Shown here one piece after another: positions 1 to 64,000 of a stretch of 64,000 nt of DNA. Source of the stretch: Marivirga aurantiaca (GTDB lineage: Bacteria > Bacteroidota > Bacteroidia > Cytophagales > Cyclobacteriaceae); the NCBI RefSeq assembly GCF_016679925.1, contig NZ_JAEQBW010000001.1:558001-622000 (forward strand), written 5' to 3'. Below the pieces are notes generated by a model. That model saw only the letters and a list, made by a program, of their open reading frames with translations. It had not been told where the DNA came from and did no database searches. The position numbers were made by a program, and so were the translations under genes. The number at the start of each line of letters is the position of its first letter. Position 1 is the stretch's first letter.

Positions 1-708
1 TTCTTCAATATTGCCTAAAATAATTTTCTTTCTTGGAGCATAATGGCTTTTTAGCATTCCCGGAGCATCCGGCTGCGAGCTAGAGTGCTCCATAACTTTA
101 ACTTTACCAATAATGCTTTCAATTTCATTTACATCCAATCCCCCCAGTCTGTAAACTACCGGTTGATCTTTATCGAAACCTACAATGGTGGATTCGATAC
201 CCACATTGCTAACTTCTCCATTCAGAATGTATTGGATTTTATCGCCTAATTGATTTTGTACATGCACCGCACTGGTAGGGGATATATAGCCAAAGGGATT
301 GGCACTTGGAGCGGCTAAAGGATAATCCAAATTTTGTAATAGCTCTAATGCCACCGGATGATTAGGGATTCTGAAAGCAGCTCTGTCCAAACCTGAACAG
401 GTTAGGTCTGGTACTTTATTGTTTCTTTTGAGCAGGATGGTAAGTGGGCCCGGCCAGAATTTATGGGCTAGCTCTATAGCTTCTTCAGGTATGTTTTCAG
501 TATAAAGTTTGATGGCATCAATGCTATGGGTGTGTAAAATTAGCGGATCGAAATAAGGCCTGTTTTTTACTTCGAATATTTTACTGACAGCTTCAGTATT
601 TAATGCATTTCCTGCCAGTCCGTACACAGTTTCGGTAGGAAGTCCTACTAACTCACCTCTATCAAGTAGGGATTTCGCTTTTTGAATGTTGTTGCCTATC
701 TCTGCCAT
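1..708 (-). CDS. sua5: L-threonylcarbamoyladenylate synthase, Sua5/YrdC type (3' end cut by window)
   Basis: This enzyme makes threonylcarbamoyl-AMP from threonine, bicarbonate and ATP, the first step of the t6A37 modification of ANN-decoding tRNAs in the cytoplasm. The reading frame is open from the ATG at 706-708 to the window edge, giving 236 codons. The YrdC core is clear: LPTETVYGLAGNALN at residues 23-37, the KNRP motif near 48, KFWPGPLT near 83 and the SAN motif (APSANPFGYISPT) at 133-145. The stretch APGMLKSHYAPRK at about 215-227 is the linker found in the long Sua5 form, so a C-terminal Sua5 domain should follow outside the window. TsaE of the same pathway is encoded at about 10.9 kb. 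The assignment is firm; only the C-terminus is missing. Confidence 0.93.
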   Translation of the reverse strand, partial: MAEIGNNIQKAKSLLDRGELVGLPTETVYGLAGNALNTEAVSKIFEVKNRPYFDPLILHTHSIDAIKLYTENIPEEAIELAHKFWPGPLTILLKRNNKVPDLTCSGLDRAAFRIPNHPVALELLQNLDYPLAAPSANPFGYISPTSAVHVQNQLGDKIQYILNGEVSNVGIESTIVGFDKDQPVVYRLGGLDVNEIESIIGKVKVMEHSSSQPDAPGMLKSHYAPRKKIILGNIEE

Positions 709-806
709 ATTTCTGCCGCTAATTTAGAGGAAAATTGCCTTAAGCCACAGATTTATGAAAAGAGAATTTTATATTTAAGTTACTAATCACCAAAACAGAA
801 AATGAA

Positions 807-965
807 ATGAGCAGAAAAACGAAAAATTTACTAAAGTTAGTAGCTATTATCCTTGTGATGATCTTAGTTTTTATGGAATTAGGAATTATTGCCATTCCGG
901 CATTGGTTGCTTATAAATTTTGGTTGAGTGTTATTGCCTTCTGTATTGTGCTAATTGCATCCTGA
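807..965 (+). CDS. Small membrane protein, 52 residues, unknown function
   Basis: A 52-codon frame starts at ATG 807 and ends with TGA at 963-965. The protein has a basic N-terminus (MSRKTKNLLK) followed by two hydrophobic stretches, about residues 11-31 and 33-50, so it should span the inner membrane as a hairpin. It is immediately followed by a strong hairpin terminator, and it diverges from the sua5-type gene, both of which support a real transcription unit. I do not recognise a family. The length and composition resemble small phage-shock-like or hypothetical membrane proteins, but no function can be inferred. Confidence 0.55.
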   Translation: MSRKTKNLLKLVAIILVMILVFMELGIIAIPALVAYKFWLSVIAFCIVLIAS

Positions 966-972
966 TTTAAAA

Positions 973-1009
973 AATACCACAAAACAATTATTCATTGCTT
1001 TGTGGTATT
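973..1009. terminator. Bidirectional intrinsic terminator
   Basis: A perfect 11-bp stem (AATACCACAAA at 973-983 pairing with 999-1009) lies between the convergent ends of the small membrane protein gene and the TPR lipoprotein gene. A-rich sequence on the left and a T-rich tail on the right let it act on both strands. Confidence 0.8.
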
Positions 1010-1015
1010 ACTTAT

Positions 1016-1723
1016 TTATTTGCAAAATTTATCCAATGCATTTTCTGCATCTTGAAAGCCTCTGTTTTTTGCTTTTACCAGATGATCGCAGCCCTCTTCC
1101 GGCTTGCCGGTATTTATTTTTATGAAGCCCAACCAATAAAAAGCTTCCCCACTTTCAGGATTCAATTCCAGTGTTGTATTTAACAACTTCTCTGCTTCCT
1201 CAAAGCCACCTAATTGGATAAAAACCTTTGCATTGTTTAGGTGGGGAATGTAATTATTAGGAGAAAGTTTGATGGCAAATCTATTATCCTCAATAGCAGC
1301 CTCATATTGCTTCAGTTCGAATAGTGTTGTACCCCTGTTGATGTACAAATCGGCATCATTGGGCTTTAGATTGATGGCCCTATTGTAATCTAATAATGCA
1401 TTTTCGTAATTATTTAGCTCCAGATGAGTATTTCCTCTATTATAGTACGGCTTATAATTGGAGGTATCCAATTCTATGTATTTGTTAAAATCCTCAATTG
1501 CTTTGGAGTATTCCTCTTTTTGAAAATAGGCAACCCCTCGCATATTGAGTGCATCCAAATTTGTATTATTAGTTGATAATGCTTTATTGAGGTAATTAAT
1601 AGCTTCGTCATAGGATTCTTCCTGCATTTTGGCCCTGCTTTCTTTTAATAGCGTTTCTTCCGATGGGTTACAGCTAAAAGTGAAAAGCATGATAATGAGT
1701 AAGTAGTTGATTTTTAGAGACAT
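1016..1723 (-). CDS. TPR-repeat lipoprotein
   Basis: A 235-residue exported lipoprotein built of tetratricopeptide repeats, probably a periplasm-facing scaffold for protein-protein contacts. A hydrophobic signal (residues 4-17) ends in a lipobox with the acceptor Cys at 18 (TFSC). From about residue 36 onward there are five to six 34-residue TPR units, for example NLDALNMRGVAYFQKEEYSK, YKPYYNRGNTHLELNNYENA and ADLYINRGTTLFELKQYEAA. The frame ends just before a bidirectional terminator. No enzyme domain is present and its partner is unknown. TPR lipoproteins are common in Bacteroidota, so the specific role is open. Confidence 0.85.
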   Translation of the reverse strand: MSLKINYLLIIMLFTFSCNPSEETLLKESRAKMQEESYDEAINYLNKALSTNNTNLDALNMRGVAYFQKEEYSKAIEDFNKYIELDTSNYKPYYNRGNTHLELNNYENALLDYNRAINLKPNDADLYINRGTTLFELKQYEAAIEDNRFAIKLSPNNYIPHLNNAKVFIQLGGFEEAEKLLNTTLELNPESGEAFYWLGFIKINTGKPEEGCDHLVKAKNRGFQDAENALDKFCK

Positions 1724-1795
1724 TTTGCTTTAGTTATAATTATTGTAAAATGTGAAAAATATTACATGCATTAGAAAAACTGCTTTTGTGATAAA

Positions 1796-1823
1796 TTGTA
1801 ATCAGAAAAGCATGTTACATTTG
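1796..1823 (+). promoter_or_regulatory. Bacteroidota-type promoter facing away from both neighbouring genes
   Basis: TTG at 1796-1798, a 17-nt spacer and TACATTTG at 1816-1823 match the Bacteroidota consensus (TTG/TTTG, 17 to 21 nt, TAnnTTTG). Transcription would begin near 1830 on the plus strand, although both flanking genes are on the minus strand. Confidence 0.55.
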
Positions 1824-1829
1824 TAATAA

Positions 1830-1907
1830 GCTTTACGATTCATTTTTCAAATGAGCGTAATTTTAAGGTTGATAGTTTACCCCGGTTTGGTTCACCGGGG
1901 TTTTTTT
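1830..1907 (+). ncRNA. Candidate small RNA, about 78 nt
   Basis: The interval runs from the predicted start about 7 nt after TACATTTG to the T-run of a strong intrinsic terminator. The terminator stem is ACCCCGGT (1879-1886) with ACCGGGGT (1894-1901), followed by seven T residues (1901-1907). The same hairpin read on the minus strand has no T-run, so it is built for plus-strand transcripts, and no plus-strand gene lies here. Promoter, short body and terminator together suggest an orphan small RNA. A 25-codon frame starting at ATG 1851 runs through the terminator and is unlikely to be translated. No known RNA family was recognised. Confidence 0.45.
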
Positions 1908-2964
1908 ATGTCTTGTCATTTCTACTAACATTTTCAAATTCCAATATAAAATCCTTTCCAAATGCTTGAGCAGGAGTCAGGTAACCTCTTTTATTTTCTG
2001 TATGGGTTAACTTTATGGCAGCTCCAAGTGCAGTTAGGGCTGTTAACCTGTAAGCCTCTGGTGTGACAAGGGTACTCGTTAGAGTTTCTCCCTCGTTGTT
2101 TGTCACTGTTCCCACCACATAGGTTTTTCCATGCGTGAGTGCTTCATCTGAAGGGCCTGTCACAGTGTTTTCAATTTTTTTTCTTACCATTTTTTGAATC
2201 CATGAAATGCCGAGCAAAAACTTCAGAAATCTATAACGTTTGATTTTCTTCAACATTTTTCTACTTGCCCCGGAATATATTTCAATAGTAGGAATTCCTG
2301 TTTGGTGGTGAGCGGTCATCAGGTCACCCCAGGGGATAGTCATACACCATTGTTTACGGTGAGGAAATTCAATCTCTTTTATTTTATAGGCTAAAGGCAC
2401 ATTGGTTAATCTTCCATTTTTTCTGATATATCCACCTTTGGAAATATTTTTGGCCATGGTTACTGCTGTTCCTCTTGACATCCCGGTTTTATCACCTACA
2501 AAAGCCATTTCCAGATGAGAGGCATCAGGCATCCTTTCTTTTAAATGAGCAGCCAGACAATCTGTGGGAACTACATCAAAACCCACCCCGGGGATCATTG
2601 CAATCCTGGCTTGCTTTGCTTCATTATCGAAAGCCATTATATTTTCAAAAACTGATACTTCTCCTGTAATATCCAAATAATTGGTTTTGCTGGCAAGACA
2701 TGCTTTTACCATAGGTAAGGCTGTTTCTGAGAAAGGGCCGGCACAATGAATAACAGTATCGAAATTCTGTAAGAAGGATTTTAGTCTTTCACTTTCTTCT
2801 AAAGAGATAACAGTGGCTTCATAACCGGTTTGATCAGCTACTTTTTGAAGTTTTTCTTCATTTCTCCCTGCTAAATGAACCAAAACGGATTGTTTTTTTG
2901 CTTCTTTGGTAATTAATTGACCTGTATATCCGTAAGCTCCATAAATAAGTATTCTGGCGTGCAT
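1906..2964 (-). CDS. Saccharopine dehydrogenase-like NAD(P)-binding protein
   Basis: A Rossmann-fold oxidoreductase of the saccharopine dehydrogenase / trans-acting enoyl reductase superfamily. The nucleotide-binding motif GAYGYTGQLI sits near the N-terminus, followed by the AGRNEEKLQKVA segment that typically contacts NADP, a T-V-I-H-C-A-G-P-F-S stretch, and the Y-L-D-I-T-G-E motif conserved in this family. I place the start at ATG 2964: it puts the glycine motif 7 residues from the start and leaves the upstream Nudix stop (2966-2968) just outside. A longer start at 2991 would overlap the Nudix gene. The substrate is unknown; homologues are usually annotated only by domain. It is probably co-transcribed with the Nudix gene. 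Confidence 0.8.
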   Translation of the reverse strand: MHARILIYGAYGYTGQLITKEAKKQSVLVHLAGRNEEKLQKVADQTGYEATVISLEESERLKSFLQNFDTVIHCAGPFSETALPMVKACLASKTNYLDITGEVSVFENIMAFDNEAKQARIAMIPGVGFDVVPTDCLAAHLKERMPDASHLEMAFVGDKTGMSRGTAVTMAKNISKGGYIRKNGRLTNVPLAYKIKEIEFPHRKQWCMTIPWGDLMTAHHQTGIPTIEIYSGASRKMLKKIKRYRFLKFLLGISWIQKMVRKKIENTVTGPSDEALTHGKTYVVGTVTNNEGETLTSTLVTPEAYRLTALTALGAAIKLTHTENKRGYLTPAQAFGKDFILEFENVSRNDKT

Positions 2965-2965
2965 T

Positions 2966-3505
2966 TTAAAATAGCTTTTGAGTTTTCTCAACCATTCTCA
3001 GGATTGAGGGATTGCTGGTTAGTACTTTTATTTCCTCAGTACCAAGCCACTTAAATTCTTTACTCTCATTATTGATTTTTGTTGCTTCTGAATTGGCTAC
3101 AAAAAAAGCATAACGCACATCGTAATGCTCATGCTCTTTAACGGACTGGTATTCCGGAATTGTATGTATGTCAATATCGAATATACCTGTAGATACAATG
3201 CGCAAATCTGTAAGGTTCGTTTCTTCTTCTACTTCCTTTATAGCCACCAGTTCCAAATCATGCATGCCATCTGCATGACCGCCCGGTTGAAGCCATCTGT
3301 TTAACTTTTTATGCTTAAGTAATAGGATGGTTTTGTGCATTTTATCTATTAGCCAGGCTGAAGCTGTAAAATGGGCATCAGCGGATTCTCTCAGAAAGGC
3401 TTTTTCACCTTTTTCTGCCAGATGCAAAAGCATTTTCTCCTTAAAATATAACTCTTCAGGAAATTCTGAATGATAACGAGATAATTGCTGTTTAAATTTT
3501 TTCAT
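2966..3505 (-). CDS. Nudix hydrolase
   Basis: A 179-residue member of the Nudix superfamily, which hydrolyses nucleoside diphosphates linked to another group. The Nudix box is visible as GGHADGMHDLELVAIKEV followed by EEETNL, that is G-x-x-x-x-x then the REUxEExGU-like part written KEVEEETNL. The helix N-terminal to the fold (residues 1-60) matches the group whose proteins read QPGGHADG. The position normally Gly in EExGU is Asn here, which is tolerated in some members. The start codon ATG at 3503-3505 directly abuts the T-run of an upstream terminator. The gene ends 1 nt before the start of the saccharopine-dehydrogenase-like gene, implying one mRNA. The substrate cannot be predicted. Confidence 0.85.
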   Translation of the reverse strand: MKKFKQQLSRYHSEFPEELYFKEKMLLHLAEKGEKAFLRESADAHFTASAWLIDKMHKTILLLKHKKLNRWLQPGGHADGMHDLELVAIKEVEEETNLTDLRIVSTGIFDIDIHTIPEYQSVKEHEHYDVRYAFFVANSEATKINNESKEFKWLGTEEIKVLTSNPSILRMVEKTQKLF

Positions 3506-3539
3506 AAAAAAAGACCACCCAAGCTAGTCAGGTGGTCTT
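3506..3539 (-). terminator. Intrinsic terminator of the lipoprotein gene, abutting the Nudix start codon
   Basis: The stem AAGACCACC (3511-3519) pairs with GGTGGTCTT (3531-3539). On the minus strand it is followed by seven T residues that end directly at the Nudix ATG. It should end transcription of the lipoprotein gene 3560-4000. Confidence 0.8.
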
Positions 3540-3559
3540 AGATTTCAAAGTATAGTACT

Positions 3560-4000
3560 TTATTGTTTTGTAGCAGTCAAAGTAATGCTTTTTTCTTCAT
3601 CTGTTGCTTTTGGGAAGCTTGATTGATAAGTTAAAGTCAATGTTGTTCCACTTACAGTGAAATTAATTGCTCCTCCGGGAGTAAGTGTCATTACATCCAA
3701 ATTGTCATTCAATGAAATAGTACCACTTGCAGTAATAACTTCACTATGATTTAGGTTATTGTCATTTAAAGTACCAATTCCTGTTAAGGCAAAAGAGCTA
3801 TTTTCAGCTGTGTAATTAACAGTAACCCCAGTTAAAGGCAATGTTTCATTAGGCGTTACAGCCTGCGTAATTTCCCAGGTACCATTAAGTTCATTAAGCT
3901 TTTCTTGCTCAGGACTTACATCATCATCAGGTTTACATGCAGTAAAAACCAAAGCAAAAGCAAGTACAAAGTAGCTTAATAGTGTTAATTTCTTTTTCAT
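3560..4000 (-). CDS. Lipocalin-like lipoprotein, unknown function
   Basis: A 146-residue secreted lipoprotein. The start is ATG 3998-4000 (MKKKLTLLSYFVLAFALVF), because this gives a textbook signal peptide ending at a lipobox TAC with Cys near residue 22; a longer frame upstream has no signal. After a short acidic linker the mature part begins LNGTWEITQ, the usual opening of small lipocalin-like beta-barrels in Bacteroidota, and the rest alternates Thr/Ser-rich beta strands (NYTAENSSFALTGIGTL, VSGTTLTLTYQSSF). The gene stands between its own terminator and the ABC ATPase gene. Lipocalin-like fold is inferred from the pattern only; ligand and role are unknown. Confidence 0.75.
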   Translation of the reverse strand: MKKKLTLLSYFVLAFALVFTACKPDDDVSPEQEKLNELNGTWEITQAVTPNETLPLTGVTVNYTAENSSFALTGIGTLNDNNLNHSEVITASGTISLNDNLDVMTLTPGGAINFTVSGTTLTLTYQSSFPKATDEEKSITLTATKQ

Positions 4001-4076
4001 AGTGATTAAATTAATTGGATTCCTTTTAAAAATTAAGTTTAAAGTATTGATATATATTGTCAATACCAATTGAATT

Positions 4077-4697
4077 CTATTTTAATTGTTCAATATTAAT
4101 TAAATTATCTGTAAATCTAGTAAATTCTTGTTCATCATTTGAAAAAAATAATGTTATTCTTTCATTAATTTTTCCTTTTATTAACTCATTATACCACTCT
4201 TTACCGGCTTTGTCAAGATGAGAAGTTGGTTCATCCAGGAGTAATACATTGGAGTGATAACAGGTAGCCAGAATGATTTTTAAACGCTGTTTCATCCCTG
4301 ATGAAAATTCCTGAACAGGCTTGTTCAAACTGTCAGACAACTGTGCCTTGTCAATTTCCTCCAGCAGATCACTGTCAAAGTAAACTTTTTTGAATTTACT
4401 GTGAAATTCAATATGTTCCGCCAAAGTGAACTCCTCAACCAAATCTAAATAGGGGGCACAAATATTAATATGTTGAAAGTGATTGTCTTTCGGAACTAAT
4501 ATTTCGTTTTCTGTAAAATTTACACTTCCTGATGAGGGTGCAATATATCCTGCTATGATTTTGAGCAGGGTAGATTTCCCACTACCATTTGATCCTGTTA
4601 TGGCATAAGCCTTATTGGTCAGGAAAGTAGCATTAAGACCTTTAAATAAGGTGTTACTAACAAATTTCTTTGAAAGGTTTGTTAGTTTAATTTCCAT
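4077..4697 (-). CDS. Small ABC-type ATPase with altered Q-loop and H-loop
   Basis: A single ABC ATPase domain of 206 residues (start ATG 4695-4697; a TTG precedes it). The Walker A motif GSNGSGKST, the signature FSSGMKQR and Walker B VLLLDEPTSHLD are intact, so ATP binding is expected. Two normally conserved elements differ: the Q-loop region reads NICAPYLDLVEEFT without the usual Gln, and the switch (H-loop) reads LFFSND where a His is expected. No permease gene is adjacent. It follows lpxA by 11 nt on the same strand, so it is likely part of the lipid A operon. It may pair with a distant membrane subunit or act as a regulatory ATPase; its function is not established. Confidence 0.8.
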   Translation of the reverse strand: MEIKLTNLSKKFVSNTLFKGLNATFLTNKAYAITGSNGSGKSTLLKIIAGYIAPSSGSVNFTENEILVPKDNHFQHINICAPYLDLVEEFTLAEHIEFHSKFKKVYFDSDLLEEIDKAQLSDSLNKPVQEFSSGMKQRLKIILATCYHSNVLLLDEPTSHLDKAGKEWYNELIKGKINERITLFFSNDEQEFTRFTDNLINIEQLK

Positions 4698-4708
4698 CAA
4701 ACATCAGT

Positions 4709-5488
4709 TTAATTGCTGTAACCTTTCATAATACCTCTTTCCGATTGTCTTACAAAGGAGGTAATATTATCTCTTTCTTCGCTACTTGGGATGAGTGTTT
4801 CAATTTTTTCAAGGGCTTTGGCATTGTTGAGCCCACTCAAATACAAGTTTCTGTAAATTTCCTGAATATCATTAATTCTTTCATTTGAGAAGCCTCTTCT
4901 TCTCAGCCCTACAGAATTAATACCACAATAAGTAAGAGGTTCTCTTGCAGCTTTTACATAGGGAGGTACATCTTTTCTGACAAGTGAGCCACCGGAAATC
5001 ATTACATGACGTCCTACTTTGACAAATTGATGTATGGCAGATGCCCCACCAATAATAGCCCAATCATCAATAGTAACATGCCCACCTAGCTGAACTGAAT
5101 TAACAATAATGCAATTGTCACCAATCATGCAATCATGTGCAATATGTACAAAAGCCATAATCAGGCAATTCGACCCTATCTTGGTTGTTTTTTTGTCATC
5201 TGTACCTCTGCTGATGTTGACGTATTCCCTAATAATTGTATTGTCTCCTATTTCAGTAAGCGTTTCTTCCCCTGCGAATTTAAGATCCTGGGGAATGGCC
5301 GCAATTGTTGCACCTGAAAAAATCTTACAACCCTTTCCTATTCTGGCGCCTGAATTAATGACTGCATTAGGCCCAATCCAGGTGTTATCTGCGATTTCCA
5401 CATTTTTATCGATAAAAGCAAAAGGCTCTATGACCACGTTTTTACCTATTTTGGCCTCAGGGTGTATATAATTTAATGAATTTCCCAT
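4709..5488 (-). CDS. lpxA: Acyl-ACP--UDP-N-acetylglucosamine O-acyltransferase
   Basis: LpxA transfers a 3-hydroxyacyl chain from acyl carrier protein to the 3-OH of UDP-GlcNAc, the first step of lipid A synthesis in the cytoplasm. The 259 residues match the family length. The N-terminal two thirds are left-handed beta-helix hexapeptide repeats (IHPEAKIGKNVVIEPFAFID and so on). The catalytic His lies in FVHIAHDCMIGDNC, and the C-terminal helical domain begins after GLRRRGFSNERI. The gene lies 96 nt downstream of lpxC/fabZ in the order lpxD, lpxC/fabZ, lpxA, which is the usual Bacteroidota arrangement. Confidence 0.97.
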   Translation of the reverse strand: MGNSLNYIHPEAKIGKNVVIEPFAFIDKNVEIADNTWIGPNAVINSGARIGKGCKIFSGATIAAIPQDLKFAGEETLTEIGDNTIIREYVNISRGTDDKKTTKIGSNCLIMAFVHIAHDCMIGDNCIIVNSVQLGGHVTIDDWAIIGGASAIHQFVKVGRHVMISGGSLVRKDVPPYVKAAREPLTYCGINSVGLRRRGFSNERINDIQEIYRNLYLSGLNNAKALEKIETLIPSSEERDNITSFVRQSERGIMKGYSN

Positions 5489-5584
5489 TTATGTAAATGT
5501 TTTTAATTAAACCAAGTAGCGGTTGAATATATAATAATTCCTTTCCGGACTCATTTGGTTTTATACTTGCTCAAGTTTTGGAAT

Positions 5585-6985
5585 TTATTTAGCAACTTCT
5601 TCTTTTTTAACAATTCTTGCAGTAAGTGTTGCTTCGCTTACTACATTATTACCTACAAATGCTGTTCCGTGCATTTTAGCAATTCCTCTTTTTATAGGAG
5701 CTAATAATTCACATTTTAAAATTATTGTATCTCCGGGTTTTACAATTCTACGAAACCTGCAATTATCTATTCCTAAAAAATAGGTCCAGTAGTTTTCAGG
5801 ATCAGGTACTGTGCTGAGCACTAGTATTCCTCCTGTTTGTGCCATTGCTTCAACCTGTAAAACTCCCGGCATCACCGGATTATCAGGAAAATGTCCCTGA
5901 AAGAAATTTTCATTGATGGTTACATTCTTTACCCCAACCACAGTTTTATGATCCTGATGAATGATTTTATCCACTAACTGGAATGGATATCTATGCTTAA
6001 GTTTTGCTGAAATACCCTCAATATCTAAAATAGGCTCTGCATTTGGATCATATTTTGGAGCTGTTCTTTCCGCTTGTTTAATAGCCTTTTTTATCCTCTT
6101 TGCAAATTCTACATTAGTAGAATGACCGGGTCTTGCTGCCAGAATTTGTGCTTTGATTGGTCGGCCAACCAAGGCTAAATCTCCTACAACATCCAATAAT
6201 TTATGTCGAGCAGGTTCATTCTTATGGCGCAAGTCTATATTGTTTAATATGCCCTCTTCTTTTACTTCAATTTTTGGCTTGTTAAATAGTTTAGCCAACT
6301 CATCTAATTCTTTTGGCTCAATTAACTTATCCACAATGACAATTGCATTGTTTAAATCGCCACCTCTAACAAGATTGTTATTATATAAATACTGTAGCTC
6401 ATGTAGGAACACAAATGTTCTGCTTGAGGCTATCTCAGTTTTAAAATCCTGGATTTTATTCAAAGAAGCATGCTGGCTTCCCAGTACTTTTGAATTATAG
6501 TCAACCATTACCGTAACCCGATAGTCATCTACAGGTAGGGCTGCCATTTCAACATTTTTTACTTCATCACGATAGAATATGCCTTCCGGCAATTCAAAAA
6601 AGTTTCTCAATGCATTTTGCTCTTCAAGGCCTGCTTCTTCAAGTGCTTCAACGAATAGAATGGCACTACCGTCCATTATCGGAACTTCTGCCGCATCTAT
6701 TTCAATTAAAATATTATCAATCTGTAGACCTACCAGGGCAGCTAAAACATGTTCAACAGTAGATACTCTGCCTCCATCTTTTTCAAGTGTTGTTCCTCTG
6801 GAAATGTCAACTACTAAATCTGCATCAGCTTCAATGATGGGTTGGTGAGGAAGGTCTACTCTTTGAAATTTTATGCCTGAATCTATTTCATCTGGTTTGA
6901 ATGTAAGATTAACTTTTCCTCCTGTATGAAGTCCTACCCCTGAAACGGTAATAGATTTTTTAATGGTATGCTGCTTTGTATACAT
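5585..6985 (-). CDS. lpxC/fabZ: Bifunctional UDP-3-O-acyl-N-acetylglucosamine deacetylase / 3-hydroxyacyl-ACP dehydratase
   Basis: A 466-residue natural fusion characteristic of Bacteroidota. Residues 1 to about 310 are LpxC, the zinc deacetylase committing UDP-3-acyl-GlcNAc to lipid A: it starts KQHTIKKSITVSGVGLHTG, carries the metal-binding His in TVEHVLAAL, and the second metal/catalytic region in NEPARHKLLDVVGDL and GHSTNVEF. Residues about 320-466 are FabZ, the hotdog-fold dehydratase, with its catalytic His and Glu in HFPDNPVMPGVLQVEAMAQ. The fusion couples lipid A synthesis with the hydroxyacyl-ACP pool it draws on. The start ATG at 6983-6985 directly follows the lpxD stop, so translation is likely coupled. 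Confidence 0.97.
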   Translation of the reverse strand: MYTKQHTIKKSITVSGVGLHTGGKVNLTFKPDEIDSGIKFQRVDLPHQPIIEADADLVVDISRGTTLEKDGGRVSTVEHVLAALVGLQIDNILIEIDAAEVPIMDGSAILFVEALEEAGLEEQNALRNFFELPEGIFYRDEVKNVEMAALPVDDYRVTVMVDYNSKVLGSQHASLNKIQDFKTEIASSRTFVFLHELQYLYNNNLVRGGDLNNAIVIVDKLIEPKELDELAKLFNKPKIEVKEEGILNNIDLRHKNEPARHKLLDVVGDLALVGRPIKAQILAARPGHSTNVEFAKRIKKAIKQAERTAPKYDPNAEPILDIEGISAKLKHRYPFQLVDKIIHQDHKTVVGVKNVTINENFFQGHFPDNPVMPGVLQVEAMAQTGGILVLSTVPDPENYWTYFLGIDNCRFRRIVKPGDTIILKCELLAPIKRGIAKMHGTAFVGNNVVSEATLTARIVKKEEVAK

Positions 6986-8035
6986 TTAGTTTTTCTTGTC
7001 AGTCGGCAAATTTAAAATTTTTTCTTCCAAATTCTGTACCTTCAAGGATAATTCAGGTAGGTTTTTAAAAATAGTATTTGCTCGCAGAAATTTTTTATGT
7101 TCAAAACCCACATAGCCTGACAAAATAGTGTGGGGTTTCCTCACGGTTTTTGATATGCCTGATTTCGCACTTACTGTGGTATGATCTGCTACTTCAATGT
7201 GACCTACTATGCCCACCTGACCAGCAATTACACAGTTTTTGCCAATTTTAGTAGAACCTGATATGCCAGTTTGGGATGCAATTACTGTATTTTCACCGAC
7301 CTCAACATTATGAGCAATTTGAACCAGGTTATCAATTTTGGCTCCTTTTCTAATAATGGTTGATCCTAACGTAGCACAGTCTATAGTTGTATTGGCTCCT
7401 ATACTTACGTTATCTTCCAGTATAACATTGCCCAGCTGAGGAATGGTTTTGTAACTGCCATCTGCCTGAGGCGCAAATCCAAAGCCATCACTTCCAATTA
7501 CAGCCCCTGCTTGCAAATTACATCGCTTACCTATTTTGCAATCCGCATATACCTTTGCTCCCTGGAAAATAATGCTTTCATCACCAATTTCTACATTATC
7601 ACCTATATGAACTTGTGGGTATATTTTAACATTTTTACCTATTTTAACATTTTTGCCGATATATGAAAATGCTCCTCTGTATACCCCTTCACCTACCTGG
7701 CTTCCCTCACCCAGAAAGCAGGGTTCTTCTATGCCCGATTTCGCATACGAAACGATGGTGTGGTACTCTTCCAAAAGGCGGGTAAAAGCGGAGTATGGAT
7801 CCTTGACTTTTATAAGTGCGGGTAATATTTTCTTTTTTGGTTGAAAATCTTCCTTTACAATAATAGCAGCAGCATGCGAACTATAGATGAAATGCTCATA
7901 TTTAGGGTTGGATAAAAAGCTGATAGTCTTTTCTTTTCCTTCCTCTATTTTGCCTAAATTGTCCACTAAACGGCTTCCATCACCTTCTAATTGACCTCCA
8001 ATTAATTCGCTAATTTGTTTTACACTAAATTCCAT
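6986..8035 (-). CDS. lpxD: UDP-3-O-acylglucosamine N-acyltransferase
   Basis: LpxD adds the second hydroxyacyl chain, at the 2-amino group, in lipid A synthesis. The 349 residues agree with the family length. The N-terminal uridine-binding domain (MEFSVKQISELIGGQLEGDG, then SFLSNPKYE) precedes hexapeptide-repeat beta-helix from about residue 105. The catalytic His is in NLVQIAHNVEVGENT and the acyl-binding region in GFGFAPQADGSY. The gene leads the lpxD-lpxC/fabZ-lpxA run and begins 25 nt after the HD-domain gene, with which it is probably co-transcribed. Confidence 0.97.
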   Translation of the reverse strand: MEFSVKQISELIGGQLEGDGSRLVDNLGKIEEGKEKTISFLSNPKYEHFIYSSHAAAIIVKEDFQPKKKILPALIKVKDPYSAFTRLLEEYHTIVSYAKSGIEEPCFLGEGSQVGEGVYRGAFSYIGKNVKIGKNVKIYPQVHIGDNVEIGDESIIFQGAKVYADCKIGKRCNLQAGAVIGSDGFGFAPQADGSYKTIPQLGNVILEDNVSIGANTTIDCATLGSTIIRKGAKIDNLVQIAHNVEVGENTVIASQTGISGSTKIGKNCVIAGQVGIVGHIEVADHTTVSAKSGISKTVRKPHTILSGYVGFEHKKFLRANTIFKNLPELSLKVQNLEEKILNLPTDKKN

Positions 8036-8060
8036 TTAAAATTTTAGATCTATATTGAAT

Positions 8061-9284
8061 TTACAAAGATACAGTTTTCGGGAGGCAGAGATAATATTTT
8101 TTCACTATTTTACTCATTGCTTTTATATTTGGTAAATCGGCCGCCTGTGCAATATCTATAACATTTCCTTTTTTTGTTAAAATATTGATACTTTTGCCTC
8201 CCAAAATGTAAGCGGAATTGGTCACTTCTCCATGTGATAAAAAATAAGAGGCTTCTTTATTTAATAAATGATGCTCTTGAACGATCGCTAATTTAAAGGC
8301 TTTTATATCTGATTTTGCAAGTGGCTCATTGCTCAATTTGATTTTGAATAAATCTCTATTCAGTAATCTTCCGCTTAATTGGCTCAAAACCTTGTCTTTA
8401 TTTGTAGACCATGTTTTTATAGCATGCCAAATATCCACATCATCTAATAATGAAAAGTGGGCAATAATTTCCGGCTTGTCCTGAATATCATCCAAATTAA
8501 AATTGTTTTCCAAAAAGTATTTTAAAGCTTTGGAAACATCATTAAGGCTATGTACTTCCTTTGCTCGTGCCATTAGGTTTATCAACATTCTTTCGGCACT
8601 AAGGGCTGTTTTATGTAAATATACCTGCCAATACATTAATCTTCTGGCATTCAAGAAATTCTCAATGCTGTAAATGGCTTTTTCCTCCACCACTATCTGA
8701 TCATCTACTACCATTAAATGACTAATGATCCTGTCCACACTAATGTTTCCTTCCGAAACTCCTGTATAAAAGGAATCCCTGTTTAAATAATCTAACCTGT
8801 CAACATCCAACTGACTGGAGATCAATTGGTGAAAAAACTTTCTTGAATAGGTGTTTTTAAACATGGAAATGGCCAAATCCAACTTGTTTGAAAATTGAAT
8901 ATTTAACATTTTCATGAATTGGAGAGAAATATTTTCATGCGTAATGTTCTGTAACAAGCTAAATTCCAACGCATGAGAGAATGGGCCATGGCCAATGTCG
9001 TGCAATAATATAGCTATCTGCGCAGATTCATATTCCTGATCCGAAATGTCAATCCCTTTTTCCTTTAACTGATCCAATGCCATTCCCATTAAATGTGTGG
9101 CGCCTAAAGCATGATGAAATCTGGTATGGGTAGCTCCCGGATAAACAAATTCGCTCAAACCCAACTGTCGGATCCTACGTAAGCGTTGAAAGAAGGGATG
9201 ATTTACGATTTTAAAAAGTAAATCACTTTTTATTGTAATGAAACCATAAATTGGGTCGTTTATTTTCTTTATCTTTTCCAACAC
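8061..9284 (-). CDS. HD-domain phosphohydrolase (dGTPase-like)
   Basis: A 407-residue HD-superfamily metal-dependent phosphohydrolase. The metal-binding set is complete: His in THTRFHHALG, the HD pair in AILLHDIGHGPFSH, and the distal Asp in QLDVDRLDYLNRD. The N-terminus (INDPIYGFITI, then FFQRLRRIRQLGLSEFVYPG) is typical of the YdhJ/SAMHD1-like group that acts on nucleotides such as dNTPs. The start is GTG at 9282-9284; a TTG is the next codon and no ATG lies nearby. The gene precedes lpxD in nearly all this region's layout and diverges from porX. The substrate has not been determined from sequence. Confidence 0.85.
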   Translation of the reverse strand: MLEKIKKINDPIYGFITIKSDLLFKIVNHPFFQRLRRIRQLGLSEFVYPGATHTRFHHALGATHLMGMALDQLKEKGIDISDQEYESAQIAILLHDIGHGPFSHALEFSLLQNITHENISLQFMKMLNIQFSNKLDLAISMFKNTYSRKFFHQLISSQLDVDRLDYLNRDSFYTGVSEGNISVDRIISHLMVVDDQIVVEEKAIYSIENFLNARRLMYWQVYLHKTALSAERMLINLMARAKEVHSLNDVSKALKYFLENNFNLDDIQDKPEIIAHFSLLDDVDIWHAIKTWSTNKDKVLSQLSGRLLNRDLFKIKLSNEPLAKSDIKAFKLAIVQEHHLLNKEASYFLSHGEVTNSAYILGGKSINILTKKGNVIDIAQAADLPNIKAMSKIVKKYYLCLPKTVSL

Positions 9285-9300
9285 TTACAATTTTTAAATA

Positions 9301-9308
9301 CAAATATA
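9301..9308 (-). promoter_or_regulatory. Candidate -7 element for the HD/lpx operon
   Basis: TATATTTG on the minus strand (9308 to 9301) matches TAnnTTTG exactly and lies 16 nt before the GTG start of the HD gene. The upstream -33 element would fall inside the first codons of porX and is not obvious. Confidence 0.4.
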
Positions 9309-9312
9309 ATTT

Positions 9313-10875
9313 ATGCAAAACTATCAGATTTTATGGGCAGATGATGAAATTGATCTATTAAAACCTCACATTATTTTCCTTGAAAACAAGGGATATAAGG
9401 TAACGCCTGTGAATAATGGTTCCGAAGCCATTGATTTGTGCCAGGAAAACAACTATGATATCGTGTTTTTAGATGAGAATATGCCGGGGATGACAGGTCT
9501 TGAAACATTAAGTGTGATCAAATCCAATAATCCCAATTTGCCGGTGGTAATGATTACCAAAAGTGAGGAAGAATATATAATGGAGGAAGCTATTGGTTCC
9601 AAGATAGCCGATTATCTGATTAAGCCACTTAATCCCAACCAAATATTGCTTTCGGTAAAAAAGATTTTGGACAACAAACGCCTGGTTACTGAAAAAACGA
9701 ATCAAGGTTATCAACAGGATTTTAGGAACATAAGCCTGGCTTTTGGTGATGACTTAGACCATGAAGAATGGGCTGAAATGTATAAAAAGCTGGTCTACTG
9801 GGATTTGGAAATAGACCAAACAGAAGATCAAAGTATGGCAGAGGTGCTTTCTATGCAACATGTGGAAGCAAACAATAATTTTGCCCGCTTTATTGACGAA
9901 AATTATGAAGATTGGTTGAACGATTCTAAAGCAGATGCCCCATTAATGAGTCATCAGCTAATGGAAAAAAAGGTTTTTCCGTTATTGGGGGATGTTCCTG
10001 TGTTTTTTATTGTGATAGATAATTTACGCTTCGATCAGTGGAAATTAATTGAAGGGGAAGTTTTGAAACATTTCAAACTGGATGAGGAAACCAACTACTA
10101 TTCCATTTTACCTACCACTACTGCCTATGCGAGGAATTCAATTTTTTCCGGCTTGTTGCCAGATGAAATGGCTGGCAGGCATCCAGATATCTGGGTAGGA
10201 GAGGATATTGACGAAGGAAAGAATAATCATGAAGATGAGTTTTTGGATAGGCATTTGAAACGGAGAAATATTAAAGACAAGTTTTCTTATAATAAAATAG
10301 TAAATGTAAACCAGGGTAAACAAATATTGGATAATGTTTCCCAGTTGATGGATAATTCCCTCAATGTGTTGGTCTATAATTTTGTGGATATGCTTTCGCA
10401 TGCTCGCACAGATATGAAAATGATCCGTGAACTGGCTGCTGATGAATCAGCTTATCGTTCCCTGACACAGAGTTGGTTTTTACATTCGCCTCTATTGGAA
10501 TTACTGAAGAGGATTTCCAATAAAAAAGTAAAAGTGGTGATCACAACAGATCACGGAACAATTAGGGTTAAAAAACCTTTTAAAATTGTGGGCGATAAGA
10601 ACGTAAATCCTAACTTACGCTACAAACAAGGTAAAAACCTGGGTTATAAAAATAATAATGATGTTTTGGAAGTGCCTAAGCCTGAACGTTTTCATTTACC
10701 AAAATTGAATGTGAGTACATCATATGTCTTTACCAAAGGAGAAAGTTTTTTTGCATATCCCAACAATTACAATTACTACGTAAACTACTTCAAAGATACT
10801 TTCCAGCATGGAGGTGTTTCGATGGAGGAAATGATAATTCCTATTATTTCCTTATCTTCGAAGAATGGAAAGTGA
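9313..10875 (+). CDS. porX: Response regulator with PglZ phosphatase domain, type IX secretion regulator
   Basis: PorX is the response regulator that, with the kinase PorY, controls type IX secretion genes in Bacteroidota; its output domain is a PglZ-type metal-dependent phosphodiesterase/phosphatase. Residues 1-125 are a receiver domain: acidic pair D10-D11 in WADDE, phosphoacceptor D54 in VFLDENMPG, and the conserved Lys in YLIKPLNP. Residues about 200-515 form the alkaline-phosphatase-like PglZ domain, with FIVIDNLRFDQW at the metal site, PTTTAYARNSIFSG holding the catalytic Thr region, and TTDHGTI near the second metal site. The length of 520 residues is normal. The C-terminus overlaps tsaE by 11 nt. 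The type IX cargo and PorD encoded elsewhere here fit this role. Confidence 0.93.
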   Translation: MQNYQILWADDEIDLLKPHIIFLENKGYKVTPVNNGSEAIDLCQENNYDIVFLDENMPGMTGLETLSVIKSNNPNLPVVMITKSEEEYIMEEAIGSKIADYLIKPLNPNQILLSVKKILDNKRLVTEKTNQGYQQDFRNISLAFGDDLDHEEWAEMYKKLVYWDLEIDQTEDQSMAEVLSMQHVEANNNFARFIDENYEDWLNDSKADAPLMSHQLMEKKVFPLLGDVPVFFIVIDNLRFDQWKLIEGEVLKHFKLDEETNYYSILPTTTAYARNSIFSGLLPDEMAGRHPDIWVGEDIDEGKNNHEDEFLDRHLKRRNIKDKFSYNKIVNVNQGKQILDNVSQLMDNSLNVLVYNFVDMLSHARTDMKMIRELAADESAYRSLTQSWFLHSPLLELLKRISNKKVKVVITTDHGTIRVKKPFKIVGDKNVNPNLRYKQGKNLGYKNNNDVLEVPKPERFHLPKLNVSTSYVFTKGESFFAYPNNYNYYVNYFKDTFQHGGVSMEEMIIPIISLSSKNGK

Positions 10876-11329
10876 AATCGATAAAAATTTGCTTTTTGAA
10901 AAAGTGAAACTGGTTGATTTGGCAGAAGTTGCAAGGGAAATTTTTCATTTTGGAAAAGAATACTCTATTTGGGCATTTCAAGCTGAAATGGGAGGTGGTA
11001 AAACCACCTTTATAAAAAGCCTTTGTAGTTATCTGCAGGTTTCAGATCATGTAAGTAGTCCGACATTTGCATTGGTGAACGAGTATGAATCACCTAAAGT
11101 AGGCCTTATTTATCATTTCGATTTCTATAGAATTAAGAATGAATTAGAAGCTTTTGAAATAGGGGCTGAGGAGTATTTTTATTCTGGGAATTTATGTCTG
11201 ATCGAATGGCCTGAAATGATTCCTTCACTACTTCCTGATTCTTTTCTGAAAATTAGTATTGTTAGTGCTGATAAGGCTGACAGCAGGATGATTAAAGTTG
11301 AAAAACATGGCAAAGGAGATGTCTCGTAA
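10865..11329 (+). CDS. tsaE: tRNA threonylcarbamoyladenosine biosynthesis ATPase
   Basis: TsaE is the P-loop ATPase that drives the TsaB-TsaD complex transferring threonylcarbamoyl to A37 of tRNA. The 154-residue protein has Walker A in AEMGGGKTTFIKSL, the switch-like motif SSPTFALVNEY, HFDFYRI, and the LIEWPEM motif near the C-terminus, all diagnostic. It starts inside the end of porX (11-nt overlap) and its own end overlaps the ald gene, so the three genes are probably translationally coupled. Confidence 0.95.
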   Translation: MESEIDKNLLFEKVKLVDLAEVAREIFHFGKEYSIWAFQAEMGGGKTTFIKSLCSYLQVSDHVSSPTFALVNEYESPKVGLIYHFDFYRIKNELEAFEIGAEEYFYSGNLCLIEWPEMIPSLLPDSFLKISIVSADKADSRMIKVEKHGKGDVS

Positions 11330-12539
11330 GGGATTTGAAGTATTGGCCCGGAAATCAGGGCTTTATCCCCAGGAAGAATTATTGGCTGTAGAAAAGAGGA
11401 ACAATTCCTTACAAATTGGTATCCCCAATGAAATCTCTTTGCAGGAACGGAGAGTGCCTTTAACTCCCGGAGCGGTGGCTTTATTGACCAACAACGGACA
11501 TGAAATTATAGTAGAAAGTGGGATGGGCAAAAGCTGTAATTTTGGCGATAATGAATATAGCGATGCGGGTGCCAAAATAGTTTACTCCGCCAAAGAGGCT
11601 TTTGAAGCACATTTGGTCGTTAAAATTGAGCCTCCTACCAAAAAGGAAATTGAATATTTTAAACCTGGTAAGTTTTTGATTTCTGCCTTGCAAATTGGAC
11701 AATTGGATAAAGCTTATTTTGAGGCTTTAAATGAAAAGAAGATAAATGCGATTGGGGTTGAACTGATTGAAGACAAAGTAGGAGGGATGCCGATAGTGCG
11801 CGCAATGAGTGAGATTGCAGGAATTTCAGCTATCCATATTGCCACGGAACTCCTTAATAACCTGAACAATGGAAAAGGAATCATTTTAGGTGGAATTACA
11901 GGAGTGCGGCCTACCAAGGTGGTAATCCTGGGTGCCGGTACGGTTGGGGAATACGCTGCGCGAGCTGCTTTAGGTTTGGGGGCTACAATAGAAATTTATG
12001 ATAACCAACTCTACAAATTAAGAAGGATAAAACACGCATTGGGGCAGCCTGTTCATACCAGTACGTTGGATACCGTAATGTTAAGCGAGTCACTTATGGA
12101 AGCCGATGTAGTAATTGGAGCGATCAGAGCTGAAAAAGGGCGAAATAGATGCATCATTACAGAAGAAATGGTAATGAATATGCAAAAGGATGCTGTGATT
12201 ATTGACGTTACCATTGATCAGGGAGGTTGTGTAGAAACTTCCGAAGTTACCACGCATGATAAACCCACTTTCAGGAAATTTGATGTAATCCATTATTGTG
12301 TGCCCAATATAGCCTCAAGGGTTTCACGTACAGCCAGCACAGCAGTAAGCAATATCTTGACCCCGATACTTTTACAAGCCGCTGAAGTTGGTGGAATTGA
12401 AGAAATGATTTTTAGCCACTCATGGTTTATGAAGGGTGTTTACACTTATAAAGGTGGCTTGACCAACATGCATATTGCCAAAAAATTCAATTTAAAGTAT
12501 AAGGAATTGAGTTTGCTAATGGCAGCCAGATTCCAGTAA
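11319..12539 (+). CDS. ald: Alanine dehydrogenase
   Basis: NAD-dependent alanine dehydrogenase interconverts L-alanine and pyruvate plus ammonium. The N-terminal catalytic domain shows IGIPNEISLQERRVPLTP and KIEPPTKKEIEYFKPG; the Rossmann motif is VVILGAGTVGEYAARAALG, followed by IEIYD. The C-terminal HYCVPNIASRVSRTAS is typical for the family. I chose ATG 11319 as start (406 residues); in-frame ATG 11307 and TTG 11298 are alternatives adding 4 to 7 residues. The N-terminal extension MSRKGFEVLARKSGLYPQEE before the catalytic domain is usual in Bacteroidota homologues. The 5' end overlaps tsaE by 11 nt. Confidence 0.93.
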   Translation: MSRKGFEVLARKSGLYPQEELLAVEKRNNSLQIGIPNEISLQERRVPLTPGAVALLTNNGHEIIVESGMGKSCNFGDNEYSDAGAKIVYSAKEAFEAHLVVKIEPPTKKEIEYFKPGKFLISALQIGQLDKAYFEALNEKKINAIGVELIEDKVGGMPIVRAMSEIAGISAIHIATELLNNLNNGKGIILGGITGVRPTKVVILGAGTVGEYAARAALGLGATIEIYDNQLYKLRRIKHALGQPVHTSTLDTVMLSESLMEADVVIGAIRAEKGRNRCIITEEMVMNMQKDAVIIDVTIDQGGCVETSEVTTHDKPTFRKFDVIHYCVPNIASRVSRTASTAVSNILTPILLQAAEVGGIEEMIFSHSWFMKGVYTYKGGLTNMHIAKKFNLKYKELSLLMAARFQ

Positions 12540-12588
12540 GGTTGGAATATTTTTATCTTCTATGAATAGCACTATGAAATAATTGGAA

Positions 12589-12605
12589 ATTGATAAATTA
12601 TCAAT
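12589..12605. promoter_or_regulatory. 17-bp AT-rich palindrome, possible operator
   Basis: ATTGATAA, one A, then TTATCAAT form a perfect dyad 34 bp before the start of the gene at 12639. It could be a repressor site for that gene or a weak end of the ald transcript; it lacks a T-run. Confidence 0.3.
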
Positions 12606-12638
12606 TATATTCATCTGTATGTTTATTTATATTCACTA

Positions 12639-13148
12639 ATGAAGAATTTTATAGTTCTCTTTTTAATTGTAATGATGGCCTTCCAATGGCTGGGAAGCTT
12701 ATTTACAATTAGCTTAGTTGATGCTATTGTAGTGAGAACTACTATGACTGCAAAAGAAAATTTAATGGCTGATTATTTGTCTGAGAGGTTTCAATTATCT
12801 TCAGATATAAGAATTTTAGAGGTAGACCCTGCTAATTATGTGAGAATGGGCTACAGTGCGCCATTTATTTTTTCAGATGATACGAATGGTGAACTTTCTC
12901 ATTATTCAATTATGAATGAAGACACAAAAATATTGATAGAATTGAAGGAACTTAGCTTAGTTGATCTACAGGAAAATATGAATCCTCATATTATTTATTG
13001 CTTTTTCCCTATCTTTATTAGCGCCCTAAATCCTATAGAAATTGAAAATAACTATTTAATTGAGCAGATGTGCATCACCAGTTATTCTGAATTTTATCAA
13101 TCTGTATACCCTTCTATTTTATTACCCCCACCTAATTTCTTAGTTTGA
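12639..13148 (+). CDS. Exported or membrane-anchored protein, unknown function
   Basis: A 169-residue protein I do not recognise. Residues 3-28 form one long hydrophobic segment (FIVLFLIVMMAFQWLGSLFT) that may be a signal anchor. The central part is polar with several acidic residues; residues about 118-130 (IIYCFFPIFISAL) form a second hydrophobic stretch, and the tail ends SILLPPPNFLV. There are no enzyme motifs. The gene is the first of three plus-strand genes (with the barrel protein and the haloperoxidase-like lipoprotein) ending at one terminator, so a joint envelope role is likely but unproven. The lower coding quality makes it the least certain member of the set. Confidence 0.6.
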   Translation: MKNFIVLFLIVMMAFQWLGSLFTISLVDAIVVRTTMTAKENLMADYLSERFQLSSDIRILEVDPANYVRMGYSAPFIFSDDTNGELSHYSIMNEDTKILIELKELSLVDLQENMNPHIIYCFFPIFISALNPIEIENNYLIEQMCITSYSEFYQSVYPSILLPPPNFLV

Positions 13149-13226
13149 TTTTTTGTTTCTCCTAAAATACATCTCATTCAGAGGTTTAAGGAGTAATTCA
13201 TTTATTCAATTTCAAACTAATTCACA

Positions 13227-14102
13227 ATGAAAAAAACATTCATATTGATGATGCTTAGTCTCTATGCATCATATAATTATGCGCAAGGCCTTATACTTGA
13301 CGGCTTTATGCAAAAGAAAGGAGATATTATATCTGCCTTAAGTTTTAGCACTGAAAATTACGATACCTATTATGTAGGAGAAGTTAAAACACAAAACCCT
13401 AATTTAGGTACAATTACTACTAATAGTACAAGTTTATATGTTGTTGGAGGAATCACGGATTATTTAAATGTAGTAGTCAATTTACCTTATATTTCTTCCA
13501 AACCATCTGCGGGCTTTTGGTCTCCTCAAAGTGACTTTCAAGATTTAAGTATATTCCTGAAAGGAAGACTTTTTAATCACAATTTTGAATCTGTAGGCCA
13601 ATTTTCACTTTCGGCAGGCTTAGGTTACAGTACTCCAATAAGTCAATACATAGCGGATGCACCTATTTCCATTGGCCACCAGGCCAAAAGGACTGAGTTC
13701 AGGCTTTTAGTCCAACATCAATTACCAATGGGTTTATTTATAATGGCTCAAGGAGGGTACTTGCATAATTATAATGTAACCATTGACAGAGGGTATGAAG
13801 TATTAGTTCCTGACGCCTTCGACTTTACTGCAAGAATTGGTGGTAACATAAAATCTTTCTATGCGGATGCCTGGTTAAGTAATCAAATAGCAAAAAAAGG
13901 CACCAATATAGGGCCTGGCGTCCCCTTTCCGGGAAATGCGATATCATTCTTAAGAACAGGTTTCAATCTATATTCCACATTACCTTTTGTGAAAAACTTA
14001 GGTGTTAGTGCCGGAATGGGTTTTACATTATCAGGTGAAAATATCGGAAAAGCGACACGTATTAGTGGAGGTTTAGTCTATAAATTATCGGTTTTAAAAT
14101 AA
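13227..14102 (+). CDS. Outer-membrane beta-barrel protein (transporter-like)
   Basis: A 291-residue protein with a signal peptide (MKKTFILMMLSLYASYNYAQ) and then alternating amphipathic strands ending in aromatic or hydrophobic residues, the pattern of an outer-membrane barrel. Segments such as NSTSLYVVGGITDYLNVVVN and NLPYISSKPSAG resemble the phenol-degradation MetA-type transporter family found widely in Bacteroidota. The last strand ends ISGGLVYKLSVLK. The gene lies 8 nt upstream of the haloperoxidase-like lipoprotein, so the two are probably made together; the barrel could pass a substrate to the enzyme. The substrate is unknown. Confidence 0.75.
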   Translation: MKKTFILMMLSLYASYNYAQGLILDGFMQKKGDIISALSFSTENYDTYYVGEVKTQNPNLGTITTNSTSLYVVGGITDYLNVVVNLPYISSKPSAGFWSPQSDFQDLSIFLKGRLFNHNFESVGQFSLSAGLGYSTPISQYIADAPISIGHQAKRTEFRLLVQHQLPMGLFIMAQGGYLHNYNVTIDRGYEVLVPDAFDFTARIGGNIKSFYADAWLSNQIAKKGTNIGPGVPFPGNAISFLRTGFNLYSTLPFVKNLGVSAGMGFTLSGENIGKATRISGGLVYKLSVLK

Positions 14103-14110
14103 AGAAAGAA

Positions 14111-15613
14111 ATGAAGAATATTTACCTATATATAATAAGCGGCATTTTTATATTATTAATGCTGGCATGTAAGGAGGATCTTCCTGAGATGGAGAAACTC
14201 CCCATACTAAATCCTGTCAGTACTGACGCTGAAGCAGTTAACTGGCAAACTGTCCTCGATTTAGATTATCATAATTTAATAAGTATAGATCCGGCTGCTG
14301 AAGCTAATACTCCCGCTTATCAAAATGAGTTATCAGAATTGGTGACCATTACGAATGCAAGAACTGCAGAACAAGCGAGAAAAGCAGAATACTGGTCTGC
14401 AGGAGCAGTATTAAGATGGAATGAAATAGCACAGGAACTAGTGAGTAAGTATAATGTGGCACCACGCGTAGGTCAAGCTACTGATCCTCAAAAACCTTTT
14501 GCACACCCACCTTTTGCAGCAAGGGCTTATGCTTTGTTAAGTGTTGCTCAGCAGGATGCACTAATTAATACCTGGATTTATAAATATGAGTTTAACCGCC
14601 AGGCACCTGCTAGTTATGCGCAAGATATAGACTTATTATTCGAAATAAGTGATCTTCCGTCTTACCCTTCGGAACATGCTGTAGTGGCGAAAGTTTCTCA
14701 AGAGGTTCTAAGTTATTTATTTCCATTAGAGAAAGAGTATTTGGAAGAATTGGCAGAGGAACATATAGAAAGCAGGAAATGGGCAGGAGTAAATACGCAA
14801 AGTGATAATCTGGCTGGAATAAAAGTAGGGGAAGTAATTGCAGGGCAAGTAATAAATTATGCTAAATCTGATAGAATGAGTGAGGCAAATGATCCGGAGG
14901 ATAGGCATTTAATTTACTTTGACATTGCCAATCAGATAAGTGTGCCATGGAAATGTATTGAAACACCTTTGCGTAAGCCAATGGTGCCTTTTTATAGCAT
15001 AGTAAAAACATGGCATGATTCTACAGAAGTTTATAACACAACACCTCCTCCTCCCCCTGCAATAGGAAGCAATGAGTTTAATGAAGATATTAAATTTGTG
15101 AGAAATATTTGTGACAATAGAACGAGGGAACAATGGAGAATCGCAGATTTTTGGGCTGATGGGGGAGGGACTTCTACTCCTCCGGGACATTGGAACAGAA
15201 TTGCAAAAGGTTTGATTTCAAATGAAAGCTTAAGCGAAGTGAGAGCAGCCAGAATTTTTTCTGTAATGAATAGAGCCATGATGGATGCGGGTATTTTGTC
15301 CTGGTGGTCTAAATATAAATATTACTTACCCAGACCTTCTCAGATTGACGAGAAGATTACTATTGCCACGGGTATACCTAATTTCCCCTCTTATGTTTCA
15401 GGTCATTCAACCTTTTCTGCTTCTGCGGGCACAGTGTTGAGTCATTTTTTTCCTGGAGAAAGAGAAAATCTCAAGCAAATGTATGAGGAGGCAGGTATCT
15501 CCAGAGTATATGGAGGTATCCATTATAATTTTGATAATTTGGCCGGAAGAGAAGCAGGTATTGAAATAGGTGAGATAGCCATTAAAGAAGCATTACCTAA
15601 TAATTTAAATTAA
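14111..15613 (+). CDS. Lipoprotein with tandem vanadium haloperoxidase/PAP2-like domains
   Basis: A 500-residue lipoprotein (signal to residue 19, lipobox LLMLAC with Cys 20) of the vanadium-dependent haloperoxidase / PAP2 phosphatase superfamily. The C-terminal domain has the full oxyanion-binding set: K401 and R408 in KYKYYLPRP, the SGHS motif with H432, and R465 with H471 in SRVYGGIHYNFDN. A second, N-terminal copy (about residues 120-245) aligns at a constant offset of 243: K158 and H189 (PSEHA) are kept, but R408 becomes A165 and H471 becomes N228. The protein therefore looks like an internal duplication with one inactive half. It could oxidise halides or remove phosphate in the periplasm; the sequence alone does not decide. 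Confidence 0.85.
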   Translation: MKNIYLYIISGIFILLMLACKEDLPEMEKLPILNPVSTDAEAVNWQTVLDLDYHNLISIDPAAEANTPAYQNELSELVTITNARTAEQARKAEYWSAGAVLRWNEIAQELVSKYNVAPRVGQATDPQKPFAHPPFAARAYALLSVAQQDALINTWIYKYEFNRQAPASYAQDIDLLFEISDLPSYPSEHAVVAKVSQEVLSYLFPLEKEYLEELAEEHIESRKWAGVNTQSDNLAGIKVGEVIAGQVINYAKSDRMSEANDPEDRHLIYFDIANQISVPWKCIETPLRKPMVPFYSIVKTWHDSTEVYNTTPPPPPAIGSNEFNEDIKFVRNICDNRTREQWRIADFWADGGGTSTPPGHWNRIAKGLISNESLSEVRAARIFSVMNRAMMDAGILSWWSKYKYYLPRPSQIDEKITIATGIPNFPSYVSGHSTFSASAGTVLSHFFPGERENLKQMYEEAGISRVYGGIHYNFDNLAGREAGIEIGEIAIKEALPNNLN

Positions 15614-15637
15614 CGACTTTTGAGCACCAAATTTATT

Positions 15638-15681
15638 ATTAAATCATTCTTGAATAAAGGTAAATTCAAGAATGATTTAAT
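15638..15681 (+). terminator. Long hairpin terminator after the envelope module
   Basis: An 18-bp perfect stem (15638-15655 with 15664-15681; core AAATCATTCTTGAAT) closes an 8-nt loop and is followed by a T-rich stretch. It lies 25 nt after the stop of the haloperoxidase-like gene. Confidence 0.75.
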
Positions 15682-15819
15682 TCTTTCAAAGCTTAATTTT
15701 CTTGGTAATTTCCTTAATCTCAGTTGCCCTTCCTCAGAAAAACTTAACACATCATTTCATGTGTATATGTTTATTTCCATTAGTCACATGCCCCAAAGGG
15801 ATCCCTTCGGGAGAATTCA

Positions 15820-15868
15820 ATAAATTTTATTCATCCTCGGTTGGTATGTTAAGGATTCTAAAATTTAT
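15820..15868. other. Stem-loop in repeat cluster A, copy 1
   Basis: Outer arms ATAAATTTTA (15820-15829) and TAAAATTTAT (15859-15868), inner arms ATCC (15833-15836) and GGAT (15853-15856), and an apical loop containing GTTGGTAT (15840-15847). Confidence 0.7.
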
Positions 15869-16008
15869 GTTCATTTCATGTGTATATAATTTGTTTTTAA
15901 GTTGTCACATGGAATAGTTCAGCCACCATAAAGCCTCATAACCGCCATTTGCGTTTATGACTATTTCATGTGTTTATGTTCGTTTTAAGTTGCCACATGG
16001 AATTCGCG

Positions 16009-16056
16009 ATAAATATTCATCTGGCGGTTGGTATAAATTCGCCCTCGAATATTTAT
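16009..16056. other. Stem-loop in repeat cluster A, copy 2, with compensatory changes
   Basis: Outer arms ATAAATATTC (16009-16018) and GAATATTTAT (16047-16056), inner arms GGCG (16023-16026) and CGCC (16040-16043), and the same loop motif GTTGGTAT (16027-16034). Both stems differ from copy 1 yet stay fully paired. Confidence 0.7.
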
Positions 16057-16107
16057 GCTCATTTCATGTATAATGTCTGCAGTAAGTAAGACTTCAGCAA
16101 TTCCATA

Positions 16108-16710
16108 TCATGAAGCAATAATCTCTTCTTCAAATAACTTAAAAGATTTCCTGTGAAGCTCACAAATTCCAAACTGTTCAATTCCTAGTCTGTGGGTTTT
16201 AGTAGGATAGCCAACATTCCTTTCCCATCCATAATGCGGATGCTTTTTGGCCAAATCCTTCATTAGGTCATCCCTATATTCCTTGGCCAATACTGAAGCT
16301 GCTGCTATGCTGAAATATTTACTATCCCCTTTAATAATACATGTATGGGGAATATTGTGATATTTTTTGAAGCGGTTCCCATCGATTAACAAAAAATCAG
16401 GAGAGCATTTCAATTGATCCAAAGCTCTGTGCATGGCCAAAAAAGAGGCATTCAGGATATTTATTTTATCAATTTCTTCTGGAGAACATGAAGCAATAGC
16501 CCAGGAAATAGCACTTGCTTTTATTTCCTCAACCAAAACAGCTCGTTTTTTTGCAGACAATTTCTTGGAGTCTGTTAAGTAAGGGTGGGTAAAGGAAGCA
16601 GGCAAAATGACGGAAGCAGCTACTACAGGTCCTGCCAAACAACCTCTGCCTACTTCATCGCAACCAGCCTCAAAATAGTTTTCTTTATTGTAGATGGATA
16701 AAAGACTCAT
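16108..16710 (-). CDS. rnhB: Ribonuclease HII
   Basis: RNase HII nicks RNA-DNA hybrids and starts removal of misincorporated ribonucleotides. The 200-residue protein carries the catalytic acidic residues in AGCDEVGRGCLAGPV (the DEVGRG motif), the third in FLLIDGNRF, and the fourth in AAASVLAKEYRDDLM. The YGWERNVGYPTKTHRLGI segment is also typical. The start ATG overlaps the stop of the upstream barrel gene (ATGA), indicating coupled translation. Confidence 0.95.
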   Translation of the reverse strand: MSLLSIYNKENYFEAGCDEVGRGCLAGPVVAASVILPASFTHPYLTDSKKLSAKKRAVLVEEIKASAISWAIASCSPEEIDKINILNASFLAMHRALDQLKCSPDFLLIDGNRFKKYHNIPHTCIIKGDSKYFSIAAASVLAKEYRDDLMKDLAKKHPHYGWERNVGYPTKTHRLGIEQFGICELHRKSFKLFEEEIIAS

Positions 16711-17510
16711 TTCACCAATTGAAACATATAACCGATACCCAAACTTACAAAACTTTGACTGTAAGCCAGTGTTTCATTATAAAAAGAAACTATATCCATA
16801 CCTGCATGCACATCAAATTGCAATTTGTTGTTCACCAGGTAAGCCAGACCACCGTTGAAATAATTTAAAGGAGTGGTTGATATTGATCGGTTGCCATAAA
16901 ACTCCAGATAAGGAGAGAAATCATTGATAGTATAGACGCTTTTCAATGTGTAATTAAATTGTGTGCTTCTTTCATTAAAGCCTTGATGAATACCCAGGTT
17001 ATAGGTGAATATCCAGCTATCATTTAAACTGTGCAAGGCAATGAAATTTAGTCTAAGCAGACTCTTTTCTTTCATGAAATAACCCTGGCTTTTAGGTAAT
17101 GTTACTTCCGCAACAAAAGCTGTTTCAGGAATTAAATCATTTTCTTCTGTCAGGTTCACTTTAATTCCCAGCATCAGTGGAGAGAGGCCTTTTTGCCATC
17201 CTAATTCATTCAATTGGTCATTTTCAAGTATGCGCTCACTTTGTATGCTTTGATTTACCCTTAACTCCAGTCCGTTGATAATCCCGTATCGTAAGAGTGT
17301 ATTATTGAAGTTGATGAGCTGTTGAGTCAAGGAGGTGTTAAAGCTTTCAGATTGGAAGGAAAATCCACTTTCAATTTGAAAATATCCTTTTGGTACCGTT
17401 CGCGAAGCATCTGAGAAACCGGGCCTGTCCGTATTGATCACCGACCCGTTGTTTTGTGCATTTAGCCAGATAGGCATAAACACCAATGCCAGGAGGAAAC
17501 ATTTTTTCAT
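16707..17510 (-). CDS. Outer-membrane beta-barrel protein (MetA-like transporter family)
   Basis: A 267-residue protein with a signal peptide (MKKCFLLALVFMPIWLNAQ) and an early motif TDRPGFSDASRTVPKGYFQI, which is the signature opening of a large Bacteroidota outer-membrane protein group related to the phenol-degradation MetA family. The remainder is alternating beta strands, for example YFQIESGFSFQSES and LEFYGNRSISTTPLNYFNGG, ending QSFVSLGIGYMFQLVK. It overlaps rnhB by 4 nt. Function unknown; a transport or scaffold role in the outer membrane is inferred. Confidence 0.8.
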   Translation of the reverse strand: MKKCFLLALVFMPIWLNAQNNGSVINTDRPGFSDASRTVPKGYFQIESGFSFQSESFNTSLTQQLINFNNTLLRYGIINGLELRVNQSIQSERILENDQLNELGWQKGLSPLMLGIKVNLTEENDLIPETAFVAEVTLPKSQGYFMKEKSLLRLNFIALHSLNDSWIFTYNLGIHQGFNERSTQFNYTLKSVYTINDFSPYLEFYGNRSISTTPLNYFNGGLAYLVNNKLQFDVHAGMDIVSFYNETLAYSQSFVSLGIGYMFQLVK

Positions 17511-18149
17511 AGGCAGGTTTGTTTTCGTCTGTGAGCTTAAAAGTAATAATTTTTAATCATTGGACTAGTTTAAATTAGTATAAAAAAAGTAGGAGCATCA
17601 GGTTGTTTTTCAGTGAAATTATGGCTGAAAATTATAATAATATCAAATAAGGGATGTATACACTTTTAAGACGGACAAGAAAAAACCTGACTCTTTTTTC
17701 TCCTAATTTCCCTTAATTCAGGCTAGTTTATGGTTTCCGGAAACTGTGCTAAAAGTTTTAGTGGTTTCTAAGAAAAATATTAATAAAAATCATACTCCTG
17801 CCTTAGTGCAGCTGATTAAAATTTGCTTTTAATTAGAAAAAGGGTTTAAATAAGTTACATCCTAAATTATCTCATTGATGGTTTAATAATTACATCCTAT
17901 TTGAGGAGGTTTCTTCTCTTTAAATTTCAATGCAGGCATAGAAACAGGTGGTTTTAATTTTTTGGCATATGAGAATAATCTTGTTTTGTGTTTTTGTAAC
18001 ACATTATAAAGTAATATTTTACAAGTTTTTTCAGTCATTTGAAATTACTATCCGTCTATAAAAAGTCTAGTTTGGTCGTTTTTTCCTAAATCTTCGAGCT
18101 TACGACCAACTTACATTGCAGAAATTACTTTATTTTGATATTATGATAG
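17511..18149. other. Long non-coding region upstream of the giant secreted-protein gene
   Basis: About 640 AT-rich bases without a convincing gene. It contains a direct repeat TTACATCCTA (around 17852 and 17891) and an inverted repeat TTGGTCGT (18072-18079) / ACGACCAA (18102-18109) about 40 bp before the promoter, which could be an operator or a leader hairpin. Its length suggests regulated expression of the downstream gene. Confidence 0.4.
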
Positions 18150-18157
18150 TATATTTG
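18150..18157 (+). promoter_or_regulatory. -7 promoter element of the giant secreted-protein gene
   Basis: TATATTTG matches TAnnTTTG exactly and lies 29 nt before the ATG at 18187, giving a leader of about 23 nt. The -33 region has no clear TTTG, only CTTT around 18129-18132, so the site may need an activator. Confidence 0.45.
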
Positions 18158-18186
18158 CAGTTAGCTTACATGAAAACCGATCTATT

Positions 18187-21100
18187 ATGAAGAGATTCTA
18201 CTTTCTAATCACAGTTGTTGTATTAATCAATTTATTGTCAGTTCAATCATCTTTTGGACAAAATGGCCCGGCTGGTGTGGGAAATTTTGATGGCTCATCT
18301 GGTGAGAAACAAAATATTATCTGGTTGGATGCAGGAGACTTGTCATCTTTAAGCAATGGAGATGCTGTAACTACCTGGACAGATAAAACGACTAACAACA
18401 ATGATTTAATACAATTGGGAGCAGACCCAGTTCCTTTTTTTAGAAATGATGGTTTAGCAAGCGGAGCTTACCCGGTAGTTAGATTTGATGGTACTGAAAG
18501 ATATCTTCAATTATTGGATAATGCGGGCCTTGATGAAAGCCTTGATGGAATTTCTATTTTAGGGGTTGTATATAACAATAACTTAAGTGGAGCTACTGGA
18601 ATAGTGTCAAAAAGAAATGCTGCCGGTAATCAGGATAGCTATTCCATCTTTACCTGGACCAATAATAGGTTTATATTTGACGTAAATACCGGAAGCGGTA
18701 ACAATAGATTGAATTCTTCAAATGATGTTGTGAATGTTACCGATGATTTTGTGTTTTCGGCTGTTTATGATGGTTCTTTGCAACGTTCGTTTTTGCAAAC
18801 AGATGAATTGGCTTCTACCACCTTAACAGGTAATATCAGTAATACAACTTCTGACCTAATAATTGGAGCGTTAAATGAGAATTACGGTACTTATTTTGAT
18901 GGGGATATTGCCGAATTAATTATTTATAGAGGAGGGTTAAATGATGCTGAAAGACTAATTGTAGAAAACTATTTAGCCGAAAAGTATAATTTGGCCATTA
19001 CAAATGATATTTTCGGACAGTATGTTAATTTCGACCCTAATTACTTTAATGATTTAAGGGCAATTGGTACTTCAGATGGCACAGTAAAAAAATCAATCTC
19101 GGGTTTTTCAGATGCCTTACAATTAAGAGAAAGGAATGGAGGATTAAATACTAATTTAGAATTTTTTGCCATAGGACATAATGATGCTGTTGCTCATGCA
19201 GATGGAGTCACCGCAGATATTGGTGCAAATATAACTTCACGTTGGCAAAAGGACTTTTATTTGGAAAATAGCCAGAATAACATCATTGATAATGGAGAGT
19301 CTGATATGGACTTGATTTTCGATTTTGGGGATGCAGGTTTAACAATGGGCAGCCCTGCCAATTACGTTTTGTTATTCAGATCTTCTACTTCAGGTAATTA
19401 TGAAAGAGTTTTTGCTAGTGATTATTCATCTGAAAATGGTGATCAATTGGTCATTTCAGTTCCCGGGAATAGAATTAAATCTGGCTACTACACGGTAGGT
19501 ATCGGAGCACAATTAATTAGCAAGACCTGGTACGTATTGAAAAATGGTGATTGGTCTGACCCTAACACCTGGACATTAGATGCAGGTATAGCTCCTGCAC
19601 CTAACAATCCGGGAAATGATATTCCAGGGGAAGAAGATAATATCATCATCAGAAATGGTAAGACTGTAAACGTTCAAACAGGAACGAATGACTTGGAAAT
19701 TGCCAGCTTAAGAGTAGATGGGAAAATAGATTTAAATAATACTACAGGTCATGATTTTAAAGTGATTAATGGTAAAGGAACAATTGAAATGCAAGGTAAT
19801 GCAGGTGTTTCTAATTTTCCTTTAGGAAGTACAACAGGCTCAAACGGGTTTGCGAATGAATTAAATGGAGGACTTTTAGTGGTAAGTGGAACCGGGCTTG
19901 AATTTGACCAGAATTTAACATTAAAAGATTTGAGAATTGATTTAACCAATCCAACTGATGAGGTTGTTTTAGGTGCTGATTTAACATTAAACGGGGACTT
20001 CACCATCAGAAAAGGAACTTGGGAATTTGGAGATAATACTCCTGCATCTAGAGAATTCACTGTTTTTGGAGATGCTTTGATACAAAATAATGGTAGTACA
20101 CAAGATGGAAGGATAACCACTTCTACGCAAAATGTAAGACATAATTTTAACTTGTATGGTGATTTTACCAATGAAGGAGACGCCAGGTTTTCTCAGAGAA
20201 CAACCCAAACTGTTGGAAGTGATCCTACTGATGGCATAACTGACTTTCATTTATTATCAACCGATAGAAATCAGGAAATAAGTGCCAATGGCCCAACATA
20301 TTTTTTAAGAGTGATAATTGATAAAGGAGACCCGGCTTATTCGGCAACTTTTACTGCTAGTCAAGCATCTAATTTTGTATTAACAGGAAGGGCAAATGAT
20401 AATACAGGCGGAGATATTGATGACCCTACAGACAATGAGAATGCTTTTGGATTAATTACAGGAACTGCTGTTTTAGGTACTAATATAAATGTAAATCCAT
20501 TAAACAATACAGGAAATTATTCCATTGGAACCAATGCAAAACTTTTGATTGATGGGGGTTTTGCCAGAAAAACAGGTGGAGATGCTATAACTCCTTATGG
20601 AGAAATAGAAATAAATGCAGGAACATTACAAGTCGAGAGTAGTAGCGGTATAACTTCAAGAGGTACTGGTTTATTAAAAGTAAATGGTGGAACTGTTAAT
20701 ATTCCTCAATTTAGAACTTCAGTAAATGGCCCTGAAAATGTAGGTGGGCTGGAGATCAATGGCGGGCAAGTCAATATAGGACAAACCAATGGAGTTTCCC
20801 CCTCTAACAACTACTATACTCTGTCATTGACTTATACTGAAAATGCCTTTATAATGACGGGTGGCGAATTGAATGTAAGTGATGCGTCCAATAGAGGCTT
20901 GGTTTTTATTAATAGTGCACCAGGTAATGTAAATGTTTCAGGTGGACAAGTTAATTTATACAGAACTAATAATAATTTGGCCAAAATTACCTCAAAAGCA
21001 CCATTTTATAATTTATCCTTGGATAACAGTAATAATAGTACCAACGCAAATGCAAAATTTGCAGTGGTAACAGGTTCTTCCGGCAATGGTGGAGAGGAAA

Positions 21101-24100
21101 GAACTATTACTGATCCAAATCTTTATGTTTTAAATAACCTAATATTAGAAACTGGCACTACCAGAACTTCAGGAGGCAATACATATGGTTCTTACATTGA
21201 TTTTTGTGATGGAGGAAATTGTAATGACTTATTTGTGGGAGGCGATTTGAGGATAGAAGATAGTGCAGTATTGGACATATGGAGTGGTAATGCTGATAAT
21301 GCCGGTAGTTCAACTGTTACATTTAATTCTAATAATGATGCAGTTCTTTATATAGGTGACATTACTACCTACGATGAAGCTTTCGTTGGTTACACAGATC
21401 CTGAATCGGTTGTTACCTTTGGTGTATGGGAGCATCCTTTTTATAACCTTATTATAGATAAACCAAATGCAGTTTTATCCCTTCAAGCAAAAGACCCAGG
21501 GGTTACAGGAAACACAACTGATATAAAAACTACATCTGGAGGTAAAAATGTAGAAAGTTGGAGAACTAATATTTTTAAGGTAGTAAATGAATTTAGTTTA
21601 GAAAATGGTACTCTTGATCAAATGGATAATAGAAATATTTCTTATACAGACTCCTTTGGTACATTTAATATTGGATATAGTATGAGACTTTATGTCAATG
21701 ATGTTTCATTAAATGGAACACTGTTTACATATGAAGATGGGGTTTCTCCAAAAAATGCCAATGTTAGATTTAGAATAAACGCGGGTACTGTTAATTTATC
21801 AGGTACAGAAGGAAGCGAAATTGGTAATGTTAGGATTAATTTGGCAGGTACTTCAGGAGGAGATACATTAAAATTGAATTCCGATATCTATATCAAAAGA
21901 ATGGAATATCGTCATGGAAAAGTTAACCTTCAAAATAATAACCTGAAAATTGATATTTTAGATTTCAATTTAGCAAATGTGGAGGTAAATACGGCCAGTG
22001 GAGGAAGGCCTGTTTTTGACAATAATAATTTATTTCTAGTATCTGGAAACCCTTCCGCAAGAGGCTTGAGTTTGAAATGGCCAAGAAATGTCAATACCAA
22101 TTATCCGGAGTATGACAATGATAATAGCGGCTATAATCAAGAACAGATATTATGGTTTCCACTGGGACCAGGTTATCCTGATGGTTCTGAAAATTCTAAA
22201 ATGAATATGGGAACCACTTATTTTCATGAAGATGCGACAACTTTTGCAGATGAAGGTTATATTACTATGAAAATGATTAATCAACCTACGCAATTGGTCA
22301 ATCAAGGCGAAACCTCAGGTGATTTATTGGATATCTATTGGGAAGTTGATTACGAGGGTTTTGAAAATACATTGCCAACTGTTTCGCAATTATTTCAATA
22401 TCAGGATTCTCAGGTAGCCGGAACAGAAGGAAATTACGTGCCAGGCTCAATTTTAAATTCGAATCCTTATACCAGGAGTAGTCAGGATGCATCTAATATA
22501 AAAACCGGTGGTTCAGGTGGTAATAATGGTCAATTGTTAGGAACCGACCCACGAAATGTGATTGTATTTACAGATAGTAATAATGGAATTGGCGCTGGCA
22601 GATTCATTGAAAATGATGGTAGTTTAAATTGGACTGATTTTCCTGGGAATGGATTTCAATTACAAGGAGCTTACTATACTGCCGGTATTCAAAATTATTT
22701 TGTTGGTGCTCCAACTGTTTATTACAGCAATAGAAACGCTACCAGGAACTGGAATGACAATAATTCTTGGTATGATGCCCCAACTGGAACAACTAACCCC
22801 CCTGATTTTCCTGAAGCAGGGGATATAGCAATAATACGCGGAGATAACTTTTCAGATGCTATTAGAGTCAATGGAAATCAGGAAGCGGCTGAAGTTATTT
22901 TTCAAAGGGAAGGTACTTATTCGGATGTAGAGGATATACCAAGGTTATGGCTTGAACCAACAGATGAATTAACTGTAGGTAAAATATCAGGAGCAGGGGA
23001 ATTGTATTTAAGGAATAACCTTTCAAATTTCCCTGTAGTAAATGCAGATATTGGAGAATATGCTGCAAATGATACTAGCGTAGTGATCTTTTATATGACT
23101 CAAAATGGAACTTATAATATTGATGAAACCGATTTTTTCACTGAGTTTCCTACTTTACGGATTTATGGTCAATTAGCAAATTATAATCGAATAGTGAGTT
23201 TTGATTATGATTTTAAAGCTAAAAATCTGAATGTAGATGGTCAATCAATTTTAAGAATTGGTGGTAATTATACAGTTGAAAAAAGAACAAGATTAGGCTA
23301 TACAGGAGGTGGAAGAATTGAATTCCCTAATGGTAGTGAGGCTTTTAAGTTGAAAACCGGGGAATTTGTAACCGGAAGAGCCAAAGGTGGTAGTGATAAC
23401 GATTATAGAATTACAGTAAATACAGGTGGTGGAAATGGTGTGGAGCATATTTTTGAAGTTGAGAATAATATTGACTTGAATTTTGCTGATGCTTTTGACG
23501 AAGGAACTGCTACTTTCGATTTATTTTCTAATTTCAGTGATAATAATGCCATCTTGAAATTATCCGGAACAGGCAATTATTCTTTCTTAGATAATTATTC
23601 AGCGGGCAATTCAGACATAGAATTATATAAAATTCAAATGGATAAAGAATCTTTATCGGATTCTTTTACTTTCGGTGATGGCTTTGATATTCCTGATGCT
23701 ACCTCAACATTTCAACCAATCGAAATCCTAAACGGTACTTTAATTATGAACACTCCTGACATAAACGGAGGAACTGGAGTAACACTAGCCAACGAATCTA
23801 ATTTTTTATTACCGAACACTAATAATCCTGAAGCCTCTTCTGGATCTGGGTCTTTGGAGTTACGAGATGGTAATTTCTTGATCGAAGGTGATGATACAGG
23901 TTTAATATTAGATGGATTATTAACTATTAGCGGTGGAACTCTTGATATGGCTTCTGGTGCTGGCAATGGTAATAATTTCATTGAATATTCTGTTTCAGGT
24001 AATGCCGAAATTGATATTACAGATGGTGTTTTAGACGTAGGTTCTCAAGTGAGGAGAGGACTACTGTCAACTTCTGGTGTTTTAAAATACAATCAAAGTG

Positions 24101-27100
24101 GGGGTGTAGCACGATTTGGAATTAATTCAGCCCCTGAACAAAACAGAGGAGTGTTTGAAGTATTGAACACAGGTAGTGAATTCAATCATACCGCAGGTGA
24201 TTTCATTGTGGTAAGGCAAAATGGATCTACCACAACAGCTTCTTTAAGGCTGGAACCTGATAGTTATAATTTTACAGGTTCAACCCTTACTATTGGAGAT
24301 GGCTCCACACCTGCAGGACAAAGCCAAATTGGAATAAATGCAACTGTTCCTCTTAATAATCTATTGATTACGGGAAATAACAACTTAAATGCCAGAACAT
24401 TTATTAATCCTTTAACAGTAAATAATTTAGAGGTAGAGAATAATGGCAGGTTCTCTGCTAATGGTTTAGACTTAACGATCAATCAGGATTTTACGGTTGA
24501 TGGCACTTTTAATAATCAGGGTGATGGCATAAATCAGCAGACAACATTCTTTAATACTTCTTCTTCTCAAACTATTTTAGGAACCGGAAATATATCGTTT
24601 TGGAATGTAGATGTAACGGGCAATGGTATGGTTTCATTTGAACATAATGCTACTATTGAAAATAATTTAAATATTTTAGATGGTATTTTAAATACAAACG
24701 CTATTGCACTAAACCTGGAAGGAGATTTAATCCATGATGGTGAGCATCAGTCTACGGTGGCGGGTCCTGGCATTGTATTTAATGGGGGTGCAACGCAAAA
24801 TATTGCACGTTCTGTGAATGGCCAAAGTACTTTCGGAACCATTACAATTGATAATGGTAATGGAGTAGAAGTTACAGCCGGTCAGAATGACTTTGAAATC
24901 AATCATAAAGTGATTTTAGTATCAGGTGTATTTGACATTGGTTCAAACTTATTGATTATGGATGAAGATGCCTTATTTGAAAATGGTTCAGGCGGCACTT
25001 CAGTTTCTGATTTCAATGTTAATAATATGATAACTGTTAATACCAGTTTGATTGATAAAGGGGTGAGGAAAATATATCCTGATAATTTCTCAGGAAGTTT
25101 TCTATATCCTGTGGGATTATTAAACTATACACCTGCAGTTGTGAATGCAACTGATATTGATGGCAATGGATTTATCACTATTAAACCAATTGATAACTTC
25201 TCAGATGGGATTACAGATGATGATGATGAATTATGTGCTGGTGCTACTGATTATGATGATACTCAAAATGTGTTGCAATATTATTGGTTGGTGAAATCAC
25301 AAAGCGTTACTAATTTCAATGGTTCATTTTTAATGTATCATAATGATGATCTGGAATCCATAAATAACAGTGAAGGGCTTGATTTGAATAATTATGCTCC
25401 AGCAAGATTATTAAATGCAGATGATACCTGGGATAAGAATTATACATCCCAGTTATTTGATGAAGTGGCTAATACCATTACATTCCAATCTGATTTAACG
25501 AATAATTACACTGGTTTAACCAGCGAAACTATAGAAGGAAGGTATACTGCAGGTATCACCAGAGATGATAGCGATGCTTTACTATGTGGAAGTGCCATAC
25601 CCAATGTGGTACCATTGTTCGAAACACTAACTGGAATTGCTGATGGTAATGTAGATAATGGAGGTTCATATGATGGAGGTGCTGCCCCATCAGTTGGTCA
25701 ATCGCCTGATTTAGTTGTTCGAGGTAATTATACTCTAGTGCTAAATGATAATTTCAGAAGGTTTAGAAAGGTTACTATTGAAGAAAATGCAACATTGGAA
25801 ATAAATGGTACTTTTGGTCATAATTTAGGAACCATTGAAGGAAACGGAACTCTTAAGCTGGTGGATGATGCATCTTTCCCGGCCGGAGACTATGAAGATT
25901 TTTTCCCTGACTCCAATTGTTCTGATGGTGGAGGTTTAGAGTATGAAAATAATGATACTGGCAATGATATTACTATTCTAGCTGAAGGTTTTACCAATCT
26001 TCAAAGATTAGTTTTAAGTGGAAATGGCAAAAAGGTGATGTCCAATAATACTAGTGTTAACATCTGTGAGAACTTAGAATTAACTGGTGGGGATTTTGAA
26101 ATGGCCAATAATTCTGAATTGAGAGTAAAAGGGGATGTGATTAAAAATGGAGGTAGTGGTTTCAATGCTGAATTTACTAACGCTACAATAGTAATGGATG
26201 GTAATACTAACCAATTTATTTCCGGTGCATTTACTGGTTTGGAAGCATTTAACATATTAGAAGTTGATAAATCAGGTGGTAGTTTATCTGTAATTGATGG
26301 TGGAAATAATGACGTAGAAATAAGTGGGGAGATTAAATTCATCAATGGATTAATTAATACCAATACTGACAACTCATTGATTCTTCAAAATTCCGCTACA
26401 CTATCCGGATATAAAACTTCAAGCCACGTAAATGGACCTTTAATAAGGAATCTAAATGCTTCAACAGCTTCTCAATTTGATCCTTTCCCTGTGGGACAAG
26501 GTGGTAGATATGGTTTGATAGAGGTAAGTTATATCCAAACAACAGATGATTGGACGGCTACTTTTTTTGATGAAAGCCCTGAGGAAAATACAGATATAGG
26601 TACATTAAACAGTAACCTGGCTGGACCAAATCCTGTAGTGAGTGCTAATCAATATTGGGATTTAACCAGTGCCAGCTCTAATATGGCTAATGTGAAAATC
26701 TACTGGGATGTAAGCAGTAATATAGCAGATGGATCAGCAAGTGTTTCCGAGTCTTTAAATGAGTTGAGAGTTGTTAGGTTTAAACCTGGAAGTTCAGGAG
26801 AATGGGAAGACCAGGGTGCTTCATCTGTATCAGGAAATCAAAATAATGGTCAGTTGACATCAAATACCCGATTTGATTTTTCTACCAATTACATCACTTT
26901 TGGAGCAGGAGATGCTGATAATAATTCATTGCCTGTAGAATTAGTTTTCTTTACTGCAGAAAATAATGGAAATAGAATTGATTTGAAATGGCAAACAGCT
27001 TCTGAATTTGATAATGACTTTTTTGAAATCCAAAGGTCTTTTGATGGAAAAACTTTTGAGCTTATAGGCATTGTCGAAGGCAATGGTACTGTGAATCATT

Positions 27101-27480
27101 CTGTAGATTACCTTTATCAGGATTTTTCACCTTTAGCGGGAGAGTCCTACTATAGACTTCGTCAGGTAGATTTTAATGGTGATTTTGAATACAGCCCTGT
27201 TGTTAAGGTAAACAGGAAAGAAACTTCTAACCTGGCATTGGTGCCCAATCCAACCACCGATCAGGCAATCTATTTAAAATTATCCGGTTTTCATGGTGAA
27301 CAATTAGTACAGGTTAAGATTTTCGACTTGCAAGGAAGACTCTATTATAGCAATTCTCATAAACCTGCTGACTTGGGACAAAAGGCTTTACCAGTTTCTG
27401 AAACAATGCATGCTGGTATTTATATGGTGGAAGTGGTGCAGGGCAATACTGTGAAGCAAATGAGACTGGCCATCAGATAA
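18187..27480 (+). CDS. Giant type IX secretion cargo, adhesin-like, 3,097 residues
   Basis: A huge cell-surface or secreted protein. Residues 1-25 are a signal peptide (ending SSFGQ). Residues about 43-275 are a LamG/concanavalin-like domain, beginning IIWLDAGDLSSLSNGDAV and including the typical DGDIAELIIYRGGLNDAER. The next roughly 2,600 residues are low-complexity beta-rich sequence with many short units such as LTISGGTLDM, VNGGTVNI and ISGGQVN, the pattern of a right-handed beta-helix or filamentous stalk. Near 2,950 the segment PVELVFFTAENNGNRIDLKW plus YYRLRQVDFNGDFEYSPVV is a fibronectin-like module that usually precedes the sorting signal. The last 75 residues (LALVPNPTTDQAI to the end) form the type A sorting domain that sends proteins through the type IX system. 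Role in adhesion or gliding is inferred. Confidence 0.93.
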   Translation: MKRFYFLITVVVLINLLSVQSSFGQNGPAGVGNFDGSSGEKQNIIWLDAGDLSSLSNGDAVTTWTDKTTNNNDLIQLGADPVPFFRNDGLASGAYPVVRFDGTERYLQLLDNAGLDESLDGISILGVVYNNNLSGATGIVSKRNAAGNQDSYSIFTWTNNRFIFDVNTGSGNNRLNSSNDVVNVTDDFVFSAVYDGSLQRSFLQTDELASTTLTGNISNTTSDLIIGALNENYGTYFDGDIAELIIYRGGLNDAERLIVENYLAEKYNLAITNDIFGQYVNFDPNYFNDLRAIGTSDGTVKKSISGFSDALQLRERNGGLNTNLEFFAIGHNDAVAHADGVTADIGANITSRWQKDFYLENSQNNIIDNGESDMDLIFDFGDAGLTMGSPANYVLLFRSSTSGNYERVFASDYSSENGDQLVISVPGNRIKSGYYTVGIGAQLISKTWYVLKNGDWSDPNTWTLDAGIAPAPNNPGNDIPGEEDNIIIRNGKTVNVQTGTNDLEIASLRVDGKIDLNNTTGHDFKVINGKGTIEMQGNAGVSNFPLGSTTGSNGFANELNGGLLVVSGTGLEFDQNLTLKDLRIDLTNPTDEVVLGADLTLNGDFTIRKGTWEFGDNTPASREFTVFGDALIQNNGSTQDGRITTSTQNVRHNFNLYGDFTNEGDARFSQRTTQTVGSDPTDGITDFHLLSTDRNQEISANGPTYFLRVIIDKGDPAYSATFTASQASNFVLTGRANDNTGGDIDDPTDNENAFGLITGTAVLGTNINVNPLNNTGNYSIGTNAKLLIDGGFARKTGGDAITPYGEIEINAGTLQVESSSGITSRGTGLLKVNGGTVNIPQFRTSVNGPENVGGLEINGGQVNIGQTNGVSPSNNYYTLSLTYTENAFIMTGGELNVSDASNRGLVFINSAPGNVNVSGGQVNLYRTNNNLAKITSKAPFYNLSLDNSNNSTNANAKFAVVTGSSGNGGEERTITDPNLYVLNNLILETGTTRTSGGNTYGSYIDFCDGGNCNDLFVGGDLRIEDSAVLDIWSGNADNAGSSTVTFNSNNDAVLYIGDITTYDEAFVGYTDPESVVTFGVWEHPFYNLIIDKPNAVLSLQAKDPGVTGNTTDIKTTSGGKNVESWRTNIFKVVNEFSLENGTLDQMDNRNISYTDSFGTFNIGYSMRLYVNDVSLNGTLFTYEDGVSPKNANVRFRINAGTVNLSGTEGSEIGNVRINLAGTSGGDTLKLNSDIYIKRMEYRHGKVNLQNNNLKIDILDFNLANVEVNTASGGRPVFDNNNLFLVSGNPSARGLSLKWPRNVNTNYPEYDNDNSGYNQEQILWFPLGPGYPDGSENSKMNMGTTYFHEDATTFADEGYITMKMINQPTQLVNQGETSGDLLDIYWEVDYEGFENTLPTVSQLFQYQDSQVAGTEGNYVPGSILNSNPYTRSSQDASNIKTGGSGGNNGQLLGTDPRNVIVFTDSNNGIGAGRFIENDGSLNWTDFPGNGFQLQGAYYTAGIQNYFVGAPTVYYSNRNATRNWNDNNSWYDAPTGTTNPPDFPEAGDIAIIRGDNFSDAIRVNGNQEAAEVIFQREGTYSDVEDIPRLWLEPTDELTVGKISGAGELYLRNNLSNFPVVNADIGEYAANDTSVVIFYMTQNGTYNIDETDFFTEFPTLRIYGQLANYNRIVSFDYDFKAKNLNVDGQSILRIGGNYTVEKRTRLGYTGGGRIEFPNGSEAFKLKTGEFVTGRAKGGSDNDYRITVNTGGGNGVEHIFEVENNIDLNFADAFDEGTATFDLFSNFSDNNAILKLSGTGNYSFLDNYSAGNSDIELYKIQMDKESLSDSFTFGDGFDIPDATSTFQPIEILNGTLIMNTPDINGGTGVTLANESNFLLPNTNNPEASSGSGSLELRDGNFLIEGDDTGLILDGLLTISGGTLDMASGAGNGNNFIEYSVSGNAEIDITDGVLDVGSQVRRGLLSTSGVLKYNQSGGVARFGINSAPEQNRGVFEVLNTGSEFNHTAGDFIVVRQNGSTTTASLRLEPDSYNFTGSTLTIGDGSTPAGQSQIGINATVPLNNLLITGNNNLNARTFINPLTVNNLEVENNGRFSANGLDLTINQDFTVDGTFNNQGDGINQQTTFFNTSSSQTILGTGNISFWNVDVTGNGMVSFEHNATIENNLNILDGILNTNAIALNLEGDLIHDGEHQSTVAGPGIVFNGGATQNIARSVNGQSTFGTITIDNGNGVEVTAGQNDFEINHKVILVSGVFDIGSNLLIMDEDALFENGSGGTSVSDFNVNNMITVNTSLIDKGVRKIYPDNFSGSFLYPVGLLNYTPAVVNATDIDGNGFITIKPIDNFSDGITDDDDELCAGATDYDDTQNVLQYYWLVKSQSVTNFNGSFLMYHNDDLESINNSEGLDLNNYAPARLLNADDTWDKNYTSQLFDEVANTITFQSDLTNNYTGLTSETIEGRYTAGITRDDSDALLCGSAIPNVVPLFETLTGIADGNVDNGGSYDGGAAPSVGQSPDLVVRGNYTLVLNDNFRRFRKVTIEENATLEINGTFGHNLGTIEGNGTLKLVDDASFPAGDYEDFFPDSNCSDGGGLEYENNDTGNDITILAEGFTNLQRLVLSGNGKKVMSNNTSVNICENLELTGGDFEMANNSELRVKGDVIKNGGSGFNAEFTNATIVMDGNTNQFISGAFTGLEAFNILEVDKSGGSLSVIDGGNNDVEISGEIKFINGLINTNTDNSLILQNSATLSGYKTSSHVNGPLIRNLNASTASQFDPFPVGQGGRYGLIEVSYIQTTDDWTATFFDESPEENTDIGTLNSNLAGPNPVVSANQYWDLTSASSNMANVKIYWDVSSNIADGSASVSESLNELRVVRFKPGSSGEWEDQGASSVSGNQNNGQLTSNTRFDFSTNYITFGAGDADNNSLPVELVFFTAENNGNRIDLKWQTASEFDNDFFEIQRSFDGKTFELIGIVEGNGTVNHSVDYLYQDFSPLAGESYYRLRQVDFNGDFEYSPVVKVNRKETSNLALVPNPTTDQAIYLKLSGFHGEQLVQVKIFDLQGRLYYSNSHKPADLGQKALPVSETMHAGIYMVEVVQGNTVKQMRLAIR

Positions 27481-27500
27481 ACATCATAGTACTTCAAATT

Positions 27501-27533
27501 AAACGGCAAGGAATCTTTTTCTTGCCGTTTTTT
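27501..27533 (+). terminator. Intrinsic terminator after the giant gene
   Basis: AAACGGCAAG (27501-27510) pairs perfectly with CTTGCCGTTT (27521-27530), followed by a run of T residues. It lies 20 nt after the stop codon. Confidence 0.9.
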
Positions 27534-27702
27534 ATATATAGTCTTTCAGCTGGTTAATGAGAATCCACAGATTATCGCTTATTGTCAATTAATTGTCTCA
27601 TGAGCCAGGTGATGTATAGTGTAGAATAAGATTTTGCTTTTATCCTCTAATAATTTATTTAACTATTTCTCCCAAATCATTTCTTTCCGATAAAAAGCAC
27701 CT

Positions 27703-27710
27703 TAATTTTG
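27703..27710 (+). promoter_or_regulatory. Possible -7 element almost touching the ABC-F start codon
   Basis: TAATTTTG matches TAnnTTTG and ends 4 nt before the ATG at 27715, which would give a nearly leaderless mRNA. No clear -33 element is seen, so this could be chance. Confidence 0.3.
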
Positions 27711-27714
27711 CAGC

Positions 27715-29610
27715 ATGTTATCAATCAATAATTTAAGTTACTACATAGGCGACAGGCCACTTTACGAAAATGCTTCCTTACATATTAAGCCAAAAGACAA
27801 AATAGGCTTGATAGGCTTGAATGGCCAGGGTAAATCTACTCTTTTAAAAATGATTAATGGAGATGTTACACCTGATCAGGGTGAAATCCAAATGAGTAAA
27901 GATTGCACCTTAGGCTTTCTTAACCAGGATTTATTGTCTTTCCAGTCTGAGGAAAGCATTTTACATGTTGCCATGACAGCTTTTAAGGATGCTTTGGTAC
28001 TTCAGGATAAGATTGAGAAAATCCTCAAGCAGATGGAGGAAAATTATACTGATGACTTGGTAGATAAATTAACTAAAGCACAGGAACAGTTTGAGATGAT
28101 GGAAGGCTATAGCCTTCAAGCTAAAGCAGAAGAAATATTAGAGGGGATAGGCTTTAAAACAGAAGATTTAAACAGACCTTTAAAAACTTTTTCCGGAGGC
28201 TGGAGAATGCGTGTCATGTTGGCTAAGCTTCTATTGGAAAAGCCTTCTTTGTTGATGATGGATGAGCCAACCAACCACTTGGATTTACCCTCCATTCAAT
28301 GGATTGAGAATTACCTTAAAAGTTATGAAGGGGCCTATATCATTGTTTCTCACGACAGGGAATTTATTGATAAAACCGTTGACACCATAGTTGAAGTAGA
28401 TCAGCAGCAACTGAATGTATACGCAGGAAATTATTCTTTTTACGAAGAGGAGAAAGCGTTGCGTACAGAACTACAACAAAATGCCTTCGAAAATCAGCAG
28501 CAGAAAATAAAGCAAACTGAGAAGTTTATAGAGCGTTTCAGATCAAAAGCTACAAAAGCCAAACAGGTGCAGTCACGTGTTAAATCTTTGGATAGAATGG
28601 ATAAGGTGGATGCTGTAGTAGATAATAATGCAGTCATCAACTTCAGTTTCAAGATCAATAACAAATCCGGAAGACAGATTGTAAAGCTTGATAATGTTTC
28701 TAAATCATATGGAGATATAAAAATCCTTGAAAACTCAGATGCCCTTATTGAAAGAGGGGATAAAATTGCTTTAATTGGGGCTAATGGAAAAGGAAAATCT
28801 ACACTTTTAAGAATTATTGCAGGCGCAGAAAAATTAGAAGGCAAGAGAGAAGAAGGCTACAATGTTGAATTTGGTTTTTTCGCCCAACACCAATTGGAAT
28901 CTCTTAATACAAATAATGAAATCCTGGATGAATTGAAACAAGCAGGAAGCGATCGCTCTGAGCTTGAATTGAGAAACTTGTTAGGTAGCTTTTTATTTAA
29001 AGATTCGGAAGTTTTTAAAAAGATAAAAGTATTATCCGGAGGGGAAAAATCTCGTGTAGCATTATGTAAGACCATGATCTCTAATGCGAATTTTCTTTTA
29101 TTAGATGAGCCTACTAACCACCTGGATATGCAGTCCGAGAGCATCCTAATACAAGCTCTTAATCATTATGAAGGCTCTTTTATTACTGTATCGCACAACC
29201 GGCATTTTATTTCCAGGGTAGCCAATAAGATTTGGTTTATAGAAGATTACCAAATCAAAGAATACCCTGGTACTTATGAGGAATTTCAGCATTGGTACGA
29301 AAAAAGGGAAATGAAGAGAGCTTCTGAAATAGTAAAGGAGGCTCCTAAAAAGGTTGAAAAAATAGAAAAACCTCGAAAAAACCCTGATGATCAAATTTTT
29401 AAGGCAAAACAAAAGGAATTGACCACTTTAGAAAGTAAGATTGATGAGGCTGAGAAGCAAAAGAAAGTGTTAGAGGAGGAGTTGGCGAAACCCGAAGTAT
29501 ATGGTGATCCTGACACACTTATGAAAGTCAATCAGTCATTTGAAGCGCTTAATAAGATGTTGGAAGAGCTCACTGAGCAATGGGAAGAATTGGCTTTGGA
29601 GTTGGAGTAG
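27715..29610 (+). CDS. ABC-F family ATPase
   Basis: A 631-residue soluble protein with two ABC ATPase domains and no membrane segment, the ABC-F plan of ribosome-associated factors such as Uup and EttA. Domain 1 has Walker A GLNGQGKST, signature FSGGWRMR and Walker B LLMMDEPTNHLD. A charged linker (about residues 240-310, ERFRSKATKAKQVQSRVKSL) is the P-site tRNA interaction motif region. Domain 2 has GANGKGKST, LSGGEKSRVAL and LLLDEPTNHLD. The C-terminal 90 residues form a charged coiled coil (KAKQKELTTLESKIDEAEKQ), closest in plan to Uup. It may resolve stalled ribosomes or bind DNA; antibiotic protection is less likely given the context. Confidence 0.92.
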   Translation: MLSINNLSYYIGDRPLYENASLHIKPKDKIGLIGLNGQGKSTLLKMINGDVTPDQGEIQMSKDCTLGFLNQDLLSFQSEESILHVAMTAFKDALVLQDKIEKILKQMEENYTDDLVDKLTKAQEQFEMMEGYSLQAKAEEILEGIGFKTEDLNRPLKTFSGGWRMRVMLAKLLLEKPSLLMMDEPTNHLDLPSIQWIENYLKSYEGAYIIVSHDREFIDKTVDTIVEVDQQQLNVYAGNYSFYEEEKALRTELQQNAFENQQQKIKQTEKFIERFRSKATKAKQVQSRVKSLDRMDKVDAVVDNNAVINFSFKINNKSGRQIVKLDNVSKSYGDIKILENSDALIERGDKIALIGANGKGKSTLLRIIAGAEKLEGKREEGYNVEFGFFAQHQLESLNTNNEILDELKQAGSDRSELELRNLLGSFLFKDSEVFKKIKVLSGGEKSRVALCKTMISNANFLLLDEPTNHLDMQSESILIQALNHYEGSFITVSHNRHFISRVANKIWFIEDYQIKEYPGTYEEFQHWYEKREMKRASEIVKEAPKKVEKIEKPRKNPDDQIFKAKQKELTTLESKIDEAEKQKKVLEEELAKPEVYGDPDTLMKVNQSFEALNKMLEELTEQWEELALELE

Positions 29611-29857
29611 GAAATTTTTAATGGAAATGGGCGAGAATATTGTCGTTAATATTTCATGGCGGATGAAGTCATCAATTGGAACTTTAATGGGTTGGAAACT
29701 AATAGAGCAAAACTTGTCCGAGAGTGGGATATAATTTGGTTTTGAACATTATCCTACTGCATTTCAAGTGAGTGGAAGACCCCTGTCATAGACATCTGTA
29801 AAAATTTTTGATGGTTTATCAATGGTTTTGTCAAACTTTGTTTAAGTCTGAAAAGTG

Positions 29858-30154
29858 CTATTTCAAAATCACTGATTGCTCAAAACTATGAGCAACTGGC
29901 TTTTCGCTAAATAAGGCTTTGGTAGCTGGCCAAACTTTGCCAAATGTCTCTGAATGACGGTAGTTGTTTAGTTCTTCCTCTGATTGCCAATGACTGTAAG
30001 TGGAATAGCTGTTAGGATGATGAATATCTTTTAATAATTCCAGGTGTGTGCAACCCGGTTGATTTCGAATGGCTTCTTTGTACTCATTGAAAAGCTCAAG
30101 GAAATCCTGGATTTTATCTTCCTTAAAAGTCATTCTAACCAGACGGATAATCAT
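29858..30154 (-). CDS. Antibiotic biosynthesis monooxygenase (ABM) family protein
   Basis: A 98-residue single-domain ferredoxin-like protein. MIIRLVRMTFKEDKIQDFLE, the GCTHLELLKD strand and YSTYSHWQSEEELNNYRHSE are the hallmark elements of the ABM/YgiN-type family, in which dimers act on quinone-like or aromatic substrates or degrade haem. The function of individual members is rarely known. It has its own short transcription unit, with the hairpin at 30171-30210 separating it from the transketolase gene upstream. Confidence 0.85.
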   Translation of the reverse strand: MIIRLVRMTFKEDKIQDFLELFNEYKEAIRNQPGCTHLELLKDIHHPNSYSTYSHWQSEEELNNYRHSETFGKVWPATKALFSEKPVAHSFEQSVILK

Positions 30155-30170
30155 ATTATATGGATATTGA

Positions 30171-30210
30171 AACAGGTTTATGCCTTAAATCATTATGGCA
30201 TAAACCTGTT
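30171..30210 (-). terminator. 14-bp hairpin after the transketolase operon
   Basis: AACAGGTTTATGCC (30171-30184) pairs perfectly with 30197-30210. It lies 13 nt past the stop of the transketolase C-terminal gene on the minus strand. The T-run is short, so it may act as a weak terminator or an mRNA-end stabiliser. Confidence 0.6.
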
Positions 30211-30223
30211 CTATGATAAATAA

Positions 30224-31183
30224 TTATTTTCTTTTGATCACTTTTTCTACTGCTTTCACAATATTGTTAGCATCTAAGCCGTACTTCACCATTAATTCAG
30301 CAGGTTTTCCACTTTCTCCAAACTGATCATTCACAGCTACATACTCTTGTGGTGCAGGTTGGTTCTGTGATAAAACCTGAGCTACTGCATCACCTAAACC
30401 ACCATTTCTTTGGTGTTCTTCAGCAGTTACCACACATTTTGTTTTGGCTACTGATTTTAAAATGGCAGCTTCGTCAATCGGTTTTATGGTATGGATGTTA
30501 ATCAATTCCACACTAATTCCTTTTTCTCTTAAAATAGCTTCAGCTTCAATGGCTTCCCACACTAAATGGCCTGTGGCAAAAATTGTCACATCAGTACCTT
30601 CTATCATTGTGATTGCTTTTCCAATTTCAAACTTCTGGTTTGGGTCAGTGAAAATAGGTACAGACGGCCTGCCAAAACGTAAATACACCGGACCATGATG
30701 ATCTGCAATCGCCATAGTGGCCGCTTTGGTTTGGTTATAGTCGCAAGGATTAATTACAGTCATGTGAGGCAACATCCTCATCATTCCTATATCTTCCAGA
30801 ATTTGGTGGGTGGCACCATCTTCACCCAAAGTTAAGCCTGCGTGTGAGGCGCAAATTTTTACATTCTTTTCAGAATAAGCAATTGATTGTCTGATTTGGT
30901 CATAAACCCTTCCGGTAGAGAAATTGGCAAAAGTTCCTGTATACGGTATTTTACCGCCAATTGTCATACCAGCTGCTATGCCCATCATATTGGCTTCGGC
31001 TATACCTGTTTGGTAAAACCTGTCAGGAAAAGCTTTTTGGAAGTCTCCCATTTTTAAAGAGCCGGTAAGGTCGGCACAGAGGCCAACTATTTTATCGTTC
31101 TGTTTAGCCGCTTCCAATAACCCGTCACCGAACCCGGAACGTGTGTCTTTTTTTTCTGTGTAAGTAAATTTAGTATTTGCCAT
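30224..31183 (-). CDS. Transketolase, C-terminal subunit
   Basis: The 319-residue protein covers the pyrimidine-binding and C-terminal domains of transketolase, which moves two-carbon units between sugar phosphates in the pentose phosphate pathway. The catalytic Glu that activates thiamine diphosphate is in GIAEANMMGIAAG; other family segments are HAGLTLGEDGATHQ and PVYLRFGRPSVP. The C-terminal domain carries ATGHLVWEAIEAE and TAEEHQRNGGLGDAV. The complementary N-terminal subunit is encoded at 32746-33597, with a von Willebrand A protein gene in between. The gene begins 10 nt after that gene. Confidence 0.95.
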   Translation of the reverse strand: MANTKFTYTEKKDTRSGFGDGLLEAAKQNDKIVGLCADLTGSLKMGDFQKAFPDRFYQTGIAEANMMGIAAGMTIGGKIPYTGTFANFSTGRVYDQIRQSIAYSEKNVKICASHAGLTLGEDGATHQILEDIGMMRMLPHMTVINPCDYNQTKAATMAIADHHGPVYLRFGRPSVPIFTDPNQKFEIGKAITMIEGTDVTIFATGHLVWEAIEAEAILREKGISVELINIHTIKPIDEAAILKSVAKTKCVVTAEEHQRNGGLGDAVAQVLSQNQPAPQEYVAVNDQFGESGKPAELMVKYGLDANNIVKAVEKVIKRK

Positions 31184-31193
31184 TCTGCTTATT

Positions 31194-32582
31194 TTAATAA
31201 ATCCTAATATTTGCTGTTGTACCTGATTTAACTGTAAATTCTTTTATCTGTGTGTATTTGCTTCCCATTGCTTTGTCAGACCGGAATACAAATTTGTAGT
31301 TTCCGGGCTGTATACCAAAACTAATCTGTCCTCCGCGGGGATCAATATTTTTAATCCATCTTTGTTTTCCATCGGCATCTGTTTCGTATAAACTTCCTAT
31401 TCCCTTGCTGGCATAAACTAAATTGACTCTACCGGGAGCCGGAATGGAGATTTCCCTTAATTCTCCCTGTTCAATTTTGATGTTTTTAATCAGTATTCTT
31501 GGTAAAGTTAATAGTTCAATATCATATGAACCAATCAAATATTTTTCTGAGCTATGGATAAGCTGTGTATTGATAATTTCACCTTTGCCTGATGCGCGAA
31601 TAAGAGCTTCCACCGGATTTCCATATTCCGTAGAGTTACTTTGGTTGATTTTTAATGATCCTTGCGGGCTCTGAATTTTGATGACATTATGTGTACCTCC
31701 TTTTAAAAATACATTCTTTTTTACGACAGGAGGGATGGTATTTACATGTATGTTATAGGTTAAAACAGGATCCACTTCCACTGTATCTGGTTTTCCATTT
31801 CTATCGCGATAATGAATAAAGTCGAATTCGGAAGAGCCCGTGAAATTATTAATAAAAGATACATTCACATTGGTTTCAGTGGGATTGCCTTTATCATCCA
31901 GTAATTCTACGCTGGCAGTGGTCTTGTTTAGTGATTGTGCCAAAATTCCATTTAATACTGTACGAAATGCATTAATGTTTTTGGCATTAAAATAACTACC
32001 CATACATTCAAATTCCTTTGCAAATTGCTCTCGCATGCCCAGCCCAATCACAAAAGGTTTTAAGAAGATGTCTTTCTTCTGTAACTCCAAAGAAACAGCA
32101 CAAGGATCACCATCGCATGACTCTATTCCATCGGTAATAATAATGATGATGTTTCTGTAGCTGTCGTCCACTGGAAAATCATTAGCCGATTGCAATAAGG
32201 AATAGGCAATAGGGGTGTTGCCTTTGGGGTAGACATATTCCAGCCTTTTAATGATGTTGTCATGATTGTTTTTTGAGAACCCGATCTCCAATCTGGTATC
32301 CTTGCAGTTTTGATCTTTGGCCGGGGACTGATGCCCATAGGCACGTAGAGCCAATTCCACCTTATCATTCACTTTAAGGGAATCTACCAGATCAGAAAGA
32401 ATCTGCTTGGCAGCAGTTATCCGTAGGGTATTTTCCCATGGAGCCAACATACTTCCAGAAGCATCGAATAGAAACAGTATCCTTGTTTTCTCGGGAATAC
32501 TTTGTTCTACCTTTTGACCAAAAGCATTTTTACTCGCTAAAAGTAGTATAATGGATAATATGGTATATTTAAATAATCTCAA
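31194..32582 (-). CDS. Secreted von Willebrand factor A domain protein
   Basis: A 462-residue exported protein. The start is probably TTG at 32580-32582, since no ATG precedes the signal peptide (LFKYTILSIILLLASKNAFG). The VWA domain runs from about residue 33 to 220. Its metal-ion-dependent adhesion site is intact, with FDASGSM near residue 40, the threonine in YPKGNTPIAYS and the Asp in IIITDGIES. The rest is beta-rich repeats (for example GGTHNVIKIQSPQGSLKI) resembling carboxypeptidase-like or Ig-like modules. It is probably a surface or periplasmic binding protein. It lies unexpectedly between the two halves of transketolase. Confidence 0.85.
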   Translation of the reverse strand: MRLFKYTILSIILLLASKNAFGQKVEQSIPEKTRILFLFDASGSMLAPWENTLRITAAKQILSDLVDSLKVNDKVELALRAYGHQSPAKDQNCKDTRLEIGFSKNNHDNIIKRLEYVYPKGNTPIAYSLLQSANDFPVDDSYRNIIIIITDGIESCDGDPCAVSLELQKKDIFLKPFVIGLGMREQFAKEFECMGSYFNAKNINAFRTVLNGILAQSLNKTTASVELLDDKGNPTETNVNVSFINNFTGSSEFDFIHYRDRNGKPDTVEVDPVLTYNIHVNTIPPVVKKNVFLKGGTHNVIKIQSPQGSLKINQSNSTEYGNPVEALIRASGKGEIINTQLIHSSEKYLIGSYDIELLTLPRILIKNIKIEQGELREISIPAPGRVNLVYASKGIGSLYETDADGKQRWIKNIDPRGGQISFGIQPGNYKFVFRSDKAMGSKYTQIKEFTVKSGTTANIRIY

Positions 32583-32745
32583 GATTTAATTCGTATCCCA
32601 CGATTGAAGCCATAAAATGGATTACAGGAATCAGGAGGGAATTTATAGGTGTTGTTCATTATAAGCTCTATAAGAAGGTAATCTCCAATAGCTGAACCTT
32701 ACTTTTCAAACCTTTAAATCCTACTGCCCAATTCCTGAATCTTAA

Positions 32746-33597
32746 TTAATAATCTCCCAGAGTTTCCTCTAATTGACTTAAGGCATCAGCCAATTGCTCA
32801 TCATTAGGAGCAATCCCATGCCATTTATGTGTGCCTTTCATAAAATCCACACCATGTCCCATATCTGTTTTCATTAAATTGATCACAGGTTTGCCTTTTC
32901 TAGTCAAGCTTTTAGCATGTTCCATGGATTTAATTATTTCGGACATCTCATTTCCGTTGCTTTCAATTACTTCCCATCCAAAAGCCTGCCATTTTGCTTT
33001 CAAATCTTTTAAATCCATCACTTGTTCAATAGAGCCATCTATTTGCTGACCATTACAATCTACAGTAGCGATAAGATTATCAATTTTATGATGTGCAGCA
33101 TACATGGCTGCTTCCCAAATTTGACCTTCCTGAAGTTCCCCATCTCCCATTAATGTATAAATCAATGATTTGTCACCATTCAAGGTTTTGGTTTGAGCTG
33201 CACCTATTGATACAGATAGACCCTGACCTAGTGAACCAGAGGCAATTCTGATGCCCGGTAATTCTTCTTCGGGTGTGGGGTGCCCCTGTAATCTGGAGTT
33301 TATTTTCCTGAAGGTAGCTAATTCTTTTGGCTCAAAATAGCCGCTTCTGGCTAGTGTGCTATACCAAACAGGGGAAATGTGACCGTTTGATAAAAAGAAA
33401 AGATCTTCTCCTTCTCCATTCATATTGAATTCCGGATTATGTTTAAGGATATGGAAATAAAGGGCTACAAAAAAATCAGTACAACCCAACGATCCTCCGG
33501 GATGACCTGATTGAACCTCATGTACCATCCTTACGATGTCCCTTCTTACCTGTGAAGCTATTTTTTCCAGCTCCTGAATATTTGCTTGACTTGCCAT
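32746..33597 (-). CDS. Transketolase, N-terminal subunit
   Basis: The 283-residue protein is the diphosphate-binding half of transketolase. Typical motifs are VQSGHPGGSLGCTDFFVALY near residue 28, RLQGHPTPEE, IASGSLGQGLSVSIGAA, and the thiamine diphosphate/Mg site LMGDGELQEGQIWEAAM plus VDCNGQQIDG. It must work with the C-terminal subunit encoded at 30224-31183. A 163-nt gap and a VWA gene separate the two, so equal expression is not guaranteed by a tight operon. It begins 5 nt after the bcp stop. Confidence 0.95.
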   Translation of the reverse strand: MASQANIQELEKIASQVRRDIVRMVHEVQSGHPGGSLGCTDFFVALYFHILKHNPEFNMNGEGEDLFFLSNGHISPVWYSTLARSGYFEPKELATFRKINSRLQGHPTPEEELPGIRIASGSLGQGLSVSIGAAQTKTLNGDKSLIYTLMGDGELQEGQIWEAAMYAAHHKIDNLIATVDCNGQQIDGSIEQVMDLKDLKAKWQAFGWEVIESNGNEMSEIIKSMEHAKSLTRKGKPVINLMKTDMGHGVDFMKGTHKWHGIAPNDEQLADALSQLEETLGDY

Positions 33598-33602
33598 TGT
33601 GT

Positions 33603-34052
33603 TTATTTTAAAATTTGTGCTGTGTGTTCTTTCGTTTTTACTTTTTCTATGATGTCTTCAATTTTTCCCTCTTCATCAATTACAAAAGTGGTTCTTAAAG
33701 TACCCATATAAGTTCTTCCATACATCTGTTTTTCTGCCCAGGTACCATATAAGTTATGTACTGTGTGATCAATATCGGCAATTAATGGGAAAGGTAGATT
33801 TTGTTTTTCTATAAATTTTTGATGCGATTTTTCGGTATCCTGGCTTACACCCAATACCACATATCCGGATTTTTGTAAAGCTTCGTAGTTATCTCTCAAA
33901 TTACAAGCCTGGGCAGTGCATCCCGGGGTATTATCTTTTGGGTAAAAATAAATGACTACTTTTTTACCTTTAAAATCCCCTAGTGATATCTCATTTCCAT
34001 CCTGATCTTTCGCTTTAAAATCAGGTGCTTTGTCCCCTATTTTTAATTTCAT
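33603..34052 (-). CDS. bcp: Thioredoxin-dependent thiol peroxidase (bacterioferritin comigratory protein)
   Basis: A 149-residue peroxiredoxin of the BCP/PrxQ group, which reduces hydroperoxides using thioredoxin. The peroxidatic Cys lies in FYPKDNTPGCTAQACNLRD; the second Cys five residues later is the usual resolving residue of this group. VLGVSQDTEKSHQKFIEKQN and LPFPLIADIDH complete the fold. It lies between the M23 peptidase and transketolase genes with very short spacers, in what appears to be one transcript. Confidence 0.95.
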   Translation of the reverse strand: MKLKIGDKAPDFKAKDQDGNEISLGDFKGKKVVIYFYPKDNTPGCTAQACNLRDNYEALQKSGYVVLGVSQDTEKSHQKFIEKQNLPFPLIADIDHTVHNLYGTWAEKQMYGRTYMGTLRTTFVIDEEGKIEDIIEKVKTKEHTAQILK

Positions 34053-34056
34053 TGCT

Positions 34057-35955
34057 TTAAAATTTTGAAGTATAAATTGATTGATTTCCTGCTTTATCTT
34101 TTAATGTTAAATTAAAATCGCCTGATTTTGTTTTGAGATCATCCGGCCATTCAATCCAGATGAGGTTAAGTTTTGGCTCGTATTTTAATAGAATCCATTG
34201 ACCATTTAAACTCGCGGAATAGGAATCTATACCAGACAGCTCATCCTTAATAATAAAAGAGTACCTAGCTTCCCTGATGGTAATGGTAGGAGGGATGCTA
34301 TCGGTAAGCAAAGTGAATTCACCCAGACTTCTGGTACTGAAATTGATGGTTTCGTTGTTCCATGAACCACCCACAAATGAAAAATTACCTGCATCATCTG
34401 TTTGATAAACATGGGTGTGTTCTTTATTATAATGAGAGAACTGTGGCATGAGATTAATATGAATATTGCTTTTAAGAGGTTCTGAGATAGGCTCTATAGA
34501 GAAAATTTCCAAAGAATCTTGTGTTCTGATTTCATAATTAGTACTTGTAAAAATCGTATCGAACAAAGAATATTCCTGAAAATCAACTGAGAAGTTTTCT
34601 GCAATGATTGTCTGTTTTTGAAGTGGAATCACCCGCTCGTTAATAGGGAAATTAACACCTTTTTCACATGACAGGGCAGAGGAGGGGATTCCTTGGTTCA
34701 TATCCCATAAAAACACAGCTACCTTATCCAGAAAATATTGAGGGTGCAAGGTCTTAATACTATCATTAATGTAAAGAGATAGTTCAGGGATTTCATCTTC
34801 TGCACAATTTACCTCAGTAAAAACTTTTAATATGTTTTTATCAATTTCATAGCTAATTCTCTCTAATTGGAAATCTATTCTATCATTTACAGTTAAAGCG
34901 GGCTTCTCCCCTTTAATGTTGAAAGCGAGTTCACTCATATTTCCATAGGGGTCATACATTTTGACCAAAATATTATAGGTTTTATGCGCCTCTATATGCA
35001 GGTATCCATCATTATTTTTGCTTTCATAAAAGTTTAACTTGTTTCCCTTGTCAACATATAATTTATGAAAAGAGCTACCTTCTTTCAATTTGATATCATA
35101 AGGATAATGCACTAATATATGGCGCATCAGACTGAAACTCATTACATCGATATTTTGCGTATGGTAAAGTTCTCCATTGACTAATACCTCAATAGTACTT
35201 ATTCCATTTTTATTAGCAGCTCCGTCCAATTTGTCATGACCCAGAAGTTCTATACCCACTTTCCCATATGCCGAAATAGTGTCTTTTATGTAGTAGTTCC
35301 TGCCATTGCGTGTCAGTGCAAAGTCCTTTCTTTGAAACCTTTGCTCCACTCTGGCATTAATACCGACAGGTCTGATGGCTAATTTTTGGGCGATAGGGGC
35401 TATGTTATCTTTCACCTCATCAAATCCATAGTGAAGCGGGTTTAGTACCCTTTGCTGTTCATCTCTGATTTCAAAATGTAAATGTGGTCCTGTTGAGCCA
35501 CCAGTGTTTCCTGACTTGGCAATTTCATCCCCTTTCTTAAAAGCAAATTCATAAGGCTCAGGAAATAGCTCTATTTCGAAAGTTTTTTGTTGGTACTGAG
35601 CTTCTTTAACATATTTTTCGATCCTCGGATCAAAATCTCGTAAATGAGCATATACAGAGGTGTTGCCGTCCGGATGTAGCATGTAAAGGGCATTTCCGTA
35701 GCCCGAGGAAGAAATATTGATACGACTGATATACCCTCTTTTGGTAGCATAAACAGGTAAACCTTCCTGTCCTCCGGTCTTGATATCAATACCTGCATGA
35801 AAATGTGAAGAGCGCAGTTCACCCATGGTGCCGGCAAGATAGCTTTTAGTGCCTGGGGTAATGGGGAAAAGATATGTTTCAGTGGATTGTGCTTTCACGG
35901 AACTTAATCCTGAAAGTAAAAAAATGAGTAAAGTAAATGTTTTATTTAATTTCAA
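34057..35955 (-). CDS. M23-family metallopeptidase, secreted
   Basis: A large secreted protein of the lysostaphin-like M23 family, which cuts peptidoglycan cross-links or acts as an inactive scaffold. No ATG is available; TTG at 35955 gives a good signal peptide (KLNKTFTLLIFLLSGLSSVKA), and TTG 35979 is an alternative. The peptidase domain is at the N-terminus: SSHFHAGIDIKTGG (His and Asp ligands), YGNALYMLHPDGNTSVYAHL, and GPHLHFEIRD (the HxH motif), so all zinc ligands are present. About 450 residues of beta-rich sequence of unknown function follow. The 5' end overlaps the FAH-family gene. Confidence 0.88.
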   Translation of the reverse strand: MKLNKTFTLLIFLLSGLSSVKAQSTETYLFPITPGTKSYLAGTMGELRSSHFHAGIDIKTGGQEGLPVYATKRGYISRINISSSGYGNALYMLHPDGNTSVYAHLRDFDPRIEKYVKEAQYQQKTFEIELFPEPYEFAFKKGDEIAKSGNTGGSTGPHLHFEIRDEQQRVLNPLHYGFDEVKDNIAPIAQKLAIRPVGINARVEQRFQRKDFALTRNGRNYYIKDTISAYGKVGIELLGHDKLDGAANKNGISTIEVLVNGELYHTQNIDVMSFSLMRHILVHYPYDIKLKEGSSFHKLYVDKGNKLNFYESKNNDGYLHIEAHKTYNILVKMYDPYGNMSELAFNIKGEKPALTVNDRIDFQLERISYEIDKNILKVFTEVNCAEDEIPELSLYINDSIKTLHPQYFLDKVAVFLWDMNQGIPSSALSCEKGVNFPINERVIPLQKQTIIAENFSVDFQEYSLFDTIFTSTNYEIRTQDSLEIFSIEPISEPLKSNIHINLMPQFSHYNKEHTHVYQTDDAGNFSFVGGSWNNETINFSTRSLGEFTLLTDSIPPTITIREARYSFIIKDELSGIDSYSASLNGQWILLKYEPKLNLIWIEWPDDLKTKSGDFNLTLKDKAGNQSIYTSKF

Positions 35956-36553
35956 AATCAAAAAGTTTTTGCTGTTCAATAAATCCTTTCAGTCGGTTGC
36001 CGATTGCTACAGGCCCTACTCCTTTAGGCGTTCCGGTAAAAATGATATCTCCGGTTTTTAAAGTGAAAAATCGCGATAAATAGGAGATGATATAATCAAA
36101 TGAAAATAACATGAGCGAGGTGTTTCCTTCCTGCCTGATAATATTGTCTACTTTTAATGAAAAATTCAAATTGTTCAAATCACCAAATGTGTCTTTGGGA
36201 TACCATTCTGAAATAGGGGCTGAGCCATTAAAACCTTTTGCAATATCCCATGGTAATCCTTTTTCCTTGGCTTTAGTCTGTAAATCACGAGCTGTAAAAT
36301 CAATTCCCAGACCTATTTTATCGAAGTACTTGTGGGCATGCTCTTCAGCAACGTATTTGCCCTCTTTACAAATTCTAAGGATAACCTCTACCTCGTGATG
36401 TACGTCTTGACTAAAATCAGGGTAATAGAAAGGTTCATTGTTTTTTAATACCGCAGTATCAGGTTTTGAGAAAATCACCGGTTCCTCCGGTCGCTCATTG
36501 GCAAGCTCTTTGATATGGTCTGCATAATTTCTACCTATAGCGAGTATTTTCAT
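35942..36553 (-). CDS. Fumarylacetoacetate hydrolase family protein
   Basis: A 203-residue enzyme of the FAH superfamily, which cleaves carbon-carbon bonds or decarboxylates oxoacids. The motif GRNYADHIKELANERPEEPV is followed by PVIFSKPDTAVLKN, the metal ligands in HHEVEVILRI and the Asp in GIDFTARDLQ, then KGFNGSAPIS and GDIIFTGTPKGVG. The length fits the short oxaloacetate decarboxylase / acylpyruvase (FAHD1-like) group. It is the first gene of a minus-strand run that continues with the M23 peptidase, bcp and transketolase. Confidence 0.92.
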   Translation of the reverse strand: MKILAIGRNYADHIKELANERPEEPVIFSKPDTAVLKNNEPFYYPDFSQDVHHEVEVILRICKEGKYVAEEHAHKYFDKIGLGIDFTARDLQTKAKEKGLPWDIAKGFNGSAPISEWYPKDTFGDLNNLNFSLKVDNIIRQEGNTSLMLFSFDYIISYLSRFFTLKTGDIIFTGTPKGVGPVAIGNRLKGFIEQQKLFDFEIK

Positions 36554-36572
36554 TATTCTGAAAAATTTAACA

Positions 36573-36580
36573 CAAAAATA
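36573..36580 (-). promoter_or_regulatory. Candidate -7 element of the FAH-led operon
   Basis: TATTTTTG on the minus strand (36580 to 36573) matches TAnnTTTG and lies 19 nt before the ATG at 36553. The -33 region has only a T-run about 17 nt upstream. Confidence 0.4.
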
Positions 36581-36690
36581 TGCTTTCTTTTAAGTTTAAA
36601 AACCGAAACGGTCGTAAAATAAAAAAGAAATATGTAGTATATTGATATAATCAACTTAAACATTGCTATTATTATTTAAAATAAGGTTTT

Positions 36691-37593
36691 ATGAAAAAAA
36701 TATTTTATACTCTGGTATTTACAATGATGTTCGTAGCATGTAACAAAGTACCTTTATCCAATCGAAGTCAATTGTCATTAGTTCCTAAAAGTCAATTAAT
36801 GGCTTCCAGCTTTTCTTCCTATGATCAGGTGTTGAGTGAAAGCAAACTCTCCAATAATACCCAACAAGTACAAATGATTAGGAATGTGGGCAATAAAATC
36901 AAAGTGGCAGTAGAGAAATATCTGGCTGACAACAATAAATCAGATATAATAGAGGATTTTGAATGGGAGTTCAATTTAATTCAGGAGGACGTAGTTAATG
37001 CATGGTGCATGCCGGGTGGCAAAGTAGCTTTTTATACAGGAATTTTACCTGTTTGCCAAGATGAGGAAGGAATTGCCGTGGTAATGGGACATGAAGTGGC
37101 ACATGCTGTAGCCAGACATGGCGGAGAGCGAATGAGCCAGGCCCTGATACAACAATTGGGTGGCGTGGCGCTGTCAGTAGCCTTGAGAGAGCAACCAGAA
37201 CAAACCCAGGCTTTGGCAATGGCTGCTTATACAGGTGGAAGTACAGTATTAGGTGTTTTGCCTTTCAGCAGATTGCACGAGTCTGAGGCAGATAGATTAG
37301 GGTTGACTTTCATGGCAATGGCGGGGTATAATCCTGAAGCAGCTCCTGAATTTTGGAAACGCATGCAGGCAAAATCGGCTGGTTCACCACCGGAATTTTT
37401 GTCTACGCACCCTAGTGGGGATACACGTATTAAAGATTTAAATAAATGGATGCCTGAGGCGAACAAATATTACCAGAAAGCGAGCAAGGAATCCAATAGC
37501 CCTATTCCTCAAGTTGATTCGCAATCAGATAATTCGAGTCAAACTGAACCTAAGAAGAAGAAAAAGGTAATTCAGCTAAAGATTGATAATTAA
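36691..37593 (+). CDS. M48-family metallopeptidase lipoprotein
   Basis: A 300-residue lipoprotein zinc peptidase (lipobox FVAC, Cys 17), likely anchored in the envelope and acting on misfolded outer-membrane or periplasmic proteins in the way of BepA/LoiP. The zinc motif HEVAH is at residues 134-138 (GHEVAHAVARHGGERM), the third ligand is in HESEADRLGL near 198-202, and the STHPSGDTRI segment is typical of the family. The C-terminus is polar and Lys-rich. It stands alone between its own terminator and the divergent FAH gene. Confidence 0.93.
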   Translation: MKKIFYTLVFTMMFVACNKVPLSNRSQLSLVPKSQLMASSFSSYDQVLSESKLSNNTQQVQMIRNVGNKIKVAVEKYLADNNKSDIIEDFEWEFNLIQEDVVNAWCMPGGKVAFYTGILPVCQDEEGIAVVMGHEVAHAVARHGGERMSQALIQQLGGVALSVALREQPEQTQALAMAAYTGGSTVLGVLPFSRLHESEADRLGLTFMAMAGYNPEAAPEFWKRMQAKSAGSPPEFLSTHPSGDTRIKDLNKWMPEANKYYQKASKESNSPIPQVDSQSDNSSQTEPKKKKKVIQLKIDN

Positions 37594-37614
37594 TTTTCAT
37601 ATTGTGAAACCAAT

Positions 37615-37642
37615 ACCGGACGGTTCCAACCGTCCGGTTTTT
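37615..37642 (+). terminator. GC-rich intrinsic terminator
   Basis: ACCGGACGG (37615-37623) and CCGTCCGGT (37630-37638) pair perfectly around TTCCAA, with five T residues at the 3' side. It lies 21 nt after the M48 stop. Confidence 0.9.
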
Positions 37643-37712
37643 GCGGAATTCAGCATTTAGGTGCACAGGTCGGTACCGGACTTGGCTTAAATATCCTACC
37701 GGCAGAATATAA

Positions 37713-39932
37713 TCAAGAGTGAATATTGATGAACTGATGAGGCTCCACATTTTTATCCTTTGGCATTTCATTTAGGATTTTAACTTTTACTTTAGGCGCA
37801 CCATTCAGTAGGGTAGCATGAAGATTTCCATTGACTTTTCTTATTTGTAATACTACTATATTGTCGGCATCCACTCTGAGGTTTCTAATGGTTATTTCAT
37901 TTAAATAGGGTGGAAGTACCGGTTTGTGTAAAGTGATCTCACATTTTCGGGCGTCAATATTGAGCCCCAGGGCAGCCTGCAGTAATAGGTAAACAGATCC
38001 TACAGCCCATGCCTGAGGAGAGCATGCCACAGGATAGGCTGTTGGCCCATGGCCTTTTCTTCTTTTGAAACCGCAAAAAAGTTCGGGGAGCCTTTGATCC
38101 GCTTCATGTATGCTGGTATCAAACATGCCGGTTAGCAGTATGCTTACTTCCCTTTGGAGTCCGTAGCGAGAAAGCCCATAGGCAATCATAGCGTTGTCAT
38201 GGGGCCAGATAGATCCATTGTGGTAGGACATAGGGTTGTAACAGGCTTCTTCTGTAGCCAATGTTCTAACACCCCAGCCTGAAAACATACTTTCACTTAT
38301 TATTGATTTAGCTACTTTTTTAGCTTTTTCTTTTGTAGCAATCCCGGAAAAAAGACAATGGCCTGCATTGGAAGTAACAACATTACAGGCTTTCTTTTTC
38401 CCATCAAGCGCAAGTACATAAGTGTTTTTGCTTTCAGACCAAAACGTACGATTAAACTTCTCTTTCAGCTCTTCCGCTTCCCGTGTCCATTTTGATGCCT
38501 TGTCAGAAAACCCGAATTCTCTTGCCATTGTAGCGGCCTGGATTTTGGCATCATACACATAAGCTTGTACTTCACATAAGGCTATAGGGCCTTTTGCCAT
38601 TTTGCCATTTTCATGAAAGACAGCATCAAAAGAGTCTTTCCATCCCTGGTTAATCAAGCCTTTGGAAGATTTGGTAGCATATTCTACAAAGCCGTCTCCA
38701 TCAATGTCTCCATATTTATCAATCCAGGAAATAGCATTTTCTATGTTAGGCCAAATTTCCCTGATGGTTTCTTCATCTCCCGTACGCTCAAAGTAAGCAC
38801 CTGCCAAACAAACAAAAAGAGGAGTGGCATCTATGGTGCCATAATATTGTTTGAAAGGAATCTCCCCTAGTTCGGCCATTTCACCGCCACGCTTTTCATG
38901 GAGGATTTTTCCAGGTTCTGCATCTGTAAAATCATCATTTTTTGTAGCCTGTGTGGCAGCTAAATATTTTAAAACGCCTTTTGCAATCAATGGCTCTACC
39001 CAAAGGCTTTCATAGGCAGTTATAATGCCATCCCTGCCAAAGGGTGTGCTGTACCAGGGGATTCCTGCATAAGGATAGGCTCCATGTTCGGTTTGTGTAA
39101 CCATGGTGATCATGTCTGCTTTGGATCTGCTTATCCAATCATTGAACTGTTCATTGGAAGTGAAAATCTCAGCAGAATCTTTTTTAACCGAGGCATTGTA
39201 ATTGTTTCTTTCCTTTACAGCATGTTTATAAGACAGTACTTGTGGTTTTTTGTGATTAACCTCAAAGGCAATTGATACATATAAATCAAACGTTTCTTTA
39301 GGAGCCAGTTTTATATTATGCTGGATGATGTTTCCCAAAACATGTTGCGGTGGTGGGTCAAATGTGATTCGGGTTGTCCTGCTTATTTTATCCAGGCCGG
39401 TGTATCCCATCAAAATTTCATTGGCTTTGGATTTTGGCTTTGTACATTCTCCCTTTTTGTCCCGATAGCTTCCCCTTACTTCAAAAATGTCGTCATAATC
39501 TGCTTCAAATTGTAATTCTACATTAAAATCCAGGGAAAAGTTAGCGAAATTCAGGAAGCTTATTTTCTCATAAGCTACTTCTTCAAGCAGGAATTTGTTC
39601 CTCAATACGTGAATCATACCACGGAGCACCATCTCCCCACTTTTGTCGGAAAAATCAGGATTGGTGAGGTCTACAGCATGCATTTCATTATTCTCACTTG
39701 TATTGGAACTTAAAAGCAATGGGCGCTTATTTTCCATTGTAAAGGCAAGCTTTGACAGAAAGCGGGTGCCTTCATGGTAAAGTCCTTGTGACTTTTGACC
39801 AATTTGATGGATGTCACCTAATTGATCGAACACGCCAAAAGATTCACCATGCTTGAGAACAGCAGTGCGATCATCGGCAAAAGAAGAAGTAGCAAGGATG
39901 TAGTGCTGATTTCCAATTTCAATTATGTTCAT
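37713..39932 (-). CDS. Amylo-alpha-1,6-glucosidase (glycogen-debranching-like)
   Basis: A 739-residue enzyme whose N-terminal 200 residues (YILATSSFADDRTAVLKHGE, then YHEGTRFLSKLAF) match the N-terminal module of bacterial debranching-like proteins, followed by a six-hairpin glycosidase domain. Typical segments are YPYAGIPWYSTPFGRDGIIT, KILHEKRGGEMAELGE, GLINQGWKDSFDAV and MSYHNGSIWPHDNAMIAYG. Such enzymes remove alpha-1,6-linked glucose or act on related oligosaccharides. It is followed after 25 nt by a GT4 glycosyltransferase; the pair suggests storage-polysaccharide or osmolyte metabolism, an arrangement seen in stress-related clusters. The exact substrate is unknown. Confidence 0.88.
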   Translation of the reverse strand: MNIIEIGNQHYILATSSFADDRTAVLKHGESFGVFDQLGDIHQIGQKSQGLYHEGTRFLSKLAFTMENKRPLLLSSNTSENNEMHAVDLTNPDFSDKSGEMVLRGMIHVLRNKFLLEEVAYEKISFLNFANFSLDFNVELQFEADYDDIFEVRGSYRDKKGECTKPKSKANEILMGYTGLDKISRTTRITFDPPPQHVLGNIIQHNIKLAPKETFDLYVSIAFEVNHKKPQVLSYKHAVKERNNYNASVKKDSAEIFTSNEQFNDWISRSKADMITMVTQTEHGAYPYAGIPWYSTPFGRDGIITAYESLWVEPLIAKGVLKYLAATQATKNDDFTDAEPGKILHEKRGGEMAELGEIPFKQYYGTIDATPLFVCLAGAYFERTGDEETIREIWPNIENAISWIDKYGDIDGDGFVEYATKSSKGLINQGWKDSFDAVFHENGKMAKGPIALCEVQAYVYDAKIQAATMAREFGFSDKASKWTREAEELKEKFNRTFWSESKNTYVLALDGKKKACNVVTSNAGHCLFSGIATKEKAKKVAKSIISESMFSGWGVRTLATEEACYNPMSYHNGSIWPHDNAMIAYGLSRYGLQREVSILLTGMFDTSIHEADQRLPELFCGFKRRKGHGPTAYPVACSPQAWAVGSVYLLLQAALGLNIDARKCEITLHKPVLPPYLNEITIRNLRVDADNIVVLQIRKVNGNLHATLLNGAPKVKVKILNEMPKDKNVEPHQFINIHS

Positions 39933-39957
39933 CTTTGCGAAATTTTAAAGGTTGATT

Positions 39958-41037
39958 TCATTCCAGAAATTTAGCTTTATACTGATAGTTTTTTGATAAT
40001 TCTTGGTGATTGAGCGAGGCTTCTTGTTGGTAAAGCTTTACATATTCGTTGGCCATTCTTTCAACAGTGAACCTTTTCTCGAAAGTAGCCCGACACAAAA
40101 AGCGGTTGAAAGCGGGTAATTTAGATTGTATGGTTTCTAATGCTTCACTTACAGAATTAACAATAAATCCAGTAATACCTTCTTCCACAATTTCAGGCAC
40201 ACTTCCCTTTTCAAAGGCTATTACCGGAGTGCCACATGCCATTGATTCAATCATTACCAAACCAAATGGCTCAGGCCAATTGATAGGAAAAAGCAATGCC
40301 ATAGCATTTCTCAAAAATTGTGACTTTTCCTTTTCCCCAATTTCCCCAATATATTCAATGAGGGGGTGGTTTAGTAAATGTTTGATTTCCCGGTGGAAAT
40401 ATTCTGCGTCTGCTTTGTCTATCTTGGCGGCTATTTTCAAAGGTATTCCACACTTTATTGCAATTTCTATAGCCAAATCCACTCCTTTTTCCGGACAAAT
40501 CCTTCCTAAAAAGGCAAGGTATTCCCCCGTATTGTTATTATACCTGGTTTCTGTAATGGGAAGTCCGTGGTAAACATTTCCAACCCAATTGGCATAAGGG
40601 ATTGGGGAACGTTGTGAATGAGAGATAGAAACAACCGGCATTTCCCTGTATTCTTTGAATAGAGGATGAATGTCAGGTATGTCTAGTCTTCCATGCAAGG
40701 TGGTGATATGCGGTTTTTTATTTTTTCTTGAAAGGGGGAAATGAAGGTAGTCAACATGGTAATGAACTATGTCAAATTCGTCCAGCTCTTGCTGAAGCAT
40801 TTCCAGCATCAGAAAATGATAAGATAACTGGTCTATACAGTTTTTCTTTAATCTTAAAGACTCATTGCATGGAGCCCTTAATCTGGCCTTGCTTACGGAA
40901 TCACCGCTGGCAAATAAACTTACTTCATGCCCCTGTCTAACAAGCTCTTCTGTTAAGTAGGAAACTACTCTCTCTGTACCTCCATAAAGTATAGGAGGCA
41001 CGCTTTCATATAGCGGTGAAACCTGTGCTATTCTCAT
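39958..41037 (-). CDS. Glycosyltransferase, GT4 family
   Basis: A 359-residue GT-B-fold retaining glycosyltransferase. The N-terminal Gly-rich loop is in VPPILYGGTERVVSYLTEEL, and the donor-binding domain has FLGRICPEKGVDLAIEIA and the GT4 E-x7-E motif in EPFGLVMIESMACGTPVIAF. The acceptor and product cannot be told from sequence. It precedes the debranching-like gene on the same strand, so the two probably act on the same glucan or glycoside. Confidence 0.88.
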   Translation of the reverse strand: MRIAQVSPLYESVPPILYGGTERVVSYLTEELVRQGHEVSLFASGDSVSKARLRAPCNESLRLKKNCIDQLSYHFLMLEMLQQELDEFDIVHYHVDYLHFPLSRKNKKPHITTLHGRLDIPDIHPLFKEYREMPVVSISHSQRSPIPYANWVGNVYHGLPITETRYNNNTGEYLAFLGRICPEKGVDLAIEIAIKCGIPLKIAAKIDKADAEYFHREIKHLLNHPLIEYIGEIGEKEKSQFLRNAMALLFPINWPEPFGLVMIESMACGTPVIAFEKGSVPEIVEEGITGFIVNSVSEALETIQSKLPAFNRFLCRATFEKRFTVERMANEYVKLYQQEASLNHQELSKNYQYKAKFLE

Positions 41038-41370
41038 CCCACATCTGTTAAAATATTAAAAAATGGACCCTTACCTGTTAAAAAAAAAAGTAAATTAGAT
41101 GCTATCGATATAAACTGGGCTTTTCAATTTAAGGTTACTGATTGATGAGGGAAAATATCCGGGAATAATTTTACTGGTAATCAAATTTTACAGATATTAC
41201 CAGAATATCAAGTATGTGAAATGGCACTATTTGATTATATTTAGTCTCTAGAAGGTATTAACATCTATACCGGTAGAAATTGATTGCTGCTTTTTCCTAT
41301 CTTTACCGAAAAAATCAGTAATAAAGGACAAGTTCTAGCGGAATTTAATAGCAGGACTATAGAACAACGA
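41038..41370. other. Non-coding region upstream of the GT4 gene
   Basis: No gene is supported. It contains an inverted repeat CTGGTAAT (41174-41181) / ATTACCAG (41196-41203), a possible operator for the GT4-debranching operon, and nothing else I can assign before the repeat cluster begins. Confidence 0.35.
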
Positions 41371-41556
41371 TTTATTCATATCCATGAAATGTCCATCCCG
41401 AGTACTCGGGACCAACCGAGGATGAATATTATGAAAAACCTGTTTTGGAAGTAGATGGTAGAGATCAGACATTCTATGTGACCATGAAAAAAACAATTGT
41501 ATACACATGAAATGAACATGAGGGCAGAAAATCACACCAACCGAGGATGAATATTT
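41371..41556. repeat. Palindromic repeat cluster, locus B left part
   Basis: The same repeat family as 15755-16080, mostly in inverted orientation. One full unit lies at 41475-41512 (ATGTGAC to CACATGAAA) and a partial one near 41379-41391. Both are followed by ACCAACCGAGGATGAATAT (41411 and 41536), the reverse of the loop-and-stem motif at locus A. Between them is a perfect palindrome CCCGAGTACTCGGG (41397-41410), which takes the place of the GGGATCCC palindrome in the other copies. Confidence 0.8.
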
Positions 41557-41601
41557 TGAGTTTCATTGCTAACTTTATTAGGTTGAAAAACCTATAAAGA
41601 G

Positions 41602-42841
41602 ATGGAAGAGAAAGTAACATTCGAACAATTGGTGCAAGTAGGATGTGGTATAGATGTCCATAAGGAAAATATTGTAGCCACCATCCGCAAGAGTGATCAG
41701 ACTTTTGAAACGCGAGAGTTTGATTCCTATACAAGTTCTTTGACAGAGTTAAGAGATTGGTGCAAAACTGAAAAGGTTACGCACATTGCCATGGAGAGCA
41801 CCGGGGTTTATTGGAAGCCTGTCTTCAATATACTGGAGGCAGATTTTGAGATAATCCTGGTCAATGCGCGCCATGTGAAAAACGTGCCCGGCCACAAAAC
41901 CGACAAGAAGGACAGCCGATGGCTGAGCAAGCTTTTGTTGGCGGGCTTGCTGAAAGGTAGTTTCATTCCACCGCAGGATATCAGAGAGTTGCGTGACCTG
42001 GTCCGTTACAAGCGTAAAGTTACTGATCAGGCTGCATCGGAGAAAAACCGCATCATTAAGATATTGGAAGATGCCAACATTAAGCTTAGCAGCGTACTGA
42101 CTAATGTGGACGGGGTTACCGGGACGAAAATCATCAACGATCTTATAGCAGGTACCACTGATGTGAACGAGTTGATCGTTCACTATCACGGTAAAATGAA
42201 AGCCAGTAAGGAAGAGGTTCGAAAAGCCCTGGAAGGCCGTCTAACTGCCCATCATCAATTTATGCTACAGCTTGTTCAGCAAAGCATTCGGGACAAGGAA
42301 GCAGTGATTATAGCCTTAGAGGACAAAATTGATGAAGCTGTAAAAGGCTATGAAGTAGAGGTGGATTTATTGCAAACCATCCCGGGTGTGGCCAAGGACA
42401 GTGCCATCAATATCATAAGTGAGGTAGGGGCAGACATGGAGCGCTTTCCCAATGAGAAACATCTAAGCAGTTGGGCAGGCATGAGCCCGGGCAACAATGA
42501 GTCAGGAGGAAAAAAAAGCCGTAAAAACACTACATGGTAATCAATACCTACAACGGACACTGACTGAGAGCGCCTGGGGAGCTACCCGAAAAAAAGATAG
42601 TTACTTGAAAGGGAAGTATCATAAATTAGCATCGAGAAGGGGCAAGAAAAAAGCACTTGTAGCCATAGGGCATAAAATAATTGTTGCAGCTTACTTCATT
42701 ATCAAAAACAAAGAAGAATACAAAGAGCCTGTTAGAAGAGACGACCCTATGAGTAAACAGCTGATAGCAAAAAGCTTTCTAAAGAGAATCAAGGAATTAG
42801 GCTTTATAATAGAAGAAAATCATTTAGTCCCTGCTTTATAA
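41602..42841 (+). pseudogene. IS110-family transposase, frameshifted (inactive or expressed by slippage)
   Basis: The first frame (41602-42540, 312 residues) holds the DEDD RuvC-like domain with D18 (GIDVHKEN), E65 (AMESTGVYW), D101 and D104 (TDKKDSRW), then the start of the C-terminal transposase_20 domain, with QTIPGVAKDSA and the predicted catalytic Ser 301 in PGNNESGG. Immediately after, at a run of eight A residues (42510-42517), the frame goes wrong and ends at TGG-TAA. The remaining C-terminus (HGNQYLQRTLTESAWGA to VPAL) continues in the +1 frame to 42841. One A fewer would restore a full protein of about 412 residues. This is either a disabling insertion or a slippage-dependent fusion. 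Confidence 0.85.
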
Positions 42842-43072
42842 AGCAGCAGCAAGGTCGGATTCTTACTGTCAGGTTCTGTAATGCAGAAAAATTCGGACAT
42901 GAAATTGACCAGGACAAAACAAACAGGTTAAGCACCAACCGATGTTGCCAATTCCTCAAAAAAAGGATGCTGAGCACGTACATGAAAATTTACTCTCTTA
43001 ACCTTGTTTTAAAGACTTTATCAATATGTAAACGATTTAAAACTATATAGAAACCAAACAAATGCCCATAGC
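42842..43072 (+). other. Non-coding 3' end of the IS110 element, candidate guide-RNA region
   Basis: About 230 bases without a gene between the transposase stop and the next repeat copy. IS110-family elements encode a structured guide (bridge) RNA in a non-coding end, downstream of the gene in the IS1111 group. This stretch is the longer of the two flanks here. It contains CACCAACCGA (42933-42942), also found in the repeats that flank the element (41535-41544). That it is a guide RNA is inference only. Confidence 0.3.
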
Positions 43073-43229
43073 CAAGTGGCTGCGGGAACAAAAAACATAT
43101 ACACATGAAATGAACATAAATTTTAGAATCCTTAACATATCAACCGAGGATGAATAAAATTTATTGAATTCTCCCGAAGGGATCCCTTTGGGGCATGTGA
43201 CCATTGGCAATAAACTTATACACATGAAA
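43073..43229. repeat. Palindromic repeat cluster, locus B right part
   Basis: Two full units, 43073-43110 and 43194-43229, bracket an 83-bp segment with the same stem-loop and GGGATCCC palindrome as the first unit pair of locus A. The block 43091-43229 matches the reverse complement of 15755-15890 with few differences. The last unit ends TATACACATGAAA and contains the lspA start codon. Confidence 0.85.
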
Positions 43230-43730
43230 TTTAATTTATTTACAAAAACCCTTTTTGCTTTAATAATTATCCTTTCTAATGTGGCTTGCGATCAAATTAC
43301 AAAAGTGAAGGTTCGTAAAGAGATCAGCCTGAATGAAGTGATCAGTGTGATCAATGATAATTTTGTATTGACCAAAGTAGAAAATACAGGTGCGGCCCTT
43401 AGCCTGGGCAAGGATTTATCTCCCACTTTAAAAGTAGTGTTCCTTCAAATAATGCCATTGTTGGTTTTATTCTTTTTATTTAAAGTGATTGTTAGCAGGA
43501 AGGATACCTCCCGACTAAATGTTATTGCTTTTTCATTTATTATAGGTGGTGGAATTGGTAATATTTATGACAGGATTTTATACAATTCAGTAACAGATTT
43601 TATGTATATCAAAGTAGGAGCCTTTCATACAGGCATCTTCAATATGGCCGATGTTTCAGTAGTAATAGGTACGGTTTTAATTGTGGTGAACACTTTGATT
43701 ACAGAAACCCGAAAATATAGATTGGGCTGA
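43224..43730 (+). CDS. lspA: Lipoprotein signal peptidase
   Basis: LspA is the inner-membrane aspartyl peptidase that cuts lipoprotein signal peptides; many lipoproteins in this window would be its substrates. The 168-residue protein has the opening ACDQITK, NTGAALSLG, the first catalytic Asp in GGGIGNIYDRI and the second in FNMADVSVVIG, and four hydrophobic segments. I place the start at ATG 43224, which gives a normal N-terminus (MKFNLFTKTLFALIIILS). A longer in-frame extension to 43164 would translate repeat DNA and is unlikely. The start codon lies within a repeat copy. Confidence 0.93.
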   Translation: MKFNLFTKTLFALIIILSNVACDQITKVKVRKEISLNEVISVINDNFVLTKVENTGAALSLGKDLSPTLKVVFLQIMPLLVLFFLFKVIVSRKDTSRLNVIAFSFIIGGGIGNIYDRILYNSVTDFMYIKVGAFHTGIFNMADVSVVIGTVLIVVNTLITETRKYRLG

Positions 43731-43999
43731 TTATATTGAAGTGGGATATTTCAGGAAAGGAAGGCTTGTTTGAATGTTGCTGATTGAAAGATTGACGTAG
43801 TAAGTAGCTGAATATTAAAATTTTAAGTTGAAACCTTGTCTCATTTCCGTTCGTTTTTTTGAATAGATACCAGATAGTATAGTTTTAATGCTCTTGTATT
43901 TAATACAAAAGGATTTTTTTAAAAAGGAATAAAAAATTACCGCTTTGATTTACATCTAATAATTTTGATTATTTTTAGCTATGACTAACTTTAAAACTA

Positions 44000-44380
44000 A
44001 TGAAAAACCAAAACCTATTGCTTATTGATGATGATAAGGAGGACCAGGAAATATTTTTAGAGGCCTTAGTGAAAGTGTCAACTGTTGCGTCATGCATCAC
44101 AATGCAAGATGCGGCTGTAGCATTGCAAAAATTAAGTGCAAATGATATTTTTCCTGATTTAATATTTTTAGACCTTAACATGCCCGGAATGAATGGAGAG
44201 CAATTTTTATTGGAAATTAAGAGATGCGAAAAACTAAGAAAGGTTCCCGTTATCATACTATCATCATCATCCCATTTAAGTAATATCCAACTCTCTATAG
44301 ATTTAGGAGCAGGCCATTTCATCACCAAAACCAATCCATATGAGGAATTTTTGCAGGAACTTTCTTATCTGTTGAATTAG
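44000..44380 (+). CDS. Single-domain response regulator (CheY-like)
   Basis: A 126-residue receiver domain without an output domain. The acidic pocket is in LLIDDDKED, the phosphoacceptor Asp in IFLDLNMPGMNG, the Thr/Ser switch in IILSSSSH, and the conserved Lys in HFITKTNP. This layout is common in the Rcp1-like group that works with PAS/phytochrome-type histidine kinases. A possible -7 element TAATTTTG (43960-43967) lies 32 nt upstream. The multi-PAS kinase gene follows 43 nt later and is its likely partner. Confidence 0.93.
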   Translation: MKNQNLLLIDDDKEDQEIFLEALVKVSTVASCITMQDAAVALQKLSANDIFPDLIFLDLNMPGMNGEQFLLEIKRCEKLRKVPVIILSSSSHLSNIQLSIDLGAGHFITKTNPYEEFLQELSYLLN

Positions 44381-44423
44381 ATTATGTAAAAACAATAAAT
44401 TACAGAAGCACTTTTTTTAATTT

Positions 44424-46883
44424 ATGAAAGCACCTTCAGGGACGAACGATGAGTGGTATTTCCTTTCTGGGGGAGGAGAAATGGGAGAGCTAATAAGAAG
44501 ATTTAATTGGTCTGGTACTAGCTTAGGTCCCCCGGGACAATGGCCTCAAAGTCTACGTTTAACTCTTTCAATAATCCTTTCCTCTAAATTTCCCATGTTG
44601 CTATGGTGGGGAGATGATTTAGTTCAATTCTACAACGATGCCTATCGTGAAAGCCTTGGAGATAATGGGAAACATCCTAAAGCCTTGGGACAGAAAGCAA
44701 AAGATTGTTGGCCGGAAACCTGGCATATCATTTATCCATTGATTAATAAAGGGCTCACCAGGGCTGAAGCTACATGGGGGGAAGATCAATTGATTCCTAT
44801 TTACCGCAACGGAAAAATAGAGGATGTCTATTGGACCTATAGTTATAGCCCGGTTTTTGGTGAAACAGGAAATGTGGAGGGGGTATTAATGGTGTGCACC
44901 GAAACTACGAAGAAAGTACTTTCCCGAAAGCTTCTGGAAGGAAGTGAACAACGATTCAGGATGATGGCCGAAAGTACTGATATTTTCATTGCTACCAGCG
45001 ATAGATCCGGAGATGCAAATTTTTTTAATAAAGCATGGCTTAACCTTACCGGTCGGTCTTTGGACGAATTACTTCAATTTGGTTGGGCAGACCTGATTCA
45101 TCCTGACGATCGGGACGAATTTGTTTCGAATTACATGAAAGCAAATAGAAACAGAACATCCTTTAAAGGCGAATTTAGGATATTGAACAAAAACGGTCAA
45201 TATAGCTGGTTGTTAGCAAAGGGCCCCGCAAGGTTTGATTCTGAAGGTGCATTTGTGGGGCATATCAGTTCCTGTGTGGATATTACAACGCATAAAAAAA
45301 CGGAACAGAGACTGAAGGAAAGTGAGCAGGAAATGCGTAGCATAGTGGAAAGTGCTCATTTTCCTATTGGTGTATACGTAGGGAGGAAAATGAAAATAAA
45401 ACTGGCCAATAAAGCCATGATGGAAGTAATGGGGAAAGGGTATGATGTAATAGGTAAAAGCTATTTTGAAATATTGCCGGAACTGGGAAGTCAGGAGATA
45501 TTTCAAAAACTTAAAGATGTTTATACTTCAGGAACTCCTTATCATGCGGTAAACCAAAGGGTTGATATATTTATCAATGGAAAGTTGAGAAAGCATTTCT
45601 TTAATTATAGTTTCACACCTCTCTTCAATACCGCAGGGAAAGTTTACGGGATAGTGAATACAGCGGCAGATGTAACTGAACTTAATTTCGCTACCCTTAA
45701 AGTCAGGGAAAGTGAAAGAAACCTACGAGAAACTATATTACAAGCCCCTGTGGCCATGTGTATTTTTAGAGGGCCACGGCATGTAGTAGAGCTAGCCAAT
45801 AAACGTATGTTTGAATTGTGGGGGAAAGAAGCAGAAGAAGTAATGCATAAATCAATATTTGAAGGACTGCCTGAAGCCAAAAACCAAGGCTTGGAAATCT
45901 TATTGGACCATGTATATAGAACCGGTAATACTTTTTCCGCCCAGGGGGAGCGTTTGAAATTGCCTCGTGATGGAAAACTGGAAACTATTTATTTGAATTT
46001 TGTTTATGAAGCTTATCGCGAGCCGGGAGGGGAAATATCGGGTATACTGGCTATGGCTATTGATGTTACCTCTCAGGTAACTACTCATCAGAAGATAGAG
46101 GAAGTTGTGGATAAGCGAACGAAACAACTGGCTGAAGCCAATTATGATCTTCAAAAATCCAATGATGAACTGGCTCAATTTGCCCACATTGCTTCACATG
46201 ATTTGCAGGAGCCGCTACGAAAAATAAGTATTTTCACGCAATTACTGGAGAATAAGATAGGGAAGGCGATGGATGACCCCTCAAGGGATTATCTAAGGAA
46301 AATCCGTAAATCTTCTTCCAGAATGCATAAAATGATCAAAGATATTCTCACTTATTCGGAACTCATAAAGGAAGTGAAGGCTTTTACTGAAGTTGATCTT
46401 AATCAGGTGCTTGAAAGTACTATAATGGACTACGAACTATTGATTGAACAAAGAGGAGCCAATGTAAAATATGAAAAATTACCAGTGATAATAGCTGTTC
46501 CATTACAGATGTCGCAGCTTTTTGGTAATCTTATGGGAAATGCATTAAAGTTTGTTCATCAGGAAAGAAGCCCGGTAATAAGTATTTCAACTTCAGAGGT
46601 GTCCTTGACGGAAAAGCAAAAGCTTAACCTTGACACAGGCCTTGAATATGTTAAAATCCGGTTTGCAGATAATGGTATTGGTTTCAATGAGGAATATAAG
46701 GAACAAATATTCAATATTTTCCAAAGACTTCATGGCAAATCCGAATATGAGGGCACGGGAATTGGCCTGGCTTTATGCAAAAAAATAACATTAAACCATT
46801 TTGGAGGGATGAATGCAGAAGGCAGTTCAGAGAATGGGGCAGTTTTTAATATTATTCTTCCTCTCAAGCTTTCAGAGAAGTAG
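44424..46883 (+). CDS. Multi-PAS sensor histidine kinase
   Basis: An 819-residue cytoplasmic sensor kinase without membrane segments. PAS-like modules span about residues 25-165, 173-295, 300-422 and 428-553; the second is the best match (HPDDRDEF, then WLLAKGPARFDSEGAFVGHI with its PAC motif). A short coiled coil (570-582) leads to the dimerisation helix with phosphoacceptor H592 in AHIASHDLQEPLRK. The ATP-binding domain has the N box FGNLMGNALKFV, DNGIGF and the G boxes in YEGTGIGLALCKK. The SHDLQEPLR type is the Bacteroidota/phytochrome kinase group. It follows the response regulator directly, so the two likely form one pathway; the signal is unknown. Confidence 0.93.
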   Translation: MKAPSGTNDEWYFLSGGGEMGELIRRFNWSGTSLGPPGQWPQSLRLTLSIILSSKFPMLLWWGDDLVQFYNDAYRESLGDNGKHPKALGQKAKDCWPETWHIIYPLINKGLTRAEATWGEDQLIPIYRNGKIEDVYWTYSYSPVFGETGNVEGVLMVCTETTKKVLSRKLLEGSEQRFRMMAESTDIFIATSDRSGDANFFNKAWLNLTGRSLDELLQFGWADLIHPDDRDEFVSNYMKANRNRTSFKGEFRILNKNGQYSWLLAKGPARFDSEGAFVGHISSCVDITTHKKTEQRLKESEQEMRSIVESAHFPIGVYVGRKMKIKLANKAMMEVMGKGYDVIGKSYFEILPELGSQEIFQKLKDVYTSGTPYHAVNQRVDIFINGKLRKHFFNYSFTPLFNTAGKVYGIVNTAADVTELNFATLKVRESERNLRETILQAPVAMCIFRGPRHVVELANKRMFELWGKEAEEVMHKSIFEGLPEAKNQGLEILLDHVYRTGNTFSAQGERLKLPRDGKLETIYLNFVYEAYREPGGEISGILAMAIDVTSQVTTHQKIEEVVDKRTKQLAEANYDLQKSNDELAQFAHIASHDLQEPLRKISIFTQLLENKIGKAMDDPSRDYLRKIRKSSSRMHKMIKDILTYSELIKEVKAFTEVDLNQVLESTIMDYELLIEQRGANVKYEKLPVIIAVPLQMSQLFGNLMGNALKFVHQERSPVISISTSEVSLTEKQKLNLDTGLEYVKIRFADNGIGFNEEYKEQIFNIFQRLHGKSEYEGTGIGLALCKKITLNHFGGMNAEGSSENGAVFNIILPLKLSEK

Positions 46884-46979
46884 AAAAAATTTAAGATCTA
46901 AGTGGCTTCAAAGCAAGTAGGAAAAACCTAAAGGGTTTAAGTTAACATGGAATTAACGCCCCCCCTTTTATTTTCCCCC

Positions 46980-47065
46980 ATGCTATTAAGTTAAGACAAT
47001 CCTCCTTCTCTCTTTGGGGAAGGATACAAGGAAGGGGTTTTAATTAAAGCTTAACTTAATAGCAT
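46980..47065. repeat. MITE-like element, copy 1 (86 bp)
   Basis: Perfect 16-bp terminal inverted repeats ATGCTATTAAGTTAAG (46980-46995) and its complement (47050-47065) enclose a pyrimidine-rich arm and a purine-rich arm (CCTCCTTCTC, GAAGG) that can fold back. The element is homologous, in opposite orientation, to 53591-53697. It has no coding capacity. It lies in the 554-bp gap after the histidine kinase gene. Confidence 0.8.
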
Positions 47066-47437
47066 TGTTATTCTCGTGTTGGTGCGAGCTTTCAGCTCGT
47101 ATCACGGTAGAACTAATCATTACCTGACGCTAGCTTCAGCTCATGTCCCTTTGCACAATTTGCGTAAGAATTGCGTCCCCCTTGTCAATTGTTTATTTGT
47201 CAACTGTCAACTTGAATACATTCAAAAGATTGCTTCACTGCTTTATCGTTTATACTGTTATAGAATGGATTGCCTCATTTAATAACATATGTAAATATTA
47301 TAACTCCCTTGGGCTATCATGTAACATCCAACCACAGGGATAACAATACCTTAGTGATTATTCATTTTGCAAAGAGACTTCTCCATTCAGAATCGGAGAA
47401 GATCCATCTGAACCAACAATCAAATATTAAGAAAAGT
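47066..47437. other. Non-coding region between MITE copy 1 and the small membrane protein
   Basis: No gene is supported. A short hairpin CGAGCT/AGCTCG (about 47086-47100) is followed by GCTAGCTTCAGCTC, which looks like degenerate interspersed-repeat debris. The short frames here lack coding character. Confidence 0.35.
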
Positions 47438-47560
47438 ATGGGTAATTTTGTCAAAACCGCATTAGCTGCCTATGGAGCCAAAAAATTAGGATGTGGTTGT
47501 TTCGGTACACTCCTCGTAATTGCAATCATTCTCATTTTAATCTTTGGGGATGTTTTTTAG
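47438..47560 (+). CDS. Small single-pass membrane protein, 40 residues
   Basis: A 40-codon frame from ATG 47438: MGNFVKTALAAYGAKKLGCG, then CFGTLLVIAIILILIFGDVF. The N-terminal half is an amphipathic Gly/Ala/Lys-rich stretch and the C-terminal half one strong membrane segment. Two Cys flank the junction. It lies 32 nt upstream of the YetF-like gene and may share its transcript. I do not know a family for it. The start at ATG 47438 is preferred over longer frames because the upstream translation shows no coding character. Confidence 0.55.
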   Translation: MGNFVKTALAAYGAKKLGCGCFGTLLVIAIILILIFGDVF

Positions 47561-47592
47561 CATGAGTAGAAACTTCTCCTTAAAAAAAATAA

Positions 47593-48129
47593 ATGGAAAA
47601 TTTATTGTTCAATAATTGGGAAAGTATCGCCAGAATCCTCATTATAGCTTTCCTGGCATATGTTGTCTTGATTTTTTTGCTGAGGAGCTCAGGCAAGAGA
47701 ACCTTGTCGAAAATGAATGCTTTTGATTTTATTGTAACAATTGCCCTCGGCTCTACACTGGCTACAGTAATTTTAAATAAAGATATTTCTTTGGCCGATG
47801 GGTCAGTAGCTTTCTTCGCTTTAATTTTTCTTCAGTTTGCCATTACCTGGCTTTCCGTGAGGTCCGGGAAATTTAAAAGATTAATTACCAGTGAGCCTGT
47901 ATTGGTATTATACAAAGGGGAATTACAAAAAAAAGTGATTAAACAAGAAAGGATTACAATAGAAGAAATCCATTTGGCTGTTAGGCAAAAAGGGATAGCC
48001 GATTTGAAAGCCATTGATATAATGATCCTGGAAACAACAGGGGAATTCACTGTTATACCAAAAATCGAGACATCAGAAACCGAATCAATAAATGAGGTGA
48101 AAAATTATCCTGCTGAGGAGAAGGATTAG
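47593..48129 (+). CDS. YetF-like DUF421 membrane protein
   Basis: A 178-residue member of the DUF421 (YetF/YrbG) family. Three transmembrane helices occupy about residues 10-28, 45-60 and 70-88, and the family motif LRSSGKRTLSKMNAFDFIVT links the first two. The cytoplasmic domain follows (SEPVLVLYKGELQKKVIKQE, then EIHLAVRQKGIADLKAID). Homologues are often linked to spore germination or stress in other phyla, but the biochemical role is unknown. It precedes the CheB gene by about 350 nt. Confidence 0.9.
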   Translation: MENLLFNNWESIARILIIAFLAYVVLIFLLRSSGKRTLSKMNAFDFIVTIALGSTLATVILNKDISLADGSVAFFALIFLQFAITWLSVRSGKFKRLITSEPVLVLYKGELQKKVIKQERITIEEIHLAVRQKGIADLKAIDIMILETTGEFTVIPKIETSETESINEVKNYPAEEKD

Positions 48130-48393
48130 TTGCCTACTCCAGCTGTTTTTACTCGTTTTTTTTAATGCTGAAATGGAAAATTGACGAAACTACATTCAGA
48201 GAGAATTTAAATTCGTTCATTTCTTTAGAGGGTGGTCTTTTGATTATCCTAATAGTTACCAAAGTTATTGTCACGCTTCCTTTGCGTCCTGTGAAGTGAA
48301 TTGTTTTGCTATTGTGCATGTCCAAAATGGATCTTGTCAAGTGAAGGAGGAGTAGCGAAATATTGTTTTTTCTTTTTAATAACCACTGTGATA
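48130..48393. other. Intergenic region upstream of the CheB promoter
   Basis: Nothing assignable: AT-rich, no terminator with a clear stem, no convincing gene on either strand. Confidence 0.3.
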
Positions 48394-48424
48394 TTTTGAT
48401 GCATAGTAGAAATAATTAAATTTG
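48394..48424 (+). promoter_or_regulatory. Promoter of the CheB / CheB-CheR-kinase operon
   Basis: TTTTG (48394-48398), an 18-nt spacer and TAAATTTG (48417-48424) match the Bacteroidota consensus at both elements. The predicted start near 48431 leaves a leader of about 48 nt before the ATG at 48479. Confidence 0.65.
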
Positions 48425-48478
48425 AGTTGAATTTTCCATACAATTGTTGATATTTTTTAATTGTTAATTGATCATGAA

Positions 48479-49471
48479 ATGGCAAAAAAAGCTTCATTCC
48501 GTCTTTTTGTTATTGGTGCTTCCTCCGGAGGGCATTCGGCTGTAAAAGCAGCACTGGCCAATATTCCGGCAGATATCAATGCAGCCTTTCTGGTAGTGAT
48601 CCATAGTGGCTACAATACCATTTCCAATTTTGTGAAACATCTGTCCGGTAGAACTTCTTTGAAAGTGGTACAGGCATCACATAACCTGGAGATTGAGGCC
48701 GGCACAGTTTATATATCAATTCCTGATAAACACCTTGTGGTGCAAGATGGAGTGATGCTACTTTCCTATGGCCCCAGGGAAAATCTTTTTCGTCCTTCTA
48801 TAGATGCATTGTTTAGGTCTGCGGCTGTAACCTATAAAAACCAATGTATGGGTATTTTGCTTTCCGGCAGGTTAAATGATGGAACTGCAGGCCTGGAAGC
48901 TATTAAAGACTGCGGTGGACTCACCATGATCCAAAACCCTGAGACAGCAGAATTTGAAGAGATGCCCCTGTTTGCCCAACAACATATGGTAATTGATTTC
49001 ATTGTAAATGTAGAGGATATTTCTGCTGTAATTGATGAAATATCCATGGATGATTTACCTCCTGAGAAAGAGGCGCCTGTCCATCTAATAAGAGAGAATG
49101 CTATTGCTACTAATTTGAAAAGTGACGTAATCGCCACTGAAAGTTTAGGCGATAGAGTGCCATTAAGCTGCCCTGAATGCAAAGGTGTGCTATGGGAAAT
49201 GAAAAACTCTAATATAGTGCGTTATAGATGCCATATTGGACATAGCTATACGGAAGAAGCATTAGTTGAAAGTAAAGATAATGGATTGGAAGAAGCTTTA
49301 TGGATAGCCTTACGCACCCTTGAGGAAAAAAGGATGCTTTTGTTAAAAATCATTTCCGATTATAAAAAAAGAAACCTTTCTCAATTGGTGTTGTCTTATG
49401 AAAATAAACTGGAAGAAGTTTTAAGGCATATTAACCAGATAAGAAAAGTGATGCAATTAGAAAAACAATGA
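48479..49471 (+). CDS. CheB-type methylesterase with C-terminal zinc-binding-like motif
   Basis: A 330-residue stand-alone CheB domain without receiver. The catalytic triad is complete: S15 in IGASSGG, H42 in LVVIHSG and D134 in LSGRLNDGT. CheB removes methyl groups from (or deamidates) glutamyl residues of chemoreceptors. After residue 190 comes a Cys/His cluster (C231, C234, C251, H252/H255: CPECKGVLWEMK, YRCHIGHSY) that may bind zinc, then a helical tail rich in charged residues. The start is ATG 48479; an upstream in-frame TTG adds 6 residues. It overlaps the next gene by 4 nt (ATGA), so the two are coupled. No chemoreceptor, CheA or CheW gene is in the window. Confidence 0.93.
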   Translation: MAKKASFRLFVIGASSGGHSAVKAALANIPADINAAFLVVIHSGYNTISNFVKHLSGRTSLKVVQASHNLEIEAGTVYISIPDKHLVVQDGVMLLSYGPRENLFRPSIDALFRSAAVTYKNQCMGILLSGRLNDGTAGLEAIKDCGGLTMIQNPETAEFEEMPLFAQQHMVIDFIVNVEDISAVIDEISMDDLPPEKEAPVHLIRENAIATNLKSDVIATESLGDRVPLSCPECKGVLWEMKNSNIVRYRCHIGHSYTEEALVESKDNGLEEALWIALRTLEEKRMLLLKIISDYKKRNLSQLVLSYENKLEEVLRHINQIRKVMQLEKQ

Positions 49472-52400
49472 CAGAAAAAGAGAATAAAGATAGCTATGTT
49501 GTGGGTGTTGGCTTAAATGGAGGCGGGTTGGATGCTTTGGCCAAATTTTTGAATTCCTTTTATGGAGCTGAGGCAGATTTTTGCCTCGTAGTAGTAATGC
49601 AATTCCATTCAGATAATAAAAATAAATTAATCAATGTTATTAAAAAGTATAGTAGCTGGCCAATAGTTACTTCCGAAAACAACTCTTCATTGCAAGCAAG
49701 ACATATTTACCTTGCACCCCAAAATCATAATATCTCTTTCAAAAATGGTTTTTTAAAAACAGAAGCAGGTGCGCAAAATTTCCCGATTGATACATTTTTC
49801 AGCTCATTGGCAAAAGAGAGAAAAGGAAAAGCCATCGGGGTTATTTTATCCGGCACCGGAAGCGATGGATCGGAAGGTATTAAAGCAATAAGGGAAGCCA
49901 ATGGGTATACCATGGCGCAAATGCCTGATACAGCTGAATGCAAGGGAATGCCCTCTTCAGCCATCCAATCTAATCATATAGATATTGTGCTGCCGGCTGA
50001 ACAAATGTTTCAGGAAATTGTACATTATGTGAACAATCACCAGCTTATAACAGAAAGCAAACTGCCAAAGAAAGGAATAGATGCTATTTTTGAATTACTG
50101 GAAAAGCGTTCAGGAACAGATTTTTCCCAATATAAGCCTACAACTATTTTGCGTAGGGTGAATTACCGGATGAATAAATTACAACTTTCCTCTTTAGCAG
50201 ACTATTACGCAATGATAGAAAAGAACCCTAAAGAATTGGATATCTTATTTGAAACGGTATTGATTGGTGTAACTGAATTTTTCAGGGATAAAAATGCATA
50301 TGACAGTTTAAGTGCAAACTTTCAAAAGCTGATCAAGAGTAAAAAACCTGAAGATCCTATCAGGATTTGGTGTGTAGGGTGTGCAACAGGGGAGGAACCT
50401 TATTCTATTGCCATTTTATTGCATGAAATATTGGGAGCGGATATAAGTAAATATGATTTGCAAATATTCGCTTCTGACATTGATGAACGTGTGTTGAACT
50501 TCGCTCGGAAGGGGATTTATCAGAAGGTTTCGGTAGAAAATATCCCACCAAAATTACTGGCAAAGTATTTTGATAAAAAAACAAATACTCACTATGAAGT
50601 AAAGAAAACAATTAAGAAAGACATTCTTTTTTCACGACATGACATTACCAGCGATCCGCCATTTGTTAAATTAGATGCTATTATTTGTCGGAATTTGCTG
50701 ATTTATTTTAACAATAATCTGCAAAAACAAACATTCCAGATCTTTCATTTTGCATTAAGGAACAATGGGTTGCTTTTTTTAGGCAAGTCAGAAAGTGTGA
50801 GCGTTGCTGCGGAACTTTTCGCCAAAGCCGATGAACACAAAATCTATCGTAAAGCCGATGCCAGTCTGGACTATCGCTTGAAATTTTCCCAATTCAAGAA
50901 TAAAAATGAGCTAGTTCAATCTGATGTAAGGAAGCATGAAATCAGGAATATGTCTGTTGTGGACATTGCCAAAGAAACCTTATACTATAAATATGGCCAT
51001 CCATTTGTCATCATTAATGAGCAGGCTGAAATAAAAGAAGTCAATGGAAGTTTGCGGCTTTATTTGGAAATTAGTCAGGGCACAATGAATGCCAACTTAA
51101 CCAAGATGGTCAATACTGAACTGGTTACCTCCATAAAAATATTACTGGCACAGGTGAGAAAAACCAATGTGCCACATACCAGTCAGGTGATAAAGTTCAC
51201 ATTGTACGAGATGGACCATTACGTGAAACTTAAAATAATGCCGCTGATTTATTCGGTTAATGATTCACGGTATTATTTAGTGATTTTCGAGAAAATCCAA
51301 CCGGGCGAGAATTTTGTGTCTTTACAGAAAGAAATGCACTCCTCGGATATAACAGGCTTTCGTATTCAAGAACTGGAAGATGAGCTTTCCTCCCTCAGGG
51401 AACATTTACAGCTTTTTACGGAAGAACTGGAATCCACCAATGAAGAATTACAAATTACCAATGAAGAGCTTCAATCCACCAATGAGGAGTTGAAATCTGC
51501 CAATGAAGAGCTTGAAACGTCCAATGAAGAATTGCAGTCTGCCAATGAAGAATTAAACATGTCCAACAGGGACCTGAACCTCAGCAATGAAGCCCTTAAG
51601 GAGAAAGAAGCAGAACTGAAAAAGGCGAAAAACATTAGCGAGAAGAATGAAATTATTTACCGTACGCTATCAGAGAACATCCCTAATGGCTCTATAGGTA
51701 TTTTAAATGATCAAATGAAAATAGAATATTTAGCGGGAACAGGTATTAAAGAGTTTACAAAGAATTCTGATGAGCTTAGTGGAAAAGCATTTTTAGATTT
51801 GATAAAACTTTCTGAAACTGAAAGGGAGAAATTAACCACTATACTTCCTAAAACCCTGAAGGGAAAAACAGGCAATGCAGAATTCTATTATGAGGACAAC
51901 TATTACGATTTACATACAGTACCTATTAAGCTGCCTTCTGATTCAAAAAATAAGGTATTGTTTCTCATTCAGAATATTACTCAAGCCAAGAAAGATCATC
52001 TAAAGGTGATGATGGCTATTGAAGTGGCCGAATTGGTTATTTACGAGTATAACTACAATACAGCTGCTTTCTTGCCTAACACTGCATTGTTAAAACTTTT
52101 TGAATTCGATGAATCTGATTTATTCAATACAGCTGCTTTCCTGAGTAAATACCATCCTGAGGATTTATCCCTGAGAAATAGAAAAAATGAGGAGGCATTG
52201 AAAACAGGTGTGCTTTCTTATGAAGCCCGGCTTCTATTAAAAAGTGGTATACGCTGGATAAGGGTTTTTGGACGTATTTTATTTGATGAAAATAAAAAGC
52301 CGGAACTGGAAGTAGCTACTATATTGGATATTACCAAAGATAAACAATTACTGGAACAAATTAGGGAAAGTGAAGAGCGGTTCAGGCATATTGCCGATAG

Positions 52401-53511
52401 TGCCCCTGTAAAGATCTGGATGAGTGATGTCAATAAAAATGCCACTTATTTTAATAAAAAGTGGTTGGATTTCGTTGGGCAATCACTTGAAAATGCGATA
52501 GGCAAGGATCGTTTGGAAAATGTACACCCTGATGATAAAAAAGAATGTGAAGCAATTTATAATACCAGCTTTGATAAAAAGGAATCCTTTTCAATGGAGT
52601 ACCGACTTAAAAGACATGATGGGGAGTACCGCTGGATCCTTGATCATGGACTTCCTGTTATAGATAGCTTAGGTAATTTTGAGGGATTTATTGGTTCCTG
52701 TATAGATATTACAGCCCAGAAAGAATTCACAGTTGAGCTTGAGAAAAAAGTGGAGGAAAGAACTTGTGAACTCCAGAGGTCGAACGAAGAACTGATCAAC
52801 CTGAATATTTCATTGGAAGAATATGCTCATGTGGCAAGCCATGACCTACAGGAGCCTTTGCGTAAAATCACCACCTTTGGCTCTATTTTGAAAAACAGGA
52901 TGGACGACCCTGCCGCCATTTCCAAATATATTGATAAAATCAATAGTTCGGCAGCGAGGATGGGACACCTGATTAAAGATATATTGGATTATAGCAAAAT
53001 ATCAGAGTCAAGCCTGGATAAGTCTGAAGTGGATTTGAATGTCATACTAGAAGGAATAGAAATTGATCTGGAGTTGGAAATAAAAGAGAAAAATGCCAAA
53101 ATAGAATTTGGCGATCTGGGCATGGTTACTGCCAATGAAGTTCATATCACTCAATTATTTTCCAACCTTATTAAAAATGCTATAAAATATAATGTAAATG
53201 AACCTAAAATCACTATTTCTGCAAAAGACATGCAAGGCGCACAATTGCCGGCCCATTTGCCGGCTGAAAGTAATCGTAAATATAAACAGATAAAAATGAG
53301 TGATAATGGCATTGGCATAGCCGAAGAGCATTACCTTATGATTTTCCAGCCTTTTAAACGCTTACATTCCAAATCGGAATATAGTGGAACGGGCATTGGA
53401 TTGGCCATTTGCCGTAGAATTGTAGAAATACACGAAGGTTTTATAGAAGTAGAAAGCAAAGAAGGAGAAGGCAGCACATTTGTAATATATTTGCCGTTGA
53501 ATAAAACTTAA
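49468..53511 (+). CDS. CheB-CheR-PAS hybrid sensor histidine kinase
   Basis: A 1,347-residue fusion. Residues 8-188 are a CheB domain in which the catalytic Ser is replaced by Asn (GLNGGG, N17) and the His position is not clearly kept (Q45-F46-H47), although the Asp is present (SGTGSDG, D133). Residues about 200-475 are CheR with an intact SAM-binding motif VGCATGEEPYSIA (303-315) and CRNLLIYF. Residues about 485-610 resemble a PAS-like region; 633-725 are a heptad-like coiled coil with repeated NEEL units (STNEELQ, SANEELE). PAS domains follow near 730-840, 845-960 and 965-1085, then the kinase core with H1125 in VASHDLQEPLRK and ATP-binding motifs DNGIGIA and YSGTGIGLAICRR. It probably links a methyl-transfer step to a kinase signal. 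Confidence 0.93.
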   Translation: MTEKENKDSYVVGVGLNGGGLDALAKFLNSFYGAEADFCLVVVMQFHSDNKNKLINVIKKYSSWPIVTSENNSSLQARHIYLAPQNHNISFKNGFLKTEAGAQNFPIDTFFSSLAKERKGKAIGVILSGTGSDGSEGIKAIREANGYTMAQMPDTAECKGMPSSAIQSNHIDIVLPAEQMFQEIVHYVNNHQLITESKLPKKGIDAIFELLEKRSGTDFSQYKPTTILRRVNYRMNKLQLSSLADYYAMIEKNPKELDILFETVLIGVTEFFRDKNAYDSLSANFQKLIKSKKPEDPIRIWCVGCATGEEPYSIAILLHEILGADISKYDLQIFASDIDERVLNFARKGIYQKVSVENIPPKLLAKYFDKKTNTHYEVKKTIKKDILFSRHDITSDPPFVKLDAIICRNLLIYFNNNLQKQTFQIFHFALRNNGLLFLGKSESVSVAAELFAKADEHKIYRKADASLDYRLKFSQFKNKNELVQSDVRKHEIRNMSVVDIAKETLYYKYGHPFVIINEQAEIKEVNGSLRLYLEISQGTMNANLTKMVNTELVTSIKILLAQVRKTNVPHTSQVIKFTLYEMDHYVKLKIMPLIYSVNDSRYYLVIFEKIQPGENFVSLQKEMHSSDITGFRIQELEDELSSLREHLQLFTEELESTNEELQITNEELQSTNEELKSANEELETSNEELQSANEELNMSNRDLNLSNEALKEKEAELKKAKNISEKNEIIYRTLSENIPNGSIGILNDQMKIEYLAGTGIKEFTKNSDELSGKAFLDLIKLSETEREKLTTILPKTLKGKTGNAEFYYEDNYYDLHTVPIKLPSDSKNKVLFLIQNITQAKKDHLKVMMAIEVAELVIYEYNYNTAAFLPNTALLKLFEFDESDLFNTAAFLSKYHPEDLSLRNRKNEEALKTGVLSYEARLLLKSGIRWIRVFGRILFDENKKPELEVATILDITKDKQLLEQIRESEERFRHIADSAPVKIWMSDVNKNATYFNKKWLDFVGQSLENAIGKDRLENVHPDDKKECEAIYNTSFDKKESFSMEYRLKRHDGEYRWILDHGLPVIDSLGNFEGFIGSCIDITAQKEFTVELEKKVEERTCELQRSNEELINLNISLEEYAHVASHDLQEPLRKITTFGSILKNRMDDPAAISKYIDKINSSAARMGHLIKDILDYSKISESSLDKSEVDLNVILEGIEIDLELEIKEKNAKIEFGDLGMVTANEVHITQLFSNLIKNAIKYNVNEPKITISAKDMQGAQLPAHLPAESNRKYKQIKMSDNGIGIAEEHYLMIFQPFKRLHSKSEYSGTGIGLAICRRIVEIHEGFIEVESKEGEGSTFVIYLPLNKT

Positions 53512-53590
53512 GTACTGAAGTTTCGCCCCAAAATAATGTGCTTTAAAAATGAAAATTTGGAAAAATAATTCACTAATGAATCCTCCATCA

Positions 53591-53697
53591 ATGCTATTAA
53601 GTTAAGCTCTATATTAAACCTCAACCTTTTATCCTTCTCTCCCGATTGGTCGGGACAAGCTGAGGGGAGAAGGAGGTTTGTCTTAACTTAATAGCAT
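53591..53697. repeat. MITE-like element, copy 2 (107 bp)
   Basis: The same 16-bp terminal inverted repeats (ATGCTATTAAGTTAAG at 53591-53606, complement at 53682-53697) enclose an imperfect palindrome. Reverse-complemented, the element aligns along its whole length with copy 1 (46980-47065). It carries about 20 extra bases forming an inner hairpin, CCCGATTGGTCGGG (53641-53654). It may also serve as the transcript end of the kinase gene, which stops 80 nt upstream. Confidence 0.8.
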
Positions 53698-53772
53698 TGG
53701 CTCCTCAAAAGAGAATTTAAGGCGTTGTATTTTTCAATATGCGAAACTTCTGTTAAGTACATTAAATTTCCA

Positions 53773-53780
53773 TATATTTG
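53773..53780 (+). promoter_or_regulatory. -7 element of the TPP-riboswitch operon
   Basis: TATATTTG matches TAnnTTTG exactly. Transcription would begin near 53787, at the first bases of the riboswitch. The -33 element is weak. Confidence 0.6.
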
Positions 53781-53787
53781 AACTATA

Positions 53788-53870
53788 AATGCACGGGGTG
53801 CTGAGGTTTTTGCCAAAGCTGAGATAATACCCGAAACCTGATTTGGATAATGCCAACGTAGGGATGCAGT
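53788..53870 (+). promoter_or_regulatory. TPP riboswitch (THI element)
   Basis: The conserved segments occur in the right order and spacing: GGGGTGC (53795-53801), GCTGAGATAATACCC (53818-53832), ACCTGATTTGGATAATGCCA (53836-53855) and CGTAGGGA (53857-53864). TGCA at 53790-53793 and 53865-53868 can close helix P1. TPP riboswitches bind thiamine diphosphate and lower expression when it is abundant. A terminator 20 nt downstream supplies the off state, so control by premature termination is expected. The controlled genes are the four that follow (53952-56669). Confidence 0.95.
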
Positions 53871-53890
53871 ATTAAAATATTCCATTTTGT

Positions 53891-53929
53891 ACTCCATTAC
53901 CTTGGGCATCCCAATTGATGGAGTTTTTT
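53891..53929 (+). terminator. Riboswitch-controlled leader terminator
   Basis: ACTCCAT (53891-53897) pairs with ATGGAGT (53918-53924), and TTGGG (53902-53906) with CCCAA (53910-53914); six T residues follow (53924-53929). It lies between the TPP aptamer and the ATG at 53952. Confidence 0.85.
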
Positions 53930-53951
53930 GTTTTAAAGCAGATCAATAAAA

Positions 53952-54674
53952 ATGGAATTAGATAAAACAACTTCTGAATTAATCCCACAAGCACAGGCCA
54001 ATTGGCAAGACCGACCGGAATGGTTTTTTAATAGAGAACATACCGATACCTACGAGCAATGGTATGAAGGGAGGTATAAACGAGCCGAAGTTTGGCAAAA
54101 GAAAGTAATGGAAGATCTTGTGTCTAAAGATACCAGGATTGAGCAATTACTGGAATTTGGATGTGGTACTGCACGCTTTACCAGGTGGTGGAAAGAAATA
54201 GGAATTGAAGCCACAGGCGGTGATATCTCACCTCTTATGTTATCACAGGCAGTTCATTTATTTGATGGGGATTTGGTAATGGCGGATTCACACAATATGC
54301 CCTTTAAAGATCATACTTTTGATGCATTGGCCTTTATTACCACTTTTGAATATTATAAAGATCCTGTGAAAGTCATCAGGGAAGCTGCCAGGGTAGCAAA
54401 ATATGGTATAGCCATGGGGATGATGAACAGAAATTCTCCCAAAGTAGTACGCAGGCGTATTCAGCAAATATTCGGTAAGAACCCATTTTACATTACTGCG
54501 ACCTTTTATACCCCCAAAAAATTAATAGAAATTATTAAAGTAGCCCTGGAGGGCAGGGACTATACCATTGAATGGTCATGTACAGGTCTTCCAAAGTGGT
54601 TCCCCGTTCAGAAATGGAGTGTGCCTTATGGTGATTTCTTCGGGTTGTATATTCAATTAAATGATATTGAGTGA
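53952..54674 (+). CDS. Class I SAM-dependent methyltransferase in a TPP-riboswitch operon
   Basis: A 240-residue Rossmann-fold methyltransferase, first gene of the operon. Motif I is LLEFGCGTARFTRWW (GCGT at 70-73), the acidic residue that holds SAM ribose is in GGDIS, and motif IV region reads ADSHNMPFKDHTFDALAFIT. The family is UbiE/methyltransf_11-like, whose members methylate small molecules on C, N or O atoms. The C-terminal part (about 160-235) is specific and may select the substrate. It overlaps the next gene by 1 nt (TGATG). Thiamine synthesis has no standard methyltransferase of this kind, so the substrate is the main question. Confidence 0.92.
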   Translation: MELDKTTSELIPQAQANWQDRPEWFFNREHTDTYEQWYEGRYKRAEVWQKKVMEDLVSKDTRIEQLLEFGCGTARFTRWWKEIGIEATGGDISPLMLSQAVHLFDGDLVMADSHNMPFKDHTFDALAFITTFEYYKDPVKVIREAARVAKYGIAMGMMNRNSPKVVRRRIQQIFGKNPFYITATFYTPKKLIEIIKVALEGRDYTIEWSCTGLPKWFPVQKWSVPYGDFFGLYIQLNDIE

Positions 54675-55729
54675 TGAAAGAAGTACTTGGAAAAATAGAT
54701 CACCATTTATTTGAGGAAATAATACATAAAAATTGCGGAAGTCCACGAGCTGAAGTTAGTGTGGGAGCTCAATTTGGAGTAGATGTATCCGTAGTGGATT
54801 TGCCGGGAGGCATGGTAATGGCAGCCACCAGCGATCCTTTATCCTTGATTCCATCTCTTGGATTGGAAGAATCAGCCTGGCTTTCTGTGCATTTGATGGC
54901 CAATGATATGGCTACCACTGGTTTTGCACCTATGTATGCACAATTTGTTCTTAATCTTCCGGCCACTTTTTCCAAAGCTGATTTTGAGGTTTATTGGAAT
55001 TATATTCATGTGTTTTGTGCAGATATGGGTACAGCCATTACGGGAGGGCATACCGGATTTATTGAAGGACAAAATTCCACCATAGCAGGAGGAGGTACTT
55101 TTTCTACCATAGCTCCTAAATCACAAATTCTCACCTCAATATTGGCCAGACCCGGCAATACCATCCTGGTGACTAAACAATGTGCTACTTCCTCAGCGGC
55201 CATACTGGCTATGAGCTTTCCGGAAACAGTAAAAAATAAGCTGGGAAACGAAAGCTTTCAAAAAGCATCAGAATTGTTTTATGAAACTTCTTCCTTAAAA
55301 GAAGCCTTGGTGGCAGTGGGCACGGAGCATCAACATACGGACATAACTGCCATGCATGATGTGACCGAGGGAGGCGTGCTGGGTGCCATTTATGAAATGG
55401 CGAGTGCTTCCGGCTGTGGAGCATTGATTCACAATAACAAGCTGCCAATGGGGCATACACAGAATGAAGTTTGCTCATTTTTTGAGCTAGATCCTCGTCA
55501 TTGTGTGGGCGCAGGCTCTATGATAATCACCTGTGAAAAGGGGACCGATTCAGCTGTAATAGCACGATTGAAAAAAGAAGGGATTGCCTGCTCAGCTGTG
55601 GGGGAGATTCAGGAAAAGGAGCAAGGAATACATATAATAGAGGATGGTGAGCAAAAAAAATTAATCTATATGGAAGAAGACCCTTATTGGGCAGCCTTTT
55701 TCAAAGCGTATAAAGAGGGATGGAAATAA
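54674..55729 (+). CDS. AIR synthase-related ATPase (ThiL/HypE/PurM superfamily)
   Basis: A 351-residue protein of the PurM-like superfamily that includes ThiL (thiamine-monophosphate kinase), HypE, SelD and PurM, all of which transfer phosphate from ATP. The N-terminal half shows FGVDVSVVDL and ATSDPLSLIP in the position of the ThiL/HypE DDAAV and TDxL motifs, SVHLMANDMATTGFAPMYAQ, and TAITGGHTGFIEGQ. The C-terminal half has DITAMHDVTEGGVLGAIYEM, the typical C-domain opening, and GAGSMIITCEKG. It lacks the C-terminal Cys of HypE (ends FFKAYKEGWK). TPP control and the adjacent ThiE-like gene make a ThiL-like job plausible. ATG 54674 is chosen over an upstream GTG. Confidence 0.85.
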   Translation: MKEVLGKIDHHLFEEIIHKNCGSPRAEVSVGAQFGVDVSVVDLPGGMVMAATSDPLSLIPSLGLEESAWLSVHLMANDMATTGFAPMYAQFVLNLPATFSKADFEVYWNYIHVFCADMGTAITGGHTGFIEGQNSTIAGGGTFSTIAPKSQILTSILARPGNTILVTKQCATSSAAILAMSFPETVKNKLGNESFQKASELFYETSSLKEALVAVGTEHQHTDITAMHDVTEGGVLGAIYEMASASGCGALIHNNKLPMGHTQNEVCSFFELDPRHCVGAGSMIITCEKGTDSAVIARLKKEGIACSAVGEIQEKEQGIHIIEDGEQKKLIYMEEDPYWAAFFKAYKEGWK

Positions 55730-56370
55730 TGGCTGCAAAAAGAAACATATCTTCTGGAGTATATTTGGTTATAGATCCTTCCATGGAGGAAGGGCTTTTA
55801 TTGAAAAAATTGAAAGCAGTATTACCGGAGGAAATTGCTGCTGTTCAAATCTGGGATAATTTCCATAAAGGGCAAAATATCCAGGATTTAATTGAAAAAA
55901 TATGTGCTATTTGCTATTTACATAATATCCCGGTGCTCATCAATAATCAATGGGAATTGTTGCTCAATACTTCTCTGGATGGTGTTCATTTTGATGTGAT
56001 TCCTGAGAATTACAATGAAATCAAGCAAACAATAAAGAGGGAATTTATCTCGGGAGTAACCATTAATAATGATTTAACAGTAGTGAAACTGGCAGAAATG
56101 TATCAGATGGATTACCTCTCTTTTTGCTCAGTTTTTCCATCTGTTACTAGTAATAGCTGTGAACTCGTCAGTTTTGATACTATTAAGGCGACAAGGAAAC
56201 TTACTTCCATGCCTGTATTTTTAGCAGGGGGAATCCGGCCTGATAATATCCACCAATTAAAAGACCTTCCTTTTGAGGGCGTTGCTGTAGTCTCAGGCAT
56301 TATGAGTAGTACTGATCCTGCAGGAGCCGTAAAAAATTATATTACACAATTAAAAGCAAATAAGAAATGA
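55729..56370 (+). CDS. ThiE/TenI-like protein with altered active site
   Basis: A 213-residue TIM-barrel protein related to thiamine phosphate synthase and TenI. The fold marks are VYLVIDPS (strand 1), VQIWDNF, VLINNQWELLL, LDGVHFDV, SGVTINN, FCSVFPSVTS, FLAGGIRPDN and GVAVVSGIMSS. At key positions it differs from ThiE: the VQxRxK motif is VQIWDN, IINDR is LINNQ, DGVHLGQ is DGVHFDV, and the PTxTK motif is PSVTSN. The residues that hold the pyrimidine diphosphate are therefore mostly gone. It may act on another substrate, be a tautomerase-like protein, or bind ligand without turnover. Start ATG 55729 overlaps the preceding stop (TAATG); ATG 55720 is possible. Confidence 0.85.
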   Translation: MAAKRNISSGVYLVIDPSMEEGLLLKKLKAVLPEEIAAVQIWDNFHKGQNIQDLIEKICAICYLHNIPVLINNQWELLLNTSLDGVHFDVIPENYNEIKQTIKREFISGVTINNDLTVVKLAEMYQMDYLSFCSVFPSVTSNSCELVSFDTIKATRKLTSMPVFLAGGIRPDNIHQLKDLPFEGVAVVSGIMSSTDPAGAVKNYITQLKANKK

Positions 56371-56669
56371 GACTATCAACTATTAATAAATTATGTTGTC
56401 CTTTCGATAAAGCAGATTTGGCACTTACCACCATTACTCAGGATGTGAATGAAAATATATTGGAGGGTTTTTTAACATGTAGTAAATGCAATAGGATTTA
56501 TCCTTTTGTGAAAGGAATACCTATCATGAGTCCGGATGAATACAGGGAGTTTAAACTTGAAAAGCCATTGTTGGATAAATGGGAATCCTACCTTAATGGT
56601 CAAACTGTTGAGAACTTTCGTTTGGTCTCAGGGGATAAAAATGGAACAGAAAACCAACTAAAGCAATAG
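56367..56669 (+). CDS. Trm112-like zinc-binding protein
   Basis: A 100-residue protein with the Trm112/YcaR pattern: LCCPFDKADLAL near the N-terminus, LTCSKCNRIYPFVKGIPIM in the middle, then a helical tail with DKWESYL. In other organisms Trm112 proteins bind to and stabilise methyltransferases. Here the first knuckle has adjacent Cys (C10, C11) instead of CxxC; the second is a normal CSKC. It overlaps the ThiE-like gene by 4 nt (ATGA). Because the operon begins with a methyltransferase, a partner role for that enzyme is a reasonable inference. Confidence 0.85.
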   Translation: MRLSTINKLCCPFDKADLALTTITQDVNENILEGFLTCSKCNRIYPFVKGIPIMSPDEYREFKLEKPLLDKWESYLNGQTVENFRLVSGDKNGTENQLKQ

Positions 56670-56691
56670 TGAATGCCAGGATGGGGGAGGC

Positions 56692-56724
56692 TTTGATTTA
56701 GTGTGACAGATTCTATTATCTTTG
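56692..56724 (+). promoter_or_regulatory. Promoter of the DUF6624 lipoprotein gene
   Basis: TTTG (56692-56695), a 21-nt spacer and TATCTTTG (56717-56724) match the Bacteroidota consensus. The predicted start near 56731 gives a leader of about 40 nt. This separates the gene from the TPP-controlled operon. Confidence 0.65.
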
Positions 56725-56770
56725 GTAAAAGATATTTTTAAATATACATTTTACATAATTAATTGGAAAC

Positions 56771-57454
56771 ATGAAAAATCTATTGTTGGCTATAGTAATT
56801 TTTGTATTGGGTACTAGTTGCACAAATAATACAGAATCAAAAACTAAAACAGAAGAAACCAAAGTTGAATTCAATCAGGAATTAGCAAATGAATTAACGG
56901 AAATGGCTGTAACAGATCAAAAAGCAGCATGGATTCCTGAGGGAGAGTTTAAGGAAATGAGCAATGAGGAATGGGAAGAATATAAGGATAGTGTATTTAC
57001 TACTCATCAAAAGAGGCTGGAAGAAATTTTCAATAAATACGGGTATCCCGGATATGATTTAGTAGGAGAGGATGGCTCGCATGATTTTTGGCTTATGGTA
57101 CAGCATTGTGATTTTAATCCTGAATTTCAGCAAAAAGTATTGGTGGAAATGGAAAAAGAGATTAAAAAAGGCAATGCTAGCAAGAAGAATTATGCTTATT
57201 TAATTGATCGGGTAAGGCAAAATACCGGAGGGAAATTAATTTATGGCACTCAGGTAACTTACAATGAATTCGGGCAAGCCGTTCCCAAAAGTTTGGAGGA
57301 TAGCCTGAATGTTAATAAAAGGCGAGCTGAGGTGGGATTAGAACCTTTGGAAGAATACCTCAACCTTATGACCCAGCATCATTTTGAAATGAATAAAGAA
57401 AATATGATCAATAGAGGTATTACAGAACCTAAACTATATAAAGTAAATGAATAG
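56771..57454 (+). CDS. DUF6624 domain lipoprotein
   Basis: A 227-residue lipoprotein (signal, then lipobox TSC with Cys 17 and an acidic/Lys-rich linker). The domain recognised as DUF6624 covers about residues 35-215; its marks are GEDGSHDFWLMVQHCDFNPE, LIDRVRQNTGG and IYGTQVTYNE. Biochemical function unknown. The family is widespread in Bacteroidota as single-copy secreted proteins. Its own promoter lies 47 nt upstream. Confidence 0.85.
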   Translation: MKNLLLAIVIFVLGTSCTNNTESKTKTEETKVEFNQELANELTEMAVTDQKAAWIPEGEFKEMSNEEWEEYKDSVFTTHQKRLEEIFNKYGYPGYDLVGEDGSHDFWLMVQHCDFNPEFQQKVLVEMEKEIKKGNASKKNYAYLIDRVRQNTGGKLIYGTQVTYNEFGQAVPKSLEDSLNVNKRRAEVGLEPLEEYLNLMTQHHFEMNKENMINRGITEPKLYKVNE

Positions 57455-57559
57455 TAGAGTATTATATATTGCAGTGAAGCGATTTCTTCAAATCAATTGA
57501 AGTTCTTCTTTAATCTCAACTTTCGCCAAAATATCAGAAATATAATCTTTTAGGACAAT

Positions 57560-58288
57560 GTGAAAAGCACTTTCAAAACGTTAGCTATTTTTGTCTTTAG
57601 TTTTATGATGGGTTTCACTGCTGTTTCTCAGGTCAGGCCCACCATCTATTTGTTGCCGGGACAAGGGTCTGACAAGCGGATTTTTGATTCACTCAATATT
57701 GGTCCCTCTTTTAATTTGGTGGTGATTGAATACGGAACGCCTGAGAAACATATGTCAATGAAAGATTTTGCGCACCAACTTGCAAAGAAGATTGATACCA
57801 GCCGCCCTTTTTATTTGGTTGGGGTATCTTTAGGAGGGATGCTTTGCGTAGAGCTGGATGAAATTCTGAATCCGGCAAAAACCATTATTATTTCAAGTGC
57901 CAAAAATAGGGAAGAGCTTCCTGGGAGGTATAAATTTCAAAAGGCCATTCCTTTTTATAAAATTATTCCGGGATTTCTACTTGTTGCAGGAAGTAAAATA
58001 CTCCAGCCAATTGTAGAACCTGACAGAAGAAAAAACAAGGAGACTTTCAAGAAAATGTTAGCGGATAAAAAGCCTCGGTACATGAAAAGAACTGTTGATA
58101 TGGTTATTCAGTGGGAAAGAGAAAGCAATAGTGACAAAATCTATCATATCCACGGAGATAATGACCACACGCTGCCTCTTAGGAAAATAAAATCGCCTGA
58201 TTATGTATTAAAAGGAGGCTCACATATGATGACTCTTACAAATGCCCGGGAAGTAAGTAAAATACTCAATCAGATATTGATGGATTAA
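57560..58288 (+). CDS. Secreted alpha/beta hydrolase
   Basis: A 242-residue exported alpha/beta hydrolase. A signal peptide (residues 1-24, ending TAVSQ) precedes YLLPGQGSDKRIFDSL (oxyanion hole region). The nucleophile Ser is in VGVSLGGML, the acid in HIHGDNDHTLP and the catalytic His in KGGSHMM, so the triad is complete. The start is GTG at 57560; no ATG fits the signal peptide. Substrate unknown, likely an ester or amide in the periplasm. Confidence 0.85.
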   Translation: MKSTFKTLAIFVFSFMMGFTAVSQVRPTIYLLPGQGSDKRIFDSLNIGPSFNLVVIEYGTPEKHMSMKDFAHQLAKKIDTSRPFYLVGVSLGGMLCVELDEILNPAKTIIISSAKNREELPGRYKFQKAIPFYKIIPGFLLVAGSKILQPIVEPDRRKNKETFKKMLADKKPRYMKRTVDMVIQWERESNSDKIYHIHGDNDHTLPLRKIKSPDYVLKGGSHMMTLTNAREVSKILNQILMD

Positions 58289-58606
58289 AGAAGTAATAGG
58301 AGACTCATGCTAAATACTGCTATGTTAGAAAGCCAAACAAATATTTGCTTAATAGCGCGGGTGGGTCGACAAAAAGGCGGGGAGTGCGCTGAATTGTAGC
58401 GTGGAAGCATCTTTTTGTCTTGATTTTTTCTATCTTTTGTATCAAGACAAAAGATTAAAAATAAAATTTGGTTAAAAAGTGCCTAAAACTTGAGCGAAAC
58501 CCTAATATATTAATAGAAATTCCGGTTTTTTGAGGTTTTGTCCTTAGTTTTAGATTTAATAAACACGAATAAAAGTATAACCCGTTTTCATGAAAAATTT
58601 ATTAAT
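58289..58606. other. Non-coding region with a fold-back repeat remnant
   Basis: No gene is supported. TTTTGTCTTGAT (58413-58424) and ATCAAGACAAAA (58441-58452) form a 12-bp inverted repeat; the block upstream (about 58340-58410, GGCGGGGAGTGCGCTGAA) is more GC-rich than the surroundings. Together they look like the remnant of an interspersed element. The rest is AT-rich. Confidence 0.4.
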
Positions 58607-58633
58607 CAGCAGTAGTCTAAATAACTACTGCTG
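58607..58633 (-). terminator. Hairpin overlapping the lipoprotein stop codon
   Basis: CAGCAGTAGT (58607-58616) pairs perfectly with ACTACTGCTG (58624-58633); the right arm includes the last codons of the minus-strand lipoprotein gene. A moderately T-rich stretch follows on the minus strand. Confidence 0.6.
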
Positions 58634-59347
58634 CACTATTTGAATTGTATCCGAGTTAATAACATTACTTTTATTTCCAGCCCTGTCCCAAATTTGAGCT
58701 TGTACAAACATAGGATAATTTCTAAAAACTGCTCTGAATCCTAAGGAAGTAAGATCATAAGTCAGGGTGCCATTGATAGGTCTGTCATAATCCTCTGTAT
58801 TCAATTGAGGAAACCTTCCATTAAAAGATTGATAATATGGGGCTTCCTCCCATTTGTATTCTACAAATTCAGACGCTGGCTTATAAAAGGTTTTGATAAA
58901 CATATTATAAAATCGGGGATTGCGTTCAATTAAGAAAGTATCTGCCGTTACAAGTGTACTGTTGACTATGATTGTGTCATCTTCTGCTACAACAAAATAA
59001 TCCAACGGATTATAAGGGGGAAGACCTTCCTGGCTGCCAATAAAAATGATTTGTCCTTCATTGTTCAAAGGCAGGTTATACTGGTTATAAGGTGGTGCTA
59101 ACTCCTCGCTACTCAAGCCTAAATCACCATCTCCGTCTTCAAAGTATATGGTGAGAGAAAGTATATCTTCTGTTATATTGGGATTTTTAGGATCAGTTCT
59201 TGTATCAAATTCAATGGATTCAAAAGCTATTTTTGGCGTATTATCAAACTCAGGAGGTTCAGGACATCCCGTAAAAATAAAAGATAAAAGAATTAGAGGT
59301 GCCGAAAGTATGAGTTGACCCGTCTTATTTTTAATATTGTAGCGCAT
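58625..59347 (-). CDS. Lipoprotein of unknown function
   Basis: A 240-residue exported lipoprotein (signal to about residue 26, lipobox FTGC, then PEPPEFDNTPKIAF). The mature part is beta-rich with the motif FEDGDGDLGL, a calcium-binding-like pattern often seen in Bacteroidota surface lipoproteins, and several Tyr/Pro-rich segments near 85-105. No enzyme motif is present. The start codon is only 12 bp from the start of the divergent LuxE-like gene. Confidence 0.75.
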   Translation of the reverse strand: MRYNIKNKTGQLILSAPLILLSFIFTGCPEPPEFDNTPKIAFESIEFDTRTDPKNPNITEDILSLTIYFEDGDGDLGLSSEELAPPYNQYNLPLNNEGQIIFIGSQEGLPPYNPLDYFVVAEDDTIIVNSTLVTADTFLIERNPRFYNMFIKTFYKPASEFVEYKWEEAPYYQSFNGRFPQLNTEDYDRPINGTLTYDLTSLGFRAVFRNYPMFVQAQIWDRAGNKSNVINSDTIQIVQQ

Positions 59348-59359
59348 AATTATTTATCT

Positions 59360-60370
59360 ATGTCTGAAAGAGAACGTTTTTTTAAGCAAATTGATACTGT
59401 CACTAAGGAAAATTTTTCAAAGTTAGCCTTTTCTCTCTTTCAGTTCCAATATACTAACAATCCCATTTATAAAAAATATGTAGATTTTAGAGGATTACAT
59501 CCTGATAATGTTAATTCAATAGAGAAAATTCCTTTTCTACCGATAGAATTTTTCAAGAATCATCAAATAATCACTCAATTAGACCCCAACGATGCTTTTG
59601 AAGCTATTTTCGAGAGCAGTGGCACCGGATCAATTGATCAGATCAGTAAACATTATGTGAAAGATTTCAATTTTTACTTATCACATAGCTTGAAATTGTT
59701 TGAGTCACTATATGGGTCTGTCAATGATTATATCATCCTGGCACTTCTACCTTCCTATCTGGAAAGAGCCAATTCCTCTCTGGTGGCTATGGTTGATTAT
59801 TTTATTAAACAGACAGCATCGGTAGATTCGGGATTTTATTTATACGATCAGGAATCTTTGCTCAAAAAAGTGGATGATTTAAAAAAATCAGGAAGTGAGA
59901 AGAAAATAATCATATGGGGGGTGAGTTTTGCCTTACTGGACTTAGCGGAAGAATTCACACCGGATTTTTCAGACTGCATAGTAATGGAAACCGGAGGAAT
60001 GAAGGGCAGGAGGAAAGAGATGATCAGAGAGGCAATGCATGATTTTTTGTGTGAGCGATTGAATGTAAAAAAGATCCATTCTGAATATGGCATGACCGAG
60101 CTTTTGTCCCAAAGTTATAGTAAAGGGGATGGTATATTTCAGCCTTCTCAAACAATGAAAATATTAGTAAGGGAAGTAAATGATCCATTTGAAATTACTA
60201 CAGAATCGTTAAGATCAGGAGGGATTAATATCATAGATTTGGCCAATATCGACAGCTGTTCCTTTATTGAAACCAAGGATGTCGGATCTGTCAATGTGGA
60301 TGGTTCATTCAGTGTGTATGGCCGCTTTGATCATTCGGATATCAGAGGCTGTAATTTGCTTGTGGGTTAA
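59360..60370 (+). CDS. LuxE-like acyl-protein synthetase / acyltransferase
   Basis: A 336-residue member of the LuxE/PaaK-related adenylate-forming group. Start ATG 59360 (MSERERFFKQ) is preferred over a TTG 45 nt upstream. The segments IPFLPIEFFKNHQI, FESSGTGS (the phosphate-binding Ser/Thr/Gly loop), METGGMKGRRKE and HSEYGMTELLSQSY match the family. LuxE activates a fatty acid and passes it to a Cys or to LuxC; no luxC is near here, so the acceptor is unknown. The gene ends by overlapping the convergent recN stop codon. Confidence 0.85.
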   Translation: MSERERFFKQIDTVTKENFSKLAFSLFQFQYTNNPIYKKYVDFRGLHPDNVNSIEKIPFLPIEFFKNHQIITQLDPNDAFEAIFESSGTGSIDQISKHYVKDFNFYLSHSLKLFESLYGSVNDYIILALLPSYLERANSSLVAMVDYFIKQTASVDSGFYLYDQESLLKKVDDLKKSGSEKKIIIWGVSFALLDLAEEFTPDFSDCIVMETGGMKGRRKEMIREAMHDFLCERLNVKKIHSEYGMTELLSQSYSKGDGIFQPSQTMKILVREVNDPFEITTESLRSGGINIIDLANIDSCSFIETKDVGSVNVDGSFSVYGRFDHSDIRGCNLLVG

Positions 60371-62019
60371 TTCACCAACAATTCCCTCGCACTTTGCAAG
60401 GCCGATTCACTGGGATTGTCCCCACCAATCATTTTGGCGATTTCTACAGACCTTTCATCGGAGGAGAGTAGTTTTACTTTACTCACTGATTTGTCAGCCG
60501 AATTATCCTTATAAACAAAATAATGATGGGCGCCTTTGGCTGCTATCTGTGGCAGATGACTTATGGTGATGACCTGGTGATTGGCTGCCATTCTTTGCAT
60601 CATGTGAACCATCTTAATAGCAATTTCTCCGGAAATTCCTGTGTCAATTTCATCAAATATAATAGTAGGCAAGGCTACTTTATCCGCCATAATATATTTT
60701 AAGGCAAACATCAGCCGGGAAAATTCACCACCTGAAGCCACATTCTTCAATGGCTGAGGGCTTATGCCTTTATTGGCACTAAAAAGAATTTTAATATCAT
60801 CAATCCCCGTTTTGTCAGCTTCTTTTTTACTGTTGGAAATCTTCACTGTGGCATCCGTCATTCCCAGATCTGCCAGTAAGCCTTTTAACTCGTTTTCTAA
60901 TTGAGGAAATTGTTTTGTTCTGTTTTTACTTAAGTTTGCTGCCAGTTCTTTAAGTTGGGTACTTAATGCATTCAGCTCACTTTCCAGTTTTTGCAAATCA
61001 CCATCTGCGCTTTCTGCTGCCAGCAATTTCTCTTCCAATTCCTCCTTAATTTGCATTAAACCGGACATGCTGTCTGCCTTGTGCTTTTGTTGCAATTGAT
61101 AAATCAAACTTAGCCTGTCCTGAGTTTGCCTTAGTTGGGCAGGGTCATGCTCAAATTGATTATTTTCTATTTCCAGCTCTTTGGCGATATCCTGAGATTC
61201 AATAAAAGCGCTATTCAATCTTTCGAATAATTCTTTGTAGGTTTTACTGTAGTTTTGAACAGATTTTAATGCCTCTACAGCCTGGTGCATTGTGGTGTTT
61301 ACAGCAAATTCCGATTGGTCTAAAGCGGCATAAGCTTCAGATAATTTTTGCTGGATAAACTCCCCGTTTTCCAGGAGTTCAAGTGAATTTTCCAACTCTT
61401 CCTGTTCGTCTGCCTTCAGTTGGGCTTTGTCCAGTTCTTCAAACAGAAACTGGTGGTAATCTTTTTCTTGTTTAAGATTGTCAGAAGCTTCCTGAAATTT
61501 CTTCAGAGCTCTTTTAGCCCTGGTATAATCAGTAAAGACCAGCTGGTACTCATGAAGCAAGGATTGTGATTGTCCATAGGCATCAATTAGTTGTAATTGA
61601 AAATCCTGATCTCCCAGAAGCAAGGTTTCGTGCTGGGAGTGGATATCCATTAAAAAGCCCCCTAATTTTTTCAGCACATCCAGGGTAACTGGTGTGTCGT
61701 TCACAAAAGCACGGGATTTTCCACTGGCACTAATTTCTCTACGGATGACACATTCCGTTTCGTAATCCAGTTCTTCGGCCAGGAAAAAAGGCTTGAGTGC
61801 ATAATCATCAATCTGAAAAATACCTTCTACCACGCATTTTTTATCTGCTTCATAAAGCACTTTGGTATCTGCTCTTTTCCCTATCAAAAGCCCAACGGCC
61901 CCCAGCATAATTGATTTGCCAGCTCCTGTTTCACCGGTAATGGTATTCAGTCCCTGGGCCGGGGCGATATCCAATTCCTTAATGAGTGCATAGTTTTTGA
62001 TGAGAAGCTTTTGCAGCAT
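60367..62019 (-). CDS. recN: DNA repair protein RecN
   Basis: RecN is an SMC-like ATPase that helps repair DNA double-strand breaks. The 550-residue protein has an N-terminal ATPase half with Walker A TGETGAGKSIMLGAV, a long coiled-coil middle (about residues 150-370, with QLRQTQDRLSLIYQL near the turn), and the C-terminal half with signature VASGGEFSRLMFALK and Walker B PTIIFDEIDTGISGE. The stop codon overlaps that of the convergent LuxE-like gene. It forms the usual Bacteroidota group with porD and coaBC upstream. Confidence 0.96.
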   Translation of the reverse strand: MLQKLLIKNYALIKELDIAPAQGLNTITGETGAGKSIMLGAVGLLIGKRADTKVLYEADKKCVVEGIFQIDDYALKPFFLAEELDYETECVIRREISASGKSRAFVNDTPVTLDVLKKLGGFLMDIHSQHETLLLGDQDFQLQLIDAYGQSQSLLHEYQLVFTDYTRAKRALKKFQEASDNLKQEKDYHQFLFEELDKAQLKADEQEELENSLELLENGEFIQQKLSEAYAALDQSEFAVNTTMHQAVEALKSVQNYSKTYKELFERLNSAFIESQDIAKELEIENNQFEHDPAQLRQTQDRLSLIYQLQQKHKADSMSGLMQIKEELEEKLLAAESADGDLQKLESELNALSTQLKELAANLSKNRTKQFPQLENELKGLLADLGMTDATVKISNSKKEADKTGIDDIKILFSANKGISPQPLKNVASGGEFSRLMFALKYIMADKVALPTIIFDEIDTGISGEIAIKMVHMMQRMAANHQVITISHLPQIAAKGAHHYFVYKDNSADKSVSKVKLLSSDERSVEIAKMIGGDNPSESALQSARELLVN

Positions 62020-62085
62020 GCTAATTGAAGTCTTTTATATCTGTGCCAAATTTAAAGAAAAATTAAAGCAAGTAAATATAATAAT

Positions 62086-62982
62086 CTATTTTATCATCAC
62101 CTCATACTTATCTGAATTAGCAGGAGCTATTTCTCGCATAATCTGGTAGGCTTCTCTTCTTAGATTGATATCTCCTTCGCTGAAAATAGAAACAATTTCA
62201 TCCGACTTGGTCTGGATGAGTACAGCGATAAATCGTGCACTGGGATTTAATTTATTGGCTTTCTGTATGTTCCTTAAAGCCTCCAGAATGGACTCTCTGC
62301 CAGCTTCGGGATCTTTATGCATCACATCCAGTCCTTTTCTGTAATAAAGGTAAAGTGCTTGTCTCACGGGCTCCAACTGACCATTCAGTATGGATTGGAT
62401 TAACACATATCTGCTATCCTCGGAGCCAAACTGCTCCCATCCGGGACCAGTGTTTTGTTGTTGTGCCGATCTGGCTATATTGAGTGCTTCATCAAAATAT
62501 TGCTGCCCTCCAAGTTCCGAGTAGCTGTCAAAATCAAGCCCCATTAATAGGTTGGCATAAAAAGCAAGTATACTCACTAAGTTATCGTTGAAACTATTAG
62601 GGGTATAAATTAAAGGCTGGGACTCCGTAAAATCAAAACGTAAATTCCTGTCGGCCAGATTAATCATGACGGATTCGAAAGAGCTGCCATAAATGGGCCT
62701 GACGGATTGTATTTGGGCTTGTCCGGCATACCTTCCGGTACGGGGAATATCCGTGATATTCACCACCATAACAGACTTTATCCTTTCAAAGAGTTCAATG
62801 TCCTTTTCCATCCATTTTTTTTCATTATAAAACTGGCGGAAAGAATTTTCCATATTGGTAAATACCCTTGTTTCTGAAGTGTTGGCTGTGGTAGCATCCA
62901 CTTTTACTTCAAAGAATAAATCCTGGGAATAGGATGCCATTGCTTGAAAACACAGGAAAAGAATGACTATTTGTTTCTTCAT
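62086..62982 (-). CDS. porD: Type IX secretion protein PorD (DUF4835)
   Basis: A 298-residue exported protein (signal MKKQIVILFLCFQAMASYSQ) of the DUF4835 family, annotated PorD after its role in the type IX secretion system of gliding and oral Bacteroidota. Family marks are DLFFEVKVDA, MENSFRQFYNEKKW, NITDIPRTGRYAGQAQIQSV and LAFYANLLMGLDFDSYSELGG. The start ATG overlaps the coaBC stop (ATGA). It fits with porX and the type IX cargo gene in this window. Confidence 0.92.
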   Translation of the reverse strand: MKKQIVILFLCFQAMASYSQDLFFEVKVDATTANTSETRVFTNMENSFRQFYNEKKWMEKDIELFERIKSVMVVNITDIPRTGRYAGQAQIQSVRPIYGSSFESVMINLADRNLRFDFTESQPLIYTPNSFNDNLVSILAFYANLLMGLDFDSYSELGGQQYFDEALNIARSAQQQNTGPGWEQFGSEDSRYVLIQSILNGQLEPVRQALYLYYRKGLDVMHKDPEAGRESILEALRNIQKANKLNPSARFIAVLIQTKSDEIVSIFSEGDINLRREAYQIMREIAPANSDKYEVMIK

Positions 62983-64000
62983 TTAAGCAGGGCTATTTGT
63001 TCTAAAATCATTTTTGCAATAGTGGTTTTTGACTCCAATTCCGATTGAAACTTTAAACCCTCTTTGTCAAAAATCTTTACTTGATTGGTGTCATGATTAA
63101 ATCCTGATCCCGGATTTCTCAGACTGTTAAGAACGATGAGGTCGAAGTTTTTATTTTGCAGTTTCCGGATAGCATTTTCTTCTTCATTGTTGGTTTCCAG
63201 TGCAAAGCCTACCAATAGCTGCTTTTTGGATTTTATCTCTCCCAGACTTTTGGCTATATCTGTTGTTTTCTCCATTTCTATAGTCATACCGGAGTCTGCT
63301 TTTTTGATTTTCTCCTGAGCGATATCTTTAGGCCTGTAATCAGCCACAGCAGCGGACATTACAGCTATGTCCATTTCAGGAAAGCACTTATTGCTGGCTT
63401 CATACATTTCTTGAGCCGATTCTACTGGTATGAATTTCTTTATTCCTCCCGGTTTCACAAGATGAGAAGGCCCGGATATGAGTGTGACTTCGGCTCCCTG
63501 CTCTATGAAAGATTGTGCAAGTGCATAGCCCATTTTTCCTGATGACCTGTTGCCAACAAACCTTACAGGATCGATGGCTTCATAGGTGGGGCCCGCTGTG
63601 ATCAGGATTTTCTTACCGGAGAAGTTTTTTTTTACGGCAAAATGCTTTTCAATATACTTTAATATGTCTTCAGGTTCCTGGAGCCGTCCTTTACCTTCCA
63701 ATCCGCTGGCCAGCTCACCTGAAGTAGCTTCCAGTATACTGTTACCGTAGGATGCTAATTTGGCCAGATTGGATAAAGTACTGGGATGCACATACATATC
63801 CAGGTCCATGGCCGGGGCAAAAATGACAGGGCATTTGGCAGATAAATAAGTAGCCAGGAGCAAGCTGTCGCAAATACCATTGGCGCATTTGGCCAAAGTA
63901 TTGGCACTGGCGGGGGCAATAATCATTAAATCCGCCCATAAGCCTAATGCCACATGATTGTTCCATGTTCCGGTATTGTCTTTCACAAAATCCGATAATA
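62979..64000 (-). CDS. coaBC: Bifunctional phosphopantothenoylcysteine decarboxylase / synthase (5' end cut by window)
   Basis: CoaBC joins cysteine to 4'-phosphopantothenate (CoaB) and decarboxylates the product (CoaC) in coenzyme A synthesis. The frame is open to the window edge, so the first part of the CoaC domain is missing. Present are DLMIIAPASANTLAKCANGI and PVIFAPAMDLDMYVHP of CoaC, and the CoaB marks LITAGPTYEAIDPVRFVGN, SSGKMGYALA, SAAVADYRP and VGFALET. An internal GTG at 63986 is only a Val codon, not the start. Confidence 0.96.
   Translation of the reverse strand, partial: LSDFVKDNTGTWNNHVALGLWADLMIIAPASANTLAKCANGICDSLLLATYLSAKCPVIFAPAMDLDMYVHPSTLSNLAKLASYGNSILEATSGELASGLEGKGRLQEPEDILKYIEKHFAVKKNFSGKKILITAGPTYEAIDPVRFVGNRSSGKMGYALAQSFIEQGAEVTLISGPSHLVKPGGIKKFIPVESAQEMYEASNKCFPEMDIAVMSAAVADYRPKDIAQEKIKKADSGMTIEMEKTTDIAKSLGEIKSKKQLLVGFALETNNEEENAIRKLQNKNFDLIVLNSLRNPGSGFNHDTNQVKIFDKEGLKFQSELESKTTIAKMILEQIALLK

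Follow-up and report, generated by a model that had tools for sequence, protein, structure and literature searches.

The operon reported here combines relatives of several described enzymes. Among these, the TenI thiazole tautomerase works after ThiG and is not a TMP synthase, and within the AIRS fold PurM closes rings and HypE bears a conserved Cys near its C-terminus. Known complexes of Trm112 with a methyltransferase act on tRNA, rRNA and release factors. A 2017 review stated that no function was then known for the Trm112 orthologues of bacteria (PMC5372719). In the phylum to which the present locus also belongs, TPP-riboswitch control has been described for the thiamine loci of B. thetaiotaomicron (thiSEGCHF-tenI, OMthi and pnuT-tnr3), but none of these named operons matches the one described here, and the main text of that report mentions no methyltransferase (PMC5613172).

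The locus lies in a 64 kb window of Marivirga aurantiaca (the window being the whole stretch of DNA analysed) and comprises the following features:

53784..53881, + strand: TPP riboswitch aptamer (RF00059; cmscan 65.4 bits, gathering score 54.3, E 1.4e-10)
53863..53898, + strand: predicted antiterminator (aptamer 3' strand 53863-53875 paired with 53886-53898)
53891..53929, + strand: intrinsic terminator (hairpin 53891-53924, T-run 53924-53929; RNA fold)
53952..54674, + strand: class I SAM-dependent methyltransferase (Pfam Methyltransf_11, 64.7 bits)
54674..55729, + strand: AIRS-fold protein of the PurM/ThiL/HypE/SelD superfamily (Pfam AIRS_C 76.3 bits, AIRS 34.2 bits)
55720 (or ATG 55729)..56370, + strand: ThiE-like TIM barrel (Pfam TMP-TENI, 103 bits)
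56367..56669, + strand: Trm112-like zinc-knuckle protein (Pfam Trm112p, 28 bits, cut-off 22)

A conserved operon behind a TPP riboswitch

A full THI-box aptamer and a T-run terminator had been predicted ahead of the four genes and both were recovered, the covariance scan placing the aptamer over the RF00059 cut-off as the sole above-threshold Rfam match across the window, and the terminator hairpin folding stably (-15.5 to -16 kcal/mol, z -4.4) with none of 200 shuffles equally good. When the 3' arm of the terminator is withheld in the fold, its 5' arm pairs with the 3' strand of the aptamer; terminator and antiterminator are mutually exclusive and are predicted to form an expression platform coupled to the aptamer. 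In relatives (88 loci, with L060 and L027 left out), a terminator was recognised in only 29 of 73 parsed leaders as against 22 of 213 shuffles. The ORF coordinates agree with the predicted overlaps of 1 to 4 nt, giving 1 nt, 1 nt (counting from the second ATG, 55729) and 4 nt for the successive gene pairs.

A search for the same four genes yielded 90 related loci, assigned to the Bacteroidota by title or kinship, of which 89 are distinct (L060 is from the same genome as L025, and L027 and L048 are distinct loci). A TPP riboswitch is located directly upstream of the operon in all 90, a count obtained with a model in whose building nine of these loci were used; Rfam's own model places the operon site above the gathering score in 20 of 21 carrier genomes, the riboswitch of the remaining carrier (G069) scoring 47.8 bits, below 54.3. 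This association lies far beyond chance and bears out the proposed tie to thiamine. Gene order is retained in 89/90 loci, the odd one (L088) being truncated behind gene two by the end of its contig, and all four genes are together in 89/89 loci of sufficient reach; the figures for order, spacing and residues come from 89 loci. A survey of the surroundings, which bears on a relation to the bacimethrin (bcm) cluster, whose pathway also includes a methyltransferase, turned up in 88 loci (L060 and L027 left out) no neighbour, apart from the four genes, that is widely shared. The operon is present across many genera, and the four genes are, as judged by this comparison, a conserved unit. Alignment A8 comprised 61 of 68 picked locus proteins together with the protein of the window. 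Literature searches aimed at this gene set returned no description of it among the matches listed, and the operon is apparently widespread but undescribed.

Mobile origins were also considered. Twelve IMG/VR stretches matched the methyltransferase peptide pattern and none encodes a relative, so a virus-borne origin was rejected, as was a close plasmid-borne copy, since the plasmid records found (97 for the AIRS protein, 12 for the methyltransferase, 70 for the ThiE-like protein and one for the Trm112-like protein) were all below 60% identity.

The four proteins

The methyltransferase is the best conserved of the four, with a mean column identity of 80% (11 proteins). Its structure model was poor (pLDDT 45.8) and was set aside; a profile comparison gave 1vlm (42 bits), an unspecified methyltransferase, as the closest protein of solved structure. 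PADLOC yielded just a weak match of this protein (mad2, 27.3 bits), and a defence system was rejected. Pfam Trm112p was matched in all 11 operon members scanned, and the Trm112-like protein scores below the cut-off of the archaeal Trm112 equivalog NF038101 (58.6 against 77). The zinc-knuckle motif described for Trm112, [C/D]PX[C/D]...CX2C (PMC5372719), is present: Cys11, Asp14, Cys38 and Cys41 occur in 89/89 proteins and Cys10 in 88/89. As in the known holoenzymes, a small zinc-knuckle protein is encoded with a class I methyltransferase, and the two genes travel together in every one of the 89 loci of sufficient reach, in keeping with the suggestion that the Trm112-like protein serves as methyltransferase partner, which we regard as probable from this co-occurrence. 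The known holoenzymes differ in that they modify tRNA, rRNA and release factors; no methyltransferase paired with Trm112 is known to us to act in thiamine metabolism, and no role for a methyl group has, to our knowledge, been described in thiamine salvage.

The AlphaFold2 model of the ThiE-like protein is of high confidence (pLDDT 95.7) and its nearest PDB chains are ThiE, the B. subtilis enzyme (2tps, 1g4x) being a TIM barrel with a TM of about 0.8 and 24% identity. TenI (1yad, 3qh2) has the same fold but is further from the operon protein than ThiE in both sequence and structure, and acts after an enzyme, ThiG, that the carriers lack in full length. The ThiE-like protein scores 101.8 bits against the thiE equivalog TIGR00693, below the cut-off of 145.1. 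Its differences from ThiE include R59, K61, D93 and D112, which we take, from their roles in B. subtilis ThiE, to be the HMP-PP/Mg residues: R59, K61 and D112 are absent in 89/89 operon proteins, and D93 is absent in 85 and kept in four. R59 is replaced by Trp in 87/89 and K61 by Asn or His in 87/89, and two invariant Cys (136 and 147) are present among the 89 proteins. Three true ThiEs from related genomes keep all four residues; K159 was left out of this test, as these true ThiEs also lack Lys in that column. Q57, N92, GGI and Ser192 are shared with ThiE, the GGI/Ser phosphate site being retained in 88-89 of 89. The comparison suggests a barrel in which the thiazole-phosphate end is kept and the HMP-PP/Mg end altered.

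The AIRS protein falls under the NCBIfam cut-off of each family matched. It was rejected as HypE (TIGR02124, 66.9 against 251.6 bits), as SelD (TIGR00476, 46.3 against 125; NF010705, 57.4 against 291) and as ThiL (TIGR01379, 67.2 against 184.15), with which it shares the superfamily; a true ThiL of 242-333 bits coexists in all 28 genomes tested. The original prediction had argued from the functions of ThiE and ThiL, and this argument is not supported for either protein, the ThiE-like one lacking the HMP-PP/Mg residues. Operon AIRS proteins formed their own clade (trees contained 13 operon proteins for AIRS and 15 for the ThiE family), and on these comparisons the protein is a member of a HypE-like branch and not a ThiL, although it differs from HypE in having no conserved Cys near its C-terminus. 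The nearest non-operon relatives found are haloarchaeal proteins termed HypE or 'AIR synthase family protein' (~30% identity over 88-96%), with common GKI...GVD and MHDxTEGG-like segments; the alpha-ribazole kinase CblS was considered as a further AIRS relative but set aside. Nine neighbourhoods of plasmid relatives were opened, one of them without annotation. The Haloarcula AIRS relatives adjoin thiamine-binding and thiamine-ABC (uptake) genes on all three plasmids opened; these plasmids are close kin and may perhaps represent one event. No thiamine genes were observed in the opened neighbourhoods of the Halobacterium, Haloferax and Acaryochloris relatives.

Thiamine supply in carrier genomes

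Canonical thiamine genes were sought in 28 genomes, comprising 21 carriers of the operon and seven non-carriers hand-picked near them. ThiC, full-length ThiG, full-length ThiM and any PF02581 protein of at least 150 bits (a canonical-ThiE-like score) were each absent from 21/21 carriers, and ThiD exceeded the cut-off in one carrier only (G250), leaving no evident source of HET-P or, bar that one, HMP-P. Several partial matches require comment. The ThiG model passed the Pfam cut-off in 13 of the 28 genomes, including nine carriers; in the carriers, however, the matches are all partial stretches below 30 bits (one G190 frame reaches 34 with its neighbours) and were taken as cross-matches; full-length ThiG occurs in G273 and G012 only. 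PF02110 passed its cut-off in carrier G305 through a partial match (27.4 bits) in a 517-aa frame. In two Mucilaginibacter carriers (G301, G302) the ThiE family has one further member, scoring 122-124 bits; that of G302 lacks K61, D93 and D112 and looks TenI-like. A search for canonical thiE and thiL elsewhere in the genomes, proposed with the original prediction, thus found no canonical-scoring ThiE in any carrier and ThiL in all of them. TPK is present in 12 carriers, all with ThiL; because imported thiamine would not need ThiL there, TMP probably has another source in these genomes. ThiL is, however, also present in all seven non-carriers, and its retention may therefore be plain inheritance.

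The M. aurantiaca genome contains three TPP sites besides that of the operon: tandem sites ahead of a TonB receptor (57.9 bits and, below the cut-off, 52.2 bits) and a third ahead of PnuT and a NadR-like kinase (55.0 bits). A TonB receptor or PnuT homologue stands directly behind another TPP site in all 19 carriers looked at (G300 and G301 left out), these transporter-linked sites scoring 39-53 bits, under the gathering score, in six of the 19; two more weak TPP sites (L170, L173) are not followed by a transporter.

Alternatives and a proposed role

The Pfam names TMP-TENI and AIRS would suggest an ordinary ThiE and ThiL accompanied by two unrelated hitchhiking genes, a reading that can be virtually dismissed given the missed equivalog scores, the complete loss of R59, K61 and D112, the true ThiL encoded elsewhere and the constant company of all four genes. 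It is rather improbable that the operon, with genes elsewhere, constitutes a non-canonical de novo route by which prototrophic carriers make thiamine from ordinary metabolites. Its retention over many genera lacking ThiC, full-length ThiG and ThiM and canonical-scoring ThiE speaks for such a route, and ring formation is conceivable given the activity of PurM, but a set of three enzymes looks insufficient for building and coupling two heterocycles, no additional neighbour is widely shared, and transporter homologues lie behind TPP sites in every carrier surveyed. A study of leaf isolates may also speak against it: an unlabelled table row, as we read it, gives ThiC for 100% of the 21 strains prototrophic for thiamine but for 7% of the 14 that are auxotrophic (PMC9666465).

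The operon might instead serve not net supply but the repair or detoxification of thiamine analogues that are damaged or act as antagonists (open-ring, oxidised or demethylated forms). Such a role, with its whole-molecule substrates, would explain why genes for HMP and thiazole supply are not needed, and is compatible with the retained phosphate end of the barrel. We consider it unlikely, in that TPP repression fits supply better and repair would presumably be wanted also when thiamine is plentiful. The chance is slight that the operon's product is not thiamine but something else, such as a TPP-sparing compound, and that the genes are merely expressed at low TPP: the ThiE-like enzyme is by its residues no usual TMP synthase and its methyltransferase and Trm112 companions have no thiamine role known to us, but the scaffold is ThiE-like, archaeal AIRS relatives adjoin thiamine uptake genes, and no carrier has a canonical-scoring ThiE.

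Because the carriers lack the canonical pathway, salvage, as originally suggested, or alternative supply is the likeliest role. With the riboswitch, the alternative pairing of the leader (as a predicted fold), the conserved operon, the absence of canonical genes from the tested carriers and the altered ThiE-like site established at the level of sequence, we favour, with some reservation, an interpretation of the operon as a thiamine-acquisition module under TPP repression that converts an imported thiamine-related compound, without HMP-PP, to TMP for ThiL. In such a module, (i) low TPP would allow the leader to be read through and the four proteins to be made; (ii) the AIRS-fold enzyme would phosphorylate or activate, with ATP, a thiamine-related vitamer delivered by the TPP-regulated transporters; (iii) the methyltransferase, activated by its Trm112-like partner, would methylate the vitamer, perhaps making a leaving group or restoring a missing methyl; (iv) the ThiE-like barrel, its diphosphate/Mg end now Trp, Asn and two invariant Cys, would complete TMP without HMP-PP; and (v) canonical ThiL would turn TMP into TPP, upon which the operon would be shut off. 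A bolder and more tentative proposal, possible but not probable in our estimation, is that these proteins form a third route to TMP, in which a Cys-dependent, HMP-PP-free ThiE-like enzyme, an AIRS-fold kinase or activase and a Trm112-dependent small-molecule methyltransferase replace ThiC, ThiG, ThiD and ThiE in many Bacteroidota, starting from a vitamer or precursor outside current B1 models.

Genome-based forecasts of B1 makers and needers rest on ThiC, ThiG and ThiE, and by this measure each of the 21 carriers is a plain auxotroph. The operon offers a bacterial Trm112-methyltransferase pair in a physiological setting, in addition to a ThiE scaffold whose active site is altered. Should it provide TMP from some other compound, these forecasts would misjudge many environmental Bacteroidota, and a B1 vitamer so far unrecognised would be in circulation.

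The riboswitch-led operon and its conservation

The features of the window considered here are as follows.

53589-53699, perfect 18-nt inverted repeat with arms 75 nt apart, just 5' of the operon's promoter region; the inter-arm core is present in a single copy in the window
53784-53881, TPP riboswitch (RF00059; 65.4 bits, gathering score 54.3)
53891-53929, terminator
53952-56669, + strand, operon of four genes: methyltransferase, AIRS-fold protein, ThiE-like barrel and Trm112-like protein

RF00059 was the only Rfam family above threshold when the whole window was scanned, in agreement with the TPP riboswitch of the original prediction, and RNA folding confirmed the proposed terminator as a strong one. 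Once the 3' arm of the terminator is withheld, its 5' arm is predicted to pair with the 3' strand of the aptamer, and this modelled alternative pairing is the layout of a switch where TPP favours termination. The tight packing originally described was also borne out, the ORFs overlapping by 1, 1 and 4 nt as read from the sequence, and the domain names were right at Pfam level.

The AIRS-type protein was found in 11 of 296 genomes of the phylum, own genome counted, and its distribution is therefore patchy. Ninety loci were assembled from the best 80 of 198 relatives in a species-genome scan (Bacteroidota of many genera, judged from titles) and 10 loci from the 296-genome search; L025 and L060 are from the same genome, the sole such pair, giving 89 distinct loci. 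The order methyltransferase-AIRS-ThiE-like-Trm112 is kept in 89/90 loci, the exception (L088) lying at a contig edge, and in the 88 complete loci of the 89 distinct ones all four genes share strand and order. With start codons called mechanically, consecutive genes lie between a 60 nt overlap and a 30 nt gap in 71, 80 and 76 of these 88. A neighbour survey of 88 loci found no further widely shared gene, the next commonest cluster occurring in 11 of them. Two copies of the operon are present in Arenibacter sp. F26102 and in A. arenosicollis (L037/L038, L040/L042).

A custom model of 13 TPP sites, nine of them from these same operon loci, placed a site directly 5' of the methyltransferase in 90/90 loci (59.6-88.5 bits); the riboswitch accompanies the operon. 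The Rfam model scored the operon site above gathering in 20 of the 21 operon-bearing genomes checked (carriers), the other, G069, reaching 47.8 bits. A terminator was recognised in 29/73 parsed leaders against 22/213 shuffled leaders, a rough lower bound because 15/88 leaders were unparsed and several were shortened by over-long start calls. In a Christiangramia MAG, a second TPP-like site was observed:

L092:10098-10189, - strand, 48.4 bits (custom model), close behind the operon on the opposite strand

Thiamine synthesis genes and transporter homologues in operon carriers

The 21 carriers were compared with seven hand-picked non-carriers for canonical thiamine genes. ThiL is present in 21/21 carriers and 7/7 non-carriers, and a ThiE-family (PF02581) protein of at least 150 bits was found in 0/21 versus 3/7, a split with a chance of ~0.01 (35/3276, hand arithmetic that ignores relatedness). 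ThiC was likewise found in 0/21 versus 1/7, full-length ThiG in 0/21 versus 2/7 (nine carriers hold partial matches above the Pfam cut-off, each stretch below 30 bits) and full-length ThiM in 0/21 versus 2/7; ThiD exceeded its cut-off in 1/21 versus 2/7, a third non-carrier falling below it at 138.7 bits, and TPK was found in 12/21 versus 2/7. The control genome, Bacteroides ihuae, was positive for ThiC, ThiG, ThiD and the ThiE and ThiM families, and the carrier absences are therefore not a search blind spot. Within one genus, G012 has thiC, thiG and thiE and no operon and G277 has the operon and none of the three in full, the contrast in gene content that a swap would give.

TPP sites other than that of the operon were opened in 19 of the 21 carriers, own genome included. 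Such a site is directly followed in 17 by a TonB receptor resembling the one in the own genome (identity 29-58%) and in the remaining two by a PnuT homologue; six of the 19 transporter-linked sites score 39-53 bits, below gathering, and at two additional weak sites (G171, G151) no transporter follows. Given these transporter homologues, the carriers look like thiamine importers. Since imported thiamine with TPK needs no ThiL, the presence of ThiL in the 12 TPK carriers suggests another source of TMP, an argument weakened by its presence in all seven non-carriers.

Several of these regions hold additional genes, the first two in the own genome (C36).

L005:10246-13865, two tandem TPP sites, TonB receptor, then a DUF6687 protein (400 bits), possibly in the receptor transcript
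L006:10348-11468, TPP riboswitch, then PnuT and a NadR-like P-loop kinase (AAA_28)
L179:830-2420 (Arenibacter), L180:5965-7567 (Chryseobacterium) and L182:3359-5088 (Mucilaginibacter), PnuT homologue in a TPP-site region, then an acyl-CoA dehydrogenase-like protein

As TPK was not found in the own genome, the NadR-like kinase may be a thiamine kinase feeding ThiL. The acyl-CoA dehydrogenase likeness comes from weak Pfam matches (L179 below cut-off, L182 above) and, for L180, from judgement by eye; the protein is a candidate for another thiamine enzyme.

The encoded proteins

Residues of the ThiE-like barrel were counted in 89 proteins (that of the window and 88 loci) through HMMER alignments to B. 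subtilis ThiE, whose residue numbers and roles are used here. Gln57 (89/89), Asn92 (88/89), the GGI residues (89, 89 and 88 of 89) and Ser192 (89/89) are kept. In contrast, Arg59 is found in none (Trp in 87), Lys61 in none (Asn 65, His 22, other 2), Asp93 in four and Asp112 in none, although three true ThiE proteins of related genomes keep this Arg, Lys, Asp and Asp. Lys159 was set aside as evidence, its column being unconserved in the three true ThiEs also. By its residues, the ThiE-like barrel is no ordinary TMP synthase. Its fold, modelled with high confidence (pLDDT 95.7), most resembles that of ThiE, with TenI next. Cys136 and Cys147 occur in 89/89; in the predicted structure the former immediately follows strand 6 (132-135) and the latter lies in the following loop, which in ThiE carries T156/T158/K159. 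In thiaminases a catalytic Cys carries the pyrimidine, and by analogy a Cys-bound intermediate may be hypothesised here.

The AIRS protein fell below cut-off for every matched NCBIfam family. In the tree, 13 operon proteins form one clade separate from ThiL and archaeal proteins (support 1.0), and on sequence grounds the protein is a HypE-like branch. Outside the operon, the closest relatives identified are 'AIR synthase family' proteins of haloarchaea (~30% identity). In 3/3 Haloarcula plasmids the relative adjoins a thiamine-binding protein and a thiamine ABC substrate-binding protein, cases which may represent one event because they are close kin; in the records examined from Halobacterium, Haloferax and Acaryochloris, the relative had no thiamine neighbours.

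The methyltransferase (METHYLTRANSFERASE) is the slowest-changing of the four, with a mean column identity of 80% versus 66, 56 and 49% (11 proteins), and this slow change points to an exacting substrate or partner. The Trm112-like protein keeps its zinc-knuckle residues; according to a 2017 review, what Trm112 orthologues do in bacteria was entirely unknown at that time (PMC5372719).

Proposed role of the operon

Among the matches listed in the open-licence PMC literature, no description of the operon was found; prior notice in subscription papers, preprints or regulon databases, outside this scope, is possible. Passages of a 2007 survey of riboswitches in metagenomes describe TPP riboswitches ahead of functionally unassigned genes and do not name the operon genes (PMC2211319), and a B. 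thetaiotaomicron study concerns other loci (PMC5613172). According to a Baltic Sea metatranscriptome, Bacteroidetes express no HMP synthesis but do express the omr1 and pnuC uptake genes along with genes for making thiazole and B1 (PMC12442306), and a study of marine isolates describes Flavobacteriales auxotrophs that have lost the thiamine cluster (PMC12448291).

Riboswitch control and a thiamine link of the operon are strongly supported by sequence. Its role is likely supply rather than repair, and the best-supported reading is a TPP-repressed TMP-supply module in which the operon would provide TMP from an imported thiamine-related compound and ThiL, as the last step, would complete the cofactor. 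The operon combines a new set of genes with a known type of control, and the right to name it a 'new pathway' hinges on its substrate.
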